Shown piece after piece: positions 1-64,000 of a stretch of DNA of 64,000 bases. The translations under genes were made by a program, and so were the position numbers. Position 1 is the first letter of the stretch. Every line of letters begins with the position of its first letter. The stretch is taken from NCBI RefSeq assembly GCF_012971745.1, contig NZ_CP048834.1:1488001-1552000 (forward strand), in the 5' to 3' direction. The DNA is from Starkeya sp. ORNL1 (GTDB lineage Bacteria > Pseudomonadota > Alphaproteobacteria > Rhizobiales > Xanthobacteraceae). The notes under the pieces are model-generated. The model ran no database searches and was not told the origin of the DNA. It saw nothing but the letters and a program-made list of their open reading frames with translations.

Positions 1-1689
1 GAAACCCTCGGTGAAGAATCCATTGGCGGATGCCCCTACGGACCGCCAGGTCGTGGAGGGTGACAGTCCTTGCACTTCGAAGCTTGTCGCCCGGTAATTC
101 GGGATGTCGTAGTAAACGTTCCAGATTCCGACCCCCAGCTGGCCATCGGGGTCTTTCGAGGGTGAGCCCATCCTTGCCAAGAGCTCCTTGAACGGCGCTG
201 TTGCGGCCACCTGCAAATCAGCCGCGACGATCCTTCCATCCTTGACGCTTCCCCTGCAGCGGCCCATCGCGATCTGCCGGGGAATGTCCTGCAGGAAGTC
301 CTCCTCCCGCGAGAAGATGAGCTTCACCGGCGTCCCGCGCAGCTGGTTCGCGATCTCGGCAAGCACTCTGATATTCTCGAATTCGAGCCGATGCCCGAAG
401 CTGCCGCCCATCCATTCGTTATGAAAGGTCACTTGTTCCGGCTTCATGCCGATCGCCGTGGCCGCGATGTACTGCACGGATTGCGGCGTTTGGTGGCCAA
501 CCCAGATTTCCATTCCCTTGTCGGTAACGATGCCTATGCCGTTGAGCGGCTCCAGCGGCTGATGGCCCACATAGGGTGCGCGATATTCCGCCTCGATCAG
601 CGTCCCGTCTTTCAATCCAGCGTCGATATTCCCGTCGTTGCGCCATTCCTTGGCGAGGAACTGTGGAGTGAAGGATGAGGCCACGGTTTTCCAATGGTCG
701 GCCTGCTCGGCCGGATATCTGCTCGGCTCCCATACGCAGTCGACAAGCTCGGCCGCCTGCATCGCGTACCAGCTGTTCGTCGCGATCACCGCGATGCCAT
801 TCGATACCTTGAGGATCTTCTGGACCCCTGGCATCGACTGAGCTTTGCTTGCGTCGTAGGACTTGATCGGCTGACCCTTGTTGGGGTTCAGCTTGACGGC
901 CGCGTACACCATGCCGTCCATCTTCCGATCGATACCGAACTTCATTTCGCCGGTGACTTTCGGACGGATGTCGAGCCGCTCCATCGGCTTGCCGATAAAT
1001 CGCCATTGTGATGGCTCGCGGAGCTTGGCGACCACGACCGGCGTGATCTTCGCCGCATCGGCCGAAAGCGCGACATAGGGAATTTTTGTCCCGTTCGGCA
1101 GGATCACGTTTCCGGCCTCAGTGCGTAAGTCGGCCGCCGCGACTCCGCTGCGCCTGGCTGCGGCCGCCTTCAGCGTTTCCCGCGCGATCGCGCCGGCCAT
1201 GCGCAGCTTCTCGTAAGTGTCGGGAATCGTACTGGAGCCACCGGTCATCTGCAGGCCAGCCTTCCTCAGCCATTCCAGCGCCGCCGCGCGAGCCTTCTCC
1301 GCTTCGGGGCTTTGGTCCGGCGCCATGAAGGGCGCGAGTTCGTGGGCAAAGCCGGTGTTGAAATAGGCGGGACTAGGTCCGGCGAAGCGAATCTCGAATT
1401 GGCCCGGCTCGACGTCCAACTCCTCGGCGATCATGAGAGGCTGGATGGAGCCGACGCCTTGGCCTTTGTCGGCATGCTGGGCAATCAGCGTGATTTTTTC
1501 CGGACTGATCTCGACCCACGGATTGAATGTAACCGAATTCGGACCGAGATCCGCCATCAGCGGATTCGTCGCGGCAGCGGAAGACGGTGCCTGTTGCGCC
1601 TGACCATACTGACCGAAGGCGACGCCACCAGCGACCGAGACGGAGCCGAAAACGAAGGTACGGCGCGAAAGACCTGGCATTTCGCCCAT
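1..1689 (-). CDS. Molybdenum hydroxylase large subunit (IorB/xanthine dehydrogenase family), partial
   Basis: The gene runs off the left edge, so only its first 563 codons are visible. It starts with a twin-arginine-type leader (LSRRTFVFG, residues 7-15), as in periplasmic IorB-like aldehyde or isoquinoline oxidoreductases. The body matches the molybdopterin-binding subunit of the xanthine dehydrogenase family, including stretches such as AAATAIGMKPEQV and WMGGSFGHR. The start lies 1 nt past the stop of the 2Fe-2S subunit gene, so the two are translationally coupled. The pair would hydroxylate an aldehyde or N-heterocycle and pass electrons through the small subunit. The substrate cannot be read from the sequence. 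Confidence 0.9.
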   Translation of the reverse strand, partial: MGEMPGLSRRTFVFGSVSVAGGVAFGQYGQAQQAPSSAAATNPLMADLGPNSVTFNPWVEISPEKITLIAQHADKGQGVGSIQPLMIAEELDVEPGQFEIRFAGPSPAYFNTGFAHELAPFMAPDQSPEAEKARAAALEWLRKAGLQMTGGSSTIPDTYEKLRMAGAIARETLKAAAARRSGVAAADLRTEAGNVILPNGTKIPYVALSADAAKITPVVVAKLREPSQWRFIGKPMERLDIRPKVTGEMKFGIDRKMDGMVYAAVKLNPNKGQPIKSYDASKAQSMPGVQKILKVSNGIAVIATNSWYAMQAAELVDCVWEPSRYPAEQADHWKTVASSFTPQFLAKEWRNDGNIDAGLKDGTLIEAEYRAPYVGHQPLEPLNGIGIVTDKGMEIWVGHQTPQSVQYIAATAIGMKPEQVTFHNEWMGGSFGHRLEFENIRVLAEIANQLRGTPVKLIFSREEDFLQDIPRQIAMGRCRGSVKDGRIVAADLQVAATAPFKELLARMGSPSKDPDGQLGVGIWNVYYDIPNYRATSFEVQGLSPSTTWRSVGASANGFFTEGF

Positions 1690-1690
1690 G

Positions 1691-2152
1691 TCATTTCCCC
1701 CCCATCTTCTCGGCGGCCGCGTGGATCGCAACGCGAATGCGCTCATAGGTGCCGCATCGGCAGAGATTTCCCGACATGACCTCGTTGATGTCTTCGTCGG
1801 TCGGCTTGGGAATCGCCTTGAGCAGTGAAATCGCCTGAATGATCTGGCCGGTCTGACAGTAGCCGCATTGCGGTACCTGATGCTCGATCCAGGCTTCCTG
1901 CACAGGATGCAGCTTTCCGTTGCCGACCGCTTCGATGGTGACTATCGCCTTTCCTGCGACATCAGCCATACGCGCCTGGCACGAGCGGACGGCGGCTCCG
2001 TCAATCTGCACCGTACAGGCGCCGCACTGAGCTATTCCGCAGCCATATTTGGGGCTCGTGATACCCAGTTCATCGCGTAAAACCCAGAGCAAAGGCATCT
2101 CTGTGACGACGTTTACTTGGTGTTTTATCCCATTGACGGTTAGTTCGATCAT
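1691..2152 (-). CDS. 2Fe-2S subunit of molybdenum hydroxylase (IorA-like)
   Basis: This 153-residue protein has the classic two-cluster layout. A plant-ferredoxin-type N-terminal domain carries C38, C43, C46 and C58, and a C-terminal helical domain carries C96, C99, C131 and C133 (CGYCQTG and GNLCRCGTY). The length is normal for IorA/CoxS-type small subunits. It shuttles electrons from the molybdopterin subunit encoded immediately downstream to an external acceptor, probably a cytochrome. No FAD subunit gene is visible, which fits the IorAB-type two-subunit enzymes rather than three-subunit xanthine dehydrogenases. Confidence 0.95.
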
Positions 2153-2202
2153 ACCGACGCCTTCCCTCAGTAGACGTTGCTGTTCGTTGCCGCGAGCATG
2201 GC

Positions 2203-2637
2203 CTACGACGAGGCCGTGCTCTGGCTGATGGCCGCGGCTGCCGCCCCGGCCACCGCAATGTCCTGTTCGACCGAACCCGCGCTGGCACCCACCGCGCCGA
2301 CGATCTGGCCGCCAACCTTCACCGGCAGGCCGCCGCCAAAGATCACGACATTGCCGCCATTGCTCCGCTCTATCCCGAACAGCGGCGCCCCGGGCTGAGC
2401 CAACTCGGCGAGATAATCCGTCGTCTTGTCGAACATGCGCGCCGTCTTCGCCTTGCCGATCGCGAGATCGATGCTTCCCGCAAGCGCGCCGTCCTGGCGT
2501 GCGAAGGCGATGAGGGCGCCACCGGCATCAACCACCGCAATATTGTAGGGAATGCCGAGGCTCGCTGCCTTGGCCTCGCCGGCCGAGAGCATCTGCTTTG
2601 CATCCGCCAGCGTCAGTGTATCGAGCGTGCGAGGCAT
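2203..2637 (-). CDS. GlcG/HbpS-family heme-binding-like protein
   Basis: This 144-residue protein belongs to the GlcG/HbpS (DUF336) family: an N-terminal [17 protein letters not shown] helix, the [18 protein letters not shown] strand-turn, and a Gly-rich [21 protein letters not shown] segment. The start at 2637 is chosen because an AAAGGGG ribosome-binding site sits just upstream; a longer open frame to 2706 lacks family similarity. The family is often found beside oxidoreductases and has been linked to heme or cofactor binding, but its role here is unknown. It is the first gene of a probable operon with the molybdenum hydroxylase, 50 bp downstream. Confidence 0.85.
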
Positions 2638-2833
2638 GCATCCCCTTTCTCTCGACCCGAGTTCAGTCCGCCGGCCGACACGACCGCAACGAGAGGCAGC
2701 CGCCAATAGCTATCGACAACCGGGTCTCAACCGAACGATTACTAGCGCAGCAGACGACTTTCATCCGGGACAACCGCATTCGCCGTTCCGTATTGCCCAG
2801 GAGAACAGTTAGCATCAGGGCGCCGGGAGCTTC

Positions 2834-2850
2834 GGTTAAAAGATGTAAAT
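2834..2850. promoter_or_regulatory. Candidate operator shared with the DJ-1 operon
   Basis: GGTTAAAAGATGTAAAT lies about 200 bp upstream of the GlcG-like gene. A near copy (GGTTAAAAGAGGTAAAA) lies at 8213-8229 upstream of the DJ-1/PfpI gene. Each consists of two A-rich direct half-sites about 9 bp apart, a layout used by OmpR-type winged-helix proteins. The large regulator encoded at 3257-6142 is the obvious candidate binder, but this is inference. Confidence 0.4.
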
Positions 2851-2922
2851 TCAAAACTGGCGCATTGCTCGCCTCGGCCGAGCTCGCCATAGGCAGGAAA
2901 ACCGCCGAAGTTCTTGAGGCCG

Positions 2923-3062
2923 GCCGTCCACGAGTTGGACATCGGATCGGTACATGCCGCATGCTTCGACCTTGACCGGTCTCATCGGCCCAGGATGTCG
3001 GGAACCGGGACGTCCTTCGGGACCGGAGCCTTCCCGTATTCGTGCAGGCGTGCCGCTTTCAC
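2923..3062 (-). pseudogene. Remnant of zinc-dependent alcohol dehydrogenase N-terminus
   Basis: Behind an intact GGAGGAGAG ribosome-binding site, a GTG start at 3062 opens a frame reading VKAARLHEYGKAPVPKDVPV, the N-terminus of zinc-type NAD(P)-dependent alcohol dehydrogenases. It stops after 26 codons. A frame change near 2990 restores matching sequence (VKVEACGMYRSDVQLVDG), including the region of the catalytic-zinc cysteine. After that the similarity ends. So about 45 codons of a roughly 340-codon gene survive, with one frameshift. The rest has been lost or replaced by unrecognised sequence down to about 2740. Confidence 0.7.
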
Positions 3063-3131
3063 GTTCTCTCCTCCCATCGTCGTCTGGGACGTGTCGTCTT
3101 GCTGAGCTAAACTCACGTGCGGGTAGCGCCA

Positions 3132-3152
3132 GGGTAAAAGGAGCTTAAATTC
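3132..3152. promoter_or_regulatory. Weaker A-rich motif upstream of the regulator gene
   Basis: GGTAAAAGGAGCTTAAATTC, about 105 bp before the regulator start, resembles the 2834 and 8213 motifs with altered spacing. It could be an autoregulatory site. The match is weak and the assignment tentative. Confidence 0.25.
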
Positions 3153-3256
3153 GCCAACACCCCAAAGTTCACCACACTGAGACTTGGGTGCGTTCCGCCA
3201 GATTCGGTTCGGCACAGTTCGACAACAGCCGTTCACGACAGAGTCATTCGAGAGAC

Positions 3257-6142
3257 ATGCAACGATCCGACAGACCAGGCGGCAAGACATATTGCTTCGG
3301 TGATTATCGGTTCATTCCAGACCGGCAATTGTTGATGCTTGGCGACAAGCCGTTGCGCGTAGGAAGCCGAGCTCTCGATCTGCTTAACTTACTGGTCAGC
3401 CATGCGGGGGAAGTCGTCGGCAAGGATGAGCTGATGCGTTTCGTCTGGCCGGACACCTTCGTCCACGAGAGCAATCTGAAGGTCAATATCGCCGCGTTGC
3501 GCCGTGCTCTTCCGCGAACGGCTTCAGGCCTGTCGTGCATTGCCACCGTGACCGGGCGCGGCTACCGCTTCGTCGCCCCGCTGCGCATCTACGGAGACGA
3601 TCAGCCGCAACTCCATTCCGAAGCGGCCAAGGCCCCTGTCCGGGAACTGCCCCGCCTCGGGGAAGTCATTGGTCGCGATGACGTCATCGCAGACCTTGTC
3701 GCCAGGCTTCCGGAGTGCCGATTCCTGACGGTTGTCGGCCCGGCGGGAGTCGGCAAAACGACTGTCGCCATCGCCGCGGCGACACGCCTTCTCAACCGGC
3801 ATCGGGACAGCGTTTGTTTCGTGGATCTCGCCGTCATCGGCGACCCTCAACTCGTGGACGCGACGATAGCGGCATCGCTCGGCATCGGCGGCAAATGGAC
3901 GAACATGCTTGCCGGTATCGTCGAAGCACTGCGCAATGACGAAATGCTGCTCGTGCTCGACAATTGCGAGCATGTCCTCAGCACCGCTTCGGCGATCGCG
4001 GAACATCTGACGCTGGCGCTTCCGGGTCTTCACATCATCGCCACGAGCCGGGAGCCGCTTCGATCGCGGTCGGAGAGCGTCTATCGCTTGTCCCCGCTCC
4101 CGTATCCGGATGAGCACGGCGGCGAAAACCCGACTGACGCCCTGACCTTCCCGGCCGTCCAGCTCTTTGTGAGGCGGGCAAGCGAGGCGTACGGCTACCG
4201 GCTCGACGACGCGGACACGCCCGTCGTTGCAGCCATATGCCGACGCCTCGACGGAATCCCGCTTGCAATCGAACTCGCCGCATCGCGGCTGCCGGTTTCA
4301 AGACCGTCGGTCTTGCTCGGTCTTCTCGAACACAGTTTCGAGCCGCTTGTCGCCGGTTCCGATGGAACTCCGCCGCGGCACCAGACCCTGCTCGCGACGC
4401 TCGACTGGAGCTACCAGCTCCTTTCCAGGAATGAGGCCCGACTTCTGCGTCTCCTGTCGGTTTTCTCGGCGGGCTTCTCTCTCTCCGATGTCATCGGCGT
4501 GGCCGAGCACCTCGGCCGAGGCATCGAGGAGATCGCGGTGTGCACGGAAAGCCTGGCGGCGAAATCGCTCCTGTCGACCGCGCACGATGCCGCCGGGCCG
4601 CGCTATCGGCTGCTCGACAGTACCCGCAGCTTCGCGGCCGAACGGCTGGCGGCGACTGGAGAGGCCGCCGACGCCCGATCCAGCCACGCGCGCTATCTTC
4701 TCCGGCTGTTCGAGCACGCCGAGTCGGAGTGGCAGTGGCGGCCGAGGAACGAATGGACCGCCTCCTACGAGCCGCGAACGAACGATCTTCGCAACGCAAT
4801 CGACTGGACCTTCGGCGATGGCGCGAACCCCGAGGTCGGCGTGCGTCTCACCGGCGCCGCTATACCGCTCTGGGACGAACTGTCGACCGTCGCCGAGAGC
4901 CGGCGACGTGTCGAACGGGCGCTGCAATCCGCCGAAGCCCTGTCGCGCTGCGACCCCGCCGTCAGGATGAAGCTCATAGCGTCCTATGCCTCGGGTCTCA
5001 ATTTCTCCGACCATCTCGGTCCGGAAGCCGACGCGGCGTGGATGGAGGGCAACCGCCTGGCGCACGAGATCGGCAATGTCGATTACCAGCTCCGCACCTT
5101 GTGGGGCCTTGGCATATTGCAAAGCTTCACCGGGCGGCACCGACAGGCGATCGCCACGCTCAGGCAGTTCGCCCAACTTGCCGGCCAGGAAAGCGAGCGA
5201 CCGGCGGTCGCGGAGGGAGAGCGCGTCAGGCTGACGGCCGTCTTCTACTGCGGCGAGGTCCGGCGAGCGCACGATGAGCTGAAGCGGCTCGTGCGAGAAC
5301 ATGCGACCACCGCCAAGCGCTCGGGCGTCGCCCGCTTCCAGATGGACCGGTTCGTATCGATCCGGGTGGCGCTGGCGATGACGGCCTGGGTAGCCGGAGA
5401 CCGCGGCGCAGCGACGGCGGCGCTCCAGGACGCGCTCGACCACAGTCTTGCGCGCGACCATATGGTCTCGCTTTGCAACGCCCTTGCTCAGGCGGCTCTT
5501 CCTCTCGCTTTCTGGTCAGGTGAGACGGAGATTGCACGCCGACATGTTGCGACGCTCGCCCACAATCTTGCCTTGCGCGAAATCGCGATCTGGCGGCCGG
5601 TCTGTCGTTTCTATGACGGCGCCGTGGGAAGCATGGACGGCGACGCCGAAGGCGTCGACACGATGCGCCTGGCGATCGAGCAACTCGTCGCCAGCAACTT
5701 TCTCGTTCGGGTGCCAGTCTATCTCACCATCCTCGCGGAAGCCGCGTTGCGTCACGGGCGCATCGCGCTCGCCCGCGACAGCCTGAGCGCCGCCTTCGAC
5801 CGTGCCGACCGGCAGGACGAGCATTGGTCCAGGCCGGAACTGCTGCGCGTGCGCGCGCTTCTGCAGCGACTGGACGGTGACCTGTCCGGCGCCTCTGAAA
5901 CGCTTCTGCTCGCCGCCGAGACAGCCAGGGAAAGCGGTGCACTTTTCTTCCGGCTCCGTGCCTCGACGGCCCTGGCGGAACTGTGGGTGGAAACCGACCG
6001 GCATGTGGCGGCAGCCGAACTGCTGTCACCCGTCTGCGCGGAATTTGATGACGTACTACCTTGCGTGAACGTGGCGAAGGCGCGTCGACTGCTCAAATCT
6101 CTCGGGCGGCGGGACACCGCCCTGCGCACCGGCGCATCCTGA
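3257..6142 (+). CDS. Large one-component regulator: winged helix, P-loop ATPase, helical repeats
   Basis: This is a 961-residue cytoplasmic regulator. Residues about 10-100 form an OmpR/PhoB-type C-terminal winged helix (LGDKPLRVGSRALDLLNLLV, then KVNIAALRRAL and TGRGYRFVAPL). Residues about 135-450 form an NB-ARC/AAA-like ATPase with Walker A GPAGVGKTT near residue 160, LLVLDNCEH as the Walker B region, and the IATSREPLR sensor segment. The remainder is alpha-helical, consistent with TPR-like repeats that would sense a ligand or partner. The start at 3257 follows CGAGAGAC; an upstream ATG at 3188 adds only low-complexity sequence. No receiver domain is present, so control is probably by ligand and ATP. 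It sits between two operons sharing a motif. Confidence 0.88.
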   Translation: MQRSDRPGGKTYCFGDYRFIPDRQLLMLGDKPLRVGSRALDLLNLLVSHAGEVVGKDELMRFVWPDTFVHESNLKVNIAALRRALPRTASGLSCIATVTGRGYRFVAPLRIYGDDQPQLHSEAAKAPVRELPRLGEVIGRDDVIADLVARLPECRFLTVVGPAGVGKTTVAIAAATRLLNRHRDSVCFVDLAVIGDPQLVDATIAASLGIGGKWTNMLAGIVEALRNDEMLLVLDNCEHVLSTASAIAEHLTLALPGLHIIATSREPLRSRSESVYRLSPLPYPDEHGGENPTDALTFPAVQLFVRRASEAYGYRLDDADTPVVAAICRRLDGIPLAIELAASRLPVSRPSVLLGLLEHSFEPLVAGSDGTPPRHQTLLATLDWSYQLLSRNEARLLRLLSVFSAGFSLSDVIGVAEHLGRGIEEIAVCTESLAAKSLLSTAHDAAGPRYRLLDSTRSFAAERLAATGEAADARSSHARYLLRLFEHAESEWQWRPRNEWTASYEPRTNDLRNAIDWTFGDGANPEVGVRLTGAAIPLWDELSTVAESRRRVERALQSAEALSRCDPAVRMKLIASYASGLNFSDHLGPEADAAWMEGNRLAHEIGNVDYQLRTLWGLGILQSFTGRHRQAIATLRQFAQLAGQESERPAVAEGERVRLTAVFYCGEVRRAHDELKRLVREHATTAKRSGVARFQMDRFVSIRVALAMTAWVAGDRGAATAALQDALDHSLARDHMVSLCNALAQAALPLAFWSGETEIARRHVATLAHNLALREIAIWRPVCRFYDGAVGSMDGDAEGVDTMRLAIEQLVASNFLVRVPVYLTILAEAALRHGRIALARDSLSAAFDRADRQDEHWSRPELLRVRALLQRLDGDLSGASETLLLAAETARESGALFFRLRASTALAELWVETDRHVAAAELLSPVCAEFDDVLPCVNVAKARRLLKSLGRRDTALRTGAS

Positions 6143-6143
6143 A

Positions 6144-6255
6144 CTAGAGCCCTTATCGTTCGGATGGAACATCCGAACGATAAGGGCTCTAGATTCAATA
6201 GACTGGAGCAATTCCCTTTCGATCAGATGATTCCATCTGATCGGGAAATGCTCTA
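6144..6255. repeat. Bipartite palindromic element, copy 1
   Basis: A perfect 23-bp inverted repeat with a 3-nt loop (arms 6144-6166 and 6170-6192, ends CTAGAGC/GCTCTAG) is followed by a short spacer and a second imperfect palindrome (6206-6253, GAGCA...TGCTC). It fills the whole gap between two convergent genes, and its last TAG supplies the stop codon of the ABM gene. The same two-palindrome plan recurs at 17363-17482. It may act as a bidirectional terminator. Confidence 0.8.
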
Positions 6256-6558
6256 GCCGTTCTTGTTCGCAACCAGAGCCGGATCGAGGACGAAGGCGCT
6301 CCGCTCGGCGAGGTCGGGTATTTTCGACAGGTAGTTCTTGTAGTGCGGCGTCTCGCGGTGCGCCGCCACCGAGGCATTGTCGACATAGAGTTCATCGAGA
6401 ATATAGCGGTCGGCTTTCGCCTGATCCCGCCAGACATCCCACCGCAGATTGCCGGGCTCCGTCCTGCAGTGGGGCGCCATGCCGAAGAGTAATGCCTCAA
6501 GTTCTCCGGCCTTGCCCGGCTTGGCGAGCAAAGTGGCTATGGTCTTGACGTGCGGCAT
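6253..6558 (-). CDS. Putative quinol monooxygenase, ABM domain (YgiN-like)
   Basis: This 101-residue single-domain protein has the antibiotic-biosynthesis-monooxygenase fold signature: MPHVKTIATLLAKPGKAGEL at the N-terminus, then GNLRWDVWRDQA and YILDELYVDNASVAAHRETP. Such small dimeric proteins (YgiN, ActVA-Orf6 type) oxidise quinols or aromatic compounds without metal or flavin. It is the last gene of a minus-strand operon, 12 bp after the alpha/beta hydrolase. Its stop codon is contributed by the adjoining palindromic repeat, so the original C-terminus may have been slightly altered by the insertion. Confidence 0.85.
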   Translation of the reverse strand: MPHVKTIATLLAKPGKAGELEALLFGMAPHCRTEPGNLRWDVWRDQAKADRYILDELYVDNASVAAHRETPHYKNYLSKIPDLAERSAFVLDPALVANKNG

Positions 6559-6570
6559 GATCAGACTCCG

Positions 6571-7320
6571 CTATTTATCGGCAGTCTCGATGAAGGCTGC
6601 GACCTCTTTGGGATGCGAGAGCATCACGGCATGGCTGCTGTCGATCTCGACGGTTACAGCACCGGCCCGCTTGGCGAATCCCCGCTGGGACGTCGGAGGG
6701 ATCATCATGTCTTTCGTGGTGACCATGAAATGCGTGGGCCTGCCCTTCCACGCGACCTTGTTGATCGGAGTCTGCACCGCCTCCAGACCCCACGGAACCT
6801 GGGCCACGGCCATGAAGCCTGTAATCGAGGTGTCGACATCGGCTGCAAATGCTTTCGGGAATTTCGCCGGGTCGACGAGCAGGTAGCCGTCACTGGGTGG
6901 CAACAGCGGTGCGGCCGATTCTCCAGCCGGAACCGGCTGTTCCGCAAGCGATGCCACCGACTCCCCGGAGTCCGGCGCAAAGGCTGCGATATAGACCAGG
7001 CTCTGCACCTTGGGGTTATTGCCCGCCTCGGTAATAACCATGCCGCCATAGGAATGGCCGACGAGGATCACCGGATGTTTCGCCGCGGCGATAACACGCT
7101 CTGTGGCCGCAACGTCGCCACTGAGGCTGATGGTCGGGTTCTGGACGACCAGCACCTCATACCCGTCGTTGGTCAGGGTGTCGAACACGGCCTGCCAGCC
7201 GGAGCCGTCGACGAACGCGCCATGCACCAGGACGATTGAGACGGGCTTGTCGGCGGCAACGGAGGCGACTGGAGAAATAGCGATCATGGCGGCGACCAAT
7301 ACCCAGATTGAGCGTTTCAT
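6571..7320 (-). CDS. Secreted alpha/beta hydrolase
   Basis: This 249-residue protein has a clear signal peptide (MKRSIWVLVAAMIAISPVAS, cleaved near VAA-DKP). The oxyanion strand VLVHGAFVDGSGW is followed by the nucleophile elbow GHSYGG with Ser90, and a late histidine lies in SSHAVMLSHP. The compact size and the HGAFVDGSGW signature resemble the salicylate-esterase/hydroxynitrile-lyase-like group of periplasmic hydrolases. It lies between the ABM and DJ-1 genes with 4-12 bp gaps, so it is cotranscribed with them. The substrate is not predictable. An exported hydrolase in a cluster of cytoplasmic redox proteins suggests processing of an incoming ester. Confidence 0.88.
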   Translation of the reverse strand: MKRSIWVLVAAMIAISPVASVAADKPVSIVLVHGAFVDGSGWQAVFDTLTNDGYEVLVVQNPTISLSGDVAATERVIAAAKHPVILVGHSYGGMVITEAGNNPKVQSLVYIAAFAPDSGESVASLAEQPVPAGESAAPLLPPSDGYLLVDPAKFPKAFAADVDTSITGFMAVAQVPWGLEAVQTPINKVAWKGRPTHFMVTTKDMMIPPTSQRGFAKRAGAVTVEIDSSHAVMLSHPKEVAAFIETADK

Positions 7321-7324
7321 CGTT

Positions 7325-8122
7325 TCAAACTCCAGAGCGCTTCCGATCCAGCGCCGCGATCAGGGCGGCGGCGATCGGGTGGTCCGAGCGGGGGTTCTGC
7401 CCGGTGATCAGCTCGCGGTCCTCGATCACATGGGGTTCGAAATCCGGGCCCACCGTGGTTTTGGCGCCTGCGAGGTCCAGAGTTTCGGGCATATGAAAAT
7501 AGAGCTTGCCGTGCAGGATGTTGTCCTCGATGGGCTTCTCCTCGCTGCCCGAATAGACTGTCATCCGGTAGCCGGCGTACTGCCATCCCTTCGCAAGTTC
7601 GGCTGCCTTGGCGCGGTCGCCCTGAATCAGCGCCGCGCGAAATTCCTTCGCCCGAGGCAAGGCGGAGATCGAGATGATCGGGCCGTGGCAGAGCAGCGCG
7701 GTGGGCTTTCCGGCCGCATGGAAATGCCGAAGTATCTCGCCCGCGTCGGGATCCTGCATCAGGTCGACGACAGGCCCTTGCCCTCCCGGGGCGAACACGC
7801 CTGCATAGTTGTCCAGCCCCTCCTCGATCACCGATCGCAAGGTGCGGCCCTGGTTCGTCGATGGATCGTTGGCGAAGAAATCCTTGCCACGCCGATACGC
7901 CGCCTCGTCGCCGCCGAAATGCTGGACCGCATCGGACGCCGGGTCGATATAGGGCTTGGCGCCCGAAGGGGTGGCGAGCAGAACTTCATAACCCGCTCCG
8001 ACAAGCGCCATCATCGGCACTACAGTCTCGTTGAGATATTGTCCCGTCGGACCGGTGCCGCCTCCCTGAATTTCGATCCGGGTGGCGTTCGACCCCAGCA
8101 CCACCACTTTGCCCTTGCCCAT
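7325..8122 (-). CDS. DJ-1/PfpI family protein (class I glutamine amidotransferase-like)
   Basis: This 265-residue protein of the DJ-1/PfpI superfamily resembles Hsp31-type members. It has a nucleophile elbow ALLCHGP with Cys145, an upstream acidic residue in the GVFAPGGQGPVVDL region, and a C-terminal TVGPDFEPHVIEDRELITGQ strand pair typical of the family. Members act as glyoxalase III, deglycase or chaperone. The insert (KEFRAALIQGDRAKAAELAK) lengthens it beyond simple PfpI proteases. It heads the three-gene operon with the hydrolase and ABM genes and is preceded by the candidate operator at 8213. Detoxification of reactive carbonyls is a reasonable inference. Confidence 0.88.
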   Translation of the reverse strand: MGKGKVVVLGSNATRIEIQGGGTGPTGQYLNETVVPMMALVGAGYEVLLATPSGAKPYIDPASDAVQHFGGDEAAYRRGKDFFANDPSTNQGRTLRSVIEEGLDNYAGVFAPGGQGPVVDLMQDPDAGEILRHFHAAGKPTALLCHGPIISISALPRAKEFRAALIQGDRAKAAELAKGWQYAGYRMTVYSGSEEKPIEDNILHGKLYFHMPETLDLAGAKTTVGPDFEPHVIEDRELITGQNPRSDHPIAAALIAALDRKRSGV

Positions 8123-8212
8123 GGAAGCCTCCTGATGTTTCGCGGTGGTGGCGGACCGAAGCCGGCCATCCGGGAACTGCGGAGACGATATCGCGGCGGC
8201 TGCAGGACGGCT

Positions 8213-8230
8213 GGTTAAAAGAGGTAAAAG
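8213..8230. promoter_or_regulatory. Candidate operator upstream of DJ-1 operon
   Basis: GGTTAAAAGAGGTAAAAG lies about 90 bp upstream of the DJ-1 start, in the gap behind the MFS gene. It matches the 2834-2850 motif at 14 of the first 16 positions and has the same orientation relative to the controlled gene. Confidence 0.4.
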
Positions 8231-8269
8231 CCGAAGCGGGTCGTAGCGGCAGGCATCGGCCCGGCGACG

Positions 8270-9505
8270 TTACGCGGAGGCCTCGGTTTTCCGGATCGGA
8301 TAAGGCCCCAGGAAAAGAACCGTTGCCGCGCCACCGATGAGCAGCAGTGCACAGGCTTCGAGGATTGCCGAATAGGTGCCCGTGCTGTCGAACGCGTAAC
8401 CGAACAGGCTAGGCCCTACGAAAGCGCCCACCACGAAGATGCCGTACAGGGTGGCGTAGGTCGTGGCATAGCTCCGCATTCCGAGATAGCGAGCGACCAG
8501 ATAGGCCATCAGGTCGAATTCTATGCCGGACGTCAGGCCGAGCAGCAGAATGGCAATGCAGGCCATGGAGAAGCTCACATGGTCCAGCGAAAGGATGAGG
8601 CAGGCGCCCGCGCCCAACGTCAATATGACCGTGCCCACCGCAGGCGCCCAGAAGCGATCGACCAGAACGCCACCAAGCAGCCGGCCGGCCACGGCAGCTA
8701 TTCCGACGAGCGAGGCGAGCTGGACGACTTCGGTCGGCGACAGGCGCAATGAGCGAAGTATGTTCTCGATGTTGGGCAGCGGCGCCGCGACGGCGAGCGA
8801 CATCGGGATGAAGACGATGGCCAGGAGCCAGAAAGAGCGAGAGCGGAAAGCTTCGCGAGCGGTCATGCCTTCCGACGCTTTTCTCGCCGCCGGCCCCGCG
8901 CCGACATTCCTGCTTCGCAGCCCAGCGAAGCCCCAGAGAACCATCGGGCACGCGATGAGCACCGGCATTGCGCCCACCACGAGTATCGCCACGCGCCATC
9001 CGCCCGTCTCGATCAACAACTGGGCCAGTGGTTTTACGACGAAGGCGAACAGGCCCGCGCCGGACAACACGATGCCAAGGGCAAGACCGCGGCGCTCCTC
9101 GAACGCGCTGTTGATCACTCGCGTGAAGACGACTGGGGTCGCTCCCAACCCAAAGATCGCGATAGCCAGCCAAGAGAGATAATATTGTCCGACCGAACCG
9201 TTCGATGCCGCGAGCGTCATGTAGCTCAGGCCGAGGCACGGCAGGGAGACCGATGCCACCAGGCGCGCGCCGAATCTGTCGATCAATGTCGCGAAAAATG
9301 GCCCGACGATCAGAACTGAACCGGCCAACAACGACAGACCGCCAAAAATCGTCGCGAACGACCAGCCGAATTCTTTCGCGAAGATCGGCGCAAAGACGCC
9401 GATCGTATAGAACGGGATGGCGGGCATGCCCAAAGTCGTTCCAAGCAGGCCGGCCAGAACCAGCCGCCATCCGTTCCTGAACTCGGCGAAGTCCGTTCCC
9501 TTCAC
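8270..9505 (-). CDS. MFS transporter
   Basis: This 411-residue major-facilitator protein has a hydrophobic-segment pattern consistent with 12 helices. The first helix is RLVLAGLLGTTLGMPAIPFY, and a basic inter-helix loop falls near RRGLALGIVLSGAGL. The GTG at 9505 is preferred because AAAGGAAG sits about 8 nt upstream; the open frame continues to 9652 with unrelated sequence. The overall style (oxalate/formate or monocarboxylate-like MFS) suggests an organic-acid substrate, but this is weak. It lies about 150 bp upstream of the DJ-1 operon on the same strand and may be partly cotranscribed with it. Confidence 0.85.
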   Translation of the reverse strand: MKGTDFAEFRNGWRLVLAGLLGTTLGMPAIPFYTIGVFAPIFAKEFGWSFATIFGGLSLLAGSVLIVGPFFATLIDRFGARLVASVSLPCLGLSYMTLAASNGSVGQYYLSWLAIAIFGLGATPVVFTRVINSAFEERRGLALGIVLSGAGLFAFVVKPLAQLLIETGGWRVAILVVGAMPVLIACPMVLWGFAGLRSRNVGAGPAARKASEGMTAREAFRSRSFWLLAIVFIPMSLAVAAPLPNIENILRSLRLSPTEVVQLASLVGIAAVAGRLLGGVLVDRFWAPAVGTVILTLGAGACLILSLDHVSFSMACIAILLLGLTSGIEFDLMAYLVARYLGMRSYATTYATLYGIFVVGAFVGPSLFGYAFDSTGTYSAILEACALLLIGGAATVLFLGPYPIRKTEASA

Positions 9506-9938
9506 TAAGGCACTTCCTTTGTCGGGATCGAAAATCCGGCAATCGTATCGCTGGGCAGATGGACCGTTCGCAACGTATCTCTGCCTGCAACCCGTGCAAG
9601 GTTCGTGACAATCCTGGACACCGGCGAATACTGTCGGATGGATGCGGCCCACCCATGAAGACGTGCTGTCTCTCGAATGTCCGCATTCGGGATGCGGCCG
9701 CTACCAGGGCAATGACGTGAAGCGGCGCGAAGCAGACCCGCTTTTGTGTGCGCCCTTCTACGCTAGAGTGCTCCCACCCCTCGAAGCGGCCTTACATCAT
9801 CTTGAAATGCGCGCAAATCGGACTGCGAAGGCAGGAATGGAGAGCGCCAGCCCGACGGGAGTCAAATACGGACGAAAGCGGCAACAAGCTACGGCGAAAA
9901 CCGCCGCCGAAACTACGCTATTGCCGCCGCTTGTATCG
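9506..9938. other. Intergenic, no recognised gene
   Basis: This gap lies between the MFS start and the end of guaA. Open frames run through it on the plus strand, but they are the leading parts of long antisense frames over guaA and show no family features. It marks the change from the accessory redox island to the housekeeping block. Confidence 0.5.
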
Positions 9939-11510
9939 TCACTCCCACTCGATCGTCCCCGGCGGCTTCGACGTCACGTCGTACACGACCCGGTTCACCC
10001 CCTTCACCTCGTTGACGATCCGCGTCGACACGCGGGCCAGGAACGGCATCTCGAAGGGGTAGAAGTCCGCCGTCATGCCGTCGACCGAGGTGACGGCACG
10101 CAGGCCGACGACGTAGTCGTAGGTGCGGTAGTCGCCCATCACGCCCACTGTCTTGACCGGCAAGATCACTGCGAAGGCCTGCCAGATGGCGTCGTAGAGG
10201 CCGTGGCGGCGAATCTCTTCGAGATAGATCTCGTCGGCGAGGCGCAGAATATCCAGCTTCTCCGGGGTGATCTCGCCGGGGCAGCGGATGGCGAGGCCGG
10301 GGCCGGGGAACGGGTGGCGGCCGACGAAGATCTCCGGCAGGCCGAGTTCGCGGCCGAGCGCGCGCACCTCGTCCTTGAAAAGTTCGCGCAGCGGCTCCAC
10401 CAGCTTCATGTTCATGCGCGCCGGCAGGCCGCCGACATTGTGGTGGCTCTTGATCGTCACAGAGGGACCGCCGGTGAAGCTCACGCTCTCGATCACGTCG
10501 GGATAGAGCGTGCCCTGGGCGAGGAACGCGGCGCCGCCGATCTTGCGCGCCTCTTCCTCGAACACGTCGATGAACAGCTTGCCGATGGTCTTGCGCTTCA
10601 CTTCCGGGTCGGTGACGCCGTCGAGCGCGTTCAGGAACATGTCGCCGGCGTCCACATGCACCAGCGGGATGTTGTAGGAATCGCGGAACAGCGTGACCAC
10701 CTTCTGCGCCTCGCCGAGACGCAACAGGCCGTGGTCGACGAAGACGCAGGTGAGCTGGTCTCCGATCGCCTCATGGATCAGCACCGCGGCGACCGAGGAA
10801 TCGACGCCGCCGGACAGGCCGCAGATCACCCGCTCCGAGCCCACTTGCTCGCGGATGCGGCGGATGGCCTCCTCGCGGAAGGCAGCCATGGTCCAGTCGC
10901 TCTTCAGCCCGACGATATTGTGCACGAAGTTAGCCAGCAGCTTGCCGCCGTCCGGCGTGTGCACCACTTCGGGGTGGAACATGGTGGTGTAGATGCGCCG
11001 CTCCTCGTTCACCGCAATGGCGAAGGGGGCGTTCTCGGAGGTGCCGGCGACGACGAAGCCCTCGGGCAGCACGGTGACGCGGTCGCCATGGCTCATCCAC
11101 ACCGGATAGCGCTGGCCCACTTCCCAGAAGCCGGCATAAAGCGGGCTCGGCTCGCGGATTTCGACATCGGCGCGGCCGAACTCGGCGGCATGGCCGCCTT
11201 CCACCACACCGCCGAGCTGAAGCGCGGCGGTCTGCTGGCCATAGCAGATGGCGAGGATCGGCACGCCGCTGTCGAACACCGCCTGCGGCGCGCGCGGGCT
11301 GTTCTCATCCATCACCGAGGCCGGGCCGCCGGAGAAGATCACGCCCTTGGGTTTCAGCCGCTCGAAGGCCTCGGCCGCGTGCTGGAAGGGGTGGATCTCG
11401 CAATAGACCCCGGTCTCACGGACCCGTCGCGCGATGAGCTGCGTCACCTGCGAACCGAAGTCGATGATGAGAATGGTGTCGTGCTGTGCGGGTGCGTCGA
11501 GTGCTGTCAT
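9939..11510 (-). CDS. guaA: GMP synthase (glutamine-hydrolysing)
   Basis: This 523-residue enzyme converts XMP to GMP using glutamine and ATP. The N-terminal class I amidotransferase domain carries the nucleophile in ILAICYGQQ (Cys89) and the His/Glu pair in MFHPEVVHT. The ATP pyrophosphatase P-loop is GLSGGVDSS near residue 230. The C-terminal dimerisation domain ends in PPGTIEWE, the usual terminus of the family. Length is standard. It is well separated from guaB (15.3 kb), so the two guanine-biosynthesis genes share a neighbourhood but not an operon. Confidence 0.98.
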
Positions 11511-11630
11511 GACAGGCTTCTAATGAGCGCCGGGCCGTGCGTCCAGCGCCTTCATGGCCAAGCAGCCTTGCATGCGGCTCAGGGCTTGTCCCTACGGATG
11601 GTCGGGAAATCCACGGGAAGCCCCCATTGG

Positions 11631-11738
11631 CGTCATCCCGGAATGGCCGTGAGGCCATATCCGGGATCGCAGGAAGGTGTTGTACGGGATTTCACGCGAT
11701 CCCGGCTCTGCGCCCTTCGGGCTTCGGCCGGGATGACG
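11631..11738. repeat. GTCATCCCGG palindromic repeat, long form
   Basis: An approximately 108-bp element opens with CGTCATCCCGGAATGGCCG and closes with GGCCGGGATGACG. Its inner segment (GGATCGNANGAAGGTGTTG...TTCACGCGATCCCGGCTCT) is shared with 36916-37017, so the two are copies of one element. It fills much of the gap upstream of guaA. Confidence 0.75.
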
Positions 11739-11762
11739 GCGAATGGAGAGGGAGAACGATGC

Positions 11763-11987
11763 TCAGATCTTGTCGCCCCACAGGCCGTCGCAGCCGTCGG
11801 GGGCCGCGGTCACGCTGGAATGGCGCTTGAACAGCTCGGCGCAGCCATAGGCACGGGCCTGCTTGGGCAAATGCGAATTGATGGCAACGCCGATATTGTC
11901 ATAGGGGTCGTTCGCCATGAAGACATAGTAGGCCCAATAGCCGCCGACGATGATGATGAGGATAATGATCAGCCGAATCAGGCCCAT
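11763..11987 (-). CDS. Small membrane protein, unknown function
   Basis: This 74-residue protein has one N-terminal hydrophobic helix (LIRLIIILIIIVGGYWAYYV) and a polar tail with two cysteines (YGCAELFKR and PDGCDGLW). The tail would be periplasmic if the helix is an uncleaved anchor, so the cysteines could form a disulfide. No family is recognised. It stands alone between guaA and the RNA methyltransferase gene, on the same strand, bounded by the palindromic repeat. Confidence 0.6.
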   Translation of the reverse strand: MGLIRLIIILIIIVGGYWAYYVFMANDPYDNIGVAINSHLPKQARAYGCAELFKRHSSVTAAPDGCDGLWGDKI

Positions 11988-12062
11988 GGCACTCTCTCCG
12001 CATGCGGGTTCAACGACCCGACACGGAATCTAGGGCGGTGTCGGGGTGACGTCGAGACTGAC

Positions 12063-13361
12063 TTAGGCTCGTTGCAGCATGGCGACGAAGAATCCATCCG
12101 TGCCGGTGCGCCGCGGTGTCAGCAGCAGGCCCTCATCGCTCACCAGCGCCGCCTGTGCGAGAGCCGGGCCACGGGCGCCCAGCGCCAGTACAGCCTCGGC
12201 CGGCGGGATGACGCGGAAATCCGGGTTGGCGGCGAGCAGCCGGCGAATCTGGGTGCCGTTCTCCTCGTCGAGCAGCGAGCAGGTGATGTAGGCGAGCCGC
12301 CCGCCCGGCTTTACATGACGCACGGCGGCATCCAGCACGGTGGTCTGGTCGCGCATGCGCTCGGCCAGCGCGCCGGGGCGCATGCGCCATTTGGCGTCCG
12401 GGTTACGACGCCAGGTGCCGGTGCCGGTGCAGGGCGCGTCGATCAGCACCAGGTCCATGCGGCCTTCCAGGTCCTCCAGCACGTCGGCCTTGCCGCGCGG
12501 GGTGCGCACCTGGACATTGTGGGCGCCGGCACGCTTCACCCGGTCATGGATCGGCGCGAGGCGGCGCATGTCGTCATCATAGGCGTAGAGCTGGCCGGCA
12601 TTGTCCATCAAGGCCGCCAGCGCCAGCGTCTTGCCGCCGCCGCCGGCGCACAGATCCAGCACCTGCCCGCCGCGCGGCGGGGCGGCGAGGATGCTGGCGA
12701 GCTGGGAGCCCTCGTCCTGGATTTCCACCTGGCCCTTGAGATAAGCCGGCTCGGAGGTGAGCGGCGGCGCCTTGCCGTCGGCACTGAGCACCACGCGCAG
12801 CGCCAGCGGCGACCATTCGCCCGGCTTCGGCTCCAGATGCGCCAGCGCGGCCGCGGCCTTCTCCGGCAGGGCTTTGAGCGTGTTGACGCGCAGATCGAGC
12901 GGGGCGCGCTCGGCGAGCGCGGCGCCCTCGGCCGCGCTCTCGTCGCCGAACACCGCGGCGAGATGGGCGTCCAGCCATTCCGGATAGTCGCCGGCAATAT
13001 GAGCGGGTGCGCCTTCGAGGCTGGCAGCTTCCAGCCGGGCGCGCTCGTCATCGGTGAGCGGCGCCGGGGCGAAACGGCTGCCGTCGCACAGGCCGGCAAT
13101 CGTCTCGGCGTCCTGCCCGCGGGCGAGCCGAAGCGTGCCGAGCAACACGGCGCGGGCATCCTCCCCGCCCAGCACAAAGCCCGCCGAGGCACGCCGGCGC
13201 AGCGCGTCATGCACCAGGCCGGCAATGGCTGCGCGATCGCCGGAACCGGCGAAGCGGTGGTCGCGGCCCCAGTCCTTCAGCACGTCGGCGGCCGGCCGGC
13301 GCGCGGTGTCAACGGCGGCGAAGACTTCAATGGCAGCGGCAAGCCGCGCGGCAGGCGTCAT
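12063..13361 (-). CDS. RsmB/NOP-family RNA (cytosine-5) methyltransferase
   Basis: This 432-residue protein has an N-terminal NusB-like helical domain (residues about 1-130) and a Rossmann SAM-binding domain. The SAM motif is VLDLCAGGGGKTLALA, followed by VLIDAPCTGTGTWRRNPD with the catalytic motif IV cysteine, and ITCSLLDEENGTQI carrying the second (motif VI) cysteine. This is the fold of RsmB-type enzymes making m5C in 16S rRNA. The start at 13361 is chosen because the N-terminal helix begins there; the frame extends to 13439 but overlaps the MAPEG gene. It follows the MAPEG gene by 13 bp, so they are probably cotranscribed. Confidence 0.9.
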   Translation of the reverse strand: MTPAARLAAAIEVFAAVDTARRPAADVLKDWGRDHRFAGSGDRAAIAGLVHDALRRRASAGFVLGGEDARAVLLGTLRLARGQDAETIAGLCDGSRFAPAPLTDDERARLEAASLEGAPAHIAGDYPEWLDAHLAAVFGDESAAEGAALAERAPLDLRVNTLKALPEKAAAALAHLEPKPGEWSPLALRVVLSADGKAPPLTSEPAYLKGQVEIQDEGSQLASILAAPPRGGQVLDLCAGGGGKTLALAALMDNAGQLYAYDDDMRRLAPIHDRVKRAGAHNVQVRTPRGKADVLEDLEGRMDLVLIDAPCTGTGTWRRNPDAKWRMRPGALAERMRDQTTVLDAAVRHVKPGGRLAYITCSLLDEENGTQIRRLLAANPDFRVIPPAEAVLALGARGPALAQAALVSDEGLLLTPRRTGTDGFFVAMLQRA

Positions 13362-13374
13362 GGCGGGTACGCGA

Positions 13375-13803
13375 TCACGGGATGATGGGGGCAAAGATGA
13401 TAGCGAGGGCGAATAGCACCCACATCGCCAGAAGTACAATCACGCCCACCAGATAGGCCGGGAAGCGCAGGCGGATCTCGTTCGAGGTGACGTAGACGAA
13501 GGCGTGCACGATGCGCGAGAGCACGAACACCCAGGACAGTATCACGAACAGCAGGTCCGCCTTGCGGGTGATGAGGGCGAAGGCGACGATGGCATAGAAC
13601 AGCACCGGCAGTTCGAACTGGTTGCGGAAGGCGTTGCCGGCCTGGCGTGCCTCGGGCGGCCAGGCGCGGTCGTCGAGCCTCGCCCCCTCGCCTACCGTGC
13701 CGTTGCGCACCGCGCGGTAGCGCACGGGGCCGAGCCAGATCAGCAGGGCAAAGGTGAGCGCCACCTGCACGAACACCGGGAGCAGCACGGCGGGAATGGA
13801 CAT
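13375..13803 (-). CDS. MAPEG family membrane protein
   Basis: This 142-residue integral membrane protein has four hydrophobic segments (starting near residues 5, 65, 88 and 120). The conserved MAPEG core NAFRNQFELPVLFYAIVAFA includes the RNxFE motif that binds glutathione in eukaryotic members. Bacterial relatives are mostly uncharacterised. An AGGAG sits about 11 nt upstream of the start. It forms a two-gene unit with the RsmB-type methyltransferase gene. Confidence 0.88.
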   Translation of the reverse strand: MSIPAVLLPVFVQVALTFALLIWLGPVRYRAVRNGTVGEGARLDDRAWPPEARQAGNAFRNQFELPVLFYAIVAFALITRKADLLFVILSWVFVLSRIVHAFVYVTSNEIRLRFPAYLVGVIVLLAMWVLFALAIIFAPIIP

Positions 13804-13848
13804 CGGGTCTTTTCTCCTGGGAAGCTGGGGCGAGGTGCCGGCACGACG

Positions 13849-13878
13849 AAGGCCCCGTGGGATGTGCCGCGGGGCCTT
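13849..13878 (-). terminator. Hairpin downstream of the DUF892 gene
   Basis: AAGGCCCC and GGGGCCTT arms enclose a loop of about 14 nt between the end of the DUF892 gene and the start of the MAPEG gene. It is GC-rich with only a short A/T flank, so it is a candidate terminator rather than a textbook one. Confidence 0.5.
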
Positions 13879-13920
13879 GTGAGGCTATGTGATTCCGGGA
13901 GCGAGGGCGTTCTGCTTCAG

Positions 13921-14019
13921 CATCCTTCGGGGCGAGCTTTGCTCGCACCTCAGGATGAGGTTCGTCATTTAGTGCGACCTCATCCTGAGGCGCCGACCGC
14001 AGGTCGGCCTCGAAGGATG
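13921..14019. repeat. CATCCTTCG/CTCAGGATGAG inverted repeat, full form
   Basis: Two imperfect halves face each other. The left half is CATCCTTCGGGG...CCTCAGGATGAGG, and the right half is its inverted counterpart ending CCTCGAAGGATG. Each half contains a smaller stem (for example CGACC...GGTCG). The family recurs at 25657, 35374, 39791, 52421 and 61123. Confidence 0.8.
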
Positions 14020-14033
14020 TTCACGCAGATCAC

Positions 14034-14516
14034 TTACGCCGCCTTGCGGTTCACCGAACGCAGCGCGAGCTCGGTCAATACCTTGTCGGCGTTCTTCTCC
14101 TGCGCGAGATTGGCCTCGAACAGCTTGGCGGCCTCCGGCATCTTCAGCTGGCCGGCCCAGGCGATCAGCGTGCCGTAGCGGGCCATCTCATAATGCTCGA
14201 CCGCCTGGGCGGAGGCGAGCAGGCCGGCATCCATCACCTCGGGCGCCTCGGCCTCCTCCATCACCTCCTTGGCCTCGTCGACCAGCCCTTCGATCGCGTC
14301 GCATTTCACGCCGCGGGCCGGCTTGTTCATCATCTCGAACACCTGCTGCAGGCGTTCCACCTGGCCTTCGGTCTCCTCGCGATGGGTCTCGAACGCCTTC
14401 TTCAGCTCCGGCGTCTGCGCCGCCTTCGCCATTTTCGGCAGCGCCTTGAGGATCTGCTTCTCAGCGTAATAGACGTCCTTCAGCAGATGGACGAAAAGAT
14501 CGTTCAAGTCTTTCAT
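14034..14516 (-). CDS. Ferritin-like DUF892 protein (YciE/YciF family)
   Basis: This 160-residue, all-helical protein matches the DUF892 family. It begins MKDLNDLFVHLLKDVYYAEKQ and has the acidic helix EETEGQVERLQQVF and a late VEHYEMARYGTLIAWA segment. The Glu and His residues spaced along the helices are those that form the di-iron site in ferritin-like folds. YciE/YciF are stress-induced in enterobacteria; the biochemical role is unknown. It is transcribed away from the iron-permease-family gene 160 bp upstream, a pairing that may reflect iron or stress physiology. Confidence 0.9.
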   Translation of the reverse strand: MKDLNDLFVHLLKDVYYAEKQILKALPKMAKAAQTPELKKAFETHREETEGQVERLQQVFEMMNKPARGVKCDAIEGLVDEAKEVMEEAEAPEVMDAGLLASAQAVEHYEMARYGTLIAWAGQLKMPEAAKLFEANLAQEKNADKVLTELALRSVNRKAA

Positions 14517-14677
14517 GACCGTGCCTCACCCGTAATTCTTGACGCGCGGAGTGCGCGTCGCCGGAGCAAACGCGGCGTTACGTCAAGTGTTCCTGCCTTT
14601 TCGAACAGCCTTCCGCATCGGTGCCATGGAACGGCATGGGCGTCTTCGCCGTTATCTGGCAGCACGCCGGAGGGACC

Positions 14678-15127
14678 ATGGCGAAACAGGCGGTTACCAC
14701 CGCGAAGCAGAGCGGGGCGCGCCAGTCGGGCAAGCAACGGCGCTCGGCGTTCACGCGCTTCTCGCAGAAAGTCGCGGCCTATTCCGGCAAGCCGATCACC
14801 TTCATCGTGGCGCTCGGCATCATCGTGGTGTGGGGGCTGAGCGGGCCGATCTTCGGCTTCAACGACACCTGGCAGCTGGTCATCAACACCTCGACCACCA
14901 TCATCACCTTCCTGATGGTATTCGTGATCCAGAACAGCCAGAACCGCGACACCGCCGCGCTGCAGATCAAGCTCGACGAGCTGATCTCCAAGCTGGAGGG
15001 GCCGCGGGAGATATTGCTGGATCTGGAAGAGCTGGACGACGATGCGCTGGAGGAGTTGCGCGCCGAGTTCGAGGCGATGGCCGAGAAGGCGCGAAAGGCC
15101 GGCGGGACGGCAAAAGCCGCAGCCTGA
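14678..15127 (+). CDS. Low-affinity iron permease family protein
   Basis: This 149-residue protein has two central transmembrane helices (ITFIVALGIIVVWGLSG and IITFLMVFVIQNSQNRDTAA) and the NTxTTIITFLMVFVIQNxQNRD signature of the low-affinity iron permease family. A charged C-terminal helix follows (LDLEELDDDALEELRAEFEAM). It is half the size of yeast Fet4, as is usual in bacteria, and transport has not been shown for such short forms. The start at 14678 follows GGAGGGACC directly; an earlier in-frame ATG lacks a good ribosome-binding site. Confidence 0.85.
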   Translation: MAKQAVTTAKQSGARQSGKQRRSAFTRFSQKVAAYSGKPITFIVALGIIVVWGLSGPIFGFNDTWQLVINTSTTIITFLMVFVIQNSQNRDTAALQIKLDELISKLEGPREILLDLEELDDDALEELRAEFEAMAEKARKAGGTAKAAA

Positions 15128-15325
15128 CGCGTCGCCTCACTCGCCGGGATGGCCCGGCGGGAATGAGCGCTCGTGCAGGCGGCGCAGGGCAAAGTAGCCC
15201 CCACCATCACCATGATGGGCAGGACCACAGACGCCGACGGCAAAACACGCCGTCGACGCCCGGTCCAACGCATTGGCGAAAAGCTTGGTCCGCTCGTTGT
15301 GAACGAGGCTCATGCGCGAGCGCCC

Positions 15326-17362
<2,037 letters not shown>

Positions 17363-17482
17363 CTGGAGCACTATCTTGCCGCTCGGATGATTTCATCCGA
17401 GCGGCAAGATAGTGCTCCAGGGTCAATGAGCTGGAGCATGTTCTGATCGCAAAAGTCTTCCGACTTTTGCGAAACATGCTCT
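17363..17482. repeat. Bipartite palindromic element, copy 2
   Basis: A perfect 28-bp inverted repeat with a 2-nt loop (17363-17390 and 17393-17420, ends CTGGAGCA/TGCTCCAG) is followed by spacer GGTCAATGAGCTG and a second palindrome (17434-17481, GAGCATG...CATGCTC). It has the same layout as 6144-6255, with a related CGGATG/CATCCG apex and spacer, but different stem sequence. Confidence 0.8.
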
Positions 17483-17532
17483 CGCCTGTCCGGCTCGCCT
17501 CCCGGGCCCGCTTTGGGTCGAGGAGGTGAGTC

Positions 17533-17772
17533 ATGAACAACGTCATTCCCTTCCGCGGCAGGGTCGCGGCATCCGTATCCGCGCGGGCCATCGCCCTCAC
17601 TATCCAGGCGCCGGAGAGTGTCCGGGTGCGGGCAATGCCGCGCCCGGTCCTCATCGCCATCTGGCGGTCCAATCCTGTGAATGGGCGGCTGGAATCCCGC
17701 TGGACCTACGAGCCCGGCAGCAATGCCGACGAGGGCGTCAGTCGTGGCGCCCGTCATTGCCTGGTCGCGTAG
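17533..17772 (+). CDS. Small hypothetical protein
   Basis: This 79-residue protein begins MNNVIPFRGRVAASV behind a strong GAGGAGGTGAGTC ribosome-binding site. A basic N-terminal half leads into VLIAIWRSNPVNGRLESRW. No family is recognised; MNNVIPFR-type starts are common in small cytosolic alphaproteobacterial proteins. It precedes the ABC permease gene by 130 bp on the same strand and could be cotranscribed. The strong ribosome-binding site is the main support. Confidence 0.5.
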   Translation: MNNVIPFRGRVAASVSARAIALTIQAPESVRVRAMPRPVLIAIWRSNPVNGRLESRWTYEPGSNADEGVSRGARHCLVA

Positions 17773-17901
17773 GACCCTTCCGCAATCCCTCGCTCCTTCG
17801 ACGGTCATTCCGTGGACGACCCGGCCGAATAATTCGGCCGCGGCAGCGGTTTCGCTCGGGCGTGCCCCGTTCCTGTCCCTCGTTTCCCCCTGAGGTCCAG
17901 C

Positions 17902-19662
17902 ATGGTGTTTCTTGCCAACGACCGCCGGGAACACAGCGCCGTCGCCGCGCTGGTGCGTGCCCGCATCCTTCCCAACGGCTACGACCTCGTCGCATTCGCG
18001 CTGATTGTAGCCTTGGCCGTTCTCGCGGTTCACGGGGTCGCCGGCATGCGGTCCCCGCTCGCCGGGCTGGCGAGCGCGCCGGTCTCGCTCGATCCCGCAC
18101 TTCTGCCCGAATACGCGCTACGCACGACGCTGCGGATGTTCGCGGCGATCATCGCGTCGTTGATCTTCACCTTCGTCGTCGCGACCCTGGCGGCGAAGAG
18201 CCGCCGCGCCGAGATGGTCATCATCCCCGCGCTGGACATCCTCCAATCCGTCCCGGTGCTCGGATTCCTCACATTCACCGTGACCTTCTTCATGGGCTTG
18301 TTCCCGGGAAGCCAGCTCGGCGCCGAGTGCGCCTCGATCTTCGCGATCTTCACCAGCCAGGCCTGGAACATGGCCTTTTCCTTCTACCAGTCGCTGCGGA
18401 CCGTGCCGCGCGATCTGGACGAGGTCAGCCGCGGGTTCGGCCTCTCGGCCTGGCAGCGCTTCTGGCGGCTCGAGGCTCCCTTCGCCGCCCCCGGACTGGT
18501 CTGGAACACGATGATGTCGATGTCCGGCGGCTGGTTCTTCGTCGTCGCCTCCGAGGCGATCACCGTTGGCGATACCACGGTCCAGCTCCCCGGCCTCGGC
18601 TCCTGGCTGGCGGTTGCCATCAGCAAGCAGGATTTTGCCGCAGTGGCCTGGGCGGTGCTGGCCATGGCCATTGTCATCGCCCTCTACGACCAGCTCCTGT
18701 TCCGGCCGGTCGTCGCCTGGGCCGACAAGTTCCGCTTCGAGCAGACGGCAGGCCAGGAAAAGCCCCGCTCCTGGGTCTATGCGCTGATCCGGCGCACGCG
18801 CCTCCTCAAGCGCCTGACCGCGCCCATCACCTCGGTGTGGGACCGCCTGCTGCTTGTCCGGTTGTCGACCACACGGCACGTCCTGCCGATCAGGCGACGC
18901 GATCGGACCGCGACGACCAGGGTTTTCGACTATGCCTGGCTCGGCCTGATCACCGCCCTCGGCGCATGGGGGGTCTGGGCTGCCGCGTCCTATGCGAGCC
19001 AGACCCTGTCGTGGGGCGATGCATGGGAGGCCCTGAGCAGCGGCCTCGTCACGCTGGTGCGCGTGATCGTGCTGATCGCCGTGGCGAGCCTGATCTGGGT
19101 GCCGATCGGCGTCTGGATCGGCTTGCGACCCGCTGTCGCCGAGCGTGTCCAGCCCTTGGCCCAGTTCCTCGCGGCGTTCCCGGCCAATGTGCTCTTCCCG
19201 TTCGCCGTCATCGCGATCGTCGCGACCGGGGCAAATCCGAATATCTGGCTGTCGCCGCTGATGGTGCTCGGCACCCAGTGGTACATCCTGTTCAACGTCA
19301 TCGCCGGGGCAAGCGCATTTCCGACGGATCTGCGCGAGGTGTCCTCGGTCTACCAACTGCGCTCCTGGACCTGGTGGCGGCGCGTCATGCTGCCGGGGAT
19401 CTTTCCCTATTACGTCACCGGCGCTCTTACGGCCTCCGGCGGCTCCTGGAACGCCAGCATCGTCGCCGAGGTGGCGAGCTGGGGTAACACCAGGTTGGAG
19501 GCCTTCGGCCTTGGCTCCTACATCGCCAAGGCGACGGACGCGGGCGATTTCCCGCGGGTCGTCCTCGGCATCGCGGTGATGTCGCTCTTCGTCACCCTCT
19601 TCAACCGCACCCTCTGGCGTCCGCTCTACGTCTTCGCGGAACGCCGCCTGCGTCTCGACTGA
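17902..19662 (+). CDS. ABC transporter permease, duplicated two-domain type
   Basis: This 586-residue inner-membrane permease contains two BPD-type permease domains in one chain. The first has its EAA-like loop in LDEVSRGFGLSAWQRFWRLEAPF (about residue 175), the second in LREVSSVYQLRSWTWWRRVMLPG (about residue 480). The halves are joined by a long cytoplasmic linker (TRLLKRLTAPITSVWDRLLL). The family belongs to the nitrate/sulfonate/bicarbonate group. The ATPase gene follows after 23 bp. No substrate-binding protein gene is nearby, so the substrate is unknown or the system uses a distant binding protein. Confidence 0.9.
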   Translation: MVFLANDRREHSAVAALVRARILPNGYDLVAFALIVALAVLAVHGVAGMRSPLAGLASAPVSLDPALLPEYALRTTLRMFAAIIASLIFTFVVATLAAKSRRAEMVIIPALDILQSVPVLGFLTFTVTFFMGLFPGSQLGAECASIFAIFTSQAWNMAFSFYQSLRTVPRDLDEVSRGFGLSAWQRFWRLEAPFAAPGLVWNTMMSMSGGWFFVVASEAITVGDTTVQLPGLGSWLAVAISKQDFAAVAWAVLAMAIVIALYDQLLFRPVVAWADKFRFEQTAGQEKPRSWVYALIRRTRLLKRLTAPITSVWDRLLLVRLSTTRHVLPIRRRDRTATTRVFDYAWLGLITALGAWGVWAAASYASQTLSWGDAWEALSSGLVTLVRVIVLIAVASLIWVPIGVWIGLRPAVAERVQPLAQFLAAFPANVLFPFAVIAIVATGANPNIWLSPLMVLGTQWYILFNVIAGASAFPTDLREVSSVYQLRSWTWWRRVMLPGIFPYYVTGALTASGGSWNASIVAEVASWGNTRLEAFGLGSYIAKATDAGDFPRVVLGIAVMSLFVTLFNRTLWRPLYVFAERRLRLD

Positions 19663-19685
19663 CCATTCCCGCTGGAGGACCGAAC

Positions 19686-21017
19686 ATGGATACCATCGTC
19701 ATCACCGGGCAGCCCGCGGTCGCCAGCAGCGCGACGATTATATCCGCGAAGCAGGTCTGCCAGACCTATGACAAGGGCTCCTCGGGGTCGCTGGTTGTTC
19801 TCGAGAAGGTCGATCTGGAACTGCGCCCGGCCGAGATCGTCGGCCTGCTCGGCAGGTCCGGCTCGGGCAAATCGACCCTGCTTCGCGCCATTGCAGGCCT
19901 GATCCGCCCGAGCGGGGGCTCCATCACCTTCCAGGGCAAACCTGTCACCGGCCCCACCTCGGGCGTCGCCGTCGTGTTCCAGAGCTTCGCCCTGTTTCCC
20001 TGGCTGACGGTCCTGGAGAATGTCGAACTCGGGCTGGAAGCGCAGGGCGTGATGCCCGCGGAGCGGCGCAAGCGCGCGCTCGCCGCCATCGACCTGATCG
20101 GTCTCGACGGGTTCGAGAGCGCCTATCCGAAGGAGCTCTCCGGCGGCATGCGCCAGCGTGTCGGGCTGGCGCGCGCCCTCGTCGTGCACCCGAAGGTGCT
20201 GCTGATGGACGAGCCGTTCTCCGCGCTCGACGTGCTCACGGCGGAGACCCTGCGCACCGACCTTCTCGACCTGTGGTGCGAGGGCCGGATGCCGATCGAA
20301 TCCATCCTGATGGTGACGCACAATATCGAGGAAGCGGTGCTGATGTGCGACCGCATCCTGATTTTCGGGTCGAATCCGGGCCGGGTCATCGCCGAGATCC
20401 GCGTGGACATGCCGCAGCCGCGCAACCGGCTCGACCCTGTTTTCCGCAATCTGGTGGAGGACATCTACGCCCGGATGACGGTGAAAAACGGGGTGCCGAC
20501 GCGGGACGGGCTCTTTCCCGGCACCGGGATCGCCATGGAGCTACCGCATGTCTCGACCAACCTGATGGCCGGCCTGATCGAGACGGTCGCAGCCGAGCCC
20601 TATCGCGGGCGGGCCGACCTGCCGCCTCTGGCTGCGGAGCTCCGCCTCGATATCGACGATCTCTTCCCGGTGGCGGAGACGCTCCAGCTCCTGCGCTTCG
20701 CCGATATCGAGGGCGGCGACATCAAGCTGACGGCGCCCGGGCTGCGCTTCGCCGACAGTGAGGTGGATGAACGCAAGCACCTGTTCGCCCAGCATCTTGC
20801 GACCTATGTGCCGCTCGCCGGCCATATCCGCCGGGTGCTCGACGAACGGCCGAGCCACCAGGCTCCGGCGCGGCGCTTTCGCGATGAGCTGGAGGATCAC
20901 ATGTCGGCCGACTATGCCGCGGATACGCTGAAGGCCGTCACCAGCTGGGCCCGCTACGCCGAATATTTCGCCTATGACGAGCAGGCGGACCTGTTCACGC
21001 TCGAAAACCCGAGTTGA
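19686..21017 (+). CDS. ABC transporter ATPase with C-terminal AAA-associated domain
   Basis: This 443-residue protein has a NitT/TauT-type nucleotide-binding domain with Walker A GRSGSGKST (residues 56-64), signature LSGGMRQR (near 151) and Walker B VLLMDEPFSALD. Residues about 300-440 form an additional domain (ELRLDIDDLFPVAETLQLLR and ADYAADTLKAVTSWARYAEY) matching the AAA-associated C-terminal domain found on a subset of these ATPases. That domain resembles a winged helix and may be regulatory. It partners the two-domain permease just upstream (GGAGG-led start, 23-bp gap). Confidence 0.9.
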   Translation: MDTIVITGQPAVASSATIISAKQVCQTYDKGSSGSLVVLEKVDLELRPAEIVGLLGRSGSGKSTLLRAIAGLIRPSGGSITFQGKPVTGPTSGVAVVFQSFALFPWLTVLENVELGLEAQGVMPAERRKRALAAIDLIGLDGFESAYPKELSGGMRQRVGLARALVVHPKVLLMDEPFSALDVLTAETLRTDLLDLWCEGRMPIESILMVTHNIEEAVLMCDRILIFGSNPGRVIAEIRVDMPQPRNRLDPVFRNLVEDIYARMTVKNGVPTRDGLFPGTGIAMELPHVSTNLMAGLIETVAAEPYRGRADLPPLAAELRLDIDDLFPVAETLQLLRFADIEGGDIKLTAPGLRFADSEVDERKHLFAQHLATYVPLAGHIRRVLDERPSHQAPARRFRDELEDHMSADYAADTLKAVTSWARYAEYFAYDEQADLFTLENPS

Positions 21018-21100
21018 GACGATCGCGCGTGATCATCCCCGACCAAAGGCCGTCCCATACCCATCGGGCGGCCTGCGTCACGACTTTCATCACCGACCGG

Positions 21101-21793
21101 TCAGCCGATGATCTCCTCGCAGACCAGCAGCAGCAGGAAGCCTGCAAAGAACATCGCCGTCACCCATGGACGGTCGGGTGTCTCGTGCGCTTCGACCAGG
21201 AGTTCCTCGGTCACGAGATAGAGCAGCGCGATCAGCCCGAAGGCGAAGAAGCCGGTCACCACCGGGTCGGGCAGCGCGCCCACAGGCGCCGCGAGGAGAG
21301 CGCCGATCGGCAGCAGCAGGACCAGCGCGGCGGTGATCCCGACGATCTTGAGCCGGGAACGGACGCTTTCGCCGAGTTCGTTGGCAACCGTGAGCCCGAG
21401 GAACAGGATTTCGAGGGTCAGGGCGATGGTCAACAGCAGCCCGACCCTTGGACTCGCGGCAAAGCCGATTCCAAGCACCAGGCCATCGATCAGGATATCG
21501 ATGCCGACCGCCGTCATCAGCCCCACCGGCCCCTTGGCCCGGGTTTCGAGCTGGCTGACCAGCAGCATCACGGCGACACCGATCGCGCCGCCGATGACCG
21601 TTGCCACGGGCGAGCCCCGATGCATCACGTCGGGCAGGATTTCACCGGCTGCCGCCGCGAACACCACACCCGCCGCGAAATGCTGGATGGCGCTGACGAT
21701 GTTGGGGCCGGGTCGCGTGTTCACCGCGACCGTCGCACCAATGATGGCGGCCGCAGCCGGAATGAGCGTGTACATCCAGGCCGCGGTCATCAT
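21101..21793 (-). CDS. ZIP family metal transporter
   Basis: This 230-residue membrane protein has the ZIP hallmark in its fourth helix, IQHFAAGVVFAAAAGEILPD, where His and Glu line the metal site. The fifth-helix motif GIDILIDGLVLGIGFA replaces the usual HNxPEG-type motif, so metal preference may differ from ZupT. About seven to eight hydrophobic segments are visible. It converges on the ABC ATPase gene and is divergent from the histidine kinase gene, 250 bp away. Divalent metal uptake is the likely role. Confidence 0.85.
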   Translation of the reverse strand: MMTAAWMYTLIPAAAAIIGATVAVNTRPGPNIVSAIQHFAAGVVFAAAAGEILPDVMHRGSPVATVIGGAIGVAVMLLVSQLETRAKGPVGLMTAVGIDILIDGLVLGIGFAASPRVGLLLTIALTLEILFLGLTVANELGESVRSRLKIVGITAALVLLLPIGALLAAPVGALPDPVVTGFFAFGLIALLYLVTEELLVEAHETPDRPWVTAMFFAGFLLLLVCEEIIG

Positions 21794-22046
21794 GGCAGCG
21801 TCATTTCCCCGGTGGTGCCGTGTGTTCCGGCAAAACCGCTACGTGGCACGGCTCTTCTTGAACAGGGTATACAACAAGGAGGTGTCACTTTCCGGCCGCG
21901 GAACCCAGACTGGAACAAGGCCGGTCGGGAACCGGAACCTCGATCGGCACATGCGAGAGGCGCAAAATCGGCCAATCGGAGTCGGTAGCATATGGAGCGA
22001 TGACAGATTACGGCTGTGAGACCGAAGCACCTGCGGAGGATGCGCA

Positions 22047-23111
22047 ATGAGGCGCGAGTTTGTCGAGCTCCCGATCGAGATGCCTCTCCTGTGGACCGGC
22101 ATCATCGCGCTTGCGGGGGCGATCTTCATAGCGGACACCCTCACCGATCTGGAGATCGCCGTCGGCGTCCTGTATGTCGCGGTGGTTCTGATCTCGGTGA
22201 GGTTCGGCAGGCCTCGCGCCGTCATGCTCGTGGGCGCCGGATGCAGCCTTCTCACGATCCTGAGCTATTTCCTGACCCCTCGCGGAGCGCCGGAGTCGGG
22301 CTTGGTGAACTGCGCCCTGAGTCTCGTTGCCATCGGGGCGACAACCTACCTCGCTGTCAAAACCCAATCCGCCGAGGCAAGGGTGAGACAGGCCCAGGCC
22401 GACCTCGCCCACATGTCGCGGGTCACGACCATGGGCGAGTTGACGGCCTCGATCGCCCATGAGGTGAGCCAGCCGCTTGCCGCCATTGTTGCCAACGGCA
22501 ATGCCGCGATCCGGTGGCTTGCCGCATCGCCGCCTGATCAGGATGAAGCGCGGCAAGCGCTCGACCAGATCATCAAGGACGCCGGTCGTGCCGGCGACGT
22601 GATCGGTCGCGTGCGCCGTCTCGCCACCAAGGCCCCGCCATTGAGAGACAGGGTCGACCTGATCGACGCGATCCAGGAAGTTCTCGCGCTTACCCGTAGC
22701 GAAGTCCGCCGGAACCATGTGCTGCTGCGCACCGAGCTCGCGCACGAACTGCCCGCCATTTTCGGCGATCGGGTTCAACTGCAACAGGTGATCCTCAACT
22801 TCGTCGTCAACGCTGTCGAAGCCATGAGCGGGCTCGAAGCCGGGCCGCGGGAGTTGCTGGTCAGCGCCGCCACGGATGGCAAGAAGGTCACGGTAAGCGT
22901 ACGCGACTCCGGGGTGGGCCTCGCTCCCGAGGCCCTTGATCGGGTCTTCGCCGCCTTCTACACGACGAAGCCGACCGGGATGGGCATGGGGCTCGCGATC
23001 AGCCGCTCCATCGTCGAGGCGCATGGCGGAGCCGTTTATGCCGCCCCCAACCTCCCGCGCGGCATGGTGTTCGGCTTCACATTGCCGGTGCGCGCCGAAG
23101 CGAAGGAATAG
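22047..23111 (+). CDS. Membrane sensor histidine kinase
   Basis: This 354-residue kinase has three or four N-terminal transmembrane helices (residues about 12-110) with almost no periplasmic loop, and no PAS domain. The dimerisation box is ELTASIAHEVSQPLAAI with phospho-acceptor His138. The ATPase domain has an N-box LNFVVNAVEAM, G1 VRDSGVGLAPEAL and G2 GMGMGLAISRSIVEAHGG. The HEVSQPLAA form groups it with FixL/TodS-like HPK4 kinases. The start follows GGAGGATGCGCA. The cognate regulator gene begins 4 bp after its stop. Confidence 0.93.
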   Translation: MRREFVELPIEMPLLWTGIIALAGAIFIADTLTDLEIAVGVLYVAVVLISVRFGRPRAVMLVGAGCSLLTILSYFLTPRGAPESGLVNCALSLVAIGATTYLAVKTQSAEARVRQAQADLAHMSRVTTMGELTASIAHEVSQPLAAIVANGNAAIRWLAASPPDQDEARQALDQIIKDAGRAGDVIGRVRRLATKAPPLRDRVDLIDAIQEVLALTRSEVRRNHVLLRTELAHELPAIFGDRVQLQQVILNFVVNAVEAMSGLEAGPRELLVSAATDGKKVTVSVRDSGVGLAPEALDRVFAAFYTTKPTGMGMGLAISRSIVEAHGGAVYAAPNLPRGMVFGFTLPVRAEAKE

Positions 23112-23115
23112 CGGC

Positions 23116-23742
23116 GTGCAGGACGGGAGGCCGATCATCTACGTCATCGATGACGACCCCTCGGTCCGGCACGGTCTGGACAGCTTGTTCCGCTCTGTCG
23201 GCTACGACGTCCATTGCTTCGCCTCGCCGCGGGACTTCGCCCTGCATCATCGGTCTGACGGTCCGGCCTGTCTTGTACTCGACGTGAGGATGCCGGGGCC
23301 GAGCGGTCTCGATTTCCAGGGGGAACTCGCGAGGGTCAACGACCCGATCCCCATCGTTTTCCTCACCGGGCACGGCGACGTCCCGATGTCGGTCGGTGCC
23401 ATCAAGGCCGGAGCCGTGGAGTTCCTCCTGAAGCCTTTCCGCGAGCAGGACCTCCTCGACGCCATCCGGACCGCCATCGAGCGGGATCGGACCCGGCGCC
23501 ACGAGGATGCCGCCATGGCGGAGCTCAAGTCGCGTTTCGCTACGCTCTCCGCGCGCGAGAGGGAAGTCATGGCGCTCGTCGTGAGTGGCCGTCTCAACAA
23601 GCAGGTCGCCGCGGCGCTCAGCCTGAGCGAGGTCACGGTCAAGGTCCACCGTGGTCAGGTGATGCGCAAGATGCGCGCCGATACGTTCGCAGACCTGATC
23701 AGGATGGCAGACAAGCTCGGCGTGTCGCCGCGCCCCATCTGA
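23116..23742 (+). CDS. FixJ/NarL-type response regulator
   Basis: This 208-residue regulator has a receiver domain with acidic pocket IDDDPSVR, phospho-acceptor Asp56 (CLVLDVRMPGPSG), switch residue in FLTGHGDVP and Lys106 (FLLKPF). The C-terminal LuxR-type helix-turn-helix covers about residues 140-200 (LSAREREVMALVVSGRLNKQ and VTVKVHRGQVMRKM). The GTG start at 23116 lies 4 bp after the kinase stop with GAAGGA upstream. Target genes are not evident; the divergent ZIP transporter and ABC genes are possibilities. Confidence 0.93.
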   Translation: MQDGRPIIYVIDDDPSVRHGLDSLFRSVGYDVHCFASPRDFALHHRSDGPACLVLDVRMPGPSGLDFQGELARVNDPIPIVFLTGHGDVPMSVGAIKAGAVEFLLKPFREQDLLDAIRTAIERDRTRRHEDAAMAELKSRFATLSAREREVMALVVSGRLNKQVAAALSLSEVTVKVHRGQVMRKMRADTFADLIRMADKLGVSPRPI

Positions 23743-23756
23743 CCAACAGAGAGACC

Positions 23757-24008
23757 TTACGGCCGCCAGCCGGGCGGCGGGGCGCCGTGCTTCTCGATGG
23801 CGTCGACGATCTCCTGGTGCCGGCGCTTCTCCCGCTTCATGTGCACGGCGACGATGCCGTGGATCGACGGTACGAAGAACAGCACCGGGAAAATCCAGCC
23901 GAAGATCAGGCAGAGCACGATCAGCACCACGCTGCCGATGGCCGAGAACGGCTGCCCGTTCAGCAACAGCGCCAGCGGCGGCAAGAGCGCGGCAAGGATG
24001 TAGATCAT
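23757..24008 (-). CDS. Small membrane protein, YqaE/Pmp3-like
   Basis: This 83-residue protein starts MIYILAALLPPLALLLNGQP, has a second hydrophobic stretch (VVLIVLCLIFGWIFPVLFFVPSI) and a basic C-terminal tail. The ILAxLLPPLAxLLxG start and the IPxIHxI-like end resemble the YqaE/Pmp3 proteolipid family, with a longer tail. The start at 24008 is chosen for GGAGGACGACCCGAG upstream; the frame is open far beyond without conserved sequence. Confidence 0.65.
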   Translation of the reverse strand: MIYILAALLPPLALLLNGQPFSAIGSVVLIVLCLIFGWIFPVLFFVPSIHGIVAVHMKREKRRHQEIVDAIEKHGAPPPGWRP

Positions 24009-24201
24009 CTCGGGTCGTCCTCCCATCGACGCATCATGATGTAGGGAGCATTGCGGGTTTCGCAACGCCTTGGCGCGAGCCATGCGTGCAGCGGCCACGA
24101 TGACGGATATTTGAGTTTGGCCGGTTCCCCCGGGCGCCCGACGCGCGCTATAGGGCGATGGAGTTATAAATAGCGATTTCCCAGCAGCCGGAATATTCGC
24201 C

Positions 24202-25635
24202 GTGCGATCCGAACGCCTCGTCCCGCTCATCGTTGCCTGCGCCCTGTTTATGGAACAGCTCGATTCGACGGTGATCGCGACCTCGCTGCCGGCCATCGCC
24301 ATAGATCTCCACGAAGACCCGATCTCGCTCAAGCTGGCACTGACCTCGTATCTGCTCAGCCTCGCCGTGTTCATCCCGGCCAGCGGCTGGTTCGCCGACC
24401 GTTTCGGCGCCCGCACCGTGTTCCGCGCCGCCATCGTGGTGTTCACCATCGGCTCGCTGATGTGCGGGCTCGCCCATTCGCTGCCGGACTTCGTGATGTA
24501 CCGCATCCTGCAGGGCATGGGCGGGGCGATGATGGTACCGGTCGGCCGGCTGGTGATCCTGCGCACCGTGCCGAAGAGCGAGATCGTCTCGGCGCTCGCC
24601 TGGCTCACCGTTCCGGCACTGCTCGGCCCGGTGATGGGCCCGCCGCTCGGCGGCTTCATCACCACCTATTTCGATTGGCGGTGGATATTCTTCCTCAACA
24701 TCCCGATCGGCATAGTCGGTGTCCTGCTCGCCACCCGCTTCATCCCCGATATTCGCGAGGAGGATGTGGCGCCGTTCGACCTCAGCGGCATGGTGCTGTC
24801 CGGCGTCGGGCTCGCCGGCATCGTGTTCGGCTTCGCGCTGCTCGGCCAGCAGGCGGTCTCGCCCTATATCGCGCTCGCCGTCATCGTCGTCGGCATCATC
24901 GCCATGTTCTTCTATGTGCGCCACGCCCGGCACACCACCCGGCCGATCCTCGACCTCGGGCTGCTGAAGATCGAGACCTTCTATGTCGGCGTGGTCGGCG
25001 CCTCGCTGTTCCGCATCGGCATCGGCGCCCTGCCCTTCCTGCTGCCGCTGCTGTTGCAGATCGGCTTCGGCATGACGCCGTTCGCTTCCGGCCTCATCAC
25101 CTTCGCCTCGGCGGCGGGAGCGATGACGATGAAGTTCACCGCGCAGCCGATCATTCGTACCTTCGGCTTCCGGCGGGTGCTGATCGTGAATTGCGTGATC
25201 GCCGCCGCCTTCATTGCGGTGGGTGCGCTGTTCCGGCCCGACATGCCGCATCTCGTCCTGATCGGCTGCCTGCTGTTCGGCGGCTTCTTCCGCTCGCTGC
25301 AATTCACCAGCACCAATGCGCTGACCTATGCCGACGTCTCCAGCGAGGCACTGAGCCGGGCCACCAGCTTCGCCAGCGTCGCCCAGCAGGTGTCGATCTC
25401 GATGGGCGTCGCGGTGGCGGCGCTGATCCTCGACGGCATGCGCGCCTGGCGCGGCGATGGCACCATCCAGCTCGGCGATTTCAGCGTCGCCTTCACCATG
25501 GTCGGCCTGATCGCGGTGTGCTCGATATTCTTCTTCATCCGGCTGCCGGAAAATGCCGGCGCCGAAATGGCGCGGCGGCCTTCCAAGGTGGTGCCGGCAG
25601 GGGACGCGCCCGGCGAGATGGGCAGCACGGCGTGA
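24202..25635 (+). CDS. DHA2-family MFS drug exporter (EmrB/QacA-like)
   Basis: This 477-residue transporter has the 14-helix plan of the DHA2 family. It begins with the helix-1 motif MEQLDSTVIATSLPAIA. Motif A-like WFADRFGARTVFRAA follows helix 2, and motif C-like LGPVMGPPLGGFITTYFDWRW ends helix 5. Such proteins export toxic compounds with proton antiport. The GTG start at 24202 precedes the conserved N-terminus closely. No adjoining membrane-fusion or TetR gene is visible, so regulation is not apparent. Confidence 0.92.
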   Translation: MRSERLVPLIVACALFMEQLDSTVIATSLPAIAIDLHEDPISLKLALTSYLLSLAVFIPASGWFADRFGARTVFRAAIVVFTIGSLMCGLAHSLPDFVMYRILQGMGGAMMVPVGRLVILRTVPKSEIVSALAWLTVPALLGPVMGPPLGGFITTYFDWRWIFFLNIPIGIVGVLLATRFIPDIREEDVAPFDLSGMVLSGVGLAGIVFGFALLGQQAVSPYIALAVIVVGIIAMFFYVRHARHTTRPILDLGLLKIETFYVGVVGASLFRIGIGALPFLLPLLLQIGFGMTPFASGLITFASAAGAMTMKFTAQPIIRTFGFRRVLIVNCVIAAAFIAVGALFRPDMPHLVLIGCLLFGGFFRSLQFTSTNALTYADVSSEALSRATSFASVAQQVSISMGVAVAALILDGMRAWRGDGTIQLGDFSVAFTMVGLIAVCSIFFFIRLPENAGAEMARRPSKVVPAGDAPGEMGSTA

Positions 25636-25656
25636 GGTGAGGTTGCTCGGCTTGAG

Positions 25657-25754
25657 CATCCTTCGAGGCCCGGCTTCGCCGCGCACCTCAGGATGAGGTC
25701 GCTTTTAACAACCACCTCATCCTGAGGTGCTCGCGCAGCGAGCCTCGAAGGATG
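25657..25754. repeat. CATCCTTCG/CTCAGGATGAG inverted repeat, full form
   Basis: The element sits between the convergent ends of the exporter gene and rlmE. Left half CATCCTTCGAGGCCCGGCTT... and right half ...GAGCCTCGAAGGATG are separated by GGTCGCTTTTAACAACC. The position and symmetry suit a bidirectional terminator. Confidence 0.8.
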
Positions 25755-25776
25755 TTGAAGCAGAGGAACGGGCTCC

Positions 25777-26496
25777 TCAGCCCGCCCGCCCCCTGAATCC
25801 CGTCGCCACCACATAGAGCTCGGCCGAATCCGCCCGGCTGGCCTGCGGCTTGATGTGGCGGACGGTGGCGAAGTCGCGCTTCAGGTCGGCGAGCAGCCCA
25901 CCCTCGGTGCCGCCCTGGAACACCTTGGCGACGAAGGCGCCGCCCGGCGCCAGCACTTCGCGCGCGAACGCGACGGCGACCTCGACCAGCCCGACGATGC
26001 GCAGATGGTCGGTGGCGCGGTGGCCGGTGGTGTTCGCCGCCATGTCGGACAGCACGACATCGGCCGCGCCGCCCAGCATCTCCACGAGCCGCGCCGGCGC
26101 CTCGTCAGTAAGGAAATCGAGCTGCGCCATGGTCACGCCGGCCATCGGCTCCATCTCCAGGAGGTCGATGGCGACGACGCGGCCATGGCCCTCCTCGGCC
26201 TTCACGCGCTTGGCCGCGACCTGGCTCCAGCCGCCGGGGGCGGCGCCGAGATCGATCACCCGGCCGCCGGGCTTCAGCAGCTTCACCTTGTCGTCGATCT
26301 CGATCAGCTTGTAGGCGGCGCGCGAGCGCCAGCCCTCGCGGCGGGCGCGGGCGACATAGGGATCATTGAGCTGGCGTTGCAGCCATTTCTGCGACGACGG
26401 CGAGAGCGAGCGCGCCTTCTTCAGCCGCACCTTCAGCGGGCGCGCCTCGCCGCCCGCTGCTCGCGGTGCCGCCTTGCCGGGAATCCGCTCACTCAT
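25777..26496 (-). CDS. rlmE: 23S rRNA 2'-O-ribose methyltransferase RlmE (FtsJ/RrmJ)
   Basis: This 239-residue enzyme methylates U2552 of 23S r[14 protein letters not shown] carries the first catalytic lysine of the K-D-K-E tetrad, [15 protein letters not shown] is the SAM motif, [14 protein letters not shown] the catalytic aspartate region, and [11 protein letters not shown] the second lysine. A basic N-terminal extension ([20 protein letters not shown]) fits rRNA binding. It lies 12 bp after the Ppx/GppA gene and is probably cotranscribed with it, an arrangement common in alphaproteobacteria. Confidence 0.95.
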
Positions 26497-26508
26497 CGAT
26501 ACGCTCGC

Positions 26509-27741
26509 TCATCGTGCCGCTTCGGCAAAGCCACGCCATACCGCATCGGCCCGCATCAATTCCACCAATATGCCCTCGCGCAGGCCGCGATCGGCAACGC
26601 GCAGCCGGTCGCAGGGGAAGGCGCGGCGCACCGCTTCCAATATGGCACAGCCGGCCAATACCAGATCCGCGCGCTCGGCGCCGATGCAGGGATTGGCGAC
26701 GCGCTCGGAGAACGGCATGGCGAGCAGCCGGTCGACCACCGCCTGGACCTGCCCGGCGCCGAGCCAGGTGCCGTCGACCTGGGCGCGGTCGTAGCGCGGC
26801 AGGTCGAGATGCACGCCGGCAATGGTGGTGACGGTGCCGGAGGTGCCGAGCAGATGCAGCCGGCCGCAATCATGCGGGCCGACGGCGGCGACGAAGCCTT
26901 CGAGATGCGGCTGGAACTCGGCGACCATGGCTTCGAAATCGGCGGCCGTGACCTGCACGCCGCCGTGGCGCTCGGCCACCGACACCACGCCGAGCGGCAC
27001 CGAGACCCAGGCACGGATGATCGCGGCGGGCGGGCCGCCATCATCGGTCTCGACCCGGTCGAGCCAGACCACCTCGGTCGAGCCGCCGCCAATGTCGAAC
27101 AGCACCGCACCATCCGAGCGCGGATCGACCAGCGGGGTGCAGCCGACCGCAGCGAGGCGGGCCTCGGTCTCGCGATCGACGATCTCGAGCTCGAGCCCGG
27201 TATGCTGTTTCACCCGCTCGATGAAATCGGCGCCATTGGCCGCGGCGCGGCAGGCTTCGGTGGCGATGAGGCGGGCATGGGCGATGCGCCGCGCCCCGAT
27301 CTTGGCGGCGCAGACCCCAAGCGCATCGAGCGCGCGGGCCATCGCTGCCTCACTCAGCCGGCCTGAGCCGACCAGCCCTTCGCCGAGCCGCACGATACGC
27401 GAGAAGGCATCGACCACACGGAAGCCGCTGGAGGTGGGCTTGGCGATCAGCAGGCGGCAATTATTGGTGCCGAGATCAAGCGCGGCATAGCACGGCGCCT
27501 CGGCGGCGCGGTCCGAGCCGGCCTCCTCGCCGCGGCGCGGGCCGCTCTTGCCGTGCATGGAAGGGCCGTGCGCATTGCCGTGGATATTCTTCTCGTGCGC
27601 ATTCTTGCCATGGCCGCCCTTGCCGTTGCGGCGCCACCACGGCACACGATTCCGGCCGTCGCGCGCATCATCATCGCGCACGACGCGTTGGCCGGCGTCT
27701 CCGAGGGCCGGCCTATGGGTCTCATCGACCATTATGGACAT
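26509..27741 (-). CDS. Ppx/GppA family phosphatase (exopolyphosphatase/pppGpp hydrolase-like)
   Basis: The protein is about 410 residues. The actin-like ATPase fold is shown by YAALDLGTNNCRLLIA (phosphate 1), FDIGGGSTEVVWLD (phosphate 2) and HLLGTSGTVTTIAGV. Members hydrolyse polyphosphate or pppGpp. It is the short form without a C-terminal HD domain. The first 70 residues are unusual, rich in His, Gly, Asn and Lys (NGKGGHGKNAHEKNIHGNAH), and look disordered or metal-binding. The start is uncertain: in-frame starts lie at 27759, 27741 and 27732, none with a strong ribosome-binding site. rlmE follows directly. Confidence 0.88.
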   Translation of the reverse strand: MSIMVDETHRPALGDAGQRVVRDDDARDGRNRVPWWRRNGKGGHGKNAHEKNIHGNAHGPSMHGKSGPRRGEEAGSDRAAEAPCYAALDLGTNNCRLLIAKPTSSGFRVVDAFSRIVRLGEGLVGSGRLSEAAMARALDALGVCAAKIGARRIAHARLIATEACRAAANGADFIERVKQHTGLELEIVDRETEARLAAVGCTPLVDPRSDGAVLFDIGGGSTEVVWLDRVETDDGGPPAAIIRAWVSVPLGVVSVAERHGGVQVTAADFEAMVAEFQPHLEGFVAAVGPHDCGRLHLLGTSGTVTTIAGVHLDLPRYDRAQVDGTWLGAGQVQAVVDRLLAMPFSERVANPCIGAERADLVLAGCAILEAVRRAFPCDRLRVADRGLREGILVELMRADAVWRGFAEAAR

Positions 27742-28054
27742 CCGGGTATGGGGCGCCACGGCGCAGGCGGCGTCTCATCCCGGGGGTCGGATCTGTTCGC
27801 CACATCTTGTATTCAAATGTAGCAGTCCATGCGCACGGCGCAATGGCCGGCGCTGGCATTGGACGCAGGGTGGCAGTTTTCGCGTGTGTAGACGGGCGGC
27901 AACCGTTCCAGGCCTGCCCGTGCCGGGCCGCCCTGTGCCATCGAAGCGAGCCTTGGTGCGCCGCCCTGCGGCAGTATCCTTCGAGGCCGTCGACGGCGGC
28001 ACCTCAGTGCCTGACTCAAAACTCCGCCCGATCCGACTCGGACCATCCCTTACG
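27742..28054. other. Intergenic, no recognised gene
   Basis: About 310 bp upstream of the Ppx/GppA gene, which should hold its promoter. Open frames here overlap on both strands and show no family resemblance. Confidence 0.4.
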
Positions 28055-28144
28055 CCCTCATCCCCGGGCTTGACCCGGGGATCCAGACTTCGACCGGGGA
28101 CATGCGGCGCGGCTGGATCCCCGGGTCAAGCCCGGGGATGAGGG
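28055..28144. repeat. CCCCGGGCTTGACCCGGGG repeat, full form
   Basis: A 90-bp inverted repeat. Arms CCCTCATCCCCGGGCTTGAC... and ...GTCAAGCCCGGGGATGAGGG flank an inner AGACTTCGACCGGGGACATG. Copies with the same interior lie at 39678-39766 and 44139-44228. Confidence 0.8.
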
Positions 28145-28205
28145 CGCTTTTGTGCTTTCGGTCAGGCTTTCAGGATGAGTTCGCTCTGGAGAGGAGCCCG
28201 ACGCT

Positions 28206-28234
28206 ACATCCCCGAGCTTGGCCCGGGGATCCAC
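28206..28234. repeat. CCCCGGGCTTGACCCGGGG repeat, half copy
   Basis: A single degenerate arm (CATCCCCGAGCTTGGCCCGG) lies 60 bp from the full element and just past the IalB-family gene stop. Confidence 0.6.
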
Positions 28235-28274
28235 GTCCGTACGCGCGGTAGCCGCGGTTCCCCTCCCCCGCCGG

Positions 28275-28961
28275 TCAGCGCCGGAGGGCGGGGAGCGCCT
28301 TGTCGATGCCGGTGAGCGGCAGCTTGAGGTTCACCGTCTTGCCGTCGGCGAGCACGAACGCCGCGGTCGCCTCGCTGCCGGCGACCAGTTCCTTGGCGAA
28401 GGCGTCGTCGAACGGCCCGCGGGCGTCGCAGCCGCGCTGTTCGCACAGCACGAAATCGACCTTGCGCGGCTTGCCGGCGCCGACCGTCAGCTGGACGCCT
28501 TCCTGCACCCGGACGCCGAGCGGCGTGCGTACCGCGAAGACCGGCTTGCCGTCATTGTCCTGGCCGATCTGCCAGACGAACACGCTTTGCTTGGTCTTCT
28601 TGCTGGAGATCTGCATGACGGCGGAGCAGTTGCGCTTGCTCGACTTGCCGACGGTGTCGCGACAGGTGACCACCCAATTGTCGTAGACGATGGTCTCGGT
28701 GCGCACCGGAGCCGTAGGCTGCGCCGGTGCGCCCGGCTGGGCTGGTGCGGCGGCCTGGCCGGCCGCCGGCTTCGGCGCGGTCTGCGCCACCGGCTTCTGG
28801 GCCGGGGCGGCCTGGACCGGTTTCAGCGGCGCCGACTGCACCGGTGCGGTCTGGGCGCTGGCCAAAGTCGGCACAAGAAAAGCGAGCACGGTGGCGGAAG
28901 CCAGCGTGGCGATCGTCCGCTTCGCGCGGGGACCGGCAGGCGCGTTATGCATATTGAACAT
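28275..28961 (-). CDS. Invasion-associated locus B (IalB) family protein
   Basis: This 228-residue exported protein has an N-terminal signal peptide (TIATLASATVLAFLVPTLASA) followed by a long Pro/Ala/Gln-rich linker (residues about 38-90). The IalB domain then covers the C-terminal 130 residues: DNWVVTCRDT, the CSAVMQIS strand, and DFVLCEQRGCDARGPF with paired cysteines. IalB proteins are widespread in Hyphomicrobiales, including non-pathogens; the name comes from Bartonella. The start at 28961 gives the best signal peptide. It is a single gene upstream of the autotransporter's 3' end. Confidence 0.88.
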   Translation of the reverse strand: MFNMHNAPAGPRAKRTIATLASATVLAFLVPTLASAQTAPVQSAPLKPVQAAPAQKPVAQTAPKPAAGQAAAPAQPGAPAQPTAPVRTETIVYDNWVVTCRDTVGKSSKRNCSAVMQISSKKTKQSVFVWQIGQDNDGKPVFAVRTPLGVRVQEGVQLTVGAGKPRKVDFVLCEQRGCDARGPFDDAFAKELVAGSEATAAFVLADGKTVNLKLPLTGIDKALPALRR

Positions 28962-29071
28962 TATGGTGCCTCGTGTCGGGCGCCGGGCAGCGGTCAGTTT
29001 GGCGCCTGCCGCGACGAAATTGGGCCGATCCTGTGCGGACCGGCCCATCGATAGTCACTCCAAGAGATTCC

Positions 29072-29098
29072 GGCAAGGAGCGCGAAGCGCTCCCTGCC
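29072..29098 (-). terminator. Hairpin after the autotransporter gene
   Basis: On the minus strand, GGCAGGGAGCGC and GCGCTCCTTGCC form a 12-bp stem around TTC, 7 nt after the autotransporter stop. There is one mismatch and no long T-tract. Stability and position support a terminator. Confidence 0.6.
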
Positions 29099-29104
29099 TT
29101 TTCC

Positions 29105-32100
29105 TCACCAGCGGACCTTGACGCCCGCGGTACCGGCCCAACCTTCGACGTCGCCGAAGTTGTACTCGCCGCTGCCGTACACCGCGACATTCTCGGTGAT
29201 CGCGGCATTGAAGCCCGCACCCGCATTGTACCAGGTGCCGCCGATGTCGCTGGCGAGGATGACGCCGGAGACGTTGGTGTTGTTGTCACCCGCGAACTCG
29301 GACAGCACGTTGAAGATCGCCCAGGGGGTGATCGCCATGCCGTTCGCCGCGGTGACCGTGGTCTGCAACTGCAGACCGAGGCGGCCGACCAGGGAGTCCG
29401 CATCGTCCGGCCTGACTTCGACGCCGTTCGAGGCGGTGTAGGCGTCCTGGCTGACATTGACGTAAGTCAACTGGCCCTGCGGCTGGACGACGAAGCCATT
29501 GCCGAGGTCGAAGCCGTAGCCGACTTCACCCGAACCACCCCATGCGGTGGCGTTGGTGCTGGCCTTGAAGTCGTTGCCGTCGCCGTCCACGTCGCCGTTC
29601 ATGTCGACGTCGAGCACGTCCACCTTGCCGACGAGGTCGACATACCAGCCGGTGCCCGGAAGGCCGCCGACCTGGCGGAAGGTGGCGTAGATACCGGCGT
29701 TCCAGCCGTTGATATCAAGGTTGGACTTGTCGTTGCCGTAGAAGAAGGTGTCGTGAACGTCGGCCTTGGACCAGCCATAGCCGCCGAAGGCGCCGAAGCT
29801 GATGCGCGAGGCGTTGTAGTCGAAGGTGTAGTCGGCACCACCCTGCAGGCCGTAGGTGGTCTGGTCGAAGTCCCAGCCCTTGTCGACTTCGTAGGACAGG
29901 TCGGCGCCGCCACCGCGGATCCAGGCCTGCCACTTCGGCGCCGGCGCCGGGATATAGGCCGGAGCCTTGGTCGCGAGGTCGGCGTTGCGGCCTTCCAGCG
30001 AGTCCTGCTGCTTCAGCTCACCGAGGCGCTTATAGAGCGTGTCCATGCCAGCGTAGAAGTGCCGCTGGGCCGCCGAGGATGCCGTGGCAAAGGTGCCCGT
30101 GCCCTCGACGAGGTCGGAGCGCAGGTACCAGTCGCCGTCGGTCTCCGACTGGAACAGCCGGTAAGCGAAGACGCCGTCGATCACTTCCCGAGCGCCGGTA
30201 TTCTTGTTGATGCCGAGTGCGAAGGCATCTTCCGCCGACACGTTCGAGCCGCTGGAGTCGACGATCTTGATACCATCCTGGTCGCCGAGGCCGGTGAAGG
30301 TGCCGTTTCCAGGCGCAGCGTTCGCCACATAGACGGTGGTGACGTAGCCGCTGTCCTTGATCTCTCCGTTCACACGCAGCAGGTCGGTGTCGGAGTTGCT
30401 GTCACCAAGCACGGTGTCGATGGCAAGGTTGCCACCGCCCTCGTAGGTGCCGTGGATCGTCAGACGGTCCGCGGCATAGGTGTCGCGCATATTGACGGTG
30501 CCGTAGTTTATGAACTCCACCGAATTATTGTTGGAGCCGATCTCGACACGAGCCTGGCCGGTATAGGTGAGGTCGAGCACGCCACCCGGATTTGCAAGCC
30601 CGTTATACTGGTCACCGACATCGAGCACTGCGCCGTTACGGCCCACGCCGTCGTCGAGCACGAAAGTATTGGTCTCGAGATCAGCGAACCGGTCGGAGAG
30701 CTTCAGCACCGAGGTGCCGCTGACGTACACCAGGCCGGAGCCGTCATTGGCGAGGAAGCGGTAATTATCGCCGGTCAGGTCGAGGCGCGAATTGCCGACC
30801 ACGTAGAGCTGCTGCCAGCGCTCGACTTCGTCGAGCTCGAGGTTGCTGTCCGCGGCGACGACCATCACGTCGTAACCGCGTCCGCCATCGACTTCGCCGT
30901 TGAAGTGGAAGTTGGTGTTGTTGCCGACGTTGTCGAGGTTGACCATGAGCAGGAAGTCGTCGTCGTCGTTGCCTTCGATGTCCTCACCGATGGTGATGGA
31001 GTTGGTGTTGAAGGCAGCGATGACAATGTTGTCGTCGCCGTCACCACCCTCGACATCACCGCGGATATCGATGTCGCCGCCATTGGTGGCGAGCAGGCCG
31101 ATGAAGTCGCCGCCATCGCCACCGGAAACGTCGCCATCGACATCAACCAGGCCGCCACGATTGGCGAAGAGGAAGATGCTGTCGCCGCCCGAACCGCCGC
31201 TCACATCGCCGTCGACATAGATGTTGCCGCCGCGATCCGCGATCAGAGCGAGGTTGTCGATGCCGGAATTGCCTTCGACATTGCCGTCGACGCGAACGTC
31301 ACCGCCGCGGGTGGCGAGCAGGGTGATGTCGTCGCCGTCATCGCCGCCCTGGACGTCATCGCGGACGTGGACTTCGCCGCCGCGATCCGCTGCCAGCAGG
31401 ATGCTGTCGTAGCCGTCATTGCCCTGCACATCGTCATCGACGTGGATTTCAGCGCCGCGCGTGGCGATCAGCGCGATATTGTCCTGACCGTTACCACCTT
31501 CGACGTCCTCGCCGACATCGATGTCGCTGCGGCGACCGCTGGCGAAGAGCAGGATGTTGTCGTTGTCGTCGCCGCCCTCGACGTTTTCGTCGACATTGAC
31601 GTCGCCACCGCGGGTCGCGATCAGCGCAATGTTGTCGATGCCGCTGCCGCCACGGACGTTATCGTCGACATTGACGTTGCCGCCGCGGCTCGCCGCCAGC
31701 GTGATGTAGTCGCTGCCGCTGCCGCCATCGACATTGCCGTCGACATCGATATCGCCGCCGCGGTCCGCTGCCAGCAGGATGTGGTCGCTGCCGTCATTGC
31801 CCTCGACGTCGTCATTGATGTCGATCTCGGCGCCGCGCGTCGCGATCAGAGCGATATTGTCCTGGCCGTTGCCGCCTTCGACGTCCTCGTCGACTTCGAT
31901 GTCGCTGCGACGGCCGGTGGCGAACAGCAGGATGTTGTCGTTGTCGTCGCCGCCCTGGACGCTGTCGTCGACATAGATGTCGCCGCCGTCGAAGGCGATC
32001 AGCGCGATGTTGTCGAGGCCATCGTCACCATCGACGTCGCCGTCGACATTGATGTTGCCGCCACGGCTGGCGACCAGCCCGATACTGTCGCCCTGGTTGC

Positions 32101-33985
32101 CGCCGGAGATGTCGTCGCCGACCACGATGTCGCCGCCGCGGTCCGCACGCAGGAGGATATCGTCATAGCCGTCGCCGCCATTGATGCCCTGGTCGATCTC
32201 GACCCGGCCGCCACGGTCCGCGAAAGCGAAGATGTTGTCCTGGCCATTGCCGCCGGACACTTCGTCGAAGTCGACGGTGCCGCCGCGGGTGGCGCCGAGC
32301 ACGATGGTGTCATCGCCATCGCCGCCATAGATGTCCTCGCCGCGGATCAGACCGCCAGTGGTGGCGAAGGCGCCGATGAAGTCGTTGTCGTCGCCGCCAC
32401 GAATATCGTCATCGAGAATGATGCGACCGCCGCGGCTCGCAGCGAGCAGGATGAAATCTTCGCCGTTGCCGCCAGAGATGCCCTGGTCGATCTCGACCCG
32501 GCCACCGCGATCAGCGAGTGCGACGATCGCGTCGTCGCCGTCGCCGCCGCCGAGTTCGTCGAAGTCGACGGTGCCGCCACGGGTGGCGCCGAGCACGATC
32601 GCGTCGTCGCCGTTGCCGCCGTAGATGTCTTCACCGCGGATCAGACCGCCGCGGTCAGCGAAGGCGCCGATGAAATCGTCCTGGTTGCCGCCATTGATGT
32701 CGTCGCCGAGGATGACGCGACCGCCGCGGCTGGCGCCGAGCAGGATGAAATCCTCGCCGTCGCCACCGTTGATGCCCTGGTCGATCTCGACCCGGCCGCG
32801 CCGGTCGGCGAACGCAACGATGTTGTCATCGCCGGTGCCGCCCGAGACTTCGTCAAAGTCGACCACACCGCCGCGGGTAGCGCCGAGCACGATGTCGTCA
32901 TTGCCGGAGTCGCCGTAGATATCCTCGCCGCGGATCAGGCCGCCGCGATCAGCGAAGGCGTAGATGTCGTCGTTCTGGCGGCCGCCGTGGATGTCGTCGC
33001 CAAGGATGATGTCGCCGCCGCGGCTGGCGCGCAGCAGGATGTCGTCATAGCCGTCGCCGCCGGAAATGCCCTGGTCGATCTCGACCCGGCCGCCACGGGT
33101 GGCGATCGCGGTGATGTCGTCATTGCCATCGCCGCCGCCGAGCTCGTCGAAATCGACGACGCCGCCGCGGGTCGCAATGAGCGTGATGTCGTCGTTGCCC
33201 GTGCCGCCGAAGATATCTTCGCCGCGGATCAGACCGCCGGTCGTGGCGATCGCACCGATATCATCGTTGCCACTGCCGCCGGTGATATCGTCAAAGAGGT
33301 GGATCTCGCCGCCAGCAAAGGCCGCGAGGCCAATGGTGTCGTCGTCACGGCCGCCGTTGATGCCGTCGAAGATCCGAATCTCGCCGCCGAAGCCAGCGAG
33401 TGCAAAAATCCGGTCGTCGCCGTCGCCGCCATTGATCTCGTCCGCGAAGATGTCCGCACCCGGCCCGATCGAACCCAGGATGACGGTGTCATCGCCGTCG
33501 CCGGCGAAGATGCTCTCGATATTGGTGTTTTCCTGGGGCAGGAAACCGAGGGCACCAACCACGATCAGATCATCACCGCCCGAGGTAATGATGTCGCCGC
33601 TAAGGTCCGAATTGATGACGAAGATATTGTCGTCACCATTACCCGTCAGCATCGACACGCCTAACAGATCGCCCACGTTGGCATTGTAGGCAACGATCGT
33701 CGTGTCGGTATTGAAGTTGAAGATCGGCGAGCTGGTCGGCCCCGAGTTGCCGGTGCAGAAGACAAACGGACTAACGAAATTTACTGGGCCTGGAGCGCAC
33801 GCCGCCGCCGCCGGGCTGACACCGCCGCTGGTCAGCAGCGCGGCGCCCAGCACCAGCGCGGAGGCCGAACCGAACAGCGCCCCCTTGCGGTGATCCACCT
33901 TCGTGGATGCGGGTGCATTTCGCGTGTGGCGCTGGCGGGTAATCCCGCCCTTCGCGATGTTCTTGTTCACAAACTTCCTAGCCAT
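29105..33985 (-). CDS. Giant autotransporter with nested GGxGxD-type repeats
   Basis: This 1626-residue protein has three parts. Residues 1-65 are a long basic leader then a hydrophobic stretch ending in AAA, as in autotransporters. Residues about 158-1050 hold about 36 tandem units of 24-26 residues of the form GGxGxDxIxLxAxRGGxxxxDxx, predicted to form a beta-helix; the GGxGxD turns recall RTX calcium sites. Residues about 1350-1626 are an autotransporter beta-barrel (PKWQAWIRGGGADLSYEV to GVKVRW, with the required aromatic C-terminus). Units 4-19 are four repeats of a 294-bp ABCD block; units 22-31 are two 378-bp blocks. The start at 33985 gives a normal leader; the frame extends to 34141. 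Surface adhesion or matrix function is inferred. Confidence 0.92.
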   Translation of the reverse strand: MARKFVNKNIAKGGITRQRHTRNAPASTKVDHRKGALFGSASALVLGAALLTSGGVSPAAAACAPGPVNFVSPFVFCTGNSGPTSSPIFNFNTDTTIVAYNANVGDLLGVSMLTGNGDDNIFVINSDLSGDIITSGGDDLIVVGALGFLPQENTNIESIFAGDGDDTVILGSIGPGADIFADEINGGDGDDRIFALAGFGGEIRIFDGINGGRDDDTIGLAAFAGGEIHLFDDITGGSGNDDIGAIATTGGLIRGEDIFGGTGNDDITLIATRGGVVDFDELGGGDGNDDITAIATRGGRVEIDQGISGGDGYDDILLRASRGGDIILGDDIHGGRQNDDIYAFADRGGLIRGEDIYGDSGNDDIVLGATRGGVVDFDEVSGGTGDDNIVAFADRRGRVEIDQGINGGDGEDFILLGASRGGRVILGDDINGGNQDDFIGAFADRGGLIRGEDIYGGNGDDAIVLGATRGGTVDFDELGGGDGDDAIVALADRGGRVEIDQGISGGNGEDFILLAASRGGRIILDDDIRGGDDNDFIGAFATTGGLIRGEDIYGGDGDDTIVLGATRGGTVDFDEVSGGNGQDNIFAFADRGGRVEIDQGINGGDGYDDILLRADRGGDIVVGDDISGGNQGDSIGLVASRGGNINVDGDVDGDDGLDNIALIAFDGGDIYVDDSVQGGDDNDNILLFATGRRSDIEVDEDVEGGNGQDNIALIATRGAEIDINDDVEGNDGSDHILLAADRGGDIDVDGNVDGGSGSDYITLAASRGGNVNVDDNVRGGSGIDNIALIATRGGDVNVDENVEGGDDNDNILLFASGRRSDIDVGEDVEGGNGQDNIALIATRGAEIHVDDDVQGNDGYDSILLAADRGGEVHVRDDVQGGDDGDDITLLATRGGDVRVDGNVEGNSGIDNLALIADRGGNIYVDGDVSGGSGGDSIFLFANRGGLVDVDGDVSGGDGGDFIGLLATNGGDIDIRGDVEGGDGDDNIVIAAFNTNSITIGEDIEGNDDDDFLLMVNLDNVGNNTNFHFNGEVDGGRGYDVMVVAADSNLELDEVERWQQLYVVGNSRLDLTGDNYRFLANDGSGLVYVSGTSVLKLSDRFADLETNTFVLDDGVGRNGAVLDVGDQYNGLANPGGVLDLTYTGQARVEIGSNNNSVEFINYGTVNMRDTYAADRLTIHGTYEGGGNLAIDTVLGDSNSDTDLLRVNGEIKDSGYVTTVYVANAAPGNGTFTGLGDQDGIKIVDSSGSNVSAEDAFALGINKNTGAREVIDGVFAYRLFQSETDGDWYLRSDLVEGTGTFATASSAAQRHFYAGMDTLYKRLGELKQQDSLEGRNADLATKAPAYIPAPAPKWQAWIRGGGADLSYEVDKGWDFDQTTYGLQGGADYTFDYNASRISFGAFGGYGWSKADVHDTFFYGNDKSNLDINGWNAGIYATFRQVGGLPGTGWYVDLVGKVDVLDVDMNGDVDGDGNDFKASTNATAWGGSGEVGYGFDLGNGFVVQPQGQLTYVNVSQDAYTASNGVEVRPDDADSLVGRLGLQLQTTVTAANGMAITPWAIFNVLSEFAGDNNTNVSGVILASDIGGTWYNAGAGFNAAITENVAVYGSGEYNFGDVEGWAGTAGVKVRW
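31199..31954 (-). repeat. Two 378-bp intragenic blocks in the autotransporter
   Basis: The blocks 31577-31954 and 31199-31576 each encode five units. They share GGDDNDNILLFA-GRRSDI, then GGNGQDNIALIATRGAEI, then GNDGxDxILLAADRGG. The GRRSD unit is 26 residues and the others 25, so both blocks are 126 residues long. Confidence 0.85.
32105..33280 (-). repeat. Four 294-bp intragenic blocks (ABCD) in the autotransporter
   Basis: Block boundaries fall at 33280, 32986, 32692 and 32398, exactly 294 bp apart. Each encodes 98 residues as four units ending LIRGEDIY (A), VDFDELG (B), RVEIDQGI (C) and IILGDDI (D). Divergence between blocks is mostly conservative. Confidence 0.9.
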
Positions 33986-34486
33986 AAAGGTCAGCCCCCG
34001 CTTGAACCAACTGACGTTGCGTCCGGCCCCCGCCGATCCGCCTCCGCCTGTGACCCAATCCACAATCCCGCCACACATCGGGCAGGAATCGGGACAGTCA
34101 CGATCCACGGCGACACTACCCAGCACCCGATTCCGCCACAAGCTATGAGGGTACCCGCAACCGCCAACCCCAATTAATAGCTGCCGCTCTCAGAAAAAGG
34201 TGTCATACGACCGTCAATTTCATAAAACGGCCCGGATTTCGAATTACACGAGGAATCATATGCGCTTACGGTCGGTAATCCGCCTTGTATTTTTCTCACA
34301 AATAAGCCATGATTCGCACAAATACGAAAATTGCGAGAAAATCGTATTTTTCCCGTAGCAATTGGCGGCGGTTGTGTTATTTTTACCACGGGTCACACGA
34401 AGAGGGGCGGCGGGAACGGCGGGCGACTGCCGCTTCCACGGGCAAGGGACTTTCTGCGGGGAAAGCTCGGCTCGGCTGTAAAACAT
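33986..34486. promoter_or_regulatory. AT-rich divergent intergenic region
   Basis: About 500 bp between the autotransporter and the resolvase-like gene. From about 34175 to 34390 the sequence is markedly AT-richer than its surroundings. It contains a dyad AATACGA (34321-34327)/TCGTATT (34342-34348) overlapping TTGC...GCAA (34331-34361), and a distant pair ATACGACCGT (34205-34214)/ACGGTCGGTA (34268-34277). It should contain both promoters; the dyads are candidate regulator sites. Confidence 0.55.
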
Positions 34487-35110
34487 ATGCAGATCGGATA
34501 CACGGTGCTGGGCCGGGACGGCTCAGGGCCTGCATACGCGTATGGTGAAGCGGGCGCAGGCGAGCGCGAGAGCGCCCAGGCCGCGGCCGGCGATGTCGCC
34601 GCGCTCGAAGCGCTCGGCTGCGAGAAGGTGTTCACCGATTCGGACGGCGCGCGGCGCGGCGAACGGGCCAATTTCCGCGCCGCGCTGGATTTCCTGCGTC
34701 CGGGCGACGTCCTGGTTGTACCGGCGCTGCGCCATCTCGGCAGCGACATTGAATCGATCGTGCTGCTGGTGGAGCGGCTGCGTCGTTCCGGCGTGTCGGT
34801 GCGCATCGGCGACATGATCGTGCCGCAGACGCCGACCGGCGACGCCTTCAACATGACCTGCCGGGAGTTCGCCCGGCTGGTCGAGCCGCCGCCGGAGGCG
34901 GAAACCGCGGCACCCGGCGGGGCGCGCCGGCGCGGCCGCCCGCAGGCACTCTCCGCCAAGGACCTGGCGAAGGCGCGCCGCCTGCTTGCCGAGAGCACCA
35001 TGACGGTGTCGGATGTCGCCCGCGCGCTCGGCGTCTCGCCGGCGACGGTGTACCGCTATTTCCCGCGGCGCGCGCCGAAGCCGATCCTGCCCGGCGATAC
35101 GCCGGGCTGA
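34487..35110 (+). CDS. Degenerate serine-recombinase-like protein with Hin-type HTH
   Basis: This 207-residue protein has the resolvase/invertase plan. An N-terminal domain covers residues about 1-130 (IGYTVLGRDG, then CEKVFTDSDGARRGERANFR, ALDFLRPGDVLVVPALRHLG, and TPTGDAFNMTCREFARL), followed by a linker and a C-terminal helix-turn-helix (GRPQALSAKDLAKARRLLAE, then SVSPATVYRYFP-like). Catalytic features are absent. The usual YxRVST serine motif reads YTVLGR, and the DRLGRS arginines are replaced (RHLGSD). It therefore probably binds DNA without recombining it. It is transcribed divergently from the autotransporter, suggesting a regulatory link. The start at 34487 begins the conserved fold. 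Confidence 0.8.
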   Translation: MQIGYTVLGRDGSGPAYAYGEAGAGERESAQAAAGDVAALEALGCEKVFTDSDGARRGERANFRAALDFLRPGDVLVVPALRHLGSDIESIVLLVERLRRSGVSVRIGDMIVPQTPTGDAFNMTCREFARLVEPPPEAETAAPGGARRRGRPQALSAKDLAKARRLLAESTMTVSDVARALGVSPATVYRYFPRRAPKPILPGDTPG

Positions 35111-35141
35111 AGCAGCCCGGTCTTTCCTCACTTCCCAGGAA

Positions 35142-35227
35142 TGTCATCCCGGCCGGCCGCAAGGCCGAGCCGGGATGATGCCTTTGTCATCCCGGCCGGC
35201 CGCAAGGCCGAGCCGGGATGATGCCTT
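35142..35227. repeat. Tandem 43-bp GTCATCCCGG repeat
   Basis: Two identical 43-bp copies (35142-35184 and 35185-35227) each contain the palindrome GTCATCCCGGC...GCCGGGATGA and end TGATGCCTT. It is a short form of the family seen at 11631 and 36916. Confidence 0.85.
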
Positions 35228-35373
35228 TGGGAGGGTGCCGACCGCGATGTCTTACGCCGGCTAACCACCCCCCTCCCCGCGCTCGCAACAAAGCGAGGGA
35301 ATCTCCACGGATCGACAATGTGATCGCGGCGCTGCGCTGGATGGCCGGGTGGTGATAACACTGTCCCGCACCG

Positions 35374-35415
35374 CCTCATCGCGAGGTGCCGGCGCCCGCC
35401 GGGCCTCGAAGGATG
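35374..35415. repeat. CATCCTTCG/CTCAGGATGAG repeat, half copy
   Basis: One half-element (CCTCATCGCGAGGTGCCGGC...GGGCCTCGAAGGATG) lies just upstream of the aldehyde dehydrogenase gene. The rest of the gap from 35228 shows no gene. Confidence 0.7.
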
Positions 35416-35449
35416 CCGGAAGCAGAAGACGACCCCCGGGAGACCGACC

Positions 35450-36880
35450 ATGAAGCCGCTGCTGATCGACGGGCAATGGGTGAACGCGCCCGACGCCAAG
35501 GCCAATATCAACCCCTCCGACACCAACGACGTCATCGAGCTCTATGCGCTGGCCAATGAGGCCCTCGCGCAGCAGGCCATCGAGGCGGCGGCCAATGCCT
35601 TGCCGAAATGGTCGCTCACCGGCCCGCAGACCCGCCACGACATATTGCGCCGCGCCGCCGACGAGATTCTCGCCCGCTGCGAGGAGCTGGGCCGCCTGCT
35701 CAGCCGCGAGGAAGGCAAGACGCTGAAGGAAGGCATTGGCGAGGTCACCCGCGCCGGCAACATATTCGGCTTCTTCGCCGGCGAAGCGCTGCGCGCGGGC
35801 GGCGAGCTGCTGCCATCCGTCAGGGACGGTGTCGGCGTCGAGATCACCCGCGAGCCCACCGGCGTCATCGGCATCATCTCGCCGTGGAATTTCCCGATCG
35901 CGATTCCCGCCTGGAAGATCGCGCCGGCGCTCTGCTACGGCAACACCGTGGTGTTCAAGCCGGCCGAGCTGGTGCCGGGCTGCGGCTGGGAGATCGCCGA
36001 TATCCTCACCCGCGCCGGCCTGCCCGCCGGGGTGCTGAACTTTATCTATGGGCCGGGCTCGGTGGTCGGCCAAGCGATGCTGGAGAGCCCGCTCGTCGAC
36101 GGCATCTCCTTCACCGGTTCGGTCGCCACCGGCAAGCGCGTGGCGGAGGCCTGCGCCCGCCATATGCGCCGCTGCCAATTGGAGATGGGCGGCAAGAACC
36201 CGCTGGTGGTGCTGGATGATGCCGATCTCGACATCGCCGCCGATTGCGCGGTGGACGGCGCCTTCTTCGCCACCGGCCAGCGCTGCACCGCCTCCTCGCG
36301 GCTGATCGTGAGCGAGGGCATCCATGACCGCTTCGTCGCGGCCTGCGTCGAGCGGCTGAACCGCCAGCGCGTCGGCGATGCCCTGAAGGCCGATTCGACC
36401 ATCGGCCCGGTGGTGGACCAGAGCCAGCTCGACCAGGACATCTCCTATATCGATATCGGCCGCAGCGAGGGCGCCAGCCTGCACTGGGGCGGCGAGCGGC
36501 TGAACCGCGAGACGCCCGGCTTCTATCTGCAGCCGGCCTTGTTCGTGGACACGGCGCCGGCGATGCGCATCAATCGCGAGGAGATCTTCGGCCCGGTGGC
36601 CTCCGTGATCCGGGTGCGCGACTATGACGAGGCGCTACATGTCGCCAACGACACGCCGTTCGGCCTCGCCTCGGGCATCTGCACCACCAGCCTGAAGCAC
36701 GCCCGGCATTTCCAGCGGCATTCGCAGGCCGGCATGGTGATGGTGAACCTGCCGACCGCCGGGGTCGACTATCACGTGCCGTTCGGCGGCCGGAAAGGCT
36801 CCAGCCTCGGCCAGCGCGAACAAGGTACGTATGCGAAGGAGTTCTACACCGAGGTGAAGACCGCCTATGTGCGGGGGTAG
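35450..36880 (+). CDS. NAD(P)-dependent aldehyde dehydrogenase, ketoglutarate-semialdehyde type
   Basis: This 476-residue member of the ALDH superfamily has TPWNFP-like ISPWNFPIA, the nucleotide-binding GSVATGKRV, the glutamate motif LEMGGKNP and catalytic Cys279 in TGQRCTASS. The C-terminal stretch SLKHARHFQRHSQAGMVMVN and GVDYHVPFGGRKGSS resembles enzymes oxidising 2-oxoglutarate semialdehyde in sugar-acid or hydroxyproline breakdown. The exact substrate remains an inference, as no sugar-acid dehydratase gene is nearby. A GGGAGA ribosome-binding site precedes the start. Confidence 0.88.
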   Translation: MKPLLIDGQWVNAPDAKANINPSDTNDVIELYALANEALAQQAIEAAANALPKWSLTGPQTRHDILRRAADEILARCEELGRLLSREEGKTLKEGIGEVTRAGNIFGFFAGEALRAGGELLPSVRDGVGVEITREPTGVIGIISPWNFPIAIPAWKIAPALCYGNTVVFKPAELVPGCGWEIADILTRAGLPAGVLNFIYGPGSVVGQAMLESPLVDGISFTGSVATGKRVAEACARHMRRCQLEMGGKNPLVVLDDADLDIAADCAVDGAFFATGQRCTASSRLIVSEGIHDRFVAACVERLNRQRVGDALKADSTIGPVVDQSQLDQDISYIDIGRSEGASLHWGGERLNRETPGFYLQPALFVDTAPAMRINREEIFGPVASVIRVRDYDEALHVANDTPFGLASGICTTSLKHARHFQRHSQAGMVMVNLPTAGVDYHVPFGGRKGSSLGQREQGTYAKEFYTEVKTAYVRG

Positions 36881-36915
36881 CTACGACCACGCATCCTTTT
36901 ACCTCCCCCACGCTT

Positions 36916-37017
36916 CGTCATCCCGGACGGCCGTAAGGCCGATCCGGGATCGTAAGAAGGTGTTGCGCGGGACTTCACGCGATCCCGGCTCTCCGCTGCG
37001 CTCCGGCCGGGATGACG
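36916..37017. repeat. GTCATCCCGG palindromic repeat, long form
   Basis: A second copy of the 11631-11738 element. It shares CGTCATCCCGGA, GGATCGTAAGAAGGTGTTG, TTCACGCGATCCCGGCTCT and the closing GGCCGGGATGACG. It separates the aldehyde dehydrogenase gene from a convergent small gene. Confidence 0.75.
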
Positions 37018-37054
37018 GCACACGATGGAGCCTAAAGGTTGCGCGGCTTCGGCT

Positions 37055-37285
37055 TCAGGCGAGGGCACCGCGGACCCGCCCCTTCCGCGTCGCCCGGCCC
37101 CGCACATAGCCCCAGCTCGCCTCCTGCTGGGCGATCGCCAGCAGGCGCTCCAGGAAGATGTGCTCGACCATGAGGGCGCGGATGGTGGCGCGCAGGTCGC
37201 CGTCGCAGACGGCGATCGCCTCGTCAATGTCCGCCTCGCTCACCTCGATCGGATCGCTCAAACCCGGTTTTGCCTCGCCCGCCAT
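37055..37285 (-). CDS. Small conserved hypothetical protein
   Basis: This 76-residue soluble protein reads IEVSEADIDEAIAVCDGDLR and then ATIRALMVEHIFLERLLAIA, followed by a basic tail (YVRGRATRKGRVRG). Two predicted helices and a clean GAGGAGGCGGGGC ribosome-binding site support it as a real gene. This kind of small helical protein with a DLRATIRALMVEH core is familiar from Hyphomicrobiales genomes, but no function is assigned. Confidence 0.65.
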   Translation of the reverse strand: MAGEAKPGLSDPIEVSEADIDEAIAVCDGDLRATIRALMVEHIFLERLLAIAQQEASWGYVRGRATRKGRVRGALA

Positions 37286-37368
37286 GCCCCGCCTCCTCGC
37301 CTGGGCGGCGATTCATGCCACGAGAACAAATGCGGAACAAGCGCGATCTGGCGTTACGCAGCTGCCTT

Positions 37369-37701
<333 letters not shown>

Positions 37702-37726
37702 TCACCGTCACGCGTTAAGCCGCATC

Positions 37727-37987
37727 ATGGTCACACGCTGCAATTATTGCCCGGCACTTGCCCGCCCCATCGAGGTGCCCGCCGATGCGCAGGGGCAGAT
37801 CCGCGTGTTGGAGACCATCGGCGAGGCCTCCGACTATATCGAGGCGTCGGCCTCCCCTGCCGATGATCCGAGCGTGCTCGACACGGTGCAGACGCTGCTG
37901 CGTGCCGCGCAATCCGGCTGGCCGGAAGACATTGCGGAGGCGACCGAGCAGCTCGAGCGCTATCTGCAAGCGCATCGCGCAGCCTGA
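37727..37987 (+). CDS. Small hypothetical protein with CNYC motif
   Basis: This 86-residue soluble protein starts MVTRCNYCPALARPIEV, with a CxxC pair near the N-terminus that could bind metal, followed by an acidic helical region (DPSVLDTVQTLLRAAQSGWP and AEATEQLERYLQAHRA). No family is recognised. The ribosome-binding site is weak. It is convergent with the amidohydrolase gene, 28 bp from its stop. Confidence 0.55.
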   Translation: MVTRCNYCPALARPIEVPADAQGQIRVLETIGEASDYIEASASPADDPSVLDTVQTLLRAAQSGWPEDIAEATEQLERYLQAHRAA

Positions 37988-38015
37988 TCCGCCTCCACCA
38001 ATCACCGCTCTCCGG

Positions 38016-39458
38016 CTACATCCATTTCGCCAGTGCGCGCAGTTCGCTTGCGGTCTGGCCGGAGTCGGCAATGACCTGCTTATAGTCGAGCGCGGTATAG
38101 GCGCCGGCGCGGCGCAGGATGCGGCCGTCCACCACCACGAGATCGACATTGCCGGGCTGGGCAAGGTTCACCAGCGCATCATAGGGATCGCCCATCAGCG
38201 CCATGTTTGGATCGCTGGTGCGGATCAGGATGATGTCGGCCCGCTTGCCCGGCGTCAGGCTGCCCACCTGCTTGTCGAGGCCAAGGGCGATTGCGCCATC
38301 GATGGTGGCGAGCTGGACTAGGCGCCTGGTGGTGAGCTTGCTCGGGTCGGGCATGCGGTGCTGGTACAGCGAATACAGCGTGCGCATGCAGCTGAAGCAG
38401 TCGCAATTGGAATTGGCGATGTGGTCGATCGACATGCTGACCTTGACGCCGGCATCGAGCAGCTCGCCGAGCTGGATCTCGCCGACCTTCGAGGCCCGGC
38501 GCGACTCGCCCTGCGGCGCGGTCGAGTAGCTGGTGCCGCGCGCGGCCAGGATCTGGCGCTCCTCCGGCGTGGTCAGCAGCGCATGCACCAGTTGCACGTC
38601 CGACCCCAGCAGCCCGGCCTCTTCGAGCAGCTTGATCGGGCTGGCGGACGAGGTGTGCATGGTGATGGGCAGGCCGAGATCGCGGGCCGCGCCCCAGTCG
38701 CGCTTCGCCATATCGGTAGTTATGAGACCGCGGCCGGGACTGGTGCCGCCGCCGATGTTGCGCGAGCAGATGCCGAGCGTGAGCAGCGGATTGTCGGGCA
38801 GCCACTCCTTCTTCACGCGGGCGAGGTCCGGGCTGTCCATCGGCAGTTCATTGGCATAGCCCTGCGGCGTGCCATAGGAGAAGCGGCCGCGTATGCCGAC
38901 ATCGCGCATCGCCCGCAATTCGGCATCGGCGTGCGCGGGGCTCCTCACATTGTGCGCCCAATTGTGGGTGGTGGTGATGCCCGCATAGAGCGCCTCGGCG
39001 AGGCCATGCTTCACCGCGCGATAGGAATGCTCCGGCTGGTAGAAGGTGCCGAGCGTCGCCGTCACCGGGAAGTAGCCGAGCTTGGGATTGTCCTCGCGCA
39101 CCACCGGCCGGCAGGAGCTGGTCCACAGATGCCAGTGGGTCTCGACGAAGCCGGGCATGCAGATCATGCCGGCGCCATCGATCACCTCGGCGCTGGGCGC
39201 GTCGACATTCGCCGCCACCGCGATGATGGCGCCATCACGCACATAGACGTCGCCCACGGCGAGGTCGCCCAGCGCCGGGTCCATGGTCAGCACATTGGCG
39301 CCGCGGATGACGAACTCGCCGCGGGCGGGGAGCGCAGCCGCCGGCGCGGCAGCGCCGGCATTTGCCTGTGCTGCGGCTCGGCCGGCTGTCGCAGCGGCGG
39401 CGGTAAGTGCCGTCGCGCCGATGAGCACGTTGCGGCGATTGATGGAATTGGACGTCAC
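38016..39458 (-). CDS. Exported amidohydrolase, probably Tat-dependent
   Basis: This 480-residue metallo-hydrolase belongs to the amidohydrolase superfamily. It begins with a Tat-type leader (INRRNVLIGATALTAAAATAG). The first metal motif is GFVETHWHLW; later metal ligands lie in THNWAHN, ITMHTSS and the MSIDHIANSN region, and the C-terminal LTPGKRADIILI strand completes the composite domain. It resembles the chlorohydrolase/cytosine-deaminase branch (TrzN/AtzA-like). The GTG at 39458 follows GGAGGAAACC; the ATG at 39545 would put extra residues before the leader. The substrate is unknown. Confidence 0.85.
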   Translation of the reverse strand: MTSNSINRRNVLIGATALTAAAATAGRAAAQANAGAAAPAAALPARGEFVIRGANVLTMDPALGDLAVGDVYVRDGAIIAVAANVDAPSAEVIDGAGMICMPGFVETHWHLWTSSCRPVVREDNPKLGYFPVTATLGTFYQPEHSYRAVKHGLAEALYAGITTTHNWAHNVRSPAHADAELRAMRDVGIRGRFSYGTPQGYANELPMDSPDLARVKKEWLPDNPLLTLGICSRNIGGGTSPGRGLITTDMAKRDWGAARDLGLPITMHTSSASPIKLLEEAGLLGSDVQLVHALLTTPEERQILAARGTSYSTAPQGESRRASKVGEIQLGELLDAGVKVSMSIDHIANSNCDCFSCMRTLYSLYQHRMPDPSKLTTRRLVQLATIDGAIALGLDKQVGSLTPGKRADIILIRTSDPNMALMGDPYDALVNLAQPGNVDLVVVDGRILRRAGAYTALDYKQVIADSGQTASELRALAKWM

Positions 39459-39677
39459 GGTTTCCTCCGCCCCTGGTGGTTGGCCCACCGGCCTTTGCCT
39501 GACGGACGCTTTGGCGCGCTTCCGTCGGGGCGGCAGAGTAGTCATGCAATCGTTTGCGTCAAATCACGCTTGGTGTGAGGAGCGAGGACCGGGACGCCAT
39601 TTTCTCAAATACAGCCACCTCATCCTGAGAGCCTGACTCGAAATTCGACGTATCCGTTGAGAGGAGCCCCTTTCCAC
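39459..39677. other. Intergenic between amidohydrolase and repeat cluster
   Basis: No gene was seen. It holds the presumed amidohydrolase promoter and a short repeat fragment (CCTCATCCTGAGAGCCTGAC) near 39611, with the same CTGACTC-type flank found at 28010 and 61172. Confidence 0.4.
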
Positions 39678-39766
39678 CCTCATCCCCGGGCTTGACCCGG
39701 GGATCCAGACTTCAACCGGGTGCATGCGGAGGGGCTGGATCCCCGGGTCAAGCCCGGGGATGAGGG
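39678..39766. repeat. CCCCGGGCTTGACCCGGGG repeat, full form
   Basis: An 89-bp inverted repeat with interior AGACTTCAACCGGGTGCATG. It is nearly identical to 44139-44228 and close to 28055-28144. Confidence 0.85.
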
Positions 39767-39790
39767 CAAATTGGAGTTTTCGGTCAGCCT

Positions 39791-39896
39791 CTGAGGTGCT
39801 CGGGCAACGCCCGAGCCTCGAAGGATGCTCGCGCAGATGGCCATCCCTCTGCTTCAGCATCCTTCGAGGCCGCCTACGGCGGCACCTCAGGATGAG
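39791..39896. repeat. CATCCTTCG/CTCAGGATGAG repeat pair
   Basis: Two halves (39791-39827 and 39858-39896) are arranged outward, opposite to the order at 13921. The second contains the stem GGCCGCC...GGCGGC. The pair sits just past the hutF stop. Confidence 0.75.
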
Positions 39897-39919
39897 ATGG
39901 CTGTATTGGAGTCAGCCCT

Positions 39920-41281
39920 TCACGCTGCCAGATCGTCCAGCAGCTTGGCGAAGCGCCAGGTGACGCGGTCACGGTCGCGGTGGACGCCGCGCTCGACCAG
40001 CCGTTCGCCGCGCCGCCAGACGCAATCGATGGCGGGGCGCGGCGTCGCGAAGATCCAGCGGTCGAGCGCGGCGGCGTTCTCGCCGACCAGTTCGGCGTCG
40101 AGGCTGACCATGTCGGCGGCATTGCCCACGGCGATGCCCGAGGGGGCGCCGAGCGCCTGCGCGCCACCGGCGAGCGCGGCATCGAACAGCGCCGTGCCGG
40201 TCGAGCGCCCTTCCGCCATCGCCATCACGTTGCGGGCACGGCGTGCCAGGCGCTGCGAATATTCCAGCATGCGCAGTTCGCTCGCGGCATCGATGAGCAC
40301 ATTGGAATCCGAGCCGACGCCGTAGCGCCCGCCCGCGCCCACGAACGCATCCGCCGGGAAGATGCCGTCGCCGAGATTGGCCTCGGTGATCGGGCACAGG
40401 CCCGCCACCGCGCCGCTGTGCGCCAGCCGCACCGTCTCGGCATGGGTCATGTGGGTGGCGTGGATCAGGCACCAGCGCTCGCCAACCTCCGTCGTCTCGA
40501 ACAGCAGTTCGACCGGCCGCCGTCCGCACCAGGCGAGGCAGTCATCGACCTCCCTGGTCTGTTCGGCGACATGGATGTGCAGCGGGCCACCCTGTGCCAG
40601 CGGCACGATGGCGGCGATCTCCTCGGCCGTGGCGGCGCGCAGGCTGTGCGGGGCGAGGCCGAGCACGGCGTCCGGCAAGCCGAGCAAGGCGCGGGCGCTC
40701 GCTTCCATCAGCCGGGCGAAGCTCTCGGGGTCGTTGATGAAGCGGCGCTGGCCGTTATTGGGCGGCTGGCCGCCGAAATTGCCGTGGGCATAGAACACCG
40801 GCAGCAGCGTCAGCCCGATGCCGGTGCTGGCGGCGGCGGCGGCCATGCGCCCGGCGAGTTCGCCGATATCGGCATAATGCGAGCCGTCACGGTCGTGATG
40901 CACATAATGGAATTCGCCGACGCGGGTGAAGCCGGCTTCCAGCATCTCGACATAGGCCATGTTGGCGATGGCCTCCATGTCGTCGGGATCGAGCCGGTCG
41001 AGCGTGCGGTACATCTGCTCGCGCCAGGTCCAGAAGCTGTCGCCTACCGGGCCGCGCACTTCGGTGAGGCCGGCCATGGCGCGCTGGAAGGCGTGGCTGT
41101 GCAGGTTCGGCAGGCCGGGAATGGCGACGGTGTAGCGCTCGTCCGCGTCCGCGGAATCGGTCCCGGCGGCGATCCCGGCGACAAGGCCGTTCGCGATTTC
41201 CACCGTCACCGCGTCCGCCCAGCCGGTGGGCAGCAAGGCGCGTTCGAACCACAGGCGCATCATGGTCACGGGCTTTCCCAT
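39920..41281 (-). CDS. hutF: Formimidoylglutamate deiminase
   Basis: The 453-residue enzyme converts N-formimino-glutamate to N-formyl-glutamate plus ammonia, the step that distinguishes the five-step histidine pathway. It has the amidohydrolase metal motif [14 protein letters not shown], the family-specific [14 protein letters not shown] [14 protein letters not shown], and later ligands in [15 protein letters not shown] and GVGSDSN. The start could also be 41263 ([12 protein letters not shown]), which aligns better with the usual family N-terminus. It is divergent from hutI across a 10-bp HutC-like palindrome. Confidence 0.94.
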
Positions 41282-41313
41282 CTGCTCTGGACAAGCCTCA
41301 CGGCTGCGCTTTA

Positions 41314-41323
41314 TGTATAGACA
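41314..41323. promoter_or_regulatory. HutC-type operator, hutF/hutI
   Basis: TGTATAGACA lies between the divergent hutF and hutI genes. It is the reverse complement of TGTCTATACA found at 52568-52577 and identical to 58403-58412. GntR/HutC-family proteins bind TGTxTAxACA-type palindromes. Confidence 0.7.
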
Positions 41324-41364
41324 TTATTGCCGCGGCTGCCAATGCGCCGCGCGAGCGCGAAGGC

Positions 41365-42576
41365 ATGCAAATGCGTTGCGACCGGCTGTGGCGCGGGGCG
41401 AGACTGGCCACGCTCGCCCCTTCGAAAAGCGGGCTCGGCATTGTCGAGGACGGCGTCATCGCCGCCCGCGACGGGCGCATCGTCTTCGCCGGCAGCGCGC
41501 CTGAGGCGACGGGCCTCGAGGCCGACGAGATCATCGATTGCGAGGGCCGCTGGATCACTCCCGGCCTGATCGACTGCCACACCCATCTCATTTTCGGCGG
41601 CGACCGCGCCCACGAATTCGAGCTGCGGCTCGCCGGCGCCTCCTATGAGGAGATCGCCCATGCCGGGGGCGGCATCGTCTCCACCATGAAGGCGACGCGG
41701 GCGGCAAGCGAAGCGGACCTCGTCGCCAGCGCGCTGCCGCGGCTCGATGCGCTGCTGGCGGAAGGCGTCACCACCATCGAGGTGAAGTCGGGCTACGGGC
41801 TTTCGACCGACGCCGAGCTGAAAAGCCTGCGCGCCGCGCGGGCGCTGGCCGCCCGTCGCCCGGTCTCCGTGGCGACCACCTTCCTCGGCGCCCACGCGCT
41901 GCCGCCGGAAGCCGATGGCGACAAGGACGCCTACATCGCGAGCGTCATCGACGACATGCTGCCGGCGGTCGCCGGCGAGGGTCTGGCCGACGCGGTCGAT
42001 GCCTTCTGCGAGGGCCTTGCCTTCTCGCCGGAGCAGGTCGCGCGCGTGTTCGAGGCGGCGAAAGCGCTCGGGCTGCCGGTGAAGCTGCATGCCGACCAGC
42101 TCTCGAACCTCCATGGCGCCGCCCTGGCCGCCCGCTTCGGCGCGCTGTCGGCGGACCATCTGGAGCACACCGACGAGCACGGCGCCGCGGCCATGGCGCA
42201 GGCCGGCACCGTCGCGGTGCTGCTGCCGGGCGCCTATTACTTCATTCGCGAGACCAAGGTGCCGCCGGTGGCGCTGTTCCGTGCCCATGGCGTGCCGATG
42301 GCGCTGGCGACCGACTGCAATCCCGGGACCTCCCCCCTCACCTCGCTGCTGCTGACGCTGAACATGGGCGCGACGCTGTTCCGCATGACCGTCGAGGAAT
42401 GCCTCGCCGGTGTCACCCGCGAGGCGGCGCGTGCGCTCGGCCGGCTCGATGAGATCGGCACGCTGGAAGCCGGCAAGAGCTGCGACCTCGCCATCTGGGA
42501 CATCGAGCGCCCAGCCGAGCTGGTCTATCGCATGGGATTCAACCCGCTCCACCGGCGGGTCTGGAGGGGTCGATGA
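41365..42576 (+). CDS. hutI: Imidazolonepropionase
   Basis: This 403-residue enzyme hydrolyses 4-imidazolone-5-propionate to formiminoglutamate. The amidohydrolase metal pair is in [10 protein letters not shown] (His72 and His74), the conserved lysine region is [11 protein letters not shown], and later ligands fall in [15 protein letters not shown] and ATDCNPG. It is the first gene of the hutIHGU operon. Its TGA overlaps the hutH ATG (ATGA), giving translational coupling. Confidence 0.96.
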
Positions 42577-44108
42577 AGTTTGTGGTCCTGACGCCCGGCG
42601 CGGTATCGCTCGCGCAGTGGCGCGCCATCTATCGCGGCGCCGGCCTCGCGCTCGATCCGGCCTGCCGGCCGGCGATCGCGCGGGCGGCGGAAGCGGTCGC
42701 CGCCATCGTCGCCAAGGGCGAGCCGGTCTATGGCATCAATACCGGCTTCGGCAAGCTCGCCAGCGTGCGCATCCCCGCCGCGGACCTCGCCACGCTCCAG
42801 CGCAATATCGTGCTCTCGCATGCCGCCGGCGTCGGCGAGCCGATGCCGCATCCGATCGTGCGGCTGATGATGGCGCTGAAGCTCGCCAGCCTCGCGCAAG
42901 GCGCCTCCGGCGTCGCGCCCGCCACCATCGCCATGCTGGAAGCCTTCCTGGAGCGCGGCCTCACCCCGATGGTGCCGTCGCAAGGCTCGGTCGGCGCATC
43001 CGGCGATCTCGCCCCGCTGGCGCACATGACGGCGACCATGATCGGCGTCGGCGAGATCTTCGTCGATGGGGCGCGGGTCCCGGCGGATATCGCGCTGGCG
43101 GATGCCGGGCTGACACCGCTTGCGCTCGGCCCCAAGGAAGGGCTGGCGCTGCTCAACGGCACGCAATTCTCCACCGCCAATGCGCTGGCCGGCCTGTTCG
43201 AAGCGGAGAACCTGTTCCGCTCGGCGCTGGTGACCGGCGCGCTTTCCACCGACGCCGCCCGCGGCTCAGACGCGCCGTTCGACCCGCGCATCCATGCGCT
43301 GCGCAAGCATCGCGGCCAGATCGAGACAGCGCACGCGCTGCGCAGCCTCATGGCCGGCTCGGCGATCCGCGCCTCGCACCTCATCGGCGACGAGCGGGTG
43401 CAGGATCCCTATTGCCTGCGCTGCCAGCCGCAAGTGATGGGCGCGGCGCTCGACCTGCTGCGGCAGGCGGCAGCGACGCTGGAGACCGAGGCCAACGGCG
43501 TTTCCGACAATCCGCTGATCTTCCCGGACACCGGCGAGGCGCTGTCCGGCGGCAATTTCCACGCCGAGCCGGTGGCGTTCGCCGCCGACATGATCGCGCT
43601 CGCGGTGTGCGAGATCGGCTCGCTGAGCGAGCGGCGCATCGCCATGCTGGTCGATCCCGCGCTGTCGGGCATGCCGGCCTTCCTCACGCCGAAGCCAGGG
43701 CTGAATTCCGGCTTCATGATCCCGCAGGTCACCGCCGCCGCGCTGGTCTCGGAGAACAAGCAGCGGGCCTATCCGGCAAGCGTCGATTCCATCCCCACCT
43801 CGGCCAACCAGGAGGACCATGTCTCGATGGCCGCGCACGGCGCGCGGCGCCTCGCCGGCATGGTGGAGAATGCGGTGTGCGTGGTCGGCATCGAGTTGCT
43901 CGCCGCCGCGCAGGGCTGCGATTTCCACGCGCCGCTGGCGTCGAGCGCGGTGCTGGAGCAGGTGCGCCGGATGCTGCGGGCGCAGGTGCCGCATCTCGAC
44001 GACGACCGGCATTTCGCCCCCGACATGGAGGCAGCGAACGCTCTGGTGCGCTCCGGCGCGGTGGCCGGCCTGGCGGGCGGCCTGCTGCCGAACATCAGCG
44101 GGGAGTGA
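42573..44108 (+). CDS. hutH: Histidine ammonia-lyase
   Basis: This 511-residue enzyme deaminates histidine to urocanate, the first step of the pathway. The MIO prosthetic group forms from Ala142-Ser143-Gly144 in [12 protein letters not shown]. The catalytic tyrosine lies in GINTGFG-adjacent [12 protein letters not shown]. The C-terminal active-site segment [11 protein letters not shown] is intact. It overlaps hutI by 4 nt and is separated from hutG by about 150 bp containing a palindromic repeat. Confidence 0.97.
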
Positions 44109-44138
44109 TGGGGATGCCTTGTGGTCATACCCTAACCA

Positions 44139-44228
44139 CCCTCATCCCCGGGCGTGACCCGGGGATCCAGACTTGGACCGGGTGCATGCGGGGAGGCTGG
44201 ATCCCCGGGTCAAGCCCGGGGATGAGGG
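44139..44228. repeat. CCCCGGGCTTGACCCGGGG repeat inside the hut operon
   Basis: A full 90-bp inverted repeat lies between hutH and hutG. The interior AGACTTGGACCGGGTGCATG matches 39678-39766. It could act as an attenuator or mRNA stabiliser within the transcript. Confidence 0.85.
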
Positions 44229-44262
44229 TTGGAGTGATGTGTGGGGAAGAAGGAGCAGCGGC

Positions 44263-45090
44263 ATGACCCTCCCCTCCTTCATCCACATCCATCGCGGCAC
44301 CGCGCCGCTCGTCGTCAGCCTGCCGCACACCGGCACCGAGATCCCCGACGAGATCGCCGGCGACCTCGTCTCGCCTTGGCTGGCGCGCAAGGATTGCGAC
44401 TGGTGGATCGAGCGGCTATACGACTTCGCCGCCGATCTCGGCGCCACCACGGTGCGCACCAGCGTCTCGCGTACCGCCATCGACGTGAACCGCGACCCCT
44501 CGGGCGTCTCGCTCTATCCGGGACAGGCGACCACCGAGCTCTGCCCGACCACCACCTTCGACGGCGAGCCGCTCTACATCGAGGGCCGGGCGCCGGACAT
44601 CGCCGCGCGCAAGGCGCGCTGGTTCGAGCCCTACCACGCCGCGCTCAAAGCCGAGCTCGACCATGCCCGCGCGGTCCACGGCACGGTGGTGCTGTATGAT
44701 TGCCACTCGATCCGCTCGGTAGTCCCACGGCTGTTCGAGGGAACGCTGCCGCACTTCAACATCGGCACCAATGTCGGCGTGACCTGCGCCCCCGCCTTGC
44801 AGGCGCAGATCGAGGCGATCTGTGACGCCAGCGGGCTCAGTCGCGTCAGCAATGGCCGCTTCAAGGGCGGCTACATCACCCGGCATTACGGCCAACCGGC
44901 GGATGGCATCCACGCCGTGCAGATGGAACTCGCCTGCCGCGGCTATATGCGCGAGCCGCTCGGCCCGGTGAACGAGCCGGACTGGCCGACGCCGTACGAT
45001 CCCGAATATGCAGCGCCGCTGCGCGCCGCCCTCATCGACATCTTCAAGGCCTGCCTCGCCTTCGCCCGCTCGGAAGGGAAAAGCTCATGA
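44263..45090 (+). CDS. hutG: N-formylglutamate deformylase
   Basis: The 275-residue enzyme hydrolyses N-formyl-glutamate to glutamate and formate, the last step of the HutF branch. Family motifs are [42 protein letters not shown] and LYDCHSIRS. The start at 44263 follows AAGGAGCAGCGGC; an open frame reaching back to 44173 would run into the palindromic repeat. The stop overlaps the hutU start (ATGA). Confidence 0.95.
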
Positions 45091-46754
45091 CCCGCATCGA
45101 CAACAACCGCGTCATCCGCGCCGCCCGCGGCACGGAGCTTTCGGCCAAGAGCTGGCTCACCGAGGCGCCGATGCGCATGCTGATGAACAATCTCGATCCC
45201 GACGTCGCCGAGCGGCCGGGCGAGCTGGTGGTCTATGGCGGCATCGGCCGCGCCGCCCGCGACTGGGAGAGCTTCGACCGCATCGTCGCCACGCTCAAGA
45301 CGCTGGAGGCCGACCAGACGCTGCTGGTGCAGTCCGGCAAGCCGGTCGGGGTGTTCCGCACCCACAAGGATGCGCCGCGGGTGCTGATCGCCAATTCCAA
45401 CCTGGTGCCGCACTGGGCGACCTGGGAGCACTTCAACGAGCTGGATAGAAAGGGCCTGGCCATGTACGGCCAGATGACCGCCGGCTCCTGGATCTATATC
45501 GGCGCGCAGGGCATCGTTCAGGGCACCTACGAGACCTTCGTGGAGATGGGCCGCCAGCATTTCCGCGGCAGCCTCAAGGGCAAATGGATCCTCACCGGCG
45601 GGCTCGGCGGCATGGGCGGCGCGCAGCCGCTGGCCGCGACCATGGCCGGCGCCTCGTGCCTCGCGGTGGAATGCCGGCCGTCGAGCATCGAGTTCCGGCT
45701 GCGCACCGGCTACCTCGACACCCACACCACCGACCTCGACGAGGCGCTGCGGCTGATCGAACAGTCCTGCGCGCAGGGCAAGCCGCTCTCGGTCGGCCTG
45801 CTCGGCAACACCGCCGAAGTGCTGCCGGAACTGGTGCGCCGCGGCGTGAAGCCGGACGTGGTGACCGACCAGACCTCGGCGCATGACCCGGTGAACGGCT
45901 ATCTGCCCGCCGGCTGGACGCTAGCCGAATGGGAGGATCGCCGCGCCTCCGATCCCAAGGGCGTCGCCAAGGCAGCGAAGGCCTCGATGGCGGTGCATGT
46001 GAAGGCGATGCTCGACTTCCACCATGCCGGCATCCCCACCGTGGATTACGGCAACAACATCCGCCAGATGGCGCTGGAGGAAGGCGTGACCAACGCCTTC
46101 GACTTCCCCGGCTTCGTGCCGGCCTATATCCGCCCGCTGTTCTGCCGCGGCATCGGCCCGTTCCGCTGGGCGGCGCTGTCCGGCGATCCCGAGGACATCG
46201 CCCGCACCGACGCCAAGGTGAAGGAGCTGATCCCGGACAATGCGCATCTGCACAACTGGCTCGACATGGCGCGCGAGCGCATCAAGTTCCAAGGCTTGCC
46301 AGCGCGCATCTGCTGGGTCGGGCTCGGCGACCGCCACCGGCTCGGCCTCGCCTTCAACGAGATGGTGCGGACCGGCGAACTGAAGGCGCCGATCGTGATC
46401 GGCCGCGATCATCTCGATTCCGGCTCGGTGGCCTCGCCGAACCGCGAGACCGAGGCGATGCAGGACGGCTCCGACGCCGTCTCCGACTGGCCGCTGCTCA
46501 ACGCCCTGCTGAACACCGCCTCGGGCGCGACCTGGGTGTCGCTGCATCATGGCGGCGGCGTCGGCATGGGGTTCTCGCAGCATGCGGGCATGGTGATCTG
46601 CTGCGACGGCACCGCCGACGCCGATGCCCGCATCGCCCGGGTGCTGTGGAACGACCCGGCGACCGGGGTGATGCGCCACGCCGATGCGGGCTACCAGGTT
46701 GCGATCGACTGCGCGCGCGAGCACCAGCTCGATCTGCCGGGGATATTGGCCTGA
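45087..46754 (+). CDS. hutU: Urocanate hydratase
   Basis: This 555-residue NAD-dependent enzyme converts urocanate to imidazolonepropionate. It starts with [20 protein letters not shown], has the NAD-binding [13 protein letters not shown], and the active-site cysteine motif near [10 protein letters not shown]. The C-terminal [18 protein letters not shown] is diagnostic. It is the final gene of hutIHGU, coupled to hutG by a 4-nt overlap. Confidence 0.97.
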
Positions 46755-46842
46755 TCTCGCGGGCGGGACGGGCGGGACAGGACCCGCAATAATTTCTTCG
46801 ACGAGGCTGGACTAACGCGGTCGCCAGCCCCGTATACGTTTC

Positions 46843-47406
46843 ATGAGGTCGCAGAAGCCCAGCTTTGATGTCATCGGCCAGTTGTCGGCGCTGCGCCGCT
46901 ATGCGCGCTCGCTGACGCGCGACGAGCATGATGCCGAGGACCTCGTGCAGGACACGCTGGTCCGCGCCTATGAGCGGCGCGCCGGGTTCGACACGTCGCG
47001 CAACATCCGGGTCTGGCTGCTCTCGATCCTCCACAATGCCTTCATCGACGGCGGCCGGGCAAAGCGGGCGGAGGCGAAGCGCGTGCTCCACGCTGCCGAA
47101 CTGGCGCCCGGCGCGGAAGGCCCGGCGCAGGAACATCATGTGCGGCTCGCCGACGTGCGCCGCGCCTTCCTCGATCTGCCGGACGAACAGCGTTCAGCGC
47201 TGCATCTCGTTGCCATCGAGGGCCTGAGCTACGCCGAGGCCGCCAATGCCCTCGGCATTCCCTCCGGCACGCTGATGTCGCGGCTGGCGCGGGCGCGCGC
47301 CACGCTGCGCGCGCTCGAAGAGGCCGAGGGCCGCTCCCGATCCGACGCCCCGCCGCGTCCCAGCCACCTGAAAATCGTCGGAGGTTCGGATGAACCATCT
47401 TCCTGA
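46843..47406 (+). CDS. ECF-family RNA polymerase sigma factor
   Basis: This 187-residue sigma-70-type factor has region 2 in residues about 10-75 (ALRRYARSLTRDEHDAEDLV, then QDTLVRAYERR and IRVWLLSILHN) and region 4 in about 115-165 (LPDEQRSALHLVAIEGLSYA and EAANALGIPSGTLMSRLARA). The anti-sigma gene overlaps its 3' end by 17 bp. It has no link to the hut genes apart from position. The stress it responds to is not evident. Confidence 0.92.
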   Translation: MRSQKPSFDVIGQLSALRRYARSLTRDEHDAEDLVQDTLVRAYERRAGFDTSRNIRVWLLSILHNAFIDGGRAKRAEAKRVLHAAELAPGAEGPAQEHHVRLADVRRAFLDLPDEQRSALHLVAIEGLSYAEAANALGIPSGTLMSRLARARATLRALEEAEGRSRSDAPPRPSHLKIVGGSDEPSS

Positions 47407-48163
47407 CCCCGTCTCCGAAGACGATCTGCAGGCCTATGTCGACGATCAGCTCGCCGTGGCGCGGCGTATCGATGTCGAGGCCTATCTGAGCCGTCACCCG
47501 GCCGAGGCGACCCGCGTCATGGCGCACCTGCGGGTGCGCGATGAACTCCGCCTCGCCTTGGCCGAGACCACCGCGCTGCGCGACGCCACCACCACGGATG
47601 CCGCCCGCCGGCTGGAGAGCGGGCTCTCGCGCGGTCGGCTGGTGTCGCAGCTCCGCCGGGCCGCCGCGATTGCCTTCCTGGTCGGAGCCGGCTGGCTGGC
47701 CCATGCCTATTCCGGGCCGTTCGGCGTCAGCGAGGTGGTGGCCTCGAGCCTGCCGCCGTCCTACGTCTCCGAGGCGGTCATGGCCCATCGCACCACGCTG
47801 GTGCGCGCCGCCATGCACTCGCAGCCCGCGGTGCGCGACTACGATCCCGCCGAGATCCGGGCGGCCACCGCGATCCAGCTCCCCGCCTTGCCGGCGAACT
47901 GGGAGGTGACGGACGTGCAGGTCTTCCCGTCCGCCTTCGGGCCGAGCGTGGAGATGGCCATCCGCACGGCGCAGTTCGGCACGGTTTCGCTGTTCGCGGT
48001 GCGCCCCGGCAGCTTCGACGTCGTGCCCGCGACCCTGGTCGCGCGCGACGAGCTCGCCGCCGCCTACTGGCAGATCGGCGAGGTGGCCTACGCGCTGGTG
48101 GCGAAGGCGGATTCCCGCGAGCTCGACAAGGCCGCGACCGGCCTAGCCAAGTCCCTCTATTGA
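47390..48163 (+). CDS. Transmembrane anti-sigma factor
   Basis: This 257-residue protein has a cytoplasmic N-terminal anti-sigma helix bundle (SEDDLQAYVDDQLAVARRID), one transmembrane helix (AAAIAFLVGAGWLAHAYSG, residues about 85-105) and a periplasmic domain of about 150 residues with no cysteine pair. It lacks the HxxxCxxC zinc motif. A GGAGG lies within the sigma gene just before the ATG, which itself lies 17 bp inside that gene. It should hold the sigma factor until an envelope signal releases it. Confidence 0.85.
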   Translation: MNHLPDPVSEDDLQAYVDDQLAVARRIDVEAYLSRHPAEATRVMAHLRVRDELRLALAETTALRDATTTDAARRLESGLSRGRLVSQLRRAAAIAFLVGAGWLAHAYSGPFGVSEVVASSLPPSYVSEAVMAHRTTLVRAAMHSQPAVRDYDPAEIRAATAIQLPALPANWEVTDVQVFPSAFGPSVEMAIRTAQFGTVSLFAVRPGSFDVVPATLVARDELAAAYWQIGEVAYALVAKADSRELDKAATGLAKSLY

Positions 48164-48199
48164 CGTCGCTTTACTGAACATCCCCGGAGGAGAACGGAC

Positions 48200-48922
48200 A
48201 TGAACACGCCGAATTACGGCTACGGCTTGAAGAGCGTCGCCGGCCACCTCGACCAGGCCCAGTTCGACGAGGGCCTGCGCCGGCATATGCTGCGGGTCTA
48301 TAATTATATGGGCCTCGGGCTGGTGCTCACCGGCGCGGTCGCCTTTTTCGTCGGCAGCACGCCGGCGCTCTATGTGCCGATCTTCTCCACCCCGTTGAAG
48401 TGGGTGGTGATGCTGGCGCCGCTGGCCTTCGTGCTGCTCTTCTCGTTCCGCATGCAGTCCATGTCGGCGAGCGGGGCGCAGGCGATGTTCTGGGCGTTCT
48501 GCGCGGTGATGGGGCTGTCCATGGCCTCCATCTTCCTGGTCTTCACCGGCACCAGCATCGCCCGCACCTTCTTCATCGCGGCCACGATGTTCGGTGCGAC
48601 CAGCCTCTATGGCTACACCACCAAGCGCGACCTCTCGCAGTTCGGCTCGTTCCTGATGATGGGCCTGATCGGCGTGGTGATCGCCAGCGTGGTCAACATC
48701 TTCCTCGGCTCGACCATGCTGCAGTTCATCGTCTCGGTGGTCGGCATCCTGGTCTTTGTCGGCCTGACCGCCTGGGACACCCAGTCCATCAAGGAACAGT
48801 ACGCCGACAATTTCGACGCCGAATCCCAGCAGAAGCTCGCCGTGTTCGGCGCCTTCTCGCTCTATCTGAACTTCATCAACATCTTCCAGCTGCTGCTGAA
48901 TTTCACCGGCGAGCGGGAATGA
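48200..48922 (+). CDS. Bax inhibitor-1/YccA family membrane protein
   Basis: This 240-residue inner-membrane protein has about seven helices. It begins FDEGLRRHMLRVYNYMGLGL and contains the family's FSASSTMFGATSLYGYTTKR-like stretch (AATMFGATSLYGYTTKRDLS) and the late GLTAWDTQSIKEQY acidic motif, which gates a calcium leak in bacterial BI-1. A GGAGGAGAACGGAC ribosome-binding site supports the start. It follows the anti-sigma gene by 36 bp and could share its transcript. Confidence 0.92.
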   Translation: MNTPNYGYGLKSVAGHLDQAQFDEGLRRHMLRVYNYMGLGLVLTGAVAFFVGSTPALYVPIFSTPLKWVVMLAPLAFVLLFSFRMQSMSASGAQAMFWAFCAVMGLSMASIFLVFTGTSIARTFFIAATMFGATSLYGYTTKRDLSQFGSFLMMGLIGVVIASVVNIFLGSTMLQFIVSVVGILVFVGLTAWDTQSIKEQYADNFDAESQQKLAVFGAFSLYLNFINIFQLLLNFTGERE

Positions 48923-48950
48923 GCCTATCCCACGCGACAATCGGAGCACT

Positions 48951-49601
48951 ATGAGAATGGAAAACCAGGATCGCCAGGCCATTGAGGGGCTGTTCTCGCG
49001 CCTCGGCGAGGTGGAGCGCCAGGCGGCTGCGCGCGATGCGCAGGCCGAGGGCTTCATTCGCGAGCGCATCTCCCAGCAGCCGGGAGCGCCCTATTTCATG
49101 GCCCAGACGATTGTGATGCAGGACTACGCGCTGCAGCAGGCGCAGGCGCGCATCCAGCAGCTCGAACAGCAGCAGCAGGAGGCGGACGAGCGTCCGGCCG
49201 CCGGCGGCGGCTTCCTGTCGGGAATGTTCGGCGGCGGCCAGAGCGCGCCGCGGCGTTCCTCAGTGCCGACCTCCGGCCGCACCCCCCTGGCACGTGACGT
49301 GCCGATGGGCGCGCCGCAGATGGGCGGCCCTGCGGGCGGCATGCAGATGGCGCCGGGCGCGATGGCCCAGCCGGGCCGTGGCGGCGGCTTCCTCGCCGGC
49401 GCCGCGCAGACCGCGATGGGCGTTGCCGGCGGCGTAATGCTCGGCAATGCGCTGGGCGGCATGTTCGGCGGAGGCGAAGCCAAGGCGGCAGAACCGGCGG
49501 CGGCAGAGCCCGCCCCAGCGCAGCAGCCGCAGGAACCGGCGGCGGCCGAGGAGGAAGGCGGCTTCTTCGACGGCTGGTTCGGCGGCGACGAAGAGAACTG
49601 A
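48951..49601 (+). CDS. DUF2076 family periplasmic-ligand-binding-like protein
   Basis: This 216-residue protein matches DUF2076. It starts with a conserved coiled N-terminal half (DRQAIEGLFSRLGEVERQAA, then APYFMAQTIVMQDYALQQAQ) and a Gln-rich coiled coil. A Gly/Ala/Pro-rich middle contains a hydrophobic glycine-zipper-like stretch (AAQTAMGVAGGVMLGNALGG), and the acidic tail ends GGFFDGWFGGDEEN. The family is common in alphaproteobacteria; function unknown. A strong hairpin follows the stop. Confidence 0.88.
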   Translation: MRMENQDRQAIEGLFSRLGEVERQAAARDAQAEGFIRERISQQPGAPYFMAQTIVMQDYALQQAQARIQQLEQQQQEADERPAAGGGFLSGMFGGGQSAPRRSSVPTSGRTPLARDVPMGAPQMGGPAGGMQMAPGAMAQPGRGGGFLAGAAQTAMGVAGGVMLGNALGGMFGGGEAKAAEPAAAEPAPAQQPQEPAAAEEEGGFFDGWFGGDEEN

Positions 49602-49617
49602 TCGATCTTCATCACGA

Positions 49618-49649
49618 GGCGGAGGGCCGGCACGGGCCGGCCCTCCGCC
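49618..49649 (+). terminator. Strong hairpin after the DUF2076 gene
   Basis: A perfect 14-bp GC stem (GGCGGAGGGCCGGC/GCCGGCCCTCCGCC) with a 4-nt loop lies 16 nt past the stop. There is no clear T-tract. Confidence 0.6.
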
Positions 49650-49689
49650 CGGCAATTGTGGGCGCCGCGCGCCGGCGCTCGACAATTAA

Positions 49690-49697
49690 GTCTAGAC
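49690..49697. promoter_or_regulatory. HutC-like palindrome upstream of the monooxygenase
   Basis: GTCTAGAC, in the context AAGTCTAGACAAA, is centred about 40 bp before the ATG at 49733. It matches the core of the other four sites with one outer-base change. Confidence 0.5.
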
Positions 49698-49732
49698 AAA
49701 TAAGATCGTCCTCGCACTGAGGAGGACGTTAC

Positions 49733-51109
49733 ATGGCGCGTCAGGACAAGCTGAAGCTCGGCACTTTCGTCTACACCTTCGGCTATAATCCGGCGGGCTG
49801 GCTGCATCCTGCGAGCGACGTCAACGGCGCCAATGATTTCGCCCATCTCCTGAAGGTGGCGCAGATCTCGGAAGCCGCGAAATTCGACTTCATGTTCATG
49901 GCGGATTCCCCCGCCAGCGCCGTCGGCGACCCCGAAGCGCTGTGCCGGCTGCCGACCAAGATGAACCGCTTCGAGCCGCTTACCCTGCTGGCGGCGCTGG
50001 CCGCCACCACCTCGCGGCTCGGCCTGGTCGCCACCGCCTCGACCTCCTATTACGAGCCCTACAATCTCGCGCGCATCTTCGCCTCGATCGACCACCTCAG
50101 CGGCGGGCGCGGCTGCTGGAACGTCGTCACCTCGGACCATGACGAGACCGGCTACAATTTCAACCGCGAGGGGCTCGACCCGCACGCTCTGCGCTATGAG
50201 CGCGGCAAGGAATTCGTCGATGTGGTGTTCGGGCTGTGGGACAGCTTCGAGCGTGACGCGCTGCTGCTCGATCGCGAGAGCGGCGTCTATTACGACAAGG
50301 ACAAGCTGCACACGCTGAACCACAAGGGCCCGCATTTCCAGGTGCGCGGCCCGCTCAACATCGCCGCCTCGCCGCAGGGCCGGCCGGTGATCGCGCAGGC
50401 CGGCGGCTCGGAGGCTGGCATCGAGCTTGCGGCCGAGACCGCCGAGATGGTGTTCTCGCTCGCTTCCAATCTCCAGCGTAGCCGCGACTTTTACGCCACG
50501 CTGAAAGGGCGCATGGCGAAGTTCGGCCGCCAGCCGGACGAGTTGAAGGTGATGCCGGGCGTCGTCATCAATGTCGGGCGCACCGAGGCCGAGGCGCGCG
50601 CCAAGGTCGACTTCCTGCTCGACCAGTTGCACCCCGATGTCGGCCGGCAGATGCTCGCCGAATTCCTGGAGGCCGACCTCTCCGGCGTGCCGCTCGACCA
50701 GCCATTCCCCAGGGATCGCCTGCCCGCCGCGCCGAAGGGCTCCAAGGCGCTGTTCGACGAACTGACCGACTTCGTCATGAAGGGCCACACGGTGGGCGAG
50801 CTGATCCGGCTGTTCGGCGAGAAGCACACTGGAAACGGCATCACCGGCACGCCGGCCCAGGTCGCCGACTTCATGGAGGAGTGGTTCGAGGCCCGCGCCG
50901 CCGACGGCTTCATCCTGATGTTCCCGACGCTGCCCTCCGCACTGGAGGATTTCGTCGAGCTGGTCGTGCCGGAGCTGCGCCGCCGCGGGCTGTTCCGCGA
51001 GGAATATGAGGGCACGACGCTCCGGGCGAACATGGGATTGTCCATGCCGGAGAACCGTTATGCGCAGGCCCGCCGCCAAAGCCAGGCGCCGCGCGAGGCG
51101 GCGTCATAG
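49733..51109 (+). CDS. LLM-class flavin-dependent monooxygenase (NtaA/SnaA/DszA family)
   Basis: This 458-residue FMNH2-dependent oxygenase has the NtaA-family N-terminus (LKLGTFVYTFGYNPAGWLHP). Family blocks include FDFMFMADSPA, RFEPLTLLAALAATTSRLGL and DHLSGGRGCWNVVTSDHDET, and the late EKHTGNGITGTPAQVADFME is present. Such enzymes oxidise N- or S-containing organic compounds and need a separate flavin reductase, which is not nearby. GAGGAGGACGTTAC precedes the start. The HutC-like site suggests it works on a histidine-related or co-transported compound; that is inference. Confidence 0.9.
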   Translation: MARQDKLKLGTFVYTFGYNPAGWLHPASDVNGANDFAHLLKVAQISEAAKFDFMFMADSPASAVGDPEALCRLPTKMNRFEPLTLLAALAATTSRLGLVATASTSYYEPYNLARIFASIDHLSGGRGCWNVVTSDHDETGYNFNREGLDPHALRYERGKEFVDVVFGLWDSFERDALLLDRESGVYYDKDKLHTLNHKGPHFQVRGPLNIAASPQGRPVIAQAGGSEAGIELAAETAEMVFSLASNLQRSRDFYATLKGRMAKFGRQPDELKVMPGVVINVGRTEAEARAKVDFLLDQLHPDVGRQMLAEFLEADLSGVPLDQPFPRDRLPAAPKGSKALFDELTDFVMKGHTVGELIRLFGEKHTGNGITGTPAQVADFMEEWFEARAADGFILMFPTLPSALEDFVELVVPELRRRGLFREEYEGTTLRANMGLSMPENRYAQARRQSQAPREAAS

Positions 51110-51202
51110 CGCGGCTCACGCCGAGTATCTTCCCAGCCTGCGCGATGCCATAGTGCGCGCATAGCGAGCGGTCGGCGCGCGGATCGTCCTGGGGGGCAGG
51201 CG

Positions 51203-52399
51203 ATGAAGCAATGGCTTGCATGGGTGGGCGGCGCGCTGGCGGCGATCGCGCTGGTCGTGTCGCAGACCGACGCGATCCTGACCTTCGCCGCCAAACGGCT
51301 CGGACCCTATCTGGCCCCCTATTTCACGACCACGACCACGGTCACCGTCAAGCTCGATCCGGCGCTCGATACGGTCGTCGACGTCATCGTCGCGGATCCC
51401 GCGAACGCCAATCGGGCGCTGCTGGTCGGCCAGGCGCGGCGCAATGCGGATGCCCGGCTCAACGTGCCGGTGAATGTGCGCTACGTCGTGGCCTGGCAAG
51501 GCGAGGGGCTGAAAGCCGGCACCGGCGAATTGTGGGCGGTTGACGGCGCCACGTACAGCCTCGCCTTGATCGGCAAGGACGACGAAGGGACCAGGATGGG
51601 CCTGCGCCGCACCGATGCGCCGGCCACCGCACCGTCGACGAGCGAGCCCAGTGCCGATCTGCTGCTGTCCGGCCGTGCCGCCCGCGCCGTCGACAATCCC
51701 GCGGCTGGGGTCAATTCGAACGCCCTCCCCGAACTCGACCGGGCGGTGGCGGTGGTCGGGCTGTTCGAAACCGGCACCACGGACTGTGCGCGTCGCCTGG
51801 CGATCGTCCCCGGCGGCATCAGCGGCGGGCGCTCGCTGGCGGTCGGATGTGTCGGCGCCATGGCACCGGGGTGGCTGACGCCGGTGCTGAAGCGGCTTGA
51901 TGGCAGCCCCGGCGCCATCGAACACCTGTTCGGCGACGATGCCACGGCGGCCCGCACGCTGCTGGGCGGTGGCGGCATCAATGAAGCCGACGTGCGGCGC
52001 GTGAGCAGGCGGCTCGCGGAAATCCCAGAGTTCTGGATCGCCTATCAGGGGAGCGTGCTCGACGCCTATGCGCAGGCGACGGCGCTGGCGCGAACCGCAG
52101 GCTTCGCCAGCGAGCGCGGACGGCTCCTCGTCTTCGACCGCATGGCCAATAGCGGCGTTGGCAGCGTGAACCGCGCCATCGCCCGCTATGCCGAGCTCTT
52201 CCCCGACGACGCGCCCAACCGGCCGACGGACGAGGCGTCCCGCCTCAAGGCATTCGGCGACATCTTCAAGGCGCAGGTACGGCCATCGGGCTACGCCGGC
52301 ATCATCACTGCCCGCATCGACACCATCGTGAGCGGCAAGGGCTCGGTGCGCGGCATCAGCTTCTCGCTCGACCAGCTCGGCGTCCCGGCGACGCCGTGA
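51203..52399 (+). CDS. Membrane-anchored protein of unknown function
   Basis: This 398-residue protein has one N-terminal hydrophobic helix (WLAWVGGALAAIALVVSQTD) followed by a large domain. A beta-rich region (TVTVKLDPALDTVVDVIVAD) comes first, then a helical C-terminal third (LDAYAQATALARTAGFASER through GYAGIITARIDTIVSGKGSV). The last part vaguely resembles lysozyme- or chitosanase-like helical domains with a basic-x-IxxGxGxVxG ending, but catalytic residues cannot be assigned. Cysteines occur in TTDCARRL and AVGCVGAM. No operon partner is visible. It could act on or bind the cell wall. Confidence 0.65.
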   Translation: MKQWLAWVGGALAAIALVVSQTDAILTFAAKRLGPYLAPYFTTTTTVTVKLDPALDTVVDVIVADPANANRALLVGQARRNADARLNVPVNVRYVVAWQGEGLKAGTGELWAVDGATYSLALIGKDDEGTRMGLRRTDAPATAPSTSEPSADLLLSGRAARAVDNPAAGVNSNALPELDRAVAVVGLFETGTTDCARRLAIVPGGISGGRSLAVGCVGAMAPGWLTPVLKRLDGSPGAIEHLFGDDATAARTLLGGGGINEADVRRVSRRLAEIPEFWIAYQGSVLDAYAQATALARTAGFASERGRLLVFDRMANSGVGSVNRAIARYAELFPDDAPNRPTDEASRLKAFGDIFKAQVRPSGYAGIITARIDTIVSGKGSVRGISFSLDQLGVPATP

Positions 52400-52420
52400 G
52401 CGCGAGGACCGCAAGAACCA

Positions 52421-52530
52421 CCTCATCGTGAGGTGCCCGGCGTCAGCCGGGCCTCGAAGGATGCCCCCCGATGATCGTCTTCCGCTTCAACATCCTTCGA
52501 GGCTCGCTATGCTCGCACCTCGGGATGAGG
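52421..52530. repeat. CATCCTTCG/CTCAGGATGAG repeat pair
   Basis: The two halves (52421-52463 and 52491-52530) lie outward-facing as at 39791, just before the ABC transporter operon and about 40 bp upstream of its HutC-like site. Confidence 0.75.
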
Positions 52531-52567
52531 TTGTTGGGTGGGCACAGATGCGAGGCCGCACCAATAT

Positions 52568-52577
52568 TGTCTATACA
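52568..52577. promoter_or_regulatory. HutC-type operator upstream of the ABC operon
   Basis: TGTCTATACA lies about 100 bp before the first permease start. It is the exact reverse complement of the hutF/hutI and hutC sites. Confidence 0.7.
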
Positions 52578-52675
52578 TATTCACCCATGCTAGAGAGCCG
52601 CCCTGCCACCGCGCCCCATGCAGCGACGGGCTTGGCGGGCAAATTGCAACGCTGGCGGCGGGCATAGGGAAACGC

Positions 52676-53335
52676 ATGTTCAACACCGCCATCGTCCTCA
52701 AATCGCTGCCGATGCTGCTGGAAGCATCGATCTGGACGGTGGTCTATTCGCTCTCCTCGGTTGCCATCGGCTTCTGCATCGGCACGCTGATGTGCGCGGC
52801 CGGCCTGTCGCGCTCGCCGGTGATGCGCCGGATTACCGCTTTTTACGTCAGCTTCTTTCGCGGGGTGCCGCTACTGGTGCAATTGCTCATCGCCTATTAC
52901 TGCCTGCCGCTGATCGGGGTGAACGTGCCCTCCTCGCTCGCCGCGGTCGGCACGCTGGCGTTGTGCACCGGGGCCTATAATGCCGAGATCCTGCGCGGCG
53001 GCTTCCTCGGCATCCCGCCCGGGCTGATCGAGGCGGCGCGCATGGTGGGCCTGTCGCATGCGCAGATCCTCACCCGCATCCAGGTGCCGCTGGCGGTGCG
53101 CCTGACGCTGCCTTCGCTGGTCAACGAGACCACGATGATGGTGAAGGCCTCCTCGCTGATCTCGGTGGTCGGCGTGCTGGAGCTGACCCGGCTGGCCCAG
53201 AACATCGCGACCTCGACCTTCCAGCCGCTGGAGATCTACGCCACGGCGGGCATCATCTATTTCATCATCAATGGCGTGATCTCACTGCTCGGCACGGCTG
53301 TGGAGCGGCGCTTCGACGTGGAGAAGGCGGCATGA
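52676..53335 (+). CDS. Polar amino-acid ABC transporter permease 1
   Basis: This 219-residue permease of the His/Glu/Gln (HisMQ) type has about five helices. It contains the amphipathic FYVSFFRGVPLLVQLLIAYY element and the EAA loop EAARMVGLSHAQILTRIQVPLA. The start at 52676 matches the usual N-terminus (LKSLPMLLEASIWT); the frame upstream is not conserved. It overlaps permease 2 by 4 nt (ATGA). With a HutC-like site upstream, histidine or urocanate uptake is the likely task. Confidence 0.92.
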   Translation: MFNTAIVLKSLPMLLEASIWTVVYSLSSVAIGFCIGTLMCAAGLSRSPVMRRITAFYVSFFRGVPLLVQLLIAYYCLPLIGVNVPSSLAAVGTLALCTGAYNAEILRGGFLGIPPGLIEAARMVGLSHAQILTRIQVPLAVRLTLPSLVNETTMMVKASSLISVVGVLELTRLAQNIATSTFQPLEIYATAGIIYFIINGVISLLGTAVERRFDVEKAA

Positions 53336-54003
53336 CCTTCCATCCCGCCATCCTGCTCGACAATTGGCGCGACATACTCGACGGCATGGCGCTGACCATC
53401 CTGATCTGGGTGATCGGCACGGCATTCGGCCTGGTCATCGGGCTGGTGGTGGCGGTGCTGCAGCTCTTCACCAACCGCTTCGTCGCCGCGCCGCTTACCT
53501 TCTATGTGGCGCTGATGCGCGGCACGCCGTTCCTGATCCAGCTCTTCATCATCTATTATGGCGGTCCTTCCTTCGGGCTCGATCTGACGCCGCTGACCGC
53601 CGGCATTGCCGGGCTGGCGCTCTATGGCGGCGCCTATTTCTCCGAGATCTTCCGCGCCGGCTTCCTCTCGGTGCCGCCCGGCCAGATCGAGGCCGCGGAG
53701 ATGATGGGCATCTCGAAGCTCGACATCATCCGCCACGTCCAATTGCCGCAAATGCTGGTCATCATCCTGCCGGCGCTCGCCAACATGACGGTGCTGCTGT
53801 CGAAGGAGACCGCCGTGCTCTCGGTCATCACCGTGAACGAGTTGACCTCGGTGGTGCAGTCGATCGGCTCCACCACCTTCGCCTTTGCCGAGACACTGTT
53901 GTTCCTCGCGCTGGTCTACTGGGCGTTCCTGGAGATCGTCACCTCGCTGGCGCGGCGGCTCGAAAAGCGTGTCGGCCGCTTCACCCTGCGCCTCCAGCAC
54001 TGA
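53332..54003 (+). CDS. Polar amino-acid ABC transporter permease 2
   Basis: This 223-residue permease is paralogous to the preceding one. It has MALTILIWVIGTAFGLVIGL as the first helix, the YVALMRGTPFLIQLFIIYYG element and the EAA loop EAAEMMGISKLDIIRHVQLPQ. Together the two permeases form the membrane heterodimer of a HisMQ-type importer. It is followed after 12 bp by the ATPase gene. Confidence 0.92.
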   Translation: MTFHPAILLDNWRDILDGMALTILIWVIGTAFGLVIGLVVAVLQLFTNRFVAAPLTFYVALMRGTPFLIQLFIIYYGGPSFGLDLTPLTAGIAGLALYGGAYFSEIFRAGFLSVPPGQIEAAEMMGISKLDIIRHVQLPQMLVIILPALANMTVLLSKETAVLSVITVNELTSVVQSIGSTTFAFAETLLFLALVYWAFLEIVTSLARRLEKRVGRFTLRLQH

Positions 54004-54015
54004 CCGGACCAGATC

Positions 54016-54810
54016 ATGAGCACCAATCCGATCATCGATGTCCGCAAGGTGTGGAAGCGCTTCGGCACCCATGAGGTGCTGAAGGGCATCGATCTCAGCA
54101 TCAGCAAGTCCGAGGTCACCTGCATCATCGGGCCGTCCGGCTCCGGCAAGTCGACGCTGCTGCGCTGCATCGCCTTCCTGGAGGCCTATAGCGAGGGCGA
54201 GATCTATATCGAGCGCGAGTTGCTCGGCTTCTCGCTGGAAGGCGGCAAGCGCGTGCCCGCCTCGGATGCCGAGATCGCGCGGGTCCGCCGCAATATCGGC
54301 TTCGTGTTCCAGCAGTTCAATCTGTGGCCGCACATGACGGCGCTGGAGAATGTCGCCGCGCCGCTGCGCCTTGCCCGCGGCATTCCCCGCGAGGATGCGG
54401 CCAAGCGCGCCCGGGCCATGCTGGAGAAGGTGGGCCTCGCCGCGCGGGCCGACGTCTATCCGAGCCAGTTGTCCGGGGGCCAGCAGCAGCGCGTCGGCAT
54501 CGCCCGCGCGCTCGCCATGGAACCGCACATCATGCTGTTCGACGAGCCGACCTCGGCGCTCGATCCCGAACTGGTCGGCGAGGTGCTGCAGGTGATGCGC
54601 GACCTCGCCCGCGAAGGCATGACCATGGCCGTCGTCACTCACGAGATGGGCTTTGCCGCGCAGGTCGCCGACAAGGTGGTGTTCATCGATCGCGGCGTGA
54701 TCGCGGTGTCGGGCTCGCCGGAGCAGGTGTTCCGCCGCGACGAGAACCCGCGGCTGCGCCAGTTCCTGCAGAACTATTTCGAGCGCAACGTGTTCTGGCA
54801 GACCGCCTAA
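54016..54810 (+). CDS. Polar amino-acid ABC transporter ATPase
   Basis: The 264-residue HisP/GlnQ-type ATPase has Walker [10 protein letters not shown] (residues 39-47), Q-loop [18 protein letters not shown], signature LSGGQQQR (near 152), Walker [15 protein letters not shown] and switch [10 protein letters not shown] short insertion ([20 protein letters not shown]) after the first beta hairpin is typical of some members. Its stop overlaps the convergent Lrp gene's stop by 4 nt. The matching binding-protein gene lies 1.8 kb downstream. Confidence 0.95.
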
Positions 54811-55271
54811 AGCGGCAGCTCGGTCGACGACTTGATCTGCTGCATGGGGATCTCGGTCTTGACGCTCTGCACGCCGCGGATGTTGGACAAATGCCGCGTC
54901 TGGAACTGCCGATAGGCGTCGATGTCCTTGGCCACGATGCGAAGCAGGAAGTCGCAATCCCCGGCCATCAAATGGCACTCCACCACTTCCGGCAGCTTGC
55001 GCACCTCGGAGGTGAAGTGATCCACGGTTTCGGTGTCCTGGCCGGCCAGCCAGACCCGCGCGAATATGGTCATTCCGAAACCCAGCGCCGCCGGGTTGAG
55101 GATCGCCACATAGCGATCGATCGCGCCGCTCTCCTCCAGCATCCTCACGCGTCGCAGACATGGCGAGGGTGAGAGCCCGACCTTCTCAGCAAGCTCGATA
55201 TTGTTGATGCGGCTGTTGTGCTGCAGGGCGCGAAGTATCCGCCGGTCGATCTCGTCAATGGCTCTCGGCAT
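54807..55271 (-). CDS. Lrp/AsnC family transcriptional regulator
   Basis: This 154-residue regulator has an N-terminal helix-turn-helix ([20 protein letters not shown], then [20 protein letters not shown]) and a C-terminal RAM ligand domain ([17 protein letters not shown] and [20 protein letters not shown]). Lrp/AsnC proteins form octamers and sense amino acids. It is divergent from the HIBADH-type gene across a gap with several short palindromes, which suggests that gene and its own as targets. Confidence 0.93.
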
Positions 55272-55309
55272 GTCGGCTCACGAACCCTTGCGGCGAAGCT
55301 GCGAGGCGC

Positions 55310-55396
55310 TGGCATAAAATGCCAAGCTTTTCCCCGCCTCTAGCTTAGGATACCAAACTTGGCGCTTAATGGGGCAAGTTTGGGCGCAAATTGCGT
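55310..55396. promoter_or_regulatory. Cluster of Lrp-like palindromes
   Basis: The perfect 15-bp dyad TGGCATAAAATGCCA (55310-55324) has the AT-centred shape of Lrp sites. CCAAACTTGG (55353-55362) and CGCAAATTGCG (55386-55396) follow at roughly 30-40-bp spacing between the divergent genes. Confidence 0.55.
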
Positions 55397-55445
55397 ACCC
55401 CGCGGCATAAATTCGACTGACGTCAATGGTCGAGAGGATGCCGCG

Positions 55446-56381
55446 TTGAACGAGATCGGCTTCATCGGTTTGGGCGTCATGGGATTGCCGATGGCGCGCA
55501 ATCTCGCCGCCGCAGGCGCCAGGCTGCGCGTCTGGAACAGGTCACCGGAAAAATACCGTGCGCTCGAGGCGAGCAATGTGACAACCGCCGCCACCGCGGG
55601 CGAGGTCCTGCGCGCGGTCGAGGTCACGATCATCATGCTGGTGAACAGCGAGGCGATCGACGAGGTCCTCGGGCGCGGCACGAGCGATTTCGCCTCGAAC
55701 ATCCGCGGCCGCACCATAGTCAGCATGAGTTCGGTGTCGCCCGACTATTCCTGTGCGCTCGCCCGGGACATTGGCGATGCCGGCGGCCTCTATGTTGAAG
55801 CGCCGGTCTCGGGATCCCGCAAGCCGGCCGAGGACGCCCAGCTTGTCTGCATGGCGGGTGGCGGTCCCGCCGACGTCGCCCGCGTGAGCCCGATGCTTCG
55901 CCACATGTGCCGGGAGGTCATCGATTGTGGACCGGTGGGCAACGCGCTGCGCATGAAGCTCGCCGTCAATCTCTATCTCAACACCATGCTGGCGGGACTG
56001 GCGGAAGCCGTCCATTTCGCCAGCGAGAACGGGCTGCCGCTCGATAAATTCAAGCAGGCGATCGATGCCGGCCCGCTGGCCAGCGACCTGACCCGCGTCA
56101 AGCTGCCCAAGCTGATCCAGCGGGATTTCTCCGTGCAGGCCGCGGTGAGCGATGCCTTCGCCAGCACCCGGCTCATCGCCGACGCGGCCCGCAAGGCGGC
56201 GATGGCCACCCCGCTGCTGGACCTGAGCAGCACACTCTACGGCCGCGCTGTCGAACTCGGCGATCCCCGCGCGGACATGGCGAGTGTGGTGCGGGCGATA
56301 GAGGCCGACACCGCCCGTATTCGCGGTGCGACCGCGCAGCCACGGCCGAACGCGCGCCCGCAATCACGCTCTGGACATTGA
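55446..56381 (+). CDS. 3-hydroxyisobutyrate dehydrogenase-family oxidoreductase
   Basis: This 311-residue beta-hydroxyacid dehydrogenase has the dinucleotide fold GFIGLGVMGLPMARNLAAAG at the N-terminus, the substrate motif APVSGSRKPAEDAQL and the catalytic lysine in ALRMKLAVNLYLN. Family members reduce or oxidise 3-hydroxy acids or tartronate semialdehyde using NAD(P). A TTG start at 55446 is proposed because GAGAGG lies 8 nt upstream and the fold begins at once; the ATG at 55359 would add about 29 unrelated residues through the palindrome region. Confidence 0.85.
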   Translation: MNEIGFIGLGVMGLPMARNLAAAGARLRVWNRSPEKYRALEASNVTTAATAGEVLRAVEVTIIMLVNSEAIDEVLGRGTSDFASNIRGRTIVSMSSVSPDYSCALARDIGDAGGLYVEAPVSGSRKPAEDAQLVCMAGGGPADVARVSPMLRHMCREVIDCGPVGNALRMKLAVNLYLNTMLAGLAEAVHFASENGLPLDKFKQAIDAGPLASDLTRVKLPKLIQRDFSVQAAVSDAFASTRLIADAARKAAMATPLLDLSSTLYGRAVELGDPRADMASVVRAIEADTARIRGATAQPRPNARPQSRSGH

Positions 56382-56550
56382 CGCGCTGGTGGAGCGCGGC
56401 ATGCGGATGGGGTGCTTGCCGAAGCGATGAGCCGCCTTCAGGCAAGTCTTGCGTAGTTGTTGCCTGCCCCGATCCGAAATACGCCGGCGTCCGCTTCCTG
56501 ACCTCGCTTAAAGAAGGGGCACGCGTCGCGTTGCGTCGATAAAAGGCTTA

Positions 56551-56560
56551 TGTCTATACT
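56551..56560. promoter_or_regulatory. HutC-type operator upstream of the binding-protein gene
   Basis: TGTCTATACT, about 75 bp before the ATG at 56631, differs from the 52568 site only in its last base. Confidence 0.6.
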
Positions 56561-56630
56561 TAATCGGCGTTTCAAAAGGATGCTCCGGTCCCCCTCCGGA
56601 AAGCATCGGAACGGGGAACAGGAGAGACCA

Positions 56631-57473
56631 ATGCACATCGTCACCCGGCGTGTCGCCGTCCTGCGCGCTGCCGCGCTCGGCCTTGCCGCCACGCTCGCGC
56701 TGTCCGGCGCCGCCCATGCCGAAGACCTGCTCGCCAAGGTAAAGGCCAAGGGCGAGCTCACCGTCGGCACCGAGCTGCAGTTCGCGCCGTTCGACTTCGT
56801 CGAGGACGGCAAGCAGGCCGGCCTCAACAAGGAGCTGTTCGCGGAGATCGGCAAGGAGCTCGGCGTAAAGGTCACCTTCCTCGACCTGCCGTGGCCGAGC
56901 GTGCTGCCGGGCCTCGAGGCCGGCAAGTTCGACATGGTCGCCGGCCCCGCCACCATCACCAAGGCGCGCATGGAGCGCTACCGCTTCTCCTCGCCGATCG
57001 CCGACGCCACCGTCGCAATCCTGAAGAAGAAAGGCGACGCCTCCATCACCAAGCCCGCCGACATCGCCGGCAAGAAGGTCGGCAGCGGCAAGGCCACCGC
57101 CCAGCTGGCGCAGCTCCAGGAGTTCGCCAAGACGCTGCCGACGCCGCCGACCATCCAGGAATATGTCGACTTCAGCCAATCCTATGCCGATCTCGGCGCC
57201 GGCCGCATCGTCGCGGTGGCCAACTCGCTGCCGAACATCGCCTTCCTCGCCAAGCAGAAGCCGGACGTGTTCGAAGTGGTGGAGCCGCCCTTCGGCGCGC
57301 CGGTGTATTTCGGCTATATCGGCTCGAAGTCCGCGGACGCCAAATCGCTGATGGACGCCATCGACGCCGCCATCATCAAGACCAAGCACGATGGCCGCCT
57401 CGCCGCCTTGCAGAAGAAGTGGTTCGGCACCGAGATGAAGACCCCCGACCTGGTGACCGAAGCCAGCTTCTGA
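56631..57473 (+). CDS. Amino-acid ABC transporter periplasmic binding protein
   Basis: This 280-residue type II binding protein of the HisJ/GlnH cluster 3 family has a signal peptide (residues about 1-30, LAATLALSGAAHA cleaved before EDLL). Binding-cleft motifs are GTELQFAPFDFVEDGK, PGLEAGKFDMVAGPATITKA and ERYRFSSPIADA. GGAGAGACCA precedes the start; an earlier in-frame ATG at 56550 would destroy the leader. It is the likely partner of the HisMQP-type genes at 52.7-54.8 kb. Confidence 0.93.
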   Translation: MHIVTRRVAVLRAAALGLAATLALSGAAHAEDLLAKVKAKGELTVGTELQFAPFDFVEDGKQAGLNKELFAEIGKELGVKVTFLDLPWPSVLPGLEAGKFDMVAGPATITKARMERYRFSSPIADATVAILKKKGDASITKPADIAGKKVGSGKATAQLAQLQEFAKTLPTPPTIQEYVDFSQSYADLGAGRIVAVANSLPNIAFLAKQKPDVFEVVEPPFGAPVYFGYIGSKSADAKSLMDAIDAAIIKTKHDGRLAALQKKWFGTEMKTPDLVTEASF

Positions 57474-57499
57474 TTCTGCTGCGGACCTGCAACAACAAC

Positions 57500-57586
57500 C
57501 GTCATCCCCGGCCTTGTGCCGGGGATCTCGATTCCGGACAGTGCATCGGAGTCCGTCATGGCCGGCACAAGGCCGGCCATGACGGT
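57500..57586. repeat. GTCATCCCCGGC palindromic repeat, variant
   Basis: An 87-bp variant: CGTCATCCCCGGCCTTGTGC...GGCCGGCCATGACGG, with a nested stem. It lies between the convergent binding-protein and hutC genes. Confidence 0.6.
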
Positions 57587-57608
57587 GGGAATGTGGTGAC
57601 CTCCGCGT

Positions 57609-58352
57609 TCACCCTTTCGGGGCGAACCGGGCCACGAGGTCGTAGCGCTCGCCGCGGAACAATTGCCGCACGAAGGTGATGGTGCGATCGGTGCGCGAGG
57701 TCCGCCGCTCCAGGCACAGGCACGCCGCGCCCTTCCCCGCACCCAGCGCCTTGGCGTCGCGGGCGCCGGCATTCACCGCGCTGATGCGATGCTCGGCCGC
57801 CGTCCACGGCACATGGCCGAGCAGCCAGGAACCCGGCGGCACGCTGGCGAAATCCACCTCCGCCGCCTCCGGCACCGTGGCGAGGCCGATGAGCCGGTCC
57901 TCCACCGCCAGCGGCGTGCCGTCGGCGAGATGGCGGCAGCGCAGCTCCAGCACCTCGTCGCCCTCCCGGAAGCCGGCTTGCGGCCGGTCGGCCGACGTGA
58001 CCAGCCGTCGGCTGGAGCTCAGCAATTCATAGCGATAGTCGGCGCCGCGGCGCGCCACCTCGACCGCGATGTCGGGAATCTCCAGCACCGCCGACTGCAT
58101 GCGCGGCTGCGCCACGAACGAGCCCGCCCGCCGCCGGCGCTCGATCAGGCCGGCGCTGGCGAGCGAGGCGATCGCCCGGTTCACCGTCATCCGCGCGCAG
58201 CCATACTGCGCCATCAGCTCGTGCTCATAGGGGATGCGATGGCCGGGATGCCAATGGCCGGAAAGGATCTTGGCCTCGAGGTCGGAACGGATGCGGTAAT
58301 GCAGCGACACGCCGGGCTGGACCGAGGTCTGCAGTTTCACGGACGTTGCCAC
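57609..58352 (-). CDS. hutC: Histidine utilisation repressor, GntR/HutC family
   Basis: This 247-residue GntR regulator of the HutC subfamily has an N-terminal winged helix (SLHYRIRSDLEAKILSGHWH, then PYEHELMAQYGCARMTVNRA) and a C-terminal UbiC-type ligand domain (LELRCRHLADGTPLAVEDRL through TITFVRQLFRGERYDLVARF). HutC senses urocanate. The start is assigned to GTG 58352, because sequence before it is unrelated. A TGTATAGACA site lies 50 bp upstream, indicating autoregulation, and the same site controls hutF/hutI. It is separated from the structural genes by 11 kb. Confidence 0.92.
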   Translation of the reverse strand: MATSVKLQTSVQPGVSLHYRIRSDLEAKILSGHWHPGHRIPYEHELMAQYGCARMTVNRAIASLASAGLIERRRRAGSFVAQPRMQSAVLEIPDIAVEVARRGADYRYELLSSSRRLVTSADRPQAGFREGDEVLELRCRHLADGTPLAVEDRLIGLATVPEAAEVDFASVPPGSWLLGHVPWTAAEHRISAVNAGARDAKALGAGKGAACLCLERRTSRTDRTITFVRQLFRGERYDLVARFAPKG

Positions 58353-58402
58353 GCTGGATCCGCTCTCCGAATTGTTGGTCTGCCGAAGTGTGTCACGGAA
58401 TA

Positions 58403-58412
58403 TGTATAGACA
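58403..58412. promoter_or_regulatory. HutC-type operator upstream of hutC
   Basis: TGTATAGACA is identical to the hutF/hutI site and placed for autorepression. Confidence 0.7.
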
Positions 58413-58535
58413 CAATTTGGTTAGCCGTGGCCCCTTGCCTGCCGAGCATGACCGGCGGCCTGATGACTCCGCGGGAATCGCTCTTATGATCGCCGCGGAT
58501 CGCGATGGCGCGCCAAGCCATGACGAGGAGCGTGC

Positions 58536-58994
58536 GTGCCAGGATCGTCCGTCAGTTTCGTGCTGTATCTCGTTGCCGTAGGCGCCGGCGTCAGCATCGC
58601 CTTCCAGCAGATCCTCAACTCCAACCTCCGCATTGAGCTGGGCTCGCCTTGGTGGGCCGGGTTCGTCAGCTATTTCGTCGGCACGCTGGCGATGCTGGCG
58701 GCGATCATCATCTCCGGCGGGTCGTTGCTGTCGCCGAGCATGATCGCGCGCACCTCCTGGATCTCCTGGACCGGCGGCATCTTCGGCGCGGTGTTCATCG
58801 GCACGGCCATATTGATGGTGCCTCGGCTGGGGGGCGCGACCGTGCTTGCCCTGGTCGTGGTTGGCCAGATGATCGGCTCGCTCGCCTTCGACCATTTCGG
58901 CCTGCTCGGGGTGGCCCAGCACGCCGCAAGCCCGACCCGCCTGCTCGGCGCGGCATTCCTGGTGATCGGCGTGGTGCTGATCGCCCGTCATTGA
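58536..58994 (+). CDS. DMT-family transporter (DUF606/YdcZ type)
   Basis: This 152-residue membrane protein has five hydrophobic helices and the YdcZ/DUF606 features GVSIAFQQILNSNLRIELGS and WTGGIFGAVFIGTAILMVPR, plus GQMIGSLAFDHFGLLG. Short five-helix members act as dimers. The GTG start follows GAGGAG. No operon partner is evident; it is divergent from hutC but has no HutC site adjacent to its own start. Confidence 0.9.
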   Translation: MPGSSVSFVLYLVAVGAGVSIAFQQILNSNLRIELGSPWWAGFVSYFVGTLAMLAAIIISGGSLLSPSMIARTSWISWTGGIFGAVFIGTAILMVPRLGGATVLALVVVGQMIGSLAFDHFGLLGVAQHAASPTRLLGAAFLVIGVVLIARH

Positions 58995-59178
58995 GTGTGA
59001 CGGCTGGATAGAGGAGCTGACGCGGCGAGCACGCCCTGGCGCCTGCCCTGTCTGACGCTACGTCCAGTGTTGCCTGCGTGCCATTCTGCGCGCCGGCCCT
59101 ACTTTCGGTGGGTTGTGCCGGCGCTCAATGAGGCAAATATCGAGGGCGCCGCCCGTCCCGCCCCCAGGAGAGTTTATC

Positions 59179-60285
59179 GTGGCCCAGTCCGCTCTGTTCA
59201 CGCCGTTCCGCGTCCAGAATCTCGATCTCGCCAACCGGATCGTGATCGCGCCGATGTGCCAGTACTCCGCCGAAGACGGCTGCATGACCGACTGGCACCT
59301 CATCCATCTCGGCCATCTCGCGCTGTCCGGCGCGGCGCTGCTGACCATCGAGGCGACCGCCGTGCTGCCGGAAGGCCGCATCACCTATGGCGATGTCGGG
59401 CTGTACAATGACGAAACCGAGGCCGCCCTTGCCCGGACCCTGGAGGGCGTGCGGCGCTGGTCGGACATGCCGATCGCGATCCAGCTTGCCCATGCCGGCC
59501 GCAAGGCATCCAGCGAGGTGCCGTGGAAGGGCGGCGCGCAGATCCCGCCGGGCACCGCCAATGGCTGGCAGACCGTGGCGCCTTCCGCCGTGCCGTTCAG
59601 CGACGGCCAGGTGGCGCCGCTGGCGCTCGATCGCGACGGGCTGGCGCGGGTGCGCGACGCCTTCGCCGCGGCAGCCACCCGCGCCGCGCGGCTCGGGTTG
59701 GACGCGGTGCAGATCCATGGCGCCCATGGCTATCTGCTGCACGAATTCCTCTCCCCGCTCTCCAACCAGCGCGAGGATGAATATGGCGGCTCGCTGGAGA
59801 ACCGGATGCGCTTCCCGCTTGAAGTGTTCGAGGCGGTGCGCGGCGCATTCCCGTCCGGCAAGCCGGTGACGATACGGGTGTCGGGCATGGACTGGGTGGA
59901 AGGCGGCTGGGACATCGAGCAGACCATTGCCTTTGCCGAGCGGCTGCAGGCGCTCGGCTGCGATGCCATCCATGTCTCCAGCGGCGGCCTCTCCCCGGCC
60001 CAGCAGATCCCGGTAGCGCCGGGCTATCAGGTGCCGCTGGCCCGCGCCGTCAAGACCGTGGTGCGCGTGCCGGTGATCGCGGTGGGGATGATCAGCAGCT
60101 ACGAGCACGCCGAGGCGATCGTCGCCACCGGCGATGCCGATCTCATCGCGCTGGCGCGGGCGATCCTCTACGATCCGCGCTGGCCCTGGCATGCCGCCGC
60201 CGAGCTGGGCGGCAAGGTGCGTGCGCCGAGCCAGTATCTGCGCTCCGAGCCGCGTCGGGCCAGGGGCCTGTTCGAGGCCACGTGA
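59179..60285 (+). CDS. Old Yellow Enzyme-family NADH:flavin oxidoreductase (YqjM-like)
   Basis: This 368-residue FMN-dependent ene-reductase has the thermophilic-like OYE N-terminus (LFTPFRVQNLDLANRIVIAP, then MCQYSAEDG with the YqjM-type cysteine). The FMN/active-site residues lie in IQLAHAGRK and IHGAHGYLLHEFLSP; phosphate binding is in ATGDADLIALARAIL. It reduces activated C=C bonds. The GTG at 59179 follows CAGGAGAGTTTATC; in-frame ATG 59113 lacks homology. It stands alone. Confidence 0.93.
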   Translation: MAQSALFTPFRVQNLDLANRIVIAPMCQYSAEDGCMTDWHLIHLGHLALSGAALLTIEATAVLPEGRITYGDVGLYNDETEAALARTLEGVRRWSDMPIAIQLAHAGRKASSEVPWKGGAQIPPGTANGWQTVAPSAVPFSDGQVAPLALDRDGLARVRDAFAAAATRAARLGLDAVQIHGAHGYLLHEFLSPLSNQREDEYGGSLENRMRFPLEVFEAVRGAFPSGKPVTIRVSGMDWVEGGWDIEQTIAFAERLQALGCDAIHVSSGGLSPAQQIPVAPGYQVPLARAVKTVVRVPVIAVGMISSYEHAEAIVATGDADLIALARAILYDPRWPWHAAAELGGKVRAPSQYLRSEPRRARGLFEAT

Positions 60286-60361
60286 CACTGGGCGTGCTAT
60301 TTGACGAACGCGAACGCCACGAAGCCGTTAAGCTCGACAAACCCACGATGCGGAGAATGCA

Positions 60362-60601
60362 ATGACCAAGGTCGTATATGTGATTGTCGAGCATGATGGC
60401 GGCTGGGCCTACAAGGTCGGCGACGTCTTCTCGGAAACCTTCCCGTCACACGAGGCCGCCCACGCCGCCGCCGACCGCGCGGCGCGCGAGCAGACCATAT
60501 CCGGCGACACCACGCCGATCGAATATGAGGACCGCTCCGGCACCTGGCACGAGGAAACCGCGCGCGGCAACGATCGTCCGGAAACCGAGGTGAAGGACTG
60601 A
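60362..60601 (+). CDS. DUF2188 domain small protein
   Basis: This 79-residue protein matches DUF2188: VYVIVEHDGGWAYKVGDVFS, then SHEAAHAAADRAARE and IEYEDRSGTWHEE. The fold is a small beta-sheet with one helix; function unknown. A GCGGAGAATGCA ribosome-binding site precedes the start. The next gene begins 16 bp after its stop, so the two are probably cotranscribed. Confidence 0.8.
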   Translation: MTKVVYVIVEHDGGWAYKVGDVFSETFPSHEAAHAAADRAAREQTISGDTTPIEYEDRSGTWHEETARGNDRPETEVKD

Positions 60602-60617
60602 GGGAGAGCCGAGGCCC

Positions 60618-61091
60618 ATGAGACCGACGATCGCCGCTCTCCTGGCCGGCCTGCTGCTCTCGGGCGCCGTCTTCGCGGATGGCGCCCTCGCCGATCCCGC
60701 CGCCGACGAAGCCGCCATACGCGCGCGCCTCCATGGTTGGGCCGCGGCGTTCAATTCCGGCGATGTCGATGGCGCCTGCACCCTGTTCAGCGACGATGTG
60801 CAGTCCACCGTTCCCGGCACGCTGAGCGGCGACAAGAACGCGATCTGCGACCGGCTCCGCGCCGCGATCGGCAAGACCGACCGCAGGCTCAGCTACGCCG
60901 CCGACATCCACGAGGTGCGGATCTCCGGCGACCAGGCCGTGGTCCGCCTCACCTGGACGCTGAACGTCAACCGTGACGGCAAGACCGCGACCAGCACGGA
61001 GGAAGGCATGGACGTCTTCCACCGCCAGCCCGATGGCCAATGGCAGATCGTGCGCTTCATTGCGTTCACGAACCGGGACGACGATCAGTAG
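60618..61091 (+). CDS. Secreted NTF2-like (SgcJ/DUF4440-type) protein
   Basis: This 157-residue protein has a signal peptide (MRPTIAALLAGLLLSGAVFA) and a single NTF2-like domain: IRARLHGWAAAFNSGDVDGA, then FSDDVQSTVPG, VVRLTWTLNV and the closing DGQWQIVRFIAF. Such cone-shaped domains bind small ligands or act as enzymes; two cysteines (ACTLF and AICDRL) could pair in the periplasm. GGGAGAGCCGAG supports the start. Confidence 0.85.
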   Translation: MRPTIAALLAGLLLSGAVFADGALADPAADEAAIRARLHGWAAAFNSGDVDGACTLFSDDVQSTVPGTLSGDKNAICDRLRAAIGKTDRRLSYAADIHEVRISGDQAVVRLTWTLNVNRDGKTATSTEEGMDVFHRQPDGQWQIVRFIAFTNRDDDQ

Positions 61092-61122
61092 CGTGCATCA
61101 GGACTGATGCGCCCTGTTTCAG

Positions 61123-61160
61123 CATCCTTCGAGGCCGCCTGGGCGGCACCTCAGGATGAG
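61123..61160. repeat. CATCCTTCG/CTCAGGATGAG repeat, half copy
   Basis: CATCCTTCGAGGCCGCCTGG...CACCTCAGGATGAG lies just after the NTF2-like gene, followed by the recurrent TGAGTCAGGCT flank. The remaining gap to 61396 shows no gene and should hold the GntR promoter. Confidence 0.75.
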
Positions 61161-61396
61161 GTCGTCTATTTTGAGTCAGGCTTCAGGGTAGGCACTGCGT
61201 TCAGGCCGAAGACTTGGCCTTCGCACTTGGCCTCAAGCCCGCTCCCGATCAGCTTACATGGCTTTCATGGTTATAAAGACCAAATTTGCGCAGGGTCGAC
61301 CTCGCCGAGCTAATGTGGTGTAGATCGATCAGGTACAAGCAGTGGTTCGTCGGTTCGGTGTGTGACGTCGAACCGGGCCAAGGAGCAAGCCAAGTC

Positions 61397-62323
61397 ATGA
61401 CTGGCAGTCGCCTCGCTGACCGGCTCGCCCGCGAGATCATCGATATGATCCTCATGGGCAAGATCGATGCGAACGAACACCTGAGCACCCCGAAACTCGC
61501 CGATCTTTTCGGCGTGTCGCGCTCGCCGGTTCGGGAGGCCCTGCTGCGCCTGGAGAAGCAAGGCATATTGCTGCTGCAGCAGAACCGCGGCTTCTTCGTG
61601 CGCCAGCCGATCCCCGAGATGCCGAAGGTGGTGGAACGCAATAAGGCCGCCGAGAAGCTCGATGCGTACCACAGCGTCGCCGAGGACTGGCTCAAGGATA
61701 GCATCCCGGCCGAAGTAACCGAGCAATACTTGCGCAAACGCTACGGTCTGACGCAATCCGAGCTCGCGGCGCTGCTGAATCGCGCGATTGACGAAGGATG
61801 GATGGAACGCAAGCAGGGTTATGGGTGGCGTTTCCTGCCAGTCGCCAAGACCCCGGAGGCCTTAACCCAGATCTATAGATTTCGATCGATCATAGAGCCC
61901 GCGGCTTTTATGGAAGATACGTTCCAGCTCGACCGGCACACCTTGAAGGAGCTTAAGGGCATTCAGGAATCGCTGTTACGCAGCGAGATCGTCAATCTGC
62001 CCGCGGATCGTCTGGCGACGATCAACTCGCAGTTCCATGAAGAACTGATCCGCATGTCAGGCAACTTGTTCATGCATCAGGCATTGGTGCGCCTGAATCG
62101 GACTCGCCGGCTGCTGGAATATCGCTCGATGATCGACCGGTCGCGCATTTACAAGCAATGCGAAGAGCACCTGGCTATTATCGAACTGCTGGCGCGCGGC
62201 GCGAACCTTGAAGCGAGTTACTTCATGCGGACGCACCTTATCGGAGCGCTGGCGGGCAAGCTCGCGAGTTCGGACATTGTTGCTGACGATACGCCGAATG
62301 GCCCCGGCGCCGTTCCTGATTGA
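61397..62323 (+). CDS. GntR-family regulator with two winged-helix-like segments
   Basis: This 308-residue regulator has an N-terminal GntR winged helix (LADRLAREIIDMILMGKIDA, then LSTPKLADLFGVSRSPVREA). A second segment at residues about 95-140 (VTEQYLRKRYGLTQSELAAL, then DEGWMERKQGYGWRFLP) looks like another winged helix. A helical FCD-like ligand domain follows from about 150 (IYRFRSIIEPAAFMEDTFQL and INSQFHEELIRMSGNLF). The start at 61397 follows AAGGAGCAAGCCAAGTC. It precedes the aconitase-family gene by 355 bp and probably controls it. Confidence 0.85.
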   Translation: MTGSRLADRLAREIIDMILMGKIDANEHLSTPKLADLFGVSRSPVREALLRLEKQGILLLQQNRGFFVRQPIPEMPKVVERNKAAEKLDAYHSVAEDWLKDSIPAEVTEQYLRKRYGLTQSELAALLNRAIDEGWMERKQGYGWRFLPVAKTPEALTQIYRFRSIIEPAAFMEDTFQLDRHTLKELKGIQESLLRSEIVNLPADRLATINSQFHEELIRMSGNLFMHQALVRLNRTRRLLEYRSMIDRSRIYKQCEEHLAIIELLARGANLEASYFMRTHLIGALAGKLASSDIVADDTPNGPGAVPD

Positions 62324-62678
62324 CCATCCGCAGCGATTACGCGGCCATTGCAGCCCTTGGGATCGCCCGATGCTCGGCCCGGCGTGACGCCGGGGCGCAC
62401 CTGCACACATGCCGAAATGCGCTTCAACTTGCCCGCTGCTCACCACGCCGGATCCGCTGTCCCGACGACGCCGCGCATCGGATCGTCGAATTAGAATTGC
62501 ATTTCTCCGTGAAAATATGCTCAATTGATCGGGCGGACCTCGCTAGAAGGTCACCGGGAGCACGCCTTGCATTCTCCGTCGTCTGCCGACCCCGCCTGCC
62601 GTGCGGCTTTGGCGCCCGTGCCGTCGCAACCGGCACTGGTGCGCGGAGATATCGGCGCACTGTATTCGGGCGGTCGCC
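62324..62678. other. Intergenic upstream of aconitase-family gene
   Basis: A 355-bp gap with a short AT-rich stretch near 62485-62530 (GAATTGCATTTCTCCGTG) that is a plausible promoter. No gene was recognised. Confidence 0.4.
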
Positions 62679-64000
62679 ATGCCCTGGTCTGATCCCGCCG
62701 ACACCGGCCCGGCCTTTCTCGCGTTTGAGGGGCGTCGACTGAGGCTGGCGCAGCTGGCCTCGGTCGCGGGTCCGCGGTTGCCCCGATTGCCGCATGTCCT
62801 GCGCATTCTTCTGGAGAACGTGGTTCGCCGGGCGGAGCAGCAGGGGCTGCCGCTCGCCGACGAAGCAGCGGCAATTCTCGGCTGGCTCACTGAGCGCACC
62901 AGCAATGCGGAGATTTCCTTCGTCCCAAGCCGCGTCCTGATGCATGACACGACCTGCGTGCCCGCACTCGTCGACATTGCGGCGATGCGCGACGCCGTCG
63001 CGGAGGCCGGCGGCGATCCCCGGCGGCTCAGCCCGATGCTGCCGGTCGATGTGTCGGTCGATCATTCCGTAGGGGTCGACCATTACGGCGTGCCCGATGC
63101 CTTCACCCACAACATGCAGCGCGAGGTCGAGCGCAACGGCGAGCGTTATCGCTTCATGAAGTGGGCGAGCCAGGCCCTCGACGGGGTGCGCGTGCATCCG
63201 CCGGGCACCGGGATCATGCACACGATCAATCTCGAGCAGCTCACGAGCGTCGCCAAGGTCGAGGTCGTCGACGGCATCGAGTGGGCGATCCCGGACACGC
63301 TGGTCGGCACCGACAGCCACACGCCGATGGTCAACGCGCTATCCGTACTGGCCTGGGGCGTCGGCGGGCTGGAGGCGGAAAGCGTGATGCTCGGCATGCC
63401 GATCGAGCTGCGCGTGCCGAATGTCGTCGGCGTGCGGCTGACGGGCAGGCTGCGCGAAGGCGTGACGGCAACCGACCTCGTGCTGCTGGTGACCCACCAA
63501 TTGCGCAAGCACGGTGTTTCCGGCGAGTTCGTCGAGTATTTCGGGCCGGGCGTATCGACACTCAGCGTCGGCGAGCGTGCCGTCGTGGCCAATATGGCGC
63601 CGGAATACGGCGCCTCCTCGGGGTTTTTCCCTGCCGACGAGCGCACCATCCAGTATCTTGCCGAGATCGGCCGAACGCCCGAGAGCATCCGCCTGGTCGA
63701 GGCCTATGCGAAGGCGCAGGGGCTGTGGTTCGAGCCGCACGCCGAACCGCAATTCACCTCCATCGTCGACATTGATCTCGATACCGTCTCGACCAGCATC
63801 GCCGGTCCGCAGCGGCCGCAGGATCGCATCTCCCCACAGCAGAGCGCGGCCGTCCTGAAGCCGATGTGGCCCGCTGGCGAGGCTCCGGCCGCCATGCCGC
63901 GCACCCCGGTGGCCATCGCCGCCATAACCAGTTGCACCAACACCACCGATGTCCGGCTCGTCGTGGCGGCGGGCCTTGTCGCCCGCAAGGCCAGGCGCCT
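62679..64000 (+). CDS. Aconitase-family hydratase (AcnA/AcnD-like), partial
   Basis: The first 440 codons are visible and the gene runs off the right edge. Family features are LPHVLRILLENVVRR, DHSVGVDHYG, PPGTGIMHTINLE, GTDSHTPMVNALSVLAWGVG, the VANMAPEYGASSGFF block and the cluster cysteine Cys419 in AITSCTNTTD. It is shorter than E. coli AcnA up to the same point. Some segments (IMHTINLEQL and GLEAESVMLG) lean toward AcnD-like 2-methylcitrate dehydratases. No prp genes are visible. The divergence and adjacent GntR gene suggest a specialised tricarboxylate pathway rather than the main TCA enzyme. Confidence 0.88.
   Translation, partial: MPWSDPADTGPAFLAFEGRRLRLAQLASVAGPRLPRLPHVLRILLENVVRRAEQQGLPLADEAAAILGWLTERTSNAEISFVPSRVLMHDTTCVPALVDIAAMRDAVAEAGGDPRRLSPMLPVDVSVDHSVGVDHYGVPDAFTHNMQREVERNGERYRFMKWASQALDGVRVHPPGTGIMHTINLEQLTSVAKVEVVDGIEWAIPDTLVGTDSHTPMVNALSVLAWGVGGLEAESVMLGMPIELRVPNVVGVRLTGRLREGVTATDLVLLVTHQLRKHGVSGEFVEYFGPGVSTLSVGERAVVANMAPEYGASSGFFPADERTIQYLAEIGRTPESIRLVEAYAKAQGLWFEPHAEPQFTSIVDIDLDTVSTSIAGPQRPQDRISPQQSAAVLKPMWPAGEAPAAMPRTPVAIAAITSCTNTTDVRLVVAAGLVARKARR

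Follow-up and report, generated by a model that had tools for sequence, protein, structure and literature searches.

The locus examined here raises the question of what a long GGxGxD-type repeat does in front of an autotransporter barrel, and of how such a repeat changes in length. It lies on the minus strand of the window, i.e., the whole 64,000-nucleotide stretch of DNA that was analyzed. The reading that we favor as the probable one is that of an autotransporter with 38 repeats, which are predicted to form a long beta-solenoid likely holding about one Ca2+ per coil and varying in length by whole blocks. The gene and its parts are as follows:

29105..33985, minus strand: autotransporter gene, 1626 aa (open reading frame, start shared with homologues, Pfam)
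33803..33985, minus strand: extended N-terminal leader, residues 1-61 (sequence, by eye)
30851..33646, minus strand: passenger solenoid of 38 units, residues 114-1045 (unit scan, AlphaFold2 model)
30206..30496, minus strand: autochaperone AC_1, residues 1164-1260 (PF18883, 28.1 bits)
29168..29926, minus strand: autotransporter beta-barrel, residues 1354-1606 (PF03797, E 8.5e-47)

The frame opens with an ATG at 33985 and ends with a stop at 29105, and the N-termini of the homologues show a MARKF/MAKK-type start at the same position. The leader, inspected by eye, closes with a hydrophobic stretch and an Ala-rich run; it has 45 of 60 residues in common with the leader of the relative P0001 and is likely a signal peptide. 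The autotransporter identity proposed in the original prediction was borne out by the C-terminal barrel, which is recognized by both PF03797 and TIGR01414 (E 7.7e-64) and preceded by the AC_1 match (28.1 bits at a cut-off of 27.1) and by a passenger that is beta-helical in the predicted model, as in type Va autotransporters. Barrel and AC_1 were the only domains in a Pfam scan of the 1626-residue protein at E 1. An antisense open reading frame of 1563 codons (28973-33664, plus strand) was set aside: in all ten autotransporter genes examined the same antisense frame contains 0-3 stops, and in four neighboring genes 0-1, so that codon usage explains it.

A position-specific scan, trained on ten family members with the window protein among them, detected 38 units at residues 114-1034, while shuffled proteins gave 0.57 on average and 4 at most. 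The figure of about 36 GGxGxD units given earlier holds under a relaxed motif; the strict motif occurs only 21 times. Between residues 161 and 1005 the units are 24-26 residues long, and G1, D6 and A12 are invariant over 32 consecutive units that were aligned, I8 being present in 31 of them. Self-identity over residues 151-1050 reached 0.385 at a lag of 98 and 0.367 at a lag of 25; across all lags, 200 shuffles gave no value above 0.164. This period was correctly said to differ from that of RTX nonapeptide proteins (PF00353, type I secretion), with which the window protein shares an acidic character and, by analogy, a GGxGxD turn expected to ligate Ca2+ between stacked turns. It lacks their tandem 9-residue GGxGxDxUx repeats, with no pair of relaxed motifs 9 residues apart and no PF00353 match at E 1, and it carries a C-terminal barrel; an RTX nonapeptide protein is thereby ruled out. 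PF00353 has 21 matches in the genome of the window, in two other open frames; apart from the autotransporter gene, this genome contains true RTX nonapeptide frames at G000:C1:4657361-4660684 and 3155290-3155475.

Above the unit, the lag analysis confirmed that blocks recur at fixed length in the window protein, in two successive series:

32105..33280, minus strand: four 98-residue blocks of four coils each, residues 236-627 in the register of the original prediction (lag 98 residues, 294 nt)
31274..32029, minus strand: two 126-residue blocks of five coils each, residues 653-904 (lag 126 residues, 378 nt)

The first register is another register of the blocks that we measured at residues 211, 309, 407 and 505. 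The four 98-residue blocks (units of 25, 24, 24 and 25 residues) are followed by the 126-residue pair (25, 26, 25, 25 and 25), the latter being corroborated by nucleotides 1840-2398 of the gene, which are 77.8% identical to the sequence 378 nt farther along. The description of the blocks as exact applies to their length; in sequence, the 98-residue blocks are 66-80% identical among themselves at the amino acid and 70-82% at the DNA level, and the 126-residue pair 71 and 79%, respectively.

A search of 30 genomes of the own genus (threshold E 1e-3) gave matches in 13. The gene is present at a conserved locus in 11 of these, that of the window included, and the other two (G010 and G026) match via other autotransporters. 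Named relatives are Ancylobacter koreensis, A. dichloromethanicus, A. polymorphus and a Xanthobacteraceae MAG. In a sample of the family, the passenger was found in 6 of 198 genomes and 1 of 47 genera, all of the own genus, in a draw that missed five carriers known from the own-genus search. The ten full-length orthologues have about 29-66 coils, each gap of 45 or more being counted as one extra coil. The window protein has four 98-residue blocks, L035 three and P0001 two; P0001, identical to the window protein in 545 of the last 593 residues, also contains the 126-residue pair, and the 126-residue lag is absent among the six lags listed for L035. The strongest lags in other members are 73, 97, 99, 174, 179, 182 and 350 residues. 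Block number thus varies among near relatives and block size among species, in a comparison that spans different species or metagenome relatives, and the length differences between species likely arise through block duplication and loss, the order of gains and losses being ambiguous on four of the six inner branches. Among 393 unit spacings in the ten proteins, 379 were of 23-32 residues, 4 of 38 and 9 of at least 45, the only one below 23 being located near the N-terminus of the window protein; no partial-coil junction was seen. Unequal recombination between similar coils would suffice by itself to give such in-phase spacings. A landing test, in which all 345 units fell on a unit over all 50 in-frame repeat lags, is largely circular, since homologous segments bear the same units; the spacing counts are the fairer evidence.

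Rather than reach, blocks might serve valency, one binding site being displayed per block. An aromatic loop, GDG[GS][WF][FL]xxG, recurs within a turn in five of the ten full-length relatives (L037, L040, L045, L046 and L047; 24 copies in total), most regularly every 174 residues, and in the window protein the coil types that make up the 98-residue block each retain residues of their own. The loop is absent from the window protein, P0001, L035, L038 and L039, which argues against valency, and L039 has other, longer insertions at its turns. We regard display as the main role of the blocks as a tentative alternative, worth keeping in mind; the recurring loops suggest that both reach and valency may track block number.

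The regular beta-helix foreseen for the passenger was found in the AlphaFold2 model of residues 61-1173, computed without metal (mean pLDDT 88.3). Every coil of 24-26 residues is predicted to contain short strands, with the GGxGxD loop in the same place in each. The best match among solved folds was 3p4g, the Ca2+-dependent region IV of the Marinomonas primoryensis ice adhesin (MpAFP/MpIBP), ahead by 4 Z units in comparisons made with two models, of 1113 and 688 residues, which leave room for families absent from the lists. The model accordingly places the passenger in the same fold as region IV, likewise with a GxGxD-type turn per coil. The two differ in coil length and number, 24-26 residues and 38 units in the window protein as compared to 19-21 residues (according to PMC3492233) and 13 units in region IV, and in their setting, MpAFP being a type I secreted adhesin and the window protein having an autotransporter barrel. 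They are also without a sequence match: residues 211-1005 gave none with 3p4g at E 10, phmmer with the passenger against the PDB retrieved two antibody chains only (E 2.5 and 3), and a profile search of PDB sequences retrieved seven, every match falling within autotransporter barrel regions. PMC4083281 describes the 3p4g domain as RTX repeats binding one Ca2+ each. The proposed calcium-responsive helix with one site per coil has therefore a solved precedent and is, for the window protein itself, an analogy. The claim that the repeat is unlike RTX stands for its period and has to be qualified in view of its closest solved fold.

Alternatively, the passenger could be an ordinary calcium-independent autotransporter beta-helix, in which GGxGxD is a tight turn needing no metal. 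Ag43, TibA and UpaB are type Va autotransporters with barrel, autochaperone and beta-helical passenger, a set of parts that the window protein shares, its beta-helix being predicted; the window protein differs from them in the GGxGxD turn of each coil and in the whole-coil block duplications, and the best fold match of its passenger is no autotransporter. The constancy of D6 in the aligned units and its persistence in the longer inter-unit gaps of relatives (all nine gaps of at least 45 still contain D-bearing turns, by eye), the lead of a Ca2+-dependent fold and the strongly acidic solenoid all speak against a metal-free helix, which we therefore hold to be unlikely.

The blocks could also constitute a fast contingency device that lets strains of a single species alternate between rod lengths by slippage or recombination. 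Near relatives do differ by whole blocks, some relatives have near-identical, recent ones (97.7% identity over 738 nt in L045), and two of the 11 orthologous genes (G005 and G017) are broken by contig ends, each half retaining the expected neighbors. In the window protein, five block pairs tested gave an NG86 dS of 0.46-0.78 and a dN/dS of 0.30-0.40, which points, as far as sequences tell, to old duplications under purifying selection; together with the 70-82% DNA identity this suits slow change, and rapid switching appears distinctly improbable. An ice-binding autotransporter is barely credible, even though the closest fold is an ice-binding domain, and is ruled out by the missing Thr/Asn array that forms the ice face of region IV, Thr occupying turn position 3 in 2 of the 38 units and Asn position 5 in 8, with both in a single unit (2 and 1 of 18 units for Thr and Asn, respectively, in the paralogue listed next).

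L033:3620-7243, plus strand: paralogue in the own genome, with a related barrel and a GGxGxD-type solenoid

Barrel and solenoid of this paralogue and of its homologues P0009-P0011 and L036 are related to those of the window protein, but its units are of 19/20 residues with a two-coil period of 39, in contrast to the 24-26-residue units and 98- and 126-residue blocks of the latter. Its passenger matches 3p4g in sequence (E 7.8e-9) as well as in predicted fold. P0023, a protein with 20-residue coils and an autotransporter barrel, is matched in 7 of the 289 class genomes sampled, that of the window included, some of them possibly via the barrel alone. These matches comprise two very long proteins from other members of the class, whose GGxGxD units have mostly 20-residue spacing: L087:9922-19746 (minus strand), with 86 units in the 3274 residues read, and L088:4317-12905 (minus strand), with 77 units in 2862 residues; Pfam recognized no domain in L088, the barrel included.

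The surroundings of the autotransporter gene are conserved as well, two neighbors being of interest:

34487..35110, plus strand: divergent gene with a resolvase-like N-terminal domain and a helix-turn-helix (PF02796, PF00239)
28275..29048, minus strand: IalB-family gene directly downstream (PF06776, E 5e-26)

Each adjoins the autotransporter in all 11 carriers, where the locus runs from the divergent gene through the autotransporter to IalB-Ppx/GppA-FtsJ-MFS; in G011 and G024 the resolvase-like gene is retained beside IalB and the autotransporter is absent. Phase inversion by the resolvase-like protein is unlikely. In an alignment to the Gin invertase its DR..R stretch is lost, the Arg of that stretch, which we take to be catalytic, being His in all 12 aligned homologues (retrieved by a pattern that missed the carriers L037 and L039), and the inverted pairs near the autotransporter start were limited to three weak ones, of 14-17 nt. 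Possibly, it regulates the autotransporter. G025 possesses a second autotransporter (L056:5998-10440, plus strand) with a very similar leader and a different passenger, adjoined by its own second copy of the resolvase-like gene. A sigma-70 scan of 33600-34700 found no promoter-like site, and a tRNA search of the window found none.

Returning to the calcium-binding solenoid that we favor, the passenger would leave the cell through its own barrel, each new coil folding onto the preceding one and, by analogy with region IV, trapping Ca2+ between neighboring turns. The completed rod, acidic in character, would stay attached to the cell, acting as stalk or adhesin. At a rise of 4.8 Å per coil, its length would be about 18 nm. 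Through unequal recombination between similar coils, whole coils would be gained or lost in phase; the rod would thus change in its reach or in how many binding sites it offers, with the fold intact.

More speculatively, and with a good deal of doubt, the protein could be regarded as a calcium solenoid of the type I-adhesin kind mounted on a type V barrel, in which Ca2+ capture locks the coils and pulls the chain outward without ATP or an ABC transporter, the rod being tunable in length by coil duplication. Duplication would then determine how far the rod extends and also, in some relatives, how many aromatic loops it displays, at one per seven-coil block. RTX domains are described as driving type I secretion by a Brownian ratchet in PMC8486122, and carrying this idea over to a type V barrel would be our own extension, made by analogy. 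Cah, a calcium-binding autotransporter of E. coli, is named among the references of PMC9289746. Searches of open-access papers found no MpAFP-like calcium solenoid together with an autotransporter barrel, and nothing pertinent to repeat-number variation.

The protein would thus join two known parts, a calcium solenoid like that of MpAFP and the barrel of an autotransporter. If calcium does fold each coil, it would offer a switch, operated from outside, for testing whether passenger folding drives type V secretion. Within the genus itself, one orthologous rod, encoded at a single locus, occurs naturally in a series of lengths from about 29 to 66 coils.
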